Shown in pieces: positions 1-35,198 of a DNA stretch of 35,198 nt (positions within the stretch are counted from its first letter, which is position 1; each line of letters opens with the position of its first letter). The notes under the pieces are model-generated. The model saw nothing but the letters and a program-made list of their open reading frames with translations. It had not been told where the DNA came from and ran no database searches. A program made the position numbers and the translations under genes. This stretch comes from Verrucomicrobiota bacterium (GTDB lineage: Bacteria; Verrucomicrobiota; Verrucomicrobiia; Chthoniobacterales; JAFAMB01). Location: NCBI GenBank assembly GCA_019233825.1, contig JAFAMB010000019.1:1-35198 (forward strand). Reading direction: 5' to 3'.

Positions 1-29
1 CAGTCGCTCTACCGCTAAGCTAACCGTGC
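1..29 (-). tRNA. Partial tRNA (5' half only, runs off the left edge); isoacceptor unknown because the anticodon lies outside the window
   Basis: Reverse complement of 1-29 reads GCACGGT-TA-GCTT-AGCGGTA-GAGC-G-ACTG: 7-nt acceptor strand, TA, D-stem GCTT/GAGC and D-loop AGCGGTA typical of tRNA. Confidence 0.8.
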
Positions 30-229
30 TCAAACCGACTTACCGGCCGAAGCTACCCTTATTAGATCGAATTCACTTACTGGTCAAACAGGTGTTACAT
101 CACATCAAGACCATTTCCGAAGCTCACTCCATCAAGGGCCCATAAACAAGCGATGTTTTCGGTCGCAAATTATTGCGACAGCTCAAAAACATCCGAGCTG
201 GCTCACATATGGAGGCAGACACAAGTGGA

Positions 230-1259
230 TCAGTGCGGTTTGCGGGGCGTCGGCGCAGCAGTAGCAGAAGAAGAACGATCAGCCGACGACCGGTTAGCCG
301 CTCGCGGCGAGCCGACGCAGCCGGCCCACCAGGCCGTGACCAGCGGCACGACGATGGCAGTGACGACGACACTCGCGGCGACCAGCACGGTCGCGGTCTT
401 AGCGGCTTCGCTGTAAGCCGGATTCGCGGCAGCAACGATGGCGGGCACCGCGGCGGCATTACCCGCCGTGGAGGCAGCAGCCAGGCCGGCGATACCGTTC
501 CCGCCAGTGAGCCGGTCGGCCAGAAAGAGAACCGTGCCGGTGACAGCGACCACGGCCAAGCCGAGCGCGATGCCGAGCAGCCCAGCCTCGACGACTTTGT
601 GCAAATCGAGCGTACCGCCCAATGCGAAAGCGAAAAAGGGGGATCAATGGCGGGGCGGCTTTTCCGAAGAACGCGCGGCAATCCGGGTCAAGGTTGCCGA
701 TGACGACACCGGCGAGCAGCGGCAACACAGCGCCTAGCAAGGTCTGCCAAGGGAAAGCCGACAGGCCAGCAACGCCAAGGGTAACCATCGTCAAAAAGGG
801 GCCGCTCTCGATGGTCATCACCGAGTAGGCACCCACATCGCGCGGTTGACCATATTTACCCATCAACGCCATGTACAAACCGCCGTTGGTGTCATTCATC
901 GCGGCAACGATGGCGAGCGTAGACAGACCCGAAAAAAGACCTGCTCCGATCGGCTTCTCGCCGAGCAACCGGCCGAGGATGATTCCAGCGAGGATGCTGC
1001 AAAGAATCTTGCTGATGAGCAACGCGCCTCCTTTTTTCAGAATGTAAGGCGTTGCGTTCAACTCGATGGTCGTACCCATGCACACGTAAAAGACCGCGAG
1101 GATGGTCAACGCTCCGCTGAAGAGCGCCTCAGTGAAGGACCCGAAGAACTTAGAGGTACCGGGCGCGAAGGTGGCGATGGTTGCGCCGATGAGCAACGGG
1201 ACCACCATCAATCCGCCAGGGACACGCTCGATCGAACGCATTATAGGGATCTGTTTCAT
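230..1259 (-). pseudogene. kdgT: 2-keto-3-deoxygluconate permease (KdgT family), split across two frames by an apparent 1-nt insertion
   Basis: ORF 459..1259 ([26 protein letters not shown]...) gives the N-terminal part; ORF 230..622 ([20 protein letters not shown]...[20 protein letters not shown]) gives the C-terminal part. The frame switch falls at an A5G5 homopolymer at 633-642. Confidence 0.75.
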
Positions 1260-1629
1260 GGCAACGGCAAATCAGTTCTACAAGCCCGCAGGTCCCAACA
1301 ACTGTCTTTCGGGAGAGATCCCAGCGGGCTTCCTGTTGAGCGTCATTGTGGGAACCCAGCGCTTTGCCGACATCGCCCCTTCGCTAGGCTAGGACATTGC
1401 TCCGCCAGTCCTGCCAGCCGGGCCAATTTCAGAAAATTATGCTCTCGAGCGGCGACGACTTCAACACCGTGTTTCACGCGCTGCAGACATTTCGATCTCG
1501 CCGAAATCAACGTTGGTTCGGAGGTTTATCCGAATCCGCCGCTCGGGATCAGGGAGGCCGTGGGAGCCATGGCCGAAAAATAGGGGTATGACGCTGTCGA
1601 TCTCTCGGAGGATGCTGTGAGAATCTCGC

Positions 1630-1661
1630 GCTGGTCAAACGTTGAGCTGGTCAAACGTTGA
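1630..1661. repeat. Perfect tandem duplication of a 16-bp unit (gctggtcaaacgttga x2)
   Basis: Direct reading: 1630-1645 and 1646-1661 are identical. Confidence 0.9.
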
Positions 1662-1781
1662 GGAAGCCGTTATTTCTGCACAAAATTAACCAGAGCGTCG
1701 AAATTTGCTCATTTCAAGCTTACTTGATCACTCCGACCAACACGTCACAGCCACGTGGCGAAAAAGTTTCGATTTACGAAG

Positions 1782-1797
1782 TGGCACAACCGATGCT
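1782..1797 (+). promoter_or_regulatory. Candidate sigma-54 (-24/-12) promoter for amt-PII
   Basis: TGGCAC-N5-ATGCT (tggcacaaccgatgct), one mismatch from TGGCAC-N5-TTGCW, with correct GG-to-GC spacing, about 120 bp upstream of the amt start. Confidence 0.7.
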
Positions 1798-1918
1798 AAC
1801 AACCCCTGTGAACCCCTAATGAGACCTTTCCGATGGTTACCAAGGTTTTTCGACAGAATCAGAGCCTGCGCCATCGGGGCCATTGCCAATAACCACAGAT
1901 CGGATCACGCCTCAGACT

Positions 1919-3445
1919 ATGCTGAATTGTTTCAGAAATACGCGATTCCCTACCGTCCTAGGAGCTGTCGCCATCCTCTTGTGTGGGAGCCCGGCGGCTT
2001 TACCAGCCCAAGATACAAGTAATTCCCCCACTCCGGCTTCAATCGCCTCCCCGGCTCCGAGTTCAGCCGTGACCCCCGTTCCGGTGGTCGGCGCGTCTCC
2101 CACCCCATCCACCACTCAGGGCGCGTCGCTTGAAGATCGCGTGGCGAGCCTGGAAGCATACATTAACAACACAGACGGGACCAAGACGCTTCCGGGAGTT
2201 CCCGGTCCCGGCCATAACGCCTGGATGATGACCTCTTCGGCGCTGGTGCTTTTCATGACCTTGCCAGGCCTGGCGCTGTTCTATGGGGGATTGGTCCGAA
2301 GAAAGAATGCCCTGTCGGTTCTCGCTCAGTGTTTTGGAATCGCCGGTTTAGTCACCCTGCTCTGGTGGGCGTTTGGCTACAGCCTGGTCTTCGGCAAAAG
2401 CTTCAATAACCCGTTTTACGGCGGTTCAGAATTTTTTTTCCTTTCGGGCGTTACTTCGGCCCCGAATACGGACTATGCCTTCTGGGTATCACAGAATGTG
2501 TACGCCATGTTCCAGCTGATGTTCGCGATTATTACGCCCGCGTTGATCGTCGGCGCGATCGCCGAACGCATGAAGTACATGTCCGTACTACTCTTCATCA
2601 CTATCTGGATGTTCCTGGTCTACTTCCCACAGGCACACATGGTCTGGGGAATCACCGGTCTGATGAACGGCATCTGGAACACGAACTCGCAGATCAAAGC
2701 GATCGACTTTGCGGGCGGGACAGTCGTCCATATGACTTCGGGTTGGAGCGCACTCATTCTCTGCCTCATTCTAGGCCCGCGTCTTGGCTTCAAAAAAGAG
2801 CCGATGCCGCCACACAGCATGGTGTTGTGTATGGTCGGTACGAGCATGCTCTGGGTCGGCTGGTACGGATTTAATGCAGGTAGCGCGGTTGCAGCCGACA
2901 CGATTGCTGCCAACGCATTTACGACCACAACTTTATGCACCGCAATCGCAGCTTTCACCTGGGCAATGATGGAGAAAATCCTGCGCGGTAAGGCGAGCGT
3001 ACTTGGTTTTTGCAGTGGAGCCGTTGCCGGACTGGTCGTCATAACGCCGGCCTGCGGTTTCGTGAATCCCACCGGTGCCGTGATCTGCGGCGTGCTGGCG
3101 GGCGTGATTCCTTTTCTCGCGGTCTCGGTCTTAAAGCCGGCTCTCGGTTATGACGATGCGCTTGACACCTTCGGAGTGCATGCGGTCGGCGGGACGCTGG
3201 GTGCGATTCTGACCGGAATATTTGCCACCAAAGAGGTTAACGCGAACTTGAAGGACGAGCTGCTCGCGTCGCTTTTTGTGTCGCAGTTGAAAGCGGTGTT
3301 GGTGACATTAGTGCTAGCTACGGTGGCGACCGCAGTGATCGCGTTCGTGGTAAAGCTTGTGATTGGCTTGCGCCCGACACCGGAGACCGAAACCGCAGGC
3401 CTGGATATTTCCGAACACGGCGAGGAGGCTTATATTTCGCTATGA
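1919..3445 (+). CDS. amt: Ammonium transporter, Amt/MEP family
   Basis: Long ORF with signal peptide, then Amt hallmarks: MTLPGLALFYGGLVRRKN, FAGGTVVHMTSGWSALI, DDALDTFGVHAVGGTLGAILTGIFA. Start chosen at the in-frame ATG preceding a signal peptide (MLNCFRNTRFPTVLGAVAILLCG); 1883 is an upstream alternative. Confidence 0.95.
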   Translation: MLNCFRNTRFPTVLGAVAILLCGSPAALPAQDTSNSPTPASIASPAPSSAVTPVPVVGASPTPSTTQGASLEDRVASLEAYINNTDGTKTLPGVPGPGHNAWMMTSSALVLFMTLPGLALFYGGLVRRKNALSVLAQCFGIAGLVTLLWWAFGYSLVFGKSFNNPFYGGSEFFFLSGVTSAPNTDYAFWVSQNVYAMFQLMFAIITPALIVGAIAERMKYMSVLLFITIWMFLVYFPQAHMVWGITGLMNGIWNTNSQIKAIDFAGGTVVHMTSGWSALILCLILGPRLGFKKEPMPPHSMVLCMVGTSMLWVGWYGFNAGSAVAADTIAANAFTTTTLCTAIAAFTWAMMEKILRGKASVLGFCSGAVAGLVVITPACGFVNPTGAVICGVLAGVIPFLAVSVLKPALGYDDALDTFGVHAVGGTLGAILTGIFATKEVNANLKDELLASLFVSQLKAVLVTLVLATVATAVIAFVVKLVIGLRPTPETETAGLDISEHGEEAYISL

Positions 3446-3483
3446 CACAACGAGCAGACCTGACATTAAATTCCAAATCGTAA

Positions 3484-3873
<390 letters not shown>

Positions 3874-3920
3874 CCCGCATCTAGCCCGCAACAATCACGC
3901 GCTGGGAAGACGCCGGAGAA

Positions 3921-4021
3921 CGCCGGGAACGCCGAAAACGCCCGAGAAGGCCGAGAAGAGCACCGCTGCCAGCGATTTTTCAGTTCCCGGCGTTCGCGCC
4001 CGTTTTTCGGCGTTCCCGGCG
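3921..4021. repeat. Inverted repeat, perfect 18-bp arms (cgccgggaacgccgaaaa / ttttcggcgttcccggcg)
   Basis: Arms at 3921-3938 and 4004-4021; the arm sequence aacgccgggaacgc recurs at 27761-27774. Confidence 0.8.
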
Positions 4022-4141
4022 TTTGAACTGCGGCGGGATGGTGCGCTGGGCCTGTTTCAAAACTATCACAGCCTGCCTCGCTCAAAATCTCAAAGAATTT
4101 GCGAGCAATGCAGGTCAGCTTCTGTGGTAGGTTCGCCGCAG

Positions 4142-5245
4142 ATGATCGCGATTGAGCACACCGACATCGTCAACTCGAAGATCCTCGCTGTGTCGGAGGA
4201 TCAGATCAAGGGATTCGTTCGTGAACCGTTTGGGGAGATTGCCAGGTTATCCGGCGTCGAGGAAACGGTGGTCTTGGAGCGGATCAAGGCCATGTTGACC
4301 GCCGGGACGATCAGGCGGGTTCGCCAAACGCTCCTGGCAACGAATCTGGCGGACGGAGCTCTGGTCGCCTGGAAAGTACCAAACGATAAGCTCGAGGAAG
4401 CATTCGACTTCATGTTCCGACAAGATCCTTTTTCAGGCCACGTCGTTGTTCGATCGACGGACTCGGAAACCGCCGGCAGCGAATACAGGTTGTGGACTAC
4501 CATCAAGGTTCCGCAGGGCTTCGGGCTCGAACAGCATACGAATATTCTTTTGAAGAAAGTCGGTGGAGAGAAGGTAAAAATCATGCCGGCGAAGGGGATC
4601 TTCGCATTGGGCGTCGGGCATGTAAGGCGTAAGACGATTGAACCGGGCTCGCGGGCTGACCGGCCTGCGAGAATGATTCGAACTGAGTTGGTGAAGCTCA
4701 ACGATCTGCAATGGAGGGTTCTCTCCGCCCTGAAGCGGGAGTTTACGATCGAGGAGATTTCACCGAATCCATGGAGCCGCCGCGCTTTAGAAGCGGATTT
4801 GCCTTTAGAGCGGTTCTTCTCGGTCGCCGAGGATCTCGACAATCGAAAAATCATCGGGAGGTTTTCAACATTTCTGGAGCACGTGAAACCGTCAGCCGGA
4901 GGTATCCGAGTCACCCGGTTTAATGCTCTGTTTCATTGGGCGGTGCCTGGTGGCATGGAAATGCAGGCAGGATCTGAGGTGGGCCGGCACGAGATCCTGA
5001 CCCACTGCTACTGGCGAGAGGCCGGACCAGAATTCGGCAATGTGAATATCATGGCGGTCGCACACGGAACCGAAAAGCAGCGCCTGCTCAAGCACAAAGC
5101 CGCGATCGACGCTCACTTGGCCGCGTGCGGGATACCGGTATCCTACACCAACGTTTTCTGGGGTGGCCGGTCCGAGATTAAACCATCGGAGATTTCGCCG
5201 ATCGCCTACCGCGAATGGCTTCAATCACAGCAGCGACTGGCGTGA
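4142..5245 (+). CDS. Two-domain AsnC/Lrp-like protein resembling a fused siroheme decarboxylase (AhbA/AhbB, NirD/L-type) or related regulator
   Basis: 367 aa. Two winged-helix plus ligand-domain halves: GEIARLSGVEETVVLERIKAMLTAGTIRRVRQ...LVAWKVPNDKLEEAF and AVAEDLDNRKIIGRFSTFLEH-like...FNALFHWAVP...ILTHCYWREAGPEFGNVNIMAVAHG. The provided ORF extends upstream to 3857 through a repeat; ATG at 4142 is more plausible. Confidence 0.65.
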   Translation: MIAIEHTDIVNSKILAVSEDQIKGFVREPFGEIARLSGVEETVVLERIKAMLTAGTIRRVRQTLLATNLADGALVAWKVPNDKLEEAFDFMFRQDPFSGHVVVRSTDSETAGSEYRLWTTIKVPQGFGLEQHTNILLKKVGGEKVKIMPAKGIFALGVGHVRRKTIEPGSRADRPARMIRTELVKLNDLQWRVLSALKREFTIEEISPNPWSRRALEADLPLERFFSVAEDLDNRKIIGRFSTFLEHVKPSAGGIRVTRFNALFHWAVPGGMEMQAGSEVGRHEILTHCYWREAGPEFGNVNIMAVAHGTEKQRLLKHKAAIDAHLAACGIPVSYTNVFWGGRSEIKPSEISPIAYREWLQSQQRLA

Positions 5246-5279
5246 TCAATGTTCATGCGTAACAATCGGTACCGCGGAC

Positions 5280-5720
5280 GTGATCTGGAAGATTTTGGCG
5301 GTAGGCAAACCTAGACTCCGCTTTGCTGCGGCAGGCATTGACCAATACATCGACCGCATTCTCCATTATGCCCGTGTAGAAAAGCGTTTTATCCGTGCCT
5401 CAACAACCGAGCGAGAGGCCGCGGAACTATTGGAGGCGAGCAAGAACTCGTGGAGGACTGTCTTAGATGAACGGGGCCTGCAATTGGCGAGTCGTCAGTT
5501 CGCCAAACTGATTGAGCGCTGGGAATCTCAAGGAATTCGCCGTATCAGCCTGATCGCCGGCGGAGCTGATGGTCACCACGAAACGGTCCGAAAAAATGCC
5601 GATTTCGTTCTTTCCCTGGGCCGGATGACCCTGCAGCACGAACTCGCCCTGCTGGTGGCCCTGGAACAGGTTTACCGAGCCTACACGATCCTGAGCGGAT
5701 CGCCCTATCATCGGGATTAA
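5280..5720 (+). CDS. rlmH: 23S rRNA (pseudouridine1915-N3)-methyltransferase RlmH (SPOUT)
   Basis: GTG start giving MIWKILAVGKPRL; C-terminal ISLIAGGADG...LSLGRMTLQHELALLVALEQVYRAYTILSGSPYHRD. Confidence 0.88.
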   Translation: MIWKILAVGKPRLRFAAAGIDQYIDRILHYARVEKRFIRASTTEREAAELLEASKNSWRTVLDERGLQLASRQFAKLIERWESQGIRRISLIAGGADGHHETVRKNADFVLSLGRMTLQHELALLVALEQVYRAYTILSGSPYHRD

Positions 5721-5757
5721 ACCAAATTCCCATCTATGCCCTGATGACAGCGCGTTC

Positions 5758-5785
5758 CGCGGCTAGGACGGAGCCTCGCCCTACC
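5758..5785. repeat. Intergenic repeat-like motif cgcggctaggacggagcctcgccctacc
   Basis: Ends in gccctacc like the other palindromic intergenic repeats in this window (e.g. 11334-11354, 32411-32432). Single copy of this variant here. Confidence 0.4.
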
Positions 5786-5840
5786 TTGTGAAGGCGATGC
5801 AGCCGAGGTAGCTTGGTTGATCCCCCCGGAAAACCTGCTC

Positions 5841-8519
5841 ATGCGAAAACCTATCGCTTTACTTCTGATCGGCTTTGCTGCAACCGCCTCTCATGCCGAG
5901 AACAAATTCAACTTTTTAACCACCCCGGGCAAACTCCCCAAGGATATCGTCCCGAGGAGTTACCTGATCCGTCTGGAGCCCAACCTAGAGACTTTGGTTA
6001 CAGATGGCTTCGAATCGATCGAGATCGAAGTATTGAAACCGACCCAGCATATTGTGCTGAACGCACTGGCTACAGAAATCGCAGCGGCAAATATCGAGAT
6101 CGGCGACCGCAAAGAGGAACTGACCCCACAATTCGATCCGAATCAACAAACCGTATCGTTTGAATTGCGTGAGATCTTGGACCCGGGCCTTTACACGCTA
6201 TGGTTGAAGTTTCAAAGCAGAATTGGCGAGCAGCCACACGGACTATGCCTTTACCATTACGATTCCCAGGGCGGGCTGGAACAGCTGCTGGCAACCAATC
6301 TGGAACCGGTCGATGCAAGACGTGTTTTCCCCTGTTGGGATGAACCGGCATTCAAGGCCATTTTTCAATTGAGTGTAAAGACCGGGATAGAAAATACCGT
6401 GGTTTCAAATACGCCGGTCTCCGGGGAGATGCCGTTTGGCGTGGATGAGAAGATCGTGGTGTTTGAAAGGACGCCACCAATGGCGAGTTACCTGGTGCTG
6501 GTGGCCTGCGGAAAATTCGAATGGCTCGAAGACGAAGTTGCCGGCGTCAAGCTTCGATTCATGACGACCGGCGGCAAGAAGCAATATGCGCGTTACGCCC
6601 TCGAGGTCACGAAGAAACTCCTCACATACTACACCGATTATTTCGCAGTTCGGTACCCGCTGCCAAAGCTTGACCAGATTGCGTTACCTTCCGGGTTCAC
6701 TAGCGACACCGGAAACTGGGGCGGGATTACCTATAGCGAAGATGCCGTGCTATTTGATGCGGAAAACAGCTCGGAATTCTCCAAACAAAAAATCTTCCTG
6801 TTGATCGCGAAGGAAATCGCGCATCAGTGGTTCGGCGACCTGGTGACAATGGCATGGTGGGATGACCTCTGGCTCAGTGAAGGTTTCGCGTCCTGGATGA
6901 AGGTCAAAGCCACTGATCAGTTCAATCCGGAGTGGAAGGTCTGGTTGCATGCGGCGGATCAGAAGGAACGGACAATGGCCTTCGACGCCCGGAAAATAAC
7001 GCATCCAATCCGGCAACCAGTCGCAGATGAGGACCAGGTCAGGGGCGCGTTCGATGTGATCACGAGTCAGAAGGCTGCCTTTTTCCTGCGCATGCTCGAG
7101 AATTTTCTTGGCGAACAGCCTTTTCGACAGGGCATCCGAGCCTACCTGGCCGCGCACCAACGCTCAAACGCCACCACCGAAGATTTCTGGGAATCGCTCG
7201 AATCGGGAACGGGGAAGCCGACAAAGCAGATTGCCTCTGCATGGACGGAACAACCTGGTTTTCCATTGATCAAAGTCACCACACAATGTGTAGGAACGAA
7301 GCGGGTCATTAGTCTTGAACAAGTCCCCTTCATGTTTGCGGGTCAGGATAGTAAGCCGACCCAATGGACCGTTCCGATAGGGATCCGGTCTACTCCTGAT
7401 CCAAAGGATGTCAAGTATGCCCTTTTGTCGAAGTTATCTAATAACTTCGACTATCCTGGTTGTGACGGCGCCCTACAGGCCAATGCCGGGAATATCGGAT
7501 TTTTCCGAGTGCTGTATGAACCGGCTCTTTTTAGCGATCTAAGGAAAAACGTCGAAAGGCTCCCGGAGAGCGACCGCCTCAATCTGGTCACCGATACGTG
7601 GGCTCTGGTTGAAACCGGCAATGTACCGGCATCCTCTTACTTTGATCTGCTCGAAAATCTGGGGCGCGATGACAGTTTCGCGATCTGGCAAGGCGCGCTG
7701 GGCGGCCCCGAAACGGTGGGCGCTTTGAAGCTGACTGATCGTCTCGAGCAGGGCCAACCTGGCCGCGAGACCTACCAGAAATACATTTGCAGCCTCTTTT
7801 TTCCAAAATTGCAGGAAATCGGCTGGGACGAGAGATCCGGCGAAAATATCGAGACCCGTCGTTTCAGGGCGATGTTAATTGAAACGCTTGGTTTTTTTGG
7901 GGATCGAACTGTCATCGACGAGGCCTTCAAGCGCTTTGAAAAGTTCCGAGATAACCCGGCGTCGCCCGCTCTGAATCTATGCTCTCCCGTGGCTGCGATT
8001 GTGGGTCGCTACAGCTCACGAAGCGTCTACGACGAACTTTTGTCCATGGCAGATTCTTCGCGGACAGCTGAGCAAAAGCGCATTTACCTGCGCGCCCTGA
8101 GTGCCGCACTCGATCCCGATTTAGCCCGTCAGACTCTGGAGTACTTGATTTCCGATCGGGTAATGCCTGGGGATGCCTGCCGAGCCTTTGAGAATCTCGC
8201 GACCGAGGGGGAGCATCCGGAGCTCGTTTGGGAGTTCGTAACCACCCACTTTAAAGAGATGCAGCAACGATTCGGATTGGATCGTCTAAGTCGGTTGCTT
8301 TTGTCGATCGCGGGTGGGTTCACGGACGATTCGCGAGCTGACGAACTGATCGCCTTTGCGAAGGCTTATCTTACACCGTTGGCTATGCCGGAAGCTGAGG
8401 ACACGGCCAGCCTGATTCGGTTCAGGGCAAAGCTGAAGGCAAAGACACTGCAAGCGATCGATGAATGGATCAAAACGAGAGTTGATACAGCATCAAGTGA
8501 TACCATGCAAAATCGGTAA
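5841..8519 (+). CDS. M1-family (PepN/ERAP-like) aminopeptidase homologue with signal peptide; predicted catalytically inactive
   Basis: RVFPCWDEPAFKAIFQLSV, APMAS-like PPMASYLVLVACGKFE, IAHQWFGDLVTMAWWDDLWLSEGFASWM. GAMEN position reads SDTGN; HEXXH reads KEIAH. Signal peptide MRKPIALLLIGFAATASHA. Confidence 0.88.
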   Translation: MRKPIALLLIGFAATASHAENKFNFLTTPGKLPKDIVPRSYLIRLEPNLETLVTDGFESIEIEVLKPTQHIVLNALATEIAAANIEIGDRKEELTPQFDPNQQTVSFELREILDPGLYTLWLKFQSRIGEQPHGLCLYHYDSQGGLEQLLATNLEPVDARRVFPCWDEPAFKAIFQLSVKTGIENTVVSNTPVSGEMPFGVDEKIVVFERTPPMASYLVLVACGKFEWLEDEVAGVKLRFMTTGGKKQYARYALEVTKKLLTYYTDYFAVRYPLPKLDQIALPSGFTSDTGNWGGITYSEDAVLFDAENSSEFSKQKIFLLIAKEIAHQWFGDLVTMAWWDDLWLSEGFASWMKVKATDQFNPEWKVWLHAADQKERTMAFDARKITHPIRQPVADEDQVRGAFDVITSQKAAFFLRMLENFLGEQPFRQGIRAYLAAHQRSNATTEDFWESLESGTGKPTKQIASAWTEQPGFPLIKVTTQCVGTKRVISLEQVPFMFAGQDSKPTQWTVPIGIRSTPDPKDVKYALLSKLSNNFDYPGCDGALQANAGNIGFFRVLYEPALFSDLRKNVERLPESDRLNLVTDTWALVETGNVPASSYFDLLENLGRDDSFAIWQGALGGPETVGALKLTDRLEQGQPGRETYQKYICSLFFPKLQEIGWDERSGENIETRRFRAMLIETLGFFGDRTVIDEAFKRFEKFRDNPASPALNLCSPVAAIVGRYSSRSVYDELLSMADSSRTAEQKRIYLRALSAALDPDLARQTLEYLISDRVMPGDACRAFENLATEGEHPELVWEFVTTHFKEMQQRFGLDRLSRLLLSIAGGFTDDSRADELIAFAKAYLTPLAMPEAEDTASLIRFRAKLKAKTLQAIDEWIKTRVDTASSDTMQNR

Positions 8520-8552
8520 ACCCGCTATGGATCGCTGCGTCTTCAGCGCAAA

Positions 8553-8613
8553 GTAAGCCAAGCGTCCCCCCTTTGCCCGGTTCTCAAGAGGCAAAGCGGG
8601 ACGCTTCGCTTAC
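8553..8613. repeat. Hairpin between convergent genes (gtaagccaagcgtcccccctttgcc / ggcaaagcgggacgcttcgcttac)
   Basis: Near-perfect inverted repeat with a 12-nt loop; the right arm shares gcaaagcgggacgcttcgc with the tandem array at 13420-13511. May act as a bidirectional terminator. Confidence 0.75.
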
Positions 8614-8622
8614 GCCGCGGCT

Positions 8623-10080
8623 TCAGCTCAGTAACTTCGCCAGCATCTCGCTGACCAGACTAGGATTCGCCTTCCCTTTCGAGAGCTTCATCACTTGACC
8701 CTTCAGAAAGTTGATGGCGGCAGCTTTGCCGGCCTTGTACGCTTCGACCGACTTCGGATTCGCGGCGATGACTTCGGCGCACAACAATTCGATCGCTCCG
8801 AGATCGCTCTCCTGTTTCATCCCTTTCTCCTCGACAATCAGTTCAGGCGATTTTCCGGTCGAGAACATTTCCGCGAAGACTTCTTTGCCCTGTTTGCTAT
8901 TAATTTTCCCGTCGTCGACCAGGTTAACCAGTTCATTCAGATGTTCCGCTGGGATCGGGCAGTCAGCGATGGTTCGATTCGCGGCGCCCAGGGCGCTGAG
9001 TAGATCATTCAAAACATAGTTAGCAATCGCCTTGGGCTTCCGCGCGCCCTTTGCGGCGACCTCGAAATAGGCCGACAACGCTAGATCGTCAGCCAAAACT
9101 CCCGCATCATACTCGCTGATCCCGTACTCCCTGAAAAACCGTTCTCGCTTTTCCCAGGGTAGTTCCGGGAGCCGAGCGCTGACTTCCTGCATGAAGGCTT
9201 CCGTCTTCACCGGTAAAAGATCCGGGTCAGGAAAATAACGGTAGTCGTGCGCAGACTCCTTCGTGCGCATCAAAACTGTCTCTCCCAAATTATCGTCCCA
9301 TCGGCGGGTTTCCTGTTGGAGTGTTTCACCACGATCCAAAGCTTCAATTTGCCGATCGATTTCGAAAGCCAGGGCCCTCCGGACACCGCTGATCGAATTG
9401 AGATTTTTCAACTCGATCTTCGTACCGAACCTGGTTTCGTCCTTTTTCCGGGCAGAAACATTGCAGTCGCAGCGCAGTTGACCTTTCTCCATGTCTGCGT
9501 CGCTGACACCGCCATAAATCAGCGCCTGCTTGAGCGAAGTCAGGTATGAGAAGGCCTCTTCGGGAGACGCGATATCCGGCCGGGAAACTATCTCCATCAG
9601 TGGAGTGCCGGCCCGGTTAAAGTCTATCCCGCTCGTCGTCTCAAAGTGAAAGCTTTTGGCGACATCCTCTTCCAAATGGATCCGGACCAGTCGGACCCGC
9701 TTGTTCGGATTCCGGACGTTCTTCTGTGCATCCTTGGGATAGGCCATATCATAGAGTGGAACCTCGCCATTGAGGCACAATGGTAGATCGTACTGCGAGA
9801 TCTGATAGTTCTTCGGCATGTCAGGATAGAAATAGTTCTTGCGATCGAATTTGCAGATCGACGCGATGTCACACTTGAAAATCAAACCGGTCAGCGCGGT
9901 CATTTTCAGCGCCTCCAGGTTCATGACCGGAAGAGCCCCGGGCAAACCGAGACAAACCGGACAAACGTGGAGGTTTGGCTCGGCGCCGTACTCGACGGCG
10001 CATCCACAGAACATTTTGGTTCTGGTCTTCAGCTGAACATGCACTTCCAGCCCAATGGTCGCGATATAGTCACTCTTCAT
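8623..10080 (-). CDS. gatB: Aspartyl/glutamyl-tRNA amidotransferase subunit B
   Basis: 485 aa: YIATIGLEVHVQLKTRTKMFCGC, VCPVCLGLPGALPVMN, GIDFNRAGTPLMEIVSRPD, RCDCNVSAR. Confidence 0.97.
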   Translation of the reverse strand: MKSDYIATIGLEVHVQLKTRTKMFCGCAVEYGAEPNLHVCPVCLGLPGALPVMNLEALKMTALTGLIFKCDIASICKFDRKNYFYPDMPKNYQISQYDLPLCLNGEVPLYDMAYPKDAQKNVRNPNKRVRLVRIHLEEDVAKSFHFETTSGIDFNRAGTPLMEIVSRPDIASPEEAFSYLTSLKQALIYGGVSDADMEKGQLRCDCNVSARKKDETRFGTKIELKNLNSISGVRRALAFEIDRQIEALDRGETLQQETRRWDDNLGETVLMRTKESAHDYRYFPDPDLLPVKTEAFMQEVSARLPELPWEKRERFFREYGISEYDAGVLADDLALSAYFEVAAKGARKPKAIANYVLNDLLSALGAANRTIADCPIPAEHLNELVNLVDDGKINSKQGKEVFAEMFSTGKSPELIVEEKGMKQESDLGAIELLCAEVIAANPKSVEAYKAGKAAAINFLKGQVMKLSKGKANPSLVSEMLAKLLS

Positions 10081-10090
10081 GCAAAGAACG

Positions 10091-11188
10091 TCAGCGAGGT
10101 GGACAAGTCATGGACTGAGCGCGCTGTCTCAAAAAATGGTCACATAAGACCAGCACCGCCATCGCCTCTACCATCGGCACCGCCCTGGGCAACACGCAGG
10201 GATCGTGTCGACCACGGCCGGCAAGTTCCGTGGTTTCACCGGATGTCGTCACGGTCTCCTGTGGCCGCAGAATTGTCGCGGTTGGTTTGAAAGCCACTCG
10301 GAAAAAGATGTTCTCGCCATTGCTAATCCCTCCCTGGATGCCTCCGGAGAAATTGGTTCTTGTACGCACCCTGCCCTCGCGCATTTCGAATACATCGTTG
10401 TGTTCGGCACCCGTAAGCTGACTGCCGGCGAAGCCTGACCCGATTTCGAACCCTTTTGTGGCCGGTAAACTAAGCATTGCTTTGGCGAGGTCTGCCTCGA
10501 GTTTATCGAAAACCGGCTCCCCAAGACCAGGTGGAATGCCGCGCACGACACACTCGATCACTCCTCCGACCGAGTTCCCCTCTTTTCTCATGGTCTTAAT
10601 GAGATCAATCATCCGGACCGCCGCATCAGGATCCGGGCAGCGGACCATTGATTCCTCGACAGCGGTGAATTTCACCTCCGACGGATCCGCTCTGGCCTCG
10701 ATTCGGTGGATGCTTTTGACATATGCGACGATTTCAAATTCAGAGACGAACTTGCGCAGCACCTTCTTCGCGATGGCGGCCGCTGCGACTCGACCTATGG
10801 TCTCGCGCGCCGAAGAGCGGCCGCCTCCCTGCCAGTTCCGGATTCCGTACTTGGCCTGATAAGTAAAGTCCGCGTGGGATGGACGAAATGCTGTCTCCAT
10901 TTCACGATAGGCTTCGGGACGCGCATCCTTATTCCAAACCATGAGCGAAATCGGCGTCCCAAGGGTGAGGCCTTCAAAGACACCGGAAAGGATCTGGCAT
11001 TTGTCTTCTTCAGCGCGCGGCGACACGATCTCGCTCTGACCGGGTCGCCTCCGGTCGAGATCAGTCTGGATATCATCTGCCGTCAGGGGAATTCGCGGCG
11101 GGCAACCATCCACGACTGCACCCACGCCGCCGCCGTGTGATTCACCCCAGGTTGCAACTCGAAACAAGGCGCCAAAAGACGAAGACAT
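10091..11188 (-). CDS. aroC: Chorismate synthase
   Basis: 365 aa: [79 protein letters not shown]. Confidence 0.97.
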
Positions 11189-11244
11189 GTTTAGCCATTA
11201 GAATAACTCGAAGCGCGAGCGGCTCGCAAGCCGGCGATGCAAAA

Positions 11245-11266
11245 TAGCATAGGCTTCCAGCCTGTA
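11245..11266. repeat. Intergenic repeat (tagcataggcttccagcctgta), inverted relative to the copies near 17.4 kb
   Basis: Reverse complement of tacaggctggaagcctatgcta found at 17402-17425. Confidence 0.75.
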
Positions 11267-11333
11267 TTTCAGGCGGCCTTCCGTCTGATGGCGCTAACCA
11301 CGTTCACACCACGACTAACGTGTCCGCCCGGAC

Positions 11334-11354
11334 GCGCGGGAGCGCAGCCCTACC
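11334..11354. repeat. Single arm of the GC-rich palindromic repeat family (gcgcgggagcgcagccctacc)
   Basis: One mismatch from the arm gcgcgggagcgcgaccctacc at 32411. Confidence 0.7.
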
Positions 11355-11433
11355 AGGTCTGTAACCGGCTCAGTGACGTATAGCAGATGCTCTCTTTGAC
11401 TAACGCGCGTGCGAGAACGAACTTCTCTGCTAA

Positions 11434-12591
11434 ATGATTGCGCAAACAAAGCTGACGGTTCCTGAGAAATTTCCACCATTCAGCCTCTCCCGCCTGTTGA
11501 AAACGGTGTTCAACCCGAAGTCAGGCGAGCGAGTGGCCATTTTGATCGATTTGGAGGATCCGCACGAAGTCAAAGACTTCGGGTTCATAAAAAACGGGGA
11601 TCTGACGATCCAGCGACACGCGTACGAAGTCTTTTACAAAGGGCTCAAGAATGGAGTCCTGGAGCAACTCGGCCTCACCGGAGGCGAGATGTTCGCCTAC
11701 AGAATCACCGGCGGCAGTAATCTGGACCTTCCTGATCTTGCGGTAGCGGTCGACGGCACCGAGCTGAGTCTTGAGCGCGACATTTACCCGAATTACAAGC
11801 TCATCCTTTGTATCTCGACTTACTCGGCGACAGCGCCGTTAACGGCCTTCGCAAAGAAATACGGGTTCCGCGGGGCTACTCTTCATGGCTTGAATCAGAT
11901 CATCCTGAGCAGCGGCCTGGCGGTTGATTACGATCAGGTGAGCAGGAATGCTGAGAAACTTCGTCTGGGAATGACTCGAGCTGATTGGGTCGAAATCGAT
12001 TTTGCCTATGGCAGGGACCAGTTCAGCCTCCGTTTGGATCTTGGACAACAAGAGGCGCAGAAAAGCCATGGTCTTTGTCGCGGCGGCCCAGACATCGCAA
12101 ACTTACCCGCAGGTGAAATTTATTTCGTGCCAACTGGCGGTTCAGGTCTCTTTCCTCTCAAGTTCGAGGATGGCACAATTGGTTTGATGACCGTGAAGGG
12201 CGGCCGGATCGTCGACTCGAAGCTCCTCAAAGGCAGCCAGAAAACCATCAACGAACATAAGCGTAAGGTCGAGTCCGATCCGGCGACGGGTGAACTGGGT
12301 GAACTCGGTTTCGGCACGCAGCTGCTCCCCGTTTCGGGACGTGACATTCAAGATGAGAAGGTGCTTGGAACGCTGCACCTGGCCACCGGGCGCAGCGATC
12401 ACTTAGGCGGCCATCTCACGCCGGACAAGTTCAACAGCAAGAAGAATGCGACCCATGACGATATCTTGTTTGCTCCACACAAAACGCCCGAGATCAATGT
12501 GCCGCAGGTGCGCATGCGCCGGAACGGCGAGACCGTGGTGCTGATCGAAAATTTCCAGCCGGCTACCTACATGGTCGATTTGCTTGCCTGA
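11434..12591 (+). CDS. Aminopeptidase-like protein related to family M29 (AmpS/PepS-like)
   Basis: C-terminal half carries M29-like segments: NLPAGEIYFVPT, GELGFGTQ, DEKVLGTLHLATGRSDHLGGH, ATHDDILF. Confidence 0.6.
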   Translation: MIAQTKLTVPEKFPPFSLSRLLKTVFNPKSGERVAILIDLEDPHEVKDFGFIKNGDLTIQRHAYEVFYKGLKNGVLEQLGLTGGEMFAYRITGGSNLDLPDLAVAVDGTELSLERDIYPNYKLILCISTYSATAPLTAFAKKYGFRGATLHGLNQIILSSGLAVDYDQVSRNAEKLRLGMTRADWVEIDFAYGRDQFSLRLDLGQQEAQKSHGLCRGGPDIANLPAGEIYFVPTGGSGLFPLKFEDGTIGLMTVKGGRIVDSKLLKGSQKTINEHKRKVESDPATGELGELGFGTQLLPVSGRDIQDEKVLGTLHLATGRSDHLGGHLTPDKFNSKKNATHDDILFAPHKTPEINVPQVRMRRNGETVVLIENFQPATYMVDLLA

Positions 12592-12636
12592 ACTAGCAGG
12601 AAACTTTTGTCGTGCTCCGGTTGACGTTCCTACTGA

Positions 12637-13398
12637 ATGGCGGTGTCCAATTTCTACGAGAGCGACGATTTGGTTGAGCAGTATCTCCTGTTCCACTATG
12701 GAACCGGTGACGACCAACTTCCCTTTCCTTTTGGCCCGCGAGACGCGCTTTTTTACCCTATCCGCTGTGTCAGCGAATTCCTGCCGGAGATTGGCATGGT
12801 CGACCGGGCGCTGGATCTCGGTTGTGCGGTAGGGCGATCTACATTCGAACTATCGCGCTGGGCCCGGGAAGTAGTGGGAATCGATCTGTCTCATCGCTTT
12901 GTGGCGGCTGCAAACCATGTCCGGAAAACGGGGCGAATCGAGATTCGACGGGTCGAAGAGGGCGAAATCGTTACTCGATTGACCAGAGAACTGCCCGTCG
13001 AGCTTAACAGGGAACGATGCCGGTTTGAGGTTGGTGATGCCACGGATCTGCGTCCGGACATTGGCCGCTTCGACCTGGTGCTTGCGGCGAATTTGATCGA
13101 CCGGGTAAAATCACCGGCAAATTTACTCAAATCTTTTGCGGCTCTTGTCCATCCCGGCGGCCACCTGATTCTGTCATCTCCGTACACGTGGCTCGAAGAG
13201 TTTACCTCGAAACCCGACTGGCTTGGTGGGAAGTATGAGCCTTCGGGCGATTCGGCGCCTACGCTTGACCGAATAAAGAGCGCTTTCCGCGGTTCTTTCG
13301 AACTCAAACTGACGAAGGATATCCAGTTCCTCATCCGGGAGCATGCGAGAAAATTTCAGTGGAGTGTCGCACAAGCGTCGCTATGGCAACGACAGTAG
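12637..13398 (+). CDS. SAM-dependent methyltransferase resembling the stand-alone OvoA C-terminal domain (4-mercaptohistidine N1-methyltransferase)
   Basis: YESDDLVEQYLLFHYGTGDDQLPFPFGPRDALFYPIRCV followed by motif I ALDLGCAVGRSTFELSR, then LVLAANLIDRVKSPANLL and GGHLILSSPYTWLEEFT. Confidence 0.75.
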   Translation: MAVSNFYESDDLVEQYLLFHYGTGDDQLPFPFGPRDALFYPIRCVSEFLPEIGMVDRALDLGCAVGRSTFELSRWAREVVGIDLSHRFVAAANHVRKTGRIEIRRVEEGEIVTRLTRELPVELNRERCRFEVGDATDLRPDIGRFDLVLAANLIDRVKSPANLLKSFAALVHPGGHLILSSPYTWLEEFTSKPDWLGGKYEPSGDSAPTLDRIKSAFRGSFELKLTKDIQFLIREHARKFQWSVAQASLWQRQ

Positions 13399-13419
13399 GC
13401 GAACCGTCTCGGTTTGCTC

Positions 13420-13511
13420 GGCTCTGAAGGGTGCAAAGCCGGACGCTTCGGGCTCTGAAGGGTGCAAAGCGGGACGCTGCGGGCTGTGAAGAAGCAAAGC
13501 GGGACGCTTCG
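13420..13511. repeat. Three tandem copies of a ~31-bp unit (31, 31, 30 bp; ggctctgaagggtgcaaagcgggacgcttcg)
   Basis: Units at 13420-13450, 13451-13481 and 13482-13511, differing at a few positions. Confidence 0.85.
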
Positions 13512-13583
13512 CCTACTTTGCGTAGCGACGCCTGACCCTCGGCTCGGGCGGAGCGGCTCGACTGAGCTCGCCGAAGTCCTCGC

Positions 13584-14222
13584 CTACCGGTTCGCCGGTT
13601 TAGGGGCAGGGGCCCGCTGAGCGGGAGAAGGACGCTGAGCGGCGGGCGCCGGCCCCGGAGCGGCGGTCGCCGAACGTTCCATTGCGGGCGTCAGTTGAAC
13701 GGTCTGGCGCATTCTGTCATAGCCGACAACCAATGCCTCCAGCGTGTAAGTCCATCCGGGAACCATATCGCGAGTCGAAACGTTTCCAACAAACTCCGCT
13801 CGTTCACCGGGATTGATAATAACGTAACCCGGGGTCTGGTTGACCGGTTGATCGTCCGACCATTGGGCGAGTTTTTTCCCACTCACATCTCGAAGGATAA
13901 AATCGTATTTGCGGCTATCGTTGAATATAAGGTTCACCTGCTTTTTTGACCGGTTGATGAGCTGAAGATGAACCTCCAAGGAACGCGCGTCGGAGAGCCT
14001 GACGACATCCGGACTCACCTTTACCCGCATCTCGAGCCCGTAGAATACAGGCCCGGTGATCGGACCGAACGGATTCGTCTTGTTGACCTTTGCTATCGCC
14101 GTGTTGGACTGATCTTTTTTTCCTTTTCCCACAAAGGGAACCCACCGGTAAACCCCGCTCGAGGAGGAACAGCCGGCGAGTGCGACTACCAAAGCGGCGC
14201 TGACCGCAACACGAAAATTCAT
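13584..14222 (-). CDS. Putative lipoprotein with a BsuPI-like (intracellular proteinase inhibitor) domain and Pro/Ala-rich tail
   Basis: Lipobox VVALAGCSSSS; LEVHLQLINRSKKQVNLIFNDSRKYDFILRDVSGKKLAQWSDDQ; tail GPAPAAQRPSPAQRAPAPKPANR. Confidence 0.65.
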   Translation of the reverse strand: MNFRVAVSAALVVALAGCSSSSGVYRWVPFVGKGKKDQSNTAIAKVNKTNPFGPITGPVFYGLEMRVKVSPDVVRLSDARSLEVHLQLINRSKKQVNLIFNDSRKYDFILRDVSGKKLAQWSDDQPVNQTPGYVIINPGERAEFVGNVSTRDMVPGWTYTLEALVVGYDRMRQTVQLTPAMERSATAAPGPAPAAQRPSPAQRAPAPKPANR

Positions 14223-14285
14223 TGTGACCGTTTAACGGATGGTGCTGTCGGTTGCAAACCCTATCCGATGCCACCAGAATCGATT

Positions 14286-15335
14286 ATGCGTCGTAGCATC
14301 TTTTGGGTGGCCAGAGGGATCGCAAGATCAGTCCTCTTGCTCCTGATTCCACCTGCAGCCTGCGCGCCGGCACAATCGGCTAAAATCATTTTGCCGACGG
14401 ACAATCACGCGCTATTCAGCGGCGATAACGCGGCCTTCTATCAATACGTCCGACGCGATTTCGAGGGACAGATCACTGCTCCATGGGAAGGCGGACAGTA
14501 CGGATTTGTCCGGAATCCGCAAAGAATCGGGACGGCCATCCTGTACACGCGCTTTCACGAGGGGATCGACATCCGGCCGCTTCAACGTGATCGGAACGGC
14601 GAGCCACTGGACGTTATCCACGCGATCGCGGGAGGAAAAGTAGTTTACATAAATATCGTTCCGTCGTACTCGAACTATGGCCGATATATTGTGATTGAAC
14701 ACCAACTCGATGGGTGCCCGTACTATAGCCTCTACGCTCACCTAGGTGCAGTTCGGGTTAATATGGGTGATCCGGTCGCCCAAGGCGATCCCATCGGCGT
14801 GATGGGGTATACCGGTGAAGGCATCGACCGAGAACGCGCTCACCTTCATCTCGAATTGAATCTGCTGCTCAATGCTGATTTCGACAAATGGTCCGCGAAG
14901 TATTTTCCGAGAGACGGTAATCGGCACGGCATATACAATGGCCAGAATCTGGACGGGTTGGATATCGGGCGGTTTTATTTGGAGTTGAACAAAAATCCTC
15001 GGTTGACAATCCCGGAGTTTTTCCAGGAGGAGACGACCTGGTACCGCGTGCTCGTGCCTCCGTCGCCGCGCATGGACCTTCTGCGTCGGTACCCCTGGTT
15101 ATCGGACAATCAGACGGAGGCGAAGTCATGGGAGATTTCGTTTAATCAGGCCGGGATTCCGCTTAGGTTTAAGGCCGGCGAAAGCTTGGTGGAGAAGCCA
15201 ATGCTTAGCTGGGTCAAGCCCTCACCCTACCCTTACGCGTTGCAGACCAGAGGCTATATTCAGGGAAGCGGATCTAACTATAGTCTGAGCAAAGAGGGAG
15301 AACGTTATTTGGACCTTATTTGCCCGACTCAATGA
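14286..15335 (+). CDS. Secreted M23-family metallopeptidase (peptidoglycan hydrolase-like)
   Basis: Signal peptide MRRSIFWVARGIARSVLLLLIPPAACA; FHEGIDIRP, YSLYAHLGAVRVNMGDPVAQGDPIGVMGYTGEG, RAHLHLELN. Confidence 0.85.
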   Translation: MRRSIFWVARGIARSVLLLLIPPAACAPAQSAKIILPTDNHALFSGDNAAFYQYVRRDFEGQITAPWEGGQYGFVRNPQRIGTAILYTRFHEGIDIRPLQRDRNGEPLDVIHAIAGGKVVYINIVPSYSNYGRYIVIEHQLDGCPYYSLYAHLGAVRVNMGDPVAQGDPIGVMGYTGEGIDRERAHLHLELNLLLNADFDKWSAKYFPRDGNRHGIYNGQNLDGLDIGRFYLELNKNPRLTIPEFFQEETTWYRVLVPPSPRMDLLRRYPWLSDNQTEAKSWEISFNQAGIPLRFKAGESLVEKPMLSWVKPSPYPYALQTRGYIQGSGSNYSLSKEGERYLDLICPTQ

Positions 15336-15742
15336 TCGAACAAAGCATAATCTTCTTCGACGGCGTGTGCGGACTATGTAACCGAACGGTCGATTTTGTT
15401 CTAAGGGAAGACCGTGACCGGAACTTTCTATTCTCAGCGTTGCAGGGGGAAACATTCCAGAGAATAGCGAGAGATCACCCCGAGACGATGAATGTGGACT
15501 CGATTTTCGTTTATCGGTCCACGCCGCAGGGAGGACAGTTGCTCCAGAGGAGCAATGCCGTCCTCTACATTCTCGATCAGCTGCCGAGATTCCGTTGGCT
15601 GGCCCGGATCGGGTACCTTTGTCCGGCGCCTATTCGCAACTTTTGCTACCGGTTGATTGCCGCTACGCGGTATCAGATCTGGGGCAGGCGCGACTCGTGC
15701 CGGCTACCCACAGTCGAAGAGAACAGGAGATTTTTGCCTTGA
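15332..15742 (+). CDS. DUF393 / DCC-family thiol-disulfide oxidoreductase-like protein
   Basis: IIFFDGVCGLCNRTVDFVLREDRDRNFLFSALQGE (DGxCxLC); ATGA overlap with the upstream gene. Confidence 0.85.
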   Translation: MIEQSIIFFDGVCGLCNRTVDFVLREDRDRNFLFSALQGETFQRIARDHPETMNVDSIFVYRSTPQGGQLLQRSNAVLYILDQLPRFRWLARIGYLCPAPIRNFCYRLIAATRYQIWGRRDSCRLPTVEENRRFLP

Positions 15743-15798
15743 GCGCGGTTGTAAAATCCGCCCGGCATTCGTTGGCGTGACTTTGGTGGTCGGTTGGG

Positions 15799-15875
15799 GA
15801 CGCGCTGCCGCGCGATCGGTGCGTGCACGTTTCAAAGCGTGTTTTCGGATTGTGCTCCGACTTGCCTGAGCGGGA
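15799..15875. repeat. Diverged or truncated copy of the composite repeat at 21.1-21.4 kb, opposite orientation
   Basis: gacgcgctgccgcgcgatc followed by gtgcacgtttcaaagcgt, compared with gtgcacgattcaaaacgt (reverse complement of the copies at 21.2 and 21.3 kb). Confidence 0.5.
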
Positions 15876-15900
15876 AGTCCGCGTAGATCTTTTCGACCAC

Positions 15901-16644
15901 ATGTATCGACTAGCCGTTCTAATCCTGCTTGCTCCCCTACTGGCCGGTGCGGAGGATCGCATCAGCGCTTCAGTCACCCAGCTCGTAGTCGGTGTTGCGC
16001 CAACCTGGAATAACATGAAGGGTCAACTCCAGCGATTCGATAGAACTTCCAATGGATGGCACGCTGCGGGTTCACCGGTTCCTGTGCTCTTCGGAAAGCT
16101 CGGATTGGCCTGGGGCAGAGGTCTGATTAATGCCCAAGGCGGGGGTCCGATCAAGGTAGAACACGATCATCGAGCTCCGGCCGGGGTCTTTCGGATCGGA
16201 ACGATTTACACCTATGACGAATCGCTACCGCAGGGTGCGAACTACCCATTCCACACCGTCGGGCCAGGCGATGCGTGGGTGGACGATCTTCACAACAGCT
16301 ATTACAACCAGCATGTTACCGTAGACGCGCAAAATCCTCCCTCATGGTTCGAAAAACAAAAGATGCGTCATGGCGATTTTGCGTACCGCTGGCTGGTTGA
16401 AATTCGGCATAATGCAGATCCGCCGGTGCCGGGATTTGGCAGTGCAATCTTTTTCCACATTCGGCGAGGACCAGCTCGACCGTCGGCCGGGTGCACGACC
16501 ATGGCCGAAGACTCACTTGTGGACTTGATTTGCTGGCTGCGAGCGAATGCGAATCCGGAGTATGTCTGCCTTCCGAAGGCTGAATACCTGAATCGTTGGA
16601 AAGCCTGGGACCTGCCAGACCCGGCCGTCACCGGGTTGTTTTGA
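15901..16644 (+). CDS. L,D-transpeptidase (YkuD)-like protein with signal peptide
   Basis: MYRLAVLILLAPLLAGAED; GSAIFFHIRRGPARPSAGCTTM matches the HxnSxGC active-site signature. The ORF-track start at 15823 lies in a repeat. Confidence 0.75.
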   Translation: MYRLAVLILLAPLLAGAEDRISASVTQLVVGVAPTWNNMKGQLQRFDRTSNGWHAAGSPVPVLFGKLGLAWGRGLINAQGGGPIKVEHDHRAPAGVFRIGTIYTYDESLPQGANYPFHTVGPGDAWVDDLHNSYYNQHVTVDAQNPPSWFEKQKMRHGDFAYRWLVEIRHNADPPVPGFGSAIFFHIRRGPARPSAGCTTMAEDSLVDLICWLRANANPEYVCLPKAEYLNRWKAWDLPDPAVTGLF

Positions 16645-16910
16645 TTATTGCCGGCGGGTAATCGAAAGCAGCGCTTTTGCTTAGGACACTAAGCAGGGCA
16701 TTCATTCCGACGAGTCAAGCAAAATCACCCGTTCAGGCCATGGAAATCTCGATATCGATGAGCTAGACTTCGGCCTAGTTTGGTGCCATCTCCCGGCAGA
16801 CCCCGGTCTTGTGCGTGGCCGGACTATGGTGGGATATGGTGCCCGGCTCTGTTTTGTAATAAATTGGATGGAAAACAAGCCGATGGTAGCCGAAAAAGAT
16901 CGCTGCAAAA

Positions 16911-17291
16911 ATGATTATACCTGAGATCCTGGAATACATTGAGGACGCCGATCTGGAGGATTGGCTGACGGCCGCATTTATCGAACGCGAACATGAATTG
17001 CCACTAAAGGCGCTATGCACTAACGGCGGCTATCCTTCGGCATCTAGCGCAGTCGACATCTGGATGGTGGAAATCACCAGCCGGACTGGGAAAGTCTGGA
17101 CCGGGAAATTCAGTGTCGAGTTTTTTGAGGAATCCCAAAACGGTTCTGAAACAGAGCACCTTGCGCAACACCAGACCGGAGAACTGTTTTTCAGTCTCAA
17201 CATCGAAACCGGCCAGGTCACGTTCGTGAAAGATGCCTGGCCGGTTGTTCGAAGTCAGAATCCTGGCCCCGAGCTCGTTCCTGCCCAATAG
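16911..17291 (+). CDS. Hypothetical protein (126 aa)
   Basis: Uninterrupted ORF MIIPEILEYIEDADLEDWLTAAFIEREHE... in a gap between genes; no family recognised. Confidence 0.5.
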   Translation: MIIPEILEYIEDADLEDWLTAAFIEREHELPLKALCTNGGYPSASSAVDIWMVEITSRTGKVWTGKFSVEFFEESQNGSETEHLAQHQTGELFFSLNIETGQVTFVKDAWPVVRSQNPGPELVPAQ

Positions 17292-17330
17292 GATCCGGGA
17301 GCGCTTCCACTTCGAAGGGAGCGTCAGCAA

Positions 17331-17441
17331 GGTAGCATAAGCATCCTGCTTGTACGGCGCGTGGCGGCACCGTGAATACAGGCCGGAAGCCTATGCTACC
17401 GTACAGGCTGGAAGCCTATGCTACCATACAGCCTATGCTAC
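17331..17441. repeat. Inverted-plus-tandem cluster of a 24-bp repeat (tacaggctggaagcctatgctacc)
   Basis: Inverted copy 17331-17354 (ggtagcataagcatcctgcttgta); direct copies 17377-17400 and 17402-17425; truncated copy 17427-17441. Confidence 0.85.
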
Positions 17442-17484
17442 AATTCCATTTGAGGAATTTCGCCGGGACATCCAACTTAAGGAG

Positions 17485-18303
17485 ATGATCGAAAAACGGA
17501 AGAGCGCTCTTGTCCTGGTGGGCCATGGCTCAACGCTGAATCCGGATTCGAGCGCACCAACGTTCCAGCATGCGGACGAGATTGATCGTCGTGGGCTTTT
17601 CGCCGAGGTCTATTGTACGTTCTGGAAGCAAGAACCGAGCCTTCGAGAAGTTCTGCGCATGGTCGAAAGCGACGATATCTACGTCGTGCCCAACTTTATC
17701 AGCGAAGGTTACTTCACAGAGACGATTATCCCCAGAGAACTCGAACTTACCGGGCCGGTCACTCGTCGATCGGGGAAAGTTATTAAATACTGTGAACCGG
17801 TCGGAAATGACCCGCGAATGATCGATCTGCTGCTTCGGCGCGCACGGGACGCGGCTCCAGGTGTTCCACCCGAAAAAACCAGTCTTTTGATCGTTGGTCA
17901 CGGCACAAGTCTCAACCAGAAGTCGGCCGAAGCCGCTCACCAGCAGGTGAGGGTCATCAGGGAGAAACGGTTGTACGCCGAAGTTATGGAGGCCTACATG
18001 GAGGAGCCGCCTTTCATTGCGGATTGGAGGAAAAACACGTCTCAAAAGCACGTTGTGGTCGTGCCCTTCTTCATCGCGGACGGATTGCACAGCTACCAAG
18101 ACATTCCGGTTCTGCTTGGAATTGAGTCCGCCCGCACCGCGGCGGCCAGCCAGCAGGAGATTTTTCGCCGGAATCCATATAGTCTGGACGGCCGTGAACT
18201 TTATTATGCGAGCGCCATCGGCACAGAGCCTTTGATGGCGGACGTTATTCTCGACACAGTGGTCAGATTTGACCGCAAGCACCTCTACGACCTAGCCGCA
18301 TGA
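17485..18303 (+). CDS. CbiX-type sirohydrochlorin chelatase-like protein, tandem domains
   Basis: Two half-domains with ALVLVGHGSTLNPDS and SLLIVGHGTSLNQKS; VPNFISEGYFTETIIPREL; VVVVPFFIADGLHSYQDIP. Start placed at MIEKRKSALVLVGHG. Confidence 0.85.
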   Translation: MIEKRKSALVLVGHGSTLNPDSSAPTFQHADEIDRRGLFAEVYCTFWKQEPSLREVLRMVESDDIYVVPNFISEGYFTETIIPRELELTGPVTRRSGKVIKYCEPVGNDPRMIDLLLRRARDAAPGVPPEKTSLLIVGHGTSLNQKSAEAAHQQVRVIREKRLYAEVMEAYMEEPPFIADWRKNTSQKHVVVVPFFIADGLHSYQDIPVLLGIESARTAAASQQEIFRRNPYSLDGRELYYASAIGTEPLMADVILDTVVRFDRKHLYDLAA

Positions 18304-18935
18304 TCAGCGATGAATTAGCATGTCTCATCAGGGACGGCTATAACGCTCTTGGAGAACTCGGGTTCGCGGAATCGTTGAGCGGATACCGCCTCTACCATTG
18401 GGCGGACAGAAATTCTTTGAGTCAGGCCCGCGTTTACCGTTCGTCGAAAGATGCCCGAGAGATTGCAAAATATGACTCCTCCGGAGCCTACCGGCCGCTC
18501 AAGGGAGCGCCGAACTTACCCAGAGGATGGGTCCTGGAACTGCCAAACATCAACGATCTGAAGAGGGCGCTCGATTTCTTTTACCCCGGAGCTATCGCCA
18601 CCTGGCTGGCATTCCGGGAAGGAAAGACTGAGCCTGTCTGCCTTCGGCAAACTCTCAACCGGCAAACCGGAATGTACCGAGTTACCCGAAAACTCACCGC
18701 CGACCAGGCGCAAAGCCTGGTGAGAGAAGCCTGCCGCTCAGACAGCCGGTGTCTGCGGACCATCCTGTGGGGCATAGAGCCGGACCATCCGCCCGACTTC
18801 CTGCCGGCTTCGAAGTCGGACCCGACCGTCGACCAGACTGGCCAAAAGCGCGCCGCGCTCCCCTTTCTCTGCCTTGAGGCCTGCAACCTGCTGGTGGCGG
18901 CAGCGAGAACCACGGTCAAGAAGACGTCTCGATGA
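18300..18935 (+). CDS. DR2241-like protein (possible 4Fe-4S domain partner of CbiX)
   Basis: Immediately follows cbiX with an ATGA overlap; Cys-containing segments REACRSDSRCLRTILWG and LPFLCLEACNLLVAAAR resemble the C-terminal Fe-S region of DR2241-type proteins. Confidence 0.55.
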   Translation: MISDELACLIRDGYNALGELGFAESLSGYRLYHWADRNSLSQARVYRSSKDAREIAKYDSSGAYRPLKGAPNLPRGWVLELPNINDLKRALDFFYPGAIATWLAFREGKTEPVCLRQTLNRQTGMYRVTRKLTADQAQSLVREACRSDSRCLRTILWGIEPDHPPDFLPASKSDPTVDQTGQKRAALPFLCLEACNLLVAAARTTVKKTSR

Positions 18936-20155
18936 TCGCCTATCGTTGTCGCACGCTCGTCACGATGGATAGAACACCGATCGACAACGGTGCGTTTATC
19001 GTCGAGGGGTCACGCTTTCGAGAGATTGGCGACGCGCACGATATCCTGAGAAACCACTTCGACCCGGTGGTGGACCTCGGTGAAGCCGTGGTGATGCCAG
19101 GACTGATCAATGCGCATTGTCATCTGGATTACTCTCTGATGCGGGGAGCCATTCTATCGGCGCGCAGTTTCTCCCAGTGGGTCAGTCGGATTAATGCGCT
19201 GAAAAGATCTCTGACTGATAACGACTACCTGCGTGCAACACAGCTGGGATTCCAGGAACTCCGCAGAAACGGCGTCACTGCAGTCTTGGACATTGTGGCG
19301 ACTCCCCAAAGCTTACCGCTGCTTCCCCCTTCCCCTATCAGGACCTGGTCCTTTCTGGAGCTTATTGACGTGCGACCGCGGCCCTGGATCGAAGAGATTG
19401 CGTTCGGGTCATGGTTGTTCTTTTCCGAGCACAGAGAGTCGCTCGGAGGATTCGGCTTGAGCCCCCATGCTCCGTACACGGCATCCGCAAAAATGTATGA
19501 GATTGCGCTGGAATGTTCACGGAAGTTGAATCTGCCGATTACAACGCACGTGGCCGAGTCGCGCGAAGAATACGACATGTTCGCTGAGGCCCGGGGTCAG
19601 CTTTACGATTTCGTAAGAAAGTTGGGTCGCCCGATGACCGACTGTGGATCGACTTCGCCTCTTCGACACTTGATCGAAAATGGATTGATCAACCAGGATT
19701 GCATCGTCGCTCATTTGAATGAGTTGGACGATCGGGATCTGGAACTACTCGGAGGAACAAGATGGCGAAATCTGCAGATCGTACATTGTCCCAAGAGCCA
19801 TCGTTTTCTCCAGCACAGACGCTTCCCGCTTGAAGCCCTGCTGGAACGAGGCTTGAATATTTGCCTTGGTACGGACAGTTTGGCAAGCAACGACTCGCTA
19901 GACCTCTTCTCCGAGATGCGCACAGCAAGAAAAGTTTATCCAGCGCTAAGCGCGCGAGATCTGCTGGAAATGGTCACTATCCGGCCGGCGCGCGCACTCA
20001 AGCTGGAGCGCAGCTTGGGCAGGATCGCGCCGGACTATCTCGCGGACGCTATCGCTATTCCCTTCTCAGGCGCAACTGGTGATGTGTACGAGGCGATCAT
20101 TCAAGCAAAAGGCCCGATCAAATGGATGATGATAAATGGAAAACCCGTGAATTGA
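18932..20155 (+). CDS. Amidohydrolase / cytosine-deaminase-like metal-dependent hydrolase
   Basis: MPGLINAHCHLDYS (HxH), GLSPHAPYT, ITTHVAESREE, IVHCPKSHRFL, LGTDSLASNDSLDLF; ATGA overlap with the upstream gene. Confidence 0.85.
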   Translation: MIAYRCRTLVTMDRTPIDNGAFIVEGSRFREIGDAHDILRNHFDPVVDLGEAVVMPGLINAHCHLDYSLMRGAILSARSFSQWVSRINALKRSLTDNDYLRATQLGFQELRRNGVTAVLDIVATPQSLPLLPPSPIRTWSFLELIDVRPRPWIEEIAFGSWLFFSEHRESLGGFGLSPHAPYTASAKMYEIALECSRKLNLPITTHVAESREEYDMFAEARGQLYDFVRKLGRPMTDCGSTSPLRHLIENGLINQDCIVAHLNELDDRDLELLGGTRWRNLQIVHCPKSHRFLQHRRFPLEALLERGLNICLGTDSLASNDSLDLFSEMRTARKVYPALSARDLLEMVTIRPARALKLERSLGRIAPDYLADAIAIPFSGATGDVYEAIIQAKGPIKWMMINGKPVN

Positions 20156-21078
20156 CCCGTTGGACATGCGCTTTGGTTGCCCTTTGTCTGGTAGCGGTTT
20201 CTGCCCATCGCACAGCGTCAAAAGAGGTGGAAACACCGCCCCCTGAAAAGCCGGTGGTGCAGTCAGAACCAAACGTCGTCGCCGAAAGTGCGGCCGCGAT
20301 CGATTCCTTTTCAGGTGAGTTTCTCTTTGTTAAGAACGAGAACGCAATTCAATACCCGGCCAGCTCGACGAAAATCTTGACGGCATTGTTGGTGATTGAA
20401 GCCGGGGATCTCGACAAGCCGGTGACGGTTGACCCATCCGATACCAAAGTAGAGCCAAGCAATCTCGAATTGAAACCGGGCGAGCAATATAGCCGCCGCC
20501 AGCTCCTCTATGGCTTAATGTTGAAGAGTGCAAACGATGTCGCGATGGCCTTGGCCCGCGATAACGCCGGTTCAGTCGAAGCGTTCGCTGAAAAGATGAA
20601 CCGGCGCGCTGCGGAGCTAGGCGCAACGAACAGCCATTTCGCGAACCCCCATGGTCTGCATGAGCCCGACCACTACACCACGGCGCACGATCTAGCGCTC
20701 ATTGCCCGAGCTGCGATGGAGCAACCGTTCTTTCGCCGGGTGGTTTCGACAATTTACTATTCCTGGAAGTCTCCAAAAGGGGTCTATCAGCTACGCAATC
20801 ATAATCGTCTGCTTAGGCATTTCGCTGGATGCAACGGGCTTAAGACTGGTTTTACCCGGGCCGCGCAACAGGTCCTGGTCAGTTCGGCGCTGCAGGAAGG
20901 TCACGAAGTGATTTCGGTGGTCTTGCATACTGATAAACCGGGCATCTGGGAGGACAGCAAGGCGCTCTTGACCTACGGGCTGATCAAGGTCGGATGCCCT
21001 CCGGTAGCTATTGCTCACAATTCCGACAGGGCGTCCGAGAAGGAAGATGCTGCGGGCGAAGGAGACGAGGCCCACTAG
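20122..21078 (+). CDS. D-alanyl-D-alanine carboxypeptidase (serine peptidase S11)
   Basis: SxxK YPASSTKILTALLVIE, SxN LMLKSANDVAMALA, KTG NGLKTGFTRAAQQVLVSSA; N-terminal hydrophobic segment. Confidence 0.88.
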   Translation: MDDDKWKTRELTRWTCALVALCLVAVSAHRTASKEVETPPPEKPVVQSEPNVVAESAAAIDSFSGEFLFVKNENAIQYPASSTKILTALLVIEAGDLDKPVTVDPSDTKVEPSNLELKPGEQYSRRQLLYGLMLKSANDVAMALARDNAGSVEAFAEKMNRRAAELGATNSHFANPHGLHEPDHYTTAHDLALIARAAMEQPFFRRVVSTIYYSWKSPKGVYQLRNHNRLLRHFAGCNGLKTGFTRAAQQVLVSSALQEGHEVISVVLHTDKPGIWEDSKALLTYGLIKVGCPPVAIAHNSDRASEKEDAAGEGDEAH

Positions 21079-21098
21079 GTGGGGAAGCGATCCGGGGC

Positions 21099-21371
21099 GG
21101 TAGGGGCGCGCTCCCGCGCGATCCGGGTTGGCACGTCCAAGAAACGTAAACCCGGGCTCACCGGAAAGCGTCGAAGCCGGACTGCAGAACCCGAATGGAC
21201 GTTTTGAATCGTGCACCCGCGGATCGCGCGGGAGCGCGCGCGTTATCTACCAATGCGGGTTGGCACGTCTAAGAAACGTGAATCCGGGCTCACCGGAAAG
21301 CGTCGAAGCCGGACTGCAGAACCCAGATGGACGTTTTGAATCGTGCACCCCCGGGTCGCGCGGGAGCGCGC
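21099..21371. repeat. Composite palindromic repeat: two ~116-bp copies (21124-21239, 21256-21371) flanked by GC-rich cgcgctcccgcgcg arms
   Basis: Copies nearly identical at 132-bp spacing; perfect 18-bp inverted repeat 21107-21124 / 21221-21238; internal arms gcacgtccaagaaacgt / acgttttgaatcgtgc. Confidence 0.85.
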
Positions 21372-21497
21372 CCCGGCGGGAGCCTCCCGGCCGTTTCGCA
21401 TTCGCGAGAAGCTTTTAAGGAATTGAGAATAATGGCGAATTCTCTCGCTATCTCTCAATAATTATCATAATTTGTAAGATAATCGTATTAACCGCAT

Positions 21498-22856
21498 ATG
21501 GCGCGCGTTTTTATTGTCACTGAAGACCTCGCTGCTCAGGATTTGATCTCGAACCTCTGCCACGACCGGGGCCATCAGCCTTACCCCTACAGTTCTTCAG
21601 CGGCGGCGCGCGAAGCTTTGCCCAAGCTCACCCCTCAACTTGTTCTCATCGATGTGAAAATGGATGAGGGAGTTGAATTTGATGTTTTGCGCCATTGCCG
21701 GGAACAGCTCCCCCAGACCGTCGTAGTCATGCTCACCGATTCTGCATCGACCAAGACGGTTGGGAAGGCCGTGAAATTGGGGGCTTATGACTACGTGACA
21801 AAACCACTTAAGCCGGATGAATTGCAACTCGCCATTCAGCGGGCCCTGGAGTATCAGGCTGTTTTGCGGGAGACTGCTGTTCCCACGCGCGGTCTGCTTC
21901 ATCAATACCTTTTCGGCGAAAGCAAGAACATGCAGGCGATTCACAGACTCGTCGTGAAAATCGCCGACACCGAAAGCACAATTCTGATTCAGGGTGAGAG
22001 CGGGACCGGAAAAGAAGCGCTAGCGCACGCGTTGCATGGCCACGGCTCGCGCCAGCAACAGCCGTTTCTCACGGTCAATTGCAGCGCGCTGCCGGAAAGC
22101 CTGCTCGAGTCTGAACTATTTGGCCACAAGAAAGACGCTTTCCCCGGTGCCATTGCCGATAAAACTGGTTTGCTCGAAGAGGCCGACAACGGCACGCTGT
22201 TCCTGGACGAAGTCAATTCAATGTCTCAACACTTGCAGGCCAAGCTGCTCCGGGTGTTGCAGGAGCGTCAAATCCGGCGGTTGGGCGATACCAGACAGAT
22301 ACCGGTCAATGTGAGACTGATAGCCGCTTCGAATGAATCGTTGAGAGCCAAGATCAGAAACGGCGGGTTCCGAGAAGATCTCTATTTTCGGCTTGCGGTC
22401 ATCCTGATCGAAATCCCGCCACTACGCGAACGGATGGAGGACGTGCCGCTGCTCGTCAATTGCTTTCTGCAGCAGTACGCGGTTCGCACAGGTACGGAAC
22501 AGAAAGAAATCGACGCAAATGCGATGGACCGTTTGCTTCGGTACAACTGGCCAGGAAACGTGCGTGAACTTGAGAACGCTGTGGAGAGAGCATGCGCCCT
22601 CAGCGAGGAGGGAGTGATTCGTCCGTCGGATCTGCCTCCCCATGTTCTCAGCAAAACTGGAATTTCTGAAGCGCCTGGTGATTCCGAATGGCGAGTCGGC
22701 CAGCCGCTGGATCACTTCGTTCGCCACCAAGAGCGCAAGTACATCGAGATGACTCTTAAATTCAATCAGGGCTCTCGAGAAAAAACCGCGAGTATGCTGG
22801 GGATCAGTATCGCAACGCTGTACAGAAAACTCGATCTGAAACATCACCGCAGATAA
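21498..22856 (+). CDS. NtrC-family response regulator / bacterial enhancer-binding protein with DAFPGA in place of GAFTGA
   Basis: Receiver (VTEDLAAQD, LVLIDVKMDEG, VTKPLKPDEL), AAA+ (GESGTGKEALA, NGTLFLDEVNSM), Fis-type HTH (NQGSREKTASMLGISIATLYRKLDLK); L1 loop reads ELFGHKKDAFPGAIADKTG. Confidence 0.92.
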   Translation: MARVFIVTEDLAAQDLISNLCHDRGHQPYPYSSSAAAREALPKLTPQLVLIDVKMDEGVEFDVLRHCREQLPQTVVVMLTDSASTKTVGKAVKLGAYDYVTKPLKPDELQLAIQRALEYQAVLRETAVPTRGLLHQYLFGESKNMQAIHRLVVKIADTESTILIQGESGTGKEALAHALHGHGSRQQQPFLTVNCSALPESLLESELFGHKKDAFPGAIADKTGLLEEADNGTLFLDEVNSMSQHLQAKLLRVLQERQIRRLGDTRQIPVNVRLIAASNESLRAKIRNGGFREDLYFRLAVILIEIPPLRERMEDVPLLVNCFLQQYAVRTGTEQKEIDANAMDRLLRYNWPGNVRELENAVERACALSEEGVIRPSDLPPHVLSKTGISEAPGDSEWRVGQPLDHFVRHQERKYIEMTLKFNQGSREKTASMLGISIATLYRKLDLKHHRR

Positions 22857-22857
22857 A

Positions 22858-22894
22858 CGTTTCTGGTTTCTCGTGAAACGTGAAACCAGAAACG
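22858..22894. repeat. Perfect 13-bp stem hairpin (cgtttctggtttc / gaaaccagaaacg) containing a parS-like sequence
   Basis: Arms 22858-22870 and 22882-22894, 11-nt loop, 1 nt after the regulator stop codon; no T-tract. Confidence 0.85.
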
Positions 22895-22968
22895 ATCCAA
22901 TTCTGCCGCCTTGCAGTTCGCCCGCCGCTCTTCTAAAATGAGGGTTTGGTGGCATAACAGTTTTTCAT

Positions 22969-24375
22969 ATGGCAGGTCCGGGGATCCATCAGTTCCAAAA
23001 TCTGACGATGCAGCAGGTGCTCGCACCGCAGCTGCAACAAAGCCTTCACATATTGCAGGCTCCAGCCTTGGAGCTGCGGAACATTGTTCAGCAGGAGCTG
23101 CAGACGAATCCCGTGCTGGAAGAGGAAATCGGCACATTCGAGTCGGAGGAGCGGGCCAAGGACGATAGAGAGTTCGAGGAAGAGTTCGAGCGGCTCGCAA
23201 AACTGGACGAGGAATGGCGGGATTACATGTCTCAGAATGTCAGCTACTCGTCGAGAAATCCTGAAGACGAGGAGCGCCGGCAGTTTTTCTTCGACTCGAT
23301 TGCCAGTCAGGAGACTCTGCAACATCACCTCTGGGAGCAGCTGAACACGGCTGACGTCAGCGGATCACAGCGGGAAGCGGCGGAACTGATCATCGGCAAC
23401 ATGGACGATTTTGGTTTTCTCCAGGGTTCTTTGGAAGAGATCTCCCAGCATACGAACCATTCTTTGGGAGAGCTCCAGGAAATGCTCAGCTTTATTCAGA
23501 CGTTCCATCCGGTCGGCGTGGGCGCTCGCAACCTCCGGGAATGTCTGCTGATTCAGCTGCGCCGTTTGGGTAAGGAGCACAGCCTTGAGTACCGGATCGT
23601 GGGCGAGTACCTTGAGGACCTCGGACGAAAACGATTACCGGAACTAGCGCGGAGGCTGGGTGTCTCGATTGAGGAAGTTCAGAAAGCCGCCAACTTCATT
23701 TCCACCCTGGATCCAAAACCTGGCCAGATCTTTACGCCGGATCCAAATAACTATGTCTTGCCCGACGTCAGCGTGGACAAGGTCGGGGAAGATTACACGG
23801 TTTCGCTCAATGCGGATCAAATTCCGCACTTACGGATCAGCAAAACCTACAAAGACTTGATGACGCAGGGAGCTAATGGGACGGATGTACGGGATTACAT
23901 CCGGGAGAAGATCCGGAGTGGAAAGTTCCTGATCAAGAGCATTCACCAACGACAGCAGACGATTTTGAACATCGCGAACGAAATCGTTAAGCGGCAAAGT
24001 GAATTTCTGGAAAACGGAACCGCGTATCTCAAGCCGATGACGATGGTGCAAATTGCTGAGGCGGTGGGTGTCCACGAGACTACCGTCAGCCGCGCTATCT
24101 CGGGAAAATACATGGCCACTCCGCAAGGGGTGTTTGAGATGAAGTATTTCTTTACGCCTGGATATCAGACGGCAGCCGGGGCCGCTCTTAGCAACACGAG
24201 CGTGAAAGAGGCCATTTCTGACATGGTCCGCAACGAAGATGCTCGGAACCCGCTGAGCGACAAAGAAATTGTGGACGTGCTTTCTGATCGCGGTATACCG
24301 ATTGCTCGACGGACGGTTGCCAAGTATCGAGCAGAGCTGAACATTCTTCCGAGCAATCTTCGGAAGCAGTATTAA
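22969..24375 (+). CDS. rpoN: RNA polymerase sigma-54 factor
   Basis: 468 aa: QQVLAPQLQQSLHILQAPALELRNIVQQELQTNPVLEEE; DFGFLQGSLEEI; MTMVQIAEAVGVHETTVSRAISGKYMATPQGVFEMKYFF; RpoN box ARRTVAKYR. Confidence 0.98.
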   Translation: MAGPGIHQFQNLTMQQVLAPQLQQSLHILQAPALELRNIVQQELQTNPVLEEEIGTFESEERAKDDREFEEEFERLAKLDEEWRDYMSQNVSYSSRNPEDEERRQFFFDSIASQETLQHHLWEQLNTADVSGSQREAAELIIGNMDDFGFLQGSLEEISQHTNHSLGELQEMLSFIQTFHPVGVGARNLRECLLIQLRRLGKEHSLEYRIVGEYLEDLGRKRLPELARRLGVSIEEVQKAANFISTLDPKPGQIFTPDPNNYVLPDVSVDKVGEDYTVSLNADQIPHLRISKTYKDLMTQGANGTDVRDYIREKIRSGKFLIKSIHQRQQTILNIANEIVKRQSEFLENGTAYLKPMTMVQIAEAVGVHETTVSRAISGKYMATPQGVFEMKYFFTPGYQTAAGAALSNTSVKEAISDMVRNEDARNPLSDKEIVDVLSDRGIPIARRTVAKYRAELNILPSNLRKQY

Positions 24376-24382
24376 AAATTCG

Positions 24383-25144
24383 GTGTACCGCATATTTTTG
24401 TTTGTAGGTGCCCTTGTTGTCTCGAGCCCTGGGGCGTGGTGCAAGCCGTTCAACTTCCAAACCGATACATTCGCCTTCGCGAACCAGACCTACTTTGATT
24501 ACAAGCCAGTTTCGGACACCGAGATAAAAATCAGTCGAAGGAAAGGATACCTGGCTGACTATTCCCGCCACTGCTTCCAGTTGTGCCGGGCGGTGCTCCA
24601 ATTTCACCAGTTCGCGGAATTTCGTCCCGATCTTCCGAAGGTTACTGAGTCGGACTATCAGCAACTGGTGCGCAGAGTGAGCAAGCTTCCGGCCTGGAGT
24701 TCTGGTCCACGAGAAAAAGTGGTTGTTCCCGGCTATAAGGATCTGCACAGCTTTTCCCTAGAGCATAGCCTGACGCTGGAAAAGAATCTCGGTGTCTGGT
24801 GGCCGTCCTTTTGGAGAATCGGCAACTGGCGCATCGTTTTTCCGGCCCCGCGATCCGGGCAGGAACGCGTGGCAAACTGGTTGCGAGGTGAACTGGATGC
24901 GGGTCGCCTCAGAGCCGTTCACATTACCCGCTTTAAACCTATCAACCACTGCCTTATACCCTACCACTATACTCCGGAGCCAAACGGTGATCTGGTTTTT
25001 GACGTTTACGATGCCAACCAACCCGGAAAACTTGTGCACCTGACCTATCGCGCATCGGCGCGCAGCTTTTATCTGGATAAGACCTGGTATTACAGCCGCG
25101 GCCTTGTCACCGTTCTGCGACTTTATCTGTCGCCCTTATTCTGA
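24383..25144 (+). CDS. Putative secreted protein of unknown function, possibly papain-like fold
   Basis: GTG start, signal peptide YRIFLFVGALVVSSPGAWC; NHCLIPYHYTPEPNGDLVFDVYDANQPGK resembles the His-to-Asp strand region of papain-like proteins. Confidence 0.55.
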   Translation: MYRIFLFVGALVVSSPGAWCKPFNFQTDTFAFANQTYFDYKPVSDTEIKISRRKGYLADYSRHCFQLCRAVLQFHQFAEFRPDLPKVTESDYQQLVRRVSKLPAWSSGPREKVVVPGYKDLHSFSLEHSLTLEKNLGVWWPSFWRIGNWRIVFPAPRSGQERVANWLRGELDAGRLRAVHITRFKPINHCLIPYHYTPEPNGDLVFDVYDANQPGKLVHLTYRASARSFYLDKTWYYSRGLVTVLRLYLSPLF

Positions 25145-25253
25145 ACTTCCAAATTGAAAACGCAAATTCTTGCTTCGCCAGAACGAGCATTGCCGTCTAG
25201 ATTAAACCTGTGGTTTCTAATTCGGAATTTGCGTTAAACCTTCACGCGACCAA

Positions 25254-25273
25254 CTTTTCGGCGCGCCAAAAAG
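25254..25273. promoter_or_regulatory. Near-perfect 20-bp palindrome (cttttcggcgcgccaaaaag) upstream of the Roadblock/MglA cassette
   Basis: Palindrome with one mismatched pair centred on ggcgcgcc; function unknown. Confidence 0.4.
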
Positions 25274-25297
25274 CGCAAGAAGTATCCAAGCGAATAT

Positions 25298-27103
25298 ATG
25301 CCATTCCTCCATTGGTTCAGGAAAAAGTCCAGGAGCACAGAGGCCGAAGCCAAGGCTTCCAGCGTTGAGAAATGGAGGCCGGAAGTGACCACCGTCACAG
25401 AAGCGGCGTCCGAAAATTCGGAACAAGCAGGTGTCCCTGACACACCGTCTATCGAGCAGCAACCGATCGGCACACCAGTCCCTGCGACTGCCCCTCCGGA
25501 GCTGCAGACGAGCTCAACGGCGGAACCGGCGTCGACTCCGCATCTTTCCGTTCCGCTTGGAGCCTTTTACGAAAAGCTGCCGCCGCCTCTGCTTGCACCA
25601 ATAAGACCGGACTTAAAGCGACTAATCGAGATCGCCATAGATGATCTTGTCATTGACCAAACGGCCCAAGAGGCGACGGTTCCTCTTTCAATTCTGAGCC
25701 TGTCTTGTCCTGATATTTTCGTGCGCCCGGTTGCTCTGTCCGATGAGATCCCAATAACTTTTTCTTTGAGCGGCTCGGTGCCGATTTCAGCCGTGGAGTC
25801 ACCGCCGCCACCGGAGGCGCAGCCACTGAGGACTGCCGCTGAAGCGCCAGAGTCTGGAAGCCCGGTAGTTCCCGCCGACACGCAGCCGGAACATGCAGAA
25901 AAAACGGACGAGTCTCTCCTGATCAAAGAGCAGCTCACCAAGAGCGCACCCGAGACCGGCTCAGGTCAAATAGAGAGCGGCGAACGGCACTGGGCGCCAA
26001 CAGTCAGAGCGACAACTGCCAGCGGCAAAATTAAGCTTCGCGATGTAACCGTACCTACAGATGAGCTCATTCGGCTCCGAGAGTCCGAAGCAGGTGCCAA
26101 ACCCTCGGCTTCCGTGATTGGCGAAACGGAATTCAGCGGCCGTGCCGCCAGCGCGGAAAAGGGAATCAGCCTCCGGCTCCAGTCCGTTCTCTCCAATTTT
26201 CCACCTGGTCTCGAACGACCTTCGATCCAGGCGCTGAGCGGCACACAGACTGAAATTGTTTTGCCTCTGGACCTGATTCAATCGCAACTGGCTCAAGGCC
26301 GGGTTGTTGTTCCCGCGGCGACGTTCTGCAAGGCGTTGCCAAACGATTTGAAACCGTATTTTGAAACCATTGAACCTGGCGCAGAGATTCCGATCCCGTT
26401 GCGCGAGATCTTTTTGGGTCTTCCGCAAGAGGCAATCAAGCTGAGAGAAGATCAAGAGATCGATCATCCTCAGGAGACAATTCAGACCCCGTTCAGCGCA
26501 CAGGCCGAAGAAGATGCCAAGCGTTTTGGTCTGCACACACCAGCGGCAACCGCACCGGTACCAGATCAGGAAGAGAAGCCCGCGCCGGCCGAGGTTTCCA
26601 AAACGGTTTCGGCCGGCGGATTGCATGCGGACGCCGGTGAGCAGGAGGTTTCATCTCCGCCCTCACCTGTTACGCCGGAAGCTCAGGTCAAAGTCGACTC
26701 GGAAAGGCTGCAGGCGATATTCTTGACAGACGAGACCTTGGATTTACCCAAAACCATCAGAAAGGTGGGTGAATTGCCCGGTCTTCGATCGTGCCTCCTG
26801 AACACCACGGACGGGCTTAAACTCGCGGGAAGCCTCGATGTTCCAGGCCAGGAACAAGCGGTCTCAGTTCTGGTGCCCGAATTGTTCGAGCAGGCGCGAG
26901 CGAAGTTGGCAGACATGCATCTTGGGGCTTTGGAGACGATCACCTTATATTGCGGCAGGGATCAATTGAGTACATTTCTGCAGGGAAACCTTTGTTTGAC
27001 CGTTCTCCACGACAACCGCCCATTCAAGCCGGGCGTACGGGAAAAGGTGCAAGCAGTGATCAACGAGCTTGTGCCTCTCAGCGGATCCGAAAAGGAGCTA
27101 TAG
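25298..27103 (+). CDS. Roadblock/LC7 (MglB-like) C-terminal domain fused to a long Pro/Glu-rich N-terminal region with duplicated motifs
   Basis: 601 aa. C-terminal LQAIFLTDETLDLPKTIRKVGELPGLRSCLLNTTDGLKLAGSLDVPGQEQAVSVLVPELFEQARAKLADMHLGALETITLYCGRDQLSTFLQG fits Roadblock; located 9 bp upstream of an MglA-like gene. Confidence 0.65.
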   Translation: MPFLHWFRKKSRSTEAEAKASSVEKWRPEVTTVTEAASENSEQAGVPDTPSIEQQPIGTPVPATAPPELQTSSTAEPASTPHLSVPLGAFYEKLPPPLLAPIRPDLKRLIEIAIDDLVIDQTAQEATVPLSILSLSCPDIFVRPVALSDEIPITFSLSGSVPISAVESPPPPEAQPLRTAAEAPESGSPVVPADTQPEHAEKTDESLLIKEQLTKSAPETGSGQIESGERHWAPTVRATTASGKIKLRDVTVPTDELIRLRESEAGAKPSASVIGETEFSGRAASAEKGISLRLQSVLSNFPPGLERPSIQALSGTQTEIVLPLDLIQSQLAQGRVVVPAATFCKALPNDLKPYFETIEPGAEIPIPLREIFLGLPQEAIKLREDQEIDHPQETIQTPFSAQAEEDAKRFGLHTPAATAPVPDQEEKPAPAEVSKTVSAGGLHADAGEQEVSSPPSPVTPEAQVKVDSERLQAIFLTDETLDLPKTIRKVGELPGLRSCLLNTTDGLKLAGSLDVPGQEQAVSVLVPELFEQARAKLADMHLGALETITLYCGRDQLSTFLQGNLCLTVLHDNRPFKPGVREKVQAVINELVPLSGSEKEL

Positions 27104-27112
27104 GACGACCCA

Positions 27113-27754
27113 ATGCCGACCATCAACTACGCCAGCAAGGAGATCCAATTCAAGATCGTGTACTACGGCGCCGCGCTCTGTGGAAAGACCACCAACCTGG
27201 TGTACATCCATTCCCGAATCGCGCCCGCATACAGAGGCGATCTGGTGTCGCTCGCAACGGCGGCGGATCGCACATTGTTTTTTGATTTTCTGCCTTTGAG
27301 CGCTGTCGTACTCCAAGGGTTCAAAACCAAATTCCAGCTGTATACCGTCCCTGGACAGGTCATCTACAACGCCACCCGGCAACTCGTGTTGCGGAACGTC
27401 GACGGGGTTGTGTTCGTGGCGGACTCTCAGTGGGATAAGATGGAAGAAAACGTTGAGAGCTTTCGCAATCTTGAGCAAAACCTCCAGAAGCAAAGCCTTT
27501 CGCTTGATGTGGTTCCGTACGTCCTGCAGTTAAACAAGCGAGACCTTCAAGATGTGGCTCCGACAAACTACCTCCAGTACCTGCTAAACAACCGGAAAAG
27601 GCGGGTGCAAAGTTTCGAATCGATAGCCAGCATCGGTGTAAATGTCTTTTCTACGTTGGACGCGGTCACCCAGCTGCTGTTACACAAGTTTAACCGGGAA
27701 CGAGGGAAGCTCCTCGCGGGACCTGGAGGTGGGGGTGCGGTTAGAGACCGCTGA
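27113..27754 (+). CDS. MglA-like small Ras-superfamily GTPase
   Basis: FKIVYYGAALCGKTTNLVYIH (P-loop), LYTVPGQVIYNATRQLVLRNVDGVVFVADSQ, LQLNKRDL (NKRD). Confidence 0.92.
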   Translation: MPTINYASKEIQFKIVYYGAALCGKTTNLVYIHSRIAPAYRGDLVSLATAADRTLFFDFLPLSAVVLQGFKTKFQLYTVPGQVIYNATRQLVLRNVDGVVFVADSQWDKMEENVESFRNLEQNLQKQSLSLDVVPYVLQLNKRDLQDVAPTNYLQYLLNNRKRRVQSFESIASIGVNVFSTLDAVTQLLLHKFNRERGKLLAGPGGGGAVRDR

Positions 27755-27823
27755 TAGGAAAACGCCGGGAACGCTCACTGACACTCTCTTGCAGGCCGCT
27801 CGATGCTCATCTATTAGTTCCCG

Positions 27824-28489
27824 ATGATCGACTACATGCAAAAAGGGGGGCCACTGATGTGGCTCATCCTGGTTTGTAGCGTTGTTTCCATCGCGGTCTT
27901 TGCCGAGCGGCTGCTTTACTTTCATCGTGCAACCATTAACCTGGGCGAATTTCTGCAGGGTCTATCCAATTTAATCAGGAGGCGAAACCTGGCGGAAGCG
28001 CGCGTTGAATGCCAGGCAACGTCCGTGCCCGTTACTAGAGTTATCCACGCGGCGCTCATCCGACACCGTCTGCCGCGAACGGAACTCCGGGAGATTGTTA
28101 AGGAGGCCGGGCAGTTGGAGGTTCCTCGGCTAGAGCACAATCTCGGCGTTCTCGTTGCCATCAGCTACATCTGCCCGCTCATCGGGTTACTTGGCACAGT
28201 CACTGGGCTGATTCAGACATTCGTACAATTGTCTGCAAATAACGGTTACGCGACTCTGGCGGACGTTTCGGGAGGTGTCTACCAGAGTTTGTTGACCACT
28301 GCCGCCGGCCTGGTCGTGGCGATTCCAACCATCCTCGCTTATAGCCACCTCTCCGCGCGCCTGAACGCTTTGATTCACGACATGGAACGAGCCGGCATCG
28401 AAGTAGTTAATCTGCTTTCCGAGAGCGAAATCGATTCATCCATTATTGAATTCGCTTCGGAGTCACCGGCGGCCAGAGAGCATCGATGA
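27824..28489 (+). CDS. MotA/TolQ/ExbB proton channel family protein
   Basis: GGPLMWLILVCSVVSIAVFAERLLYFHR; ISYICPLIGLLGTVTGLIQTF; VYQSLLTTAAGLVVAIPTILAYSHL. Confidence 0.93.
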   Translation: MIDYMQKGGPLMWLILVCSVVSIAVFAERLLYFHRATINLGEFLQGLSNLIRRRNLAEARVECQATSVPVTRVIHAALIRHRLPRTELREIVKEAGQLEVPRLEHNLGVLVAISYICPLIGLLGTVTGLIQTFVQLSANNGYATLADVSGGVYQSLLTTAAGLVVAIPTILAYSHLSARLNALIHDMERAGIEVVNLLSESEIDSSIIEFASESPAAREHR

Positions 28490-28887
28490 AACTGACCAGA
28501 TCTATCCACCTTAATCCTTTCCTGATCTTCATCATTCCGTTGGTGGATCTTTTTTTCCTGCTGCTGCTGCTTTTTCTCGTCAGCTCCACCTTTCTGCTCC
28601 ATCCCGGAATCAGCGTGAATCTCCCCTTCTCCAAGTTCACGCTCGGACCGCAAAACAATCCGGTGATTGTTAGCATTACAGCCGGCCCTTTTCCGCTGAT
28701 CTACTATCGAGATCAACAGATAAGTCCGGAGGAGCTCGCACGTCGGTTGGCAGAGGATCATGCCGCGGATCGATCGATTATAATCCAGGCTGATCGTCTA
28801 ACTCCCCAAGGATCTGTCATCGAAGTGATGAATCTTTGCCTCGAAAAGGGTTATTCGGTCGTACTTGCAACGTCGCCACAAAAATGA
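28486..28887 (+). CDS. ExbD/TolR family biopolymer transport protein
   Basis: Single TM with conserved Asp (IIPLVDLFFLLLLLFLVSS); ATGA overlap with the ExbB-like gene. Confidence 0.85.
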   Translation: MKLTRSIHLNPFLIFIIPLVDLFFLLLLLFLVSSTFLLHPGISVNLPFSKFTLGPQNNPVIVSITAGPFPLIYYRDQQISPEELARRLAEDHAADRSIIIQADRLTPQGSVIEVMNLCLEKGYSVVLATSPQK

Positions 28888-29606
28888 GTCAGCAGGAAGC
28901 GTGCTTTATCTTCGATTGGCGAAGAAGCCGATGGGATTATAGACTGCCTCTGCTGATCGCACTCTCACTCTTCGGGCACGTCTTCTGTTTTTATATTTTC
29001 CACGTGGTCTATCCGACGACCACAACGCTCCTTCCACCCTCAGCACAAGTGACGGTGCTGGATCCGAACAATCCGCAGGATAGAAACTTGCTGGATTGGG
29101 TCGAAATGAACAATCCGGCAAACGTCAGCGCACCCAGGTTCAATCCGCGTCTGGTTGCGCAATTGACGCCGCGGTACAAGCCCATTTTTTCCAGCCTCTC
29201 GGTTGAGTTGAAAACCTCAGATTCTTCCGGGACGCGAGAGCAGGCCATCCCATCGATTTTCTCCCCCGAGGCGCTTCTGCCAATGCGGTCGCGACCGGCG
29301 CAAGCGGCTCCCACGAAAATGTTCTCCAGCCGACTGGAGATCGCTTCAACTCTACAAGCGCGCGCGCCGGTTTCCCTGCCGGCGTTACCGGCGGCTGTCA
29401 CGCTTTCGGAGCCCACCTCACTTTTTATTGGCGTTGATCCTGACGGAGAAGTCGATTTTGTTTTTCTACGCCAATCGAGCGGAATTGGTCAACTTGATCA
29501 GAAAGCAGAGGAATTCATTCGAACGGTAAAATTCAAGCCGGAACCGCGCAGAGATTGGGGAGTGATTACGTTGCACTGGGGAGGGACCGGCCGTGATTCG
29601 CGTTGA
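28884..29606 (+). CDS. TonB-like energy transducer
   Basis: N-terminal TM (LPLLIALSLFGHVFCFYIFHVV), Pro-rich linker, C-terminal TonB-like SLFIGVDPDGEVDFVFLRQSSGIGQLDQKAEEFIRTVKFKPEPRRDWGVITLHW; ATGA overlap with the ExbD-like gene. Confidence 0.75.
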   Translation: MSQQEACFIFDWRRSRWDYRLPLLIALSLFGHVFCFYIFHVVYPTTTTLLPPSAQVTVLDPNNPQDRNLLDWVEMNNPANVSAPRFNPRLVAQLTPRYKPIFSSLSVELKTSDSSGTREQAIPSIFSPEALLPMRSRPAQAAPTKMFSSRLEIASTLQARAPVSLPALPAAVTLSEPTSLFIGVDPDGEVDFVFLRQSSGIGQLDQKAEEFIRTVKFKPEPRRDWGVITLHWGGTGRDSR

Positions 29607-29832
29607 GCTGCCGGTGCTGGTTTTCATCTATCTCTTCGTTTTCCTTGCCGCGGTCTTTTCGCTTTGGATTGCGTACGAGTGGCTCCGTGTACGCCGCGAG
29701 AAAGAGACCTTGCGTTACCGGGTTCAATGCACCATTTGTGCCTCTATTTTCGAAGATAAAACCAACACTCTGCTGCCGCGATGCCCTCGCTGCGGCAGTT
29801 TGAACGAGAGATTTAGAATTGGAGGACTCTAA
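29593..29832 (+). CDS. Small membrane-anchored zinc-ribbon protein
   Basis: GTG start; one TM (LVFIYLFVFLAAVFSLWIAYEWL) then CTIC...CPRC; overlaps the preceding gene by 14 bp. Confidence 0.7.
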   Translation: MIRVELPVLVFIYLFVFLAAVFSLWIAYEWLRVRREKETLRYRVQCTICASIFEDKTNTLLPRCPRCGSLNERFRIGGL

Positions 29833-29836
29833 CCTT

Positions 29837-31021
29837 ATGGCCATGTTCATCGGGCGAAATCGAAAGGCCCGGACAACCTACGGTTTCGACGAAATCGCTC
29901 TGGTTCCCGGCACGGTGACCATCAATCCGAACGAAGTTGATATCGCATTCAGCTTGCCGCGCAAAGATGCGGAGCCACTCAGACTCGCGATTCCGATTCT
30001 GGCCAGCGCGATGGACGGAGTCGTTGACGTGCCTTTCGCGATTGAGATGGGTAGACTGGGCGGACTAGCGGTATTGAACCTCGAGGGGGTCCAAACCCGA
30101 TACAAAAACCCGGCGGAGGTCCTTTTGACCGTCTTGGAAGCAGACAAGGAACGGGTGACGGGTCTCCTGCAAAAAATCTACCAGGAACCGGTCCGGGAAG
30201 ATTTGATTGCCGCACGCATTAGGGAGATCAAGGACGCCGGTGTCATCGCCGCGGTCAGTTCGATCCCGCAAAAGGCGGAGCGCTATGGACGTATCGCTCA
30301 GGAGGCAGGCGTTGATGTGTTTGTCGTCCAGAGCACCGTCTCTACTGTCCGGCATATTTCGACCGAATACAAATCACTCGACCTCAAGGACTTTTGCCAA
30401 GAGATGAAGTGCCCGGTGATTGTCGGTAACACCGTCGGCTATGATGTGACCCTGGAAATCATCGAATGCGGTGTGGCGGGGGCGCTCATCGGTGTGGGAC
30501 CTGGCGCTGCCTGTACCTCCCGCGGTGTCCTGGGTCTGGGTGTACCGCAAGTAACCGCCACGATCGACTGTGCGGCCGCACGCGATCACCACTACAAGAA
30601 GACGGGTTGCTATGTACCGATTATCACGGACGGCGGAATGAGCAACGGAGGCGACGTTTGCAAGGCCTTCGCTTGCGGCGCGGATGCGGTCATGATCGGC
30701 AGCGCGTTCGCGAAAGCCATCGAAGCGCCCGGGAGGGGATACCACTGGGGGATGGCAACACCCCACGCCAATCTGCCACGGGGTACACGTATCCGGGTCG
30801 GAACGACTGGCCCGCTGCGGCAGATCCTTTTCGGCCCGGCAGATGTTGATGATGGAAGTCAGAATCTCGTGGGAGCGATTACGACCTGCATGGGCAACGT
30901 CGGTGCTGCTAATCTTCGTGAGTTCCAGGAAACGGAAATCATTATCGCACCCTCGATTCGAACCGAAGGAAAACTCTTCCAGCAAGTACAAATGGTAGGG
31001 ATGGGCTCCAGGAACTCTTGA
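29837..31021 (+). CDS. IMP dehydrogenase-related protein (GuaB3-like, no CBS domains)
   Basis: ILASAMDGVVDVPFAIEMGRLGGLAVLNLEG, GALIGVGPGAACTSRGVLGLGVPQVTA, PIITDGGMSNGGDVCKAFACGADAVMIGSAFA. ggaggactctaaccttATG gives a good ribosome-binding site. Confidence 0.88.
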   Translation: MAMFIGRNRKARTTYGFDEIALVPGTVTINPNEVDIAFSLPRKDAEPLRLAIPILASAMDGVVDVPFAIEMGRLGGLAVLNLEGVQTRYKNPAEVLLTVLEADKERVTGLLQKIYQEPVREDLIAARIREIKDAGVIAAVSSIPQKAERYGRIAQEAGVDVFVVQSTVSTVRHISTEYKSLDLKDFCQEMKCPVIVGNTVGYDVTLEIIECGVAGALIGVGPGAACTSRGVLGLGVPQVTATIDCAAARDHHYKKTGCYVPIITDGGMSNGGDVCKAFACGADAVMIGSAFAKAIEAPGRGYHWGMATPHANLPRGTRIRVGTTGPLRQILFGPADVDDGSQNLVGAITTCMGNVGAANLREFQETEIIIAPSIRTEGKLFQQVQMVGMGSRNS

Positions 31022-31091
31022 CTCCCGATTTGATGATTAGATTTCTGTTGCTTAACCGAAGATTGCAGTCTAACGCCGTATCACAGTGCTC

Positions 31092-32339
31092 ATGAGCAAC
31101 CGACGAGTCGTTATAACCGGTATTGGAGTGGTATCCCCCCTCGGAAGCGATCTGAAATCGTTTTGGGAAAATTTGGTGAACGGCAAGAGCGGCGTTCGCC
31201 GGATTACCCAGTTCGATGCTTCTACCTTTGACTGCCAAATTGCGGGTGAGGTCATGGATTTCAATCCGTCGTTGTATTTCAAGAATCCTAAGGACGTCCG
31301 GCGCGCTGATCGATTCTCACAATTCGCAATGGCATCAGCTAAACTAGCGCTCGAAGACAGCGGGCTGGACCTGGAGAAAGTCGATCGCAGCCGATTCGGT
31401 GTGCTCGTGGGAAGCGGCATCGGGGGTCTTAAGACTCTCGAAGATCAACACACAGTTCTCATGAACAAGGGTGCTTCCCGAGTCTCTCCATTCATGGTTC
31501 CGATGATGATCGTAAACATGGCGAGCGGCCTGATCTCTATGGAGTACGGCCTCGAGGGACCCAATTTCTCAATCGTAACCGCCTGCGCCACAGCGGCTAA
31601 CTCGATTGGAGAAGCCTGGCGGATGATCCGATACGGGGACGCGGACATCTTTCTGGCGGGTGGATCGGAAGCCGTCATTTCCCGGCTGGGGATAGCCGGC
31701 TTTTGCTCGATGCGGGCGATGAGCACCCGGAATGACGAACCCGAGAAAGCATCGCGCCCCTTCGATCGCGATCGGGATGGATTCGTGATGGGCGAGGGCG
31801 CTGGAATTCTTGTTCTTGAGGAATACGAAATAGCGAAGGCGCGCGGTGCGCAAATCTATTGCGAACTGGCCGGATATGGTCTTACCGCAGACGCTTATCA
31901 TATGACCGCCCCGCGACCGGACGGCAAAACCGTGGCTCGCGCAATGCGGTTAGCCTTGGAATACGCCGGCGCGAACGTGACTGAGGTGGACTACATCAAC
32001 GCGCACGCAACTTCTACGGGTGTCGGAGATATTTGCGAGAGCAACGCGGTCAAGCTGCTGGCGGGCGACTATGCAAAGAACGGCCTTCTGGTGAGTTCCA
32101 CGAAGTCTATGACCGGGCATTTGCTCGGGGGTGCCGGAGGCGTGGAAAGTGCCGTCTGCGTCCTCACAATCAAACACGGAGTCGTTCCGCCAACGATCAA
32201 TTTGGACAATCCGGATCCGGAATGCGATCTCGACTATGTTCCAAAAGTGGCGCGAGAAAAAGGCGTTGGCCTGGCGCTGAATAACTCCTTTGGATTTGGC
32301 GGACATAATGCAACGCTGGCGTTCCGCGCGTTGCGTTAG
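31092..32339 (+). CDS. fabF: 3-oxoacyl-[ACP] synthase II
   Basis: RRVVITGIGVVSPLG; active-site FSIVTACATAANSIGEAW; INAHATSTGVGD; SSTKSMTGHLLGGAGGVES; NNSFGFGGHNATLAF. Confidence 0.96.
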   Translation: MSNRRVVITGIGVVSPLGSDLKSFWENLVNGKSGVRRITQFDASTFDCQIAGEVMDFNPSLYFKNPKDVRRADRFSQFAMASAKLALEDSGLDLEKVDRSRFGVLVGSGIGGLKTLEDQHTVLMNKGASRVSPFMVPMMIVNMASGLISMEYGLEGPNFSIVTACATAANSIGEAWRMIRYGDADIFLAGGSEAVISRLGIAGFCSMRAMSTRNDEPEKASRPFDRDRDGFVMGEGAGILVLEEYEIAKARGAQIYCELAGYGLTADAYHMTAPRPDGKTVARAMRLALEYAGANVTEVDYINAHATSTGVGDICESNAVKLLAGDYAKNGLLVSSTKSMTGHLLGGAGGVESAVCVLTIKHGVVPPTINLDNPDPECDLDYVPKVAREKGVGLALNNSFGFGGHNATLAFRALR

Positions 32340-32340
32340 C

Positions 32341-32432
32341 CGGTAGGGTCGCGCTCCCGCGCCACCGGGCTACCCGCGTAAATACCCGTGATTCTGCCTC
32401 AACGCCAATCGCGCGGGAGCGCGACCCTACCG
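32341..32432. repeat. 92-bp palindromic element with perfect 22-bp terminal inverted repeats
   Basis: cggtagggtcgcgctcccgcgc (32341-32362) and gcgcgggagcgcgaccctaccg (32411-32432); starts 1 bp after the fabF stop. Confidence 0.92.
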
Positions 32433-33289
32433 TGCTTTTCAGCTTGAACAAATACGTTCTTCTGCTAATCGCGACGGCGATCCTCTGGTCATTGGGCGGC
32501 GTGCTCATCAAATCCATCGACTGGACGCCTGTCGCGATAGCCGGTAGCCGGAGCTTGATCGCTGCGCTGGTCATTAGCCTCGTGATGCCTGGCGTCCTTC
32601 AAAAGATCTCGCGGCAGTCTGTCCCGGGGGCATTCGCCTATGCCGCAACGGTTATTCTTTTTGTTGTTGCCACGAAGCTGACGACGGCGGCTAATGCGAT
32701 TTTCCTTCAGTACACGGCGCCAATCTATATCGCGATGATCGGTCCCTGGTTTTTGCGCGAAAGCACGAGTTGGCAGGATTGGTTGCTGATCCTGCTCGCC
32801 CTTGCCGGGGTCGCTCTTTTCTTTCTCGATCAACTCAGTCTACAAGGTCTTTCGGGAATAGTTGCTGCGCTCGGCAGCGGTTTTTCCTTCGCCTGGCTAA
32901 CAATCCTTATGCGTCATCAGCGAGCGGCCTCGCCTGAGGCAGTCGTACTTCTGGGCAACGTGATTACCTTCCTGTTTGCGTTGCCTTGGATGTTTCCCGT
33001 CACGAAAATCGAGCAGAACGGGCCCTGGCTGCTTGTGCTGGGCATTGTACAATTGACGATTCCATATCTGATTTATTCTGCAGCGATTCGCCACGTCCGT
33101 GCCCTTGATGCGTCCATTATCGGCATCATTGAACCGATCCTAAATCCGATCTGGGTGATGCTCGTCACGAACGAACGTCCAGCATTCTGGTCGATTGTAG
33201 GCGGGTCGATCGTTTTGGCCACCACTCTCGCCAGAAGTCTGATCGCCTCTCGGAATGAGCAGCCGATCGGGAACCCTCCGAACGGATAG
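32432..33289 (+). CDS. EamA/DMT-family permease
   Basis: Two 5-TM EamA repeats: LLIATAILWSLGGVLIKSIDWTPVAIAGSRSLIAAL and GLSGIVAALGSGFSFAWLTILMR...IGIIEPILNPIWVMLVTNERPAFWSIVGGSIVLATTLA. Exact start uncertain (GTG at 32432 or TTG at 32444). Confidence 0.9.
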   Translation: MLFSLNKYVLLLIATAILWSLGGVLIKSIDWTPVAIAGSRSLIAALVISLVMPGVLQKISRQSVPGAFAYAATVILFVVATKLTTAANAIFLQYTAPIYIAMIGPWFLRESTSWQDWLLILLALAGVALFFLDQLSLQGLSGIVAALGSGFSFAWLTILMRHQRAASPEAVVLLGNVITFLFALPWMFPVTKIEQNGPWLLVLGIVQLTIPYLIYSAAIRHVRALDASIIGIIEPILNPIWVMLVTNERPAFWSIVGGSIVLATTLARSLIASRNEQPIGNPPNG

Positions 33290-33301
33290 CTAGCTACCTA
33301 C

Positions 33302-34561
33302 CTAAACTTTCACCCGTTCGATGTGCGCTCCGAGTTCTCCGAGTTTATCATCGAGCATCTCGTAGCCGCGATCGATGTGGTAAACGCGATTGATCTCCGT
33401 CTTTCCCTCCGCCAGCAAGCCTGCCAGCACCAAGGCGGCCGAAGCGCGGAGGTCGCTGGCCATAACCGGCGCACCACTCAAACTATCCACTCCCCGAATT
33501 TTCGCCGTAGCCCCATCCAGTTCGATCGCAGCACCCATGCGTTTTAACTCAGAAATGTGCATGAAACGCTGGGGGAAGATGCTTTCGGTCACCGAGCTCT
33601 CACCGGGGGCAGTCGCCAGGAGGGCACACATTTGAGCTTGCATATCCGTCGGGAACCCTGGATACGGTTGAGTCTTCAGGTGCAGCGACTTGAGACTTCC
33701 GTTCGCATGAATAGTCAGTACACCGTTGGCACCGCCCACATAAAATCCGCAAGCCAGAAGGGCATCGGTTAGCGCAGCCAAGTGGTCAAATCTGACCCGA
33801 TTGATGGTGACTTTGCCACCTGCAATCGCACCGGCAATAAGAAAAGTTCCCGCTTCGATCCGATCCGGGATCACCTCGTGCTCTGCGCCGTGTAATTCTT
33901 TGACGCCCTCGATCACGATTTGCGAACTACCCGCTCCGGTGATTTGCGCACCCATTTTGTTAAGAAAATTTGCGAGATCGACAACCTCCGGCTCGCGTGC
34001 CGCGTCTTCAATGATCGTCGTGCCGTCGGCAAGAACCGCAGCCATCATGACGTTGTCCGTGCCCAGGACCGTCGTGCCGAATTTCCCTTTCAGCGAAATC
34101 GTCGCTCCATGAAGCGATGGAGCCAGTACTTTGACGTTACCTCCATGGACGCGCACCGCGGCGCCTAGCGCTTCAAAGCCCCGAAGATGCAGGTCAATCG
34201 GGCGGTCGCCAATCACGCAGCCACCCGGCAATGAAACCGTCGCTTCCTTTTCCCGGCCCAGGAGCGGTCCCAATACGCAAATCGAAGCGCGCATTTTACG
34301 AACAATTTCGTAAGGAGCAACGCTTTTGACCTCTTCGGCTTTCACAGTCACGACACCGCTGGCACGCTCCACCTCCGCTCCCAGGTGTGCGAGGATCTGG
34401 AGCATATAGTGCACGTCGCTTAGATCCGGCACACGCTGGATCACGCAGGGATCCTTAGTCAGAAGCGTAGCGGCCAGAATCGGCAAAGCCGAGTTCTTCG
34501 ACCCGCTAATTTTAACCGTTCCCGTCAAAGGGTGCCCACCATGAATGATGATTTTATCCAT
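33302..34561 (-). CDS. murA: UDP-N-acetylglucosamine 1-carboxyvinyltransferase
   Basis: IHGGHPLTGTVKISGSKNSALPILAATLL; active-site Cys in SLPGGCVIGDRPIDLHLRGFEALGA; GTFLIAGAIAGG; DLRASAALVLAGLLAEG. Confidence 0.97.
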   Translation of the reverse strand: MDKIIIHGGHPLTGTVKISGSKNSALPILAATLLTKDPCVIQRVPDLSDVHYMLQILAHLGAEVERASGVVTVKAEEVKSVAPYEIVRKMRASICVLGPLLGREKEATVSLPGGCVIGDRPIDLHLRGFEALGAAVRVHGGNVKVLAPSLHGATISLKGKFGTTVLGTDNVMMAAVLADGTTIIEDAAREPEVVDLANFLNKMGAQITGAGSSQIVIEGVKELHGAEHEVIPDRIEAGTFLIAGAIAGGKVTINRVRFDHLAALTDALLACGFYVGGANGVLTIHANGSLKSLHLKTQPYPGFPTDMQAQMCALLATAPGESSVTESIFPQRFMHISELKRMGAAIELDGATAKIRGVDSLSGAPVMASDLRASAALVLAGLLAEGKTEINRVYHIDRGYEMLDDKLGELGAHIERVKV

Positions 34562-35198
34562 ACTTGGCGATAAGAACCCGTTCGACTCCTTGGTAGTCTT
34601 TCATAATTGAGAGGTCCCGACAGTTTTGGCGAGCCAAAAAATCAGATACCCCCTTCGCCTGACCTTGCCCAAGCTCAAGAGCAACGACACCGTTTGACGC
34701 TATTTTACCAGGGATCGATTCAATCAATCTTTTGACAATCGCCAATCCATCTTCGCCCCCGTCAAGGGCCAAGGCGGGATCGAATCGCACCTCGCGTTGC
34801 AACCCTGGAATATCCGCTGTGGGGATGTAAGGAAGGTTTGCCACGATCCAGTCAAACGATCCATCGATCTGCTCGAGCAGATCCGAACGGCGGAACACAA
34901 TTCGGTGCGACGCTCCAAGTCTCTCAGCGTTTTCCTGAGCCAACGCGAGCGCATCATTCGAGATATCACCAGCAACCACCTCAAGTTCCGGCTGTTCCAA
35001 CGCAAAGGTGATCGCCAGAATACCGCTACCCGTACCGACATCCACCAGGCGAGTTGCCTTGGACTCCCGAGTCGCGAGCTTCTTTAGCACCACCTCAACC
35101 AGGAGCTCGGTATCTGAGCGCGGGATTAAAGCTCGGCGATCCGTTTTGAAGGTGCGACCAAAAAAATCCCAGTGACCCAAAAGATGTTGCAGGGGCTC
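34554..35198 (-). CDS. prmC: Peptide chain release factor N(5)-glutamine methyltransferase PrmC, partial (5' end outside the window)
   Basis: The frame stays open to the right edge (EPLQHLLGHWDFFGRTFKTDRRALIPRSDTELLVE), LVDVGTGSGILAITFALE, DWIVANLPYIP. Overlaps murA by 8 bp. Confidence 0.9.
   Translation of the reverse strand, partial: EPLQHLLGHWDFFGRTFKTDRRALIPRSDTELLVEVVLKKLATRESKATRLVDVGTGSGILAITFALEQPELEVVAGDISNDALALAQENAERLGASHRIVFRRSDLLEQIDGSFDWIVANLPYIPTADIPGLQREVRFDPALALDGGEDGLAIVKRLIESIPGKIASNGVVALELGQGQAKGVSDFLARQNCRDLSIMKDYQGVERVLIAKYG

Follow-up and report, generated by a model that had tools for sequence, protein, structure and literature searches.

The window, i.e. the whole stretch of 35,198 nucleotides that was analysed, derives from a metagenome assembly with a completeness of 71%, and its relatives that bear names are soil Verrucomicrobiota/Chthoniobacterales. 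The six ORFs at positions 25298-29832 are real, with coordinates and spacing as originally described: all lie on the forward strand, the first three genes are separated by gaps of 9 bp and 69 bp, and the following genes overlap by 4, 4 and 14 bp. The gene set splits into two modules, namely module A with a roadblock protein (ROBL1) and an MglA-type GTPase, and module B with ExbB-like, ExbD-like and TonB-like proteins and a small protein designated ZnR. The six genes had been proposed to form one unit. Its coordinates and spacing stand, but its boundary does not, since the unit runs on past ZnR into genes for GuaB3 and then FabF. A scan for promoters and terminators uncovered no signal beyond that expected from shuffling by which the genes would be separated or tied together; the genes may be co-transcribed.

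ROBL1 (25298..27103, forward strand) is 601 amino acids long, and only its last ~140 residues form the roadblock domain (residues ~460-595; 26675..27082, forward strand), which carries a PGVREK motif. The rest consists of proline-rich disorder and two small beta-alpha domains (~residues 81-166 and 287-411). The AlphaFold model had a low overall pLDDT (61) with well predicted domains. Foldseek matched it to the roadblock protein 3kye (TMt 0.81) and to MglB 6izw (0.72), and a profile search matched it to PDB roadblocks (E 4e-12). ROBL1 thus belongs to the Roadblock/LC7 superfamily, near MglB, judging from profile and fold. The earlier naming of this gene as a roadblock protein is borne out in these respects, but the domain is limited to the C-terminus and its Pfam roadblock match falls below threshold (E 0.1).

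The GTPase (213 amino acids; 27113..27754, forward strand) has its best PDB matches in the MglA proteins of Myxococcus xanthus and Thermus thermophilus (E 1e-60 to 1e-64), with full-length homology. The P-loop and NKRD motif noted in the original prediction are present, together with R53 and TVPGQ82, and the protein is a bona fide MglA. The catalytic residues were kept in all 26 aligned MglA sequences of Chthoniobacterales. At the position of Ras G12 (position 21), the window MglA has Ala, in contrast to Gly in M. xanthus. The same Ala occurs in 26/26 aligned Chthoniobacterales sequences and in 72 of 79 rows scoring at least 300 bits, and it also co-occurs with MglB in Verrucomicrobiota. The lack of Gly does not seem to disqualify the protein from MglA membership, because MglA of Bdellovibrio bacteriovorus likewise has a residue other than Gly (S21) at this position (PMC3983030).

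Module B begins after a 69-bp spacer (27755..27823, forward strand). The ExbB/TolQ-like channel subunit (27824..28489, forward strand) passes the Pfam MotA_ExbB model (PF01618, 97.6 bits, 6e-28), and the ExbD/TolR-like subunit (28486..28887, forward strand) passes the Pfam ExbD model (PF02472, 64 bits, 2e-17). The closest solved relatives of the ExbB-like protein are TolQ proteins. Of the predicted TolQ-type TM2/TM3 segments, the Thr residues in TM2 and TM3 are kept, but the TM3 Glu found in most TolQ/ExbB proteins is replaced by Gln. The transmembrane aspartate attributed to the ExbD-like protein was recovered as Asp21 (codon 28546..28548, forward strand), aligned with TolR D23. In the literature, this Asp is described as essential for TolR and as a conserved residue of these stators (PMC8928145, PMC12204202).

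The TonB-like protein (28884..29606, forward strand) scored above the cut-off of TIGR01352 and slightly below that of PF03544. It has one N-terminal TM segment with an S28xxxH32 motif and a partial TonB C-terminal domain, and the TM His is kept in 49/57 aligned relatives. ZnR (79 amino acids; 29593..29832, forward strand) shows in alignment an N-terminal TM segment followed by a CxxC...CxxC zinc ribbon, which is predicted to be cytoplasmic by the positive-inside rule. We considered a GltJ-type zinc ribbon and rejected it, as ZnR gave only weak generic zinc-ribbon matches and none of the solved zinc ribbons matched it specifically. The GuaB3-family IMP dehydrogenase-related protein (29837..31021, forward strand; TIGR01304, 436.7 bits) starts with an ATG at 29837, a gap of 4 bp separating it from ZnR; an upstream TTG appears in the ORF list. 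Its orthologues are 77-92% identical. The FabF-like ketoacyl synthase (31086..32339, forward strand) was assigned by PF00109/PF02801 and by synteny. Module B is usually followed by GuaB3/FabF; GuaB3 is part of it in many, not all, families, and FabF is its conserved end.

The cassette resembles the ExbB-ExbD-TonB and TolQ-TolR-TolA systems in its protein families, the TM2/TM3 Thr residues, the TonB TM His and Asp21. It differs from them by the missing ExbB TM3 Glu and the extra ZnR. Tol-Pal systems carry TolB and Pal with the motor genes, whereas neither was found among the annotated genes next to the cassette in the window. No TonB receptor was found among the annotated window neighbours.

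Conservation and linkage of the two modules

Synteny was compared in a sample of 57 relatives, grouped under family codes assigned by the search tool (f1 is the family of the window, a group of uncultured soil Verrucomicrobiota). ExbB orthologues were found in 54 of them (47-100% identity) and MglA orthologues in 29 (57-100% identity; 73-100% within f1). All 29 MglA genomes also carry ExbB, and 25 genomes have the cassette with no MglA orthologue. MglA and ExbB lie on the same contig in conserved orientation in 20 of the 29 MglA genomes (10 f1 and 5 f4 collinear, 5 f8 convergent on opposite strands). The distance between the two genes is 69-401 bp in f1, the window being the shortest, and 630-2912 bp in f4. 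The gene order is therefore not unique to this genome, and the linkage is conserved across several families. In f4/f8, the other window neighbours RpoN, NtrC, peptidase S11 and EPSP synthase have not been kept in the vicinity of these genes. Because RpoN, NtrC and EPSP synthase have not stayed there, the adjacency of modules A and B stands above background. The link between these genes is real and old. At the class level outside the order, no contig shared by modules A and B was found among ~42 MglA genomes except at locus L162.

The retained adjacency speaks against the possibility that the modules are independent neighbours, adjacent since an ancestor and kept so by slow rearrangement, with MglA/ROBL1 serving polarity or the cytoskeleton and the cassette forming a stand-alone envelope system. 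This explanation nevertheless has a fair share of observations on its side, and we consider it about a one-in-three matter. Module B occurs with no MglA in the 25 genomes mentioned above, the modules are on different contigs in seven assemblies (G012, G014, G019, G020, G023, G045 and G056), and they face each other on opposite strands in f8. Nor do the 25 genomes and the f8 arrangement support the idea of one obligatory unit of GTPase and proton motor.

MglA is gone in f6, f7 and f13. ROBL1 nevertheless precedes ExbB by 12-79 bp in eight measured f6 and f13 genomes that lack MglA. MglA absence was called at E 1e-3 for G015, G039, G047, G049 and G052, and at 1e-50 for G156, G172 and G217. In a ninth case, G032 (f7), ROBL1 adjoins ExbB beside a masked stretch; a 24,088-codon "giant" frame with a ROBL1 domain in this genome was discarded, since it arose from 72,000 masked N. 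The PGVREK motif is common to ROBL1 of the window and of the MglA-less relatives. The link between the roadblock protein and ExbB hence outlives the GTPase, and its survival in three families is a second point against independent neighbours, even if ROBL1 beside ExbB may be a mere relic of MglA loss.

Another explanation is that ROBL1 alone regulates or assembles the ExbB cassette and that MglA is a separate passenger also bound by ROBL1, with no GTPase control. The short distance to ExbB in the eight measured genomes and the PGVREK motif conserved there are in line with it. However, one ROBL1 copy adjoins MglA wherever the locus of an MglA orthologue was seen, ROBL1 stays with MglA where the two modules are apart, and f2, f9 and f12 have module B with no adjacent ROBL1. 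We regard this explanation as quite unlikely. G024 and G042 keep ROBL1 elsewhere.

The acidic transmembrane residue of ExbD

The Asp site of ExbD varies among 61 cassette orthologues (D 23, N 15, T 6, G 5, S 5, E 3, Q 2, C 1, A 1). The acidic residue (D/E), at a site held to be essential for proton-driven force, is thus replaced by N, T, G, S, Q, C or A in 35 of them, compared with D in 32/32 paralogous ExbB-ExbD pairs from related and in many cases the same genomes (Fisher's exact test: p = 2e-10, a figure that ignores relatedness). In f1 the acid is kept, mostly as D and as E in three members of one genus, and f1 ExbD may still be driven by protons. Asp21 is kept in f1 and f8. All seven f4 genomes have lost the Asp, five of them with MglA still beside the cassette, which is a further departure from an obligatory GTPase and proton-motor unit. 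A conserved proton motor can therefore be the shared role of the linked genes only if some other residue takes the place of the Asp. No general compensating acid was found by eye in the TM segments of ExbB/ExbD. The TM3 Thr of ExbB is also missing from f7, f12 and the majority of f13 rows.

On the ExbB tree, the acid requires a minimum of six gain/loss changes. An independent-pairs test on this tree had only two supported pairs and gave no usable association of the ExbD acid with the presence of MglA, which we counted towards independent neighbours. The ExbB and ExbD genes of Asp-less pairs have dN/dS values of 0.03-0.32, with dS saturated in several; they look to be under purifying selection, or are at least consistent with it. 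These Asp-less but conserved orthologues raise the question of what ExbB/ExbD/TonB complexes do without proton transfer. The lineage might have repeatedly given up proton flow and work as an envelope scaffold controlled by the roadblock protein and, where present, by MglA, a proposal that we consider unlikely.

The comparison with the gliding machinery of M. xanthus, on which the original prediction drew, is mixed. In both, a true MglA whose catalytic residues are conserved is accompanied by a partner with the roadblock fold, and a channel of the TolQ/TolR class is its possible client (PMC12288465, PMC3169522). Unlike M. xanthus, the window has no canonical MglB and instead a long, different roadblock protein. 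AglRQS contains two TolR-like subunits, whereas the window cassette has a single ExbD, and likewise a single adjacent ExbD was scored per cassette locus. The Myxococcus mgl and agl genes are not known to form one operon. On the features tested, i.e. one ExbD and an ExbB nearest to TolQ, the cassette is not a member of the AglRQS group. A compact Agl/Glt-like gliding motor, in which an MglA-controlled TolQR-type proton channel and a TonB-like rod would be homologous to AglRQS-Glt, could account for the presence of the same protein classes and for Asp21 in f1 and f8, and MglA has AglR and GltJ among its listed effectors (PMC12288465). The single ExbD gene, the TolQ-like ExbB, the lack of a specific match of ZnR to solved zinc ribbons and the loss of Asp in f4 beside MglA make such a motor highly improbable. 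The "GTPase-driven proton motor" is unproven.

Loss of MglB and pilus markers in the family of the window

In f4 relatives, the site of the 69-bp spacer, i.e. the MglA-ExbB interval, encodes a second roadblock protein (ROBL2) that scores above the Pfam cut-off. A profile based on ROBL2 picks up the MglB that is encoded upstream of MglA in Archangium, Sorangium and acidobacteria. Therefore, ROBL2 is of the MglB type. MglB lies directly 3' of MglA in 18/18 non-f1 genomes with an MglA orthologue, and the MglB profile had no match in 11/11 f1 genomes. Its absence leaves the 69-bp spacer between MglA and ExbB in the window. A search for mglB remnants in f1 spacers gave no significant match.

PilT is present in the 18 MglB genomes. 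In the 11 f1 genomes, no PilM was detected apart from partial matches of ~45 bits, and no PilT scored above the curated cut-off. A type IV pilus as the MglA client in f1 was rejected on these grounds. MglA of f1 has thus outlasted both its usual GAP and two marker genes of the pilus that it usually serves; it keeps its catalytic residues although both canonical partners are missing. This survival favours another client nearby. B. bacteriovorus, which has MglA without MglB, offers a precedent for mglB loss (PMC3983030), and as in the window, its MglA remained when mglB was lost from a locus that is conserved in other respects (PMC3983030). However, Bdellovibrio MglA still promotes pilus formation (PMC3983030), whereas f1 lacks PilM and an above-cut-off PilT. 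A second MglA/roadblock cluster (L067) is carried by f1 and may supply MglA partners there.

A possible role of ROBL1 and MglA at the envelope

Our tentative preference, held at somewhat less than even confidence, is that an envelope complex of ExbBD, TonB and ZnR is positioned or gated by ROBL1, together with MglA in the genomes that have it; an old neighbourhood of A and B without function is almost as likely. Module B, which nearly all genomes of the order carry, would form a core complex of the inner membrane whose TonB arm reaches into the periplasm. Beside it, module A (ROBL1-MglA, in most relatives also MglB) would be an optional switch. ROBL1 would act as a constant adaptor on the cytoplasmic side, in contact with either the ExbB/ExbD complex or the zinc ribbon of ZnR, and might be used by MglA-GTP to recruit or gate the ExbB/ExbD complex at chosen envelope sites. 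A model for such recruitment would be the action of MglA on AglR and GltJ in Myxococcus, which a review includes among the MglA effectors of M. xanthus (PMC12288465). In f1, MglB and the type IV pilus markers have gone while MglA and ROBL1 stayed and ExbD kept its acidic TM residue.

If this ROBL1/MglA gating is true, a Ras-like polarity GTPase would have kept a membrane complex as its client after the loss of its GAP and of the pilus. It also raises the question of whether roadblock proteins regulate ExbB/ExbD/TonB complexes without a GTPase. We counted in favour of the gating the MglA/ExbB linkage in 20/29 genomes, the ROBL1-ExbB pairing in MglA-less genomes, the f1 MglA without canonical partners, and the M. 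xanthus effector and Bdellovibrio precedents. Counted against it were the 25 genomes with module B only, the opposite strands in f8, the seven split-contig assemblies, the almost complete lack of linkage outside the order, the possible relic status of ROBL1 where MglA was lost, and the L067 cluster in f1.

The 2014 survey of Wuichet and Sogaard-Andersen described variable neighbourhoods for MglA groups 1, 4 and 5, and its text makes no mention of TolQ (PMC4316618). It placed group 5 MglA in Verrucomicrobia (PMC4316618), and the window resembles this group classification in having MglA with roadblock partners (PMC4316618).

The Ras G12 position of MglA

The residue equivalent to Gly21 of Myxococcus xanthus MglA (G12 of Ras) is replaced by alanine (or proline) in verrucomicrobial MglA proteins, as seen for the MglA gene of the window (27113-27754) and relatives (L035-L260); this holds for 72 of the 79 rows with a score of at least 300 bits. 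Rows from Myxococcota and Acidobacteriota have glycine at this position. The substitution is predicted to affect GTP hydrolysis.

Pilus markers and proteins without family matches

Neither PilM nor above-cut-off PilT was found in any of the genomes G000-G010 that make up f1, the family of the window's genome; f1 differs in this from most of the order. A conserved 253-aa protein (window 24383-25144), encoded between RpoN and ROBL1, the long protein with a C-terminal roadblock domain, gave no match in Pfam or NCBIfam; it is retained in f1 and more distant in G012 and G046. In one f4 genome, a 700-aa protein without a Pfam match (L040, 3247-5346) lies between MglB, the canonical MglA partner, and ExbB.

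Further copies of module components

ROBL1 also occurs without MglA and distant from ExbB in G042 and G024 (loci L212 and L213). The window's genome encodes a second MglA, a distant one (38% identity; L067 on contig C47, 5808-8555) with two roadblock-like genes close by. Besides the ExbB-ExbD-TonB-ZnR cassette, it has three more ExbB-ExbD pairs, which adjoin a TonB-like gene and peptide deformylase (L068, 7963-10333), a TPR protein (L069, 6567-10494), and a TonB/TolA-like gene accompanied by a protein kinase (L070, 7182-9399).
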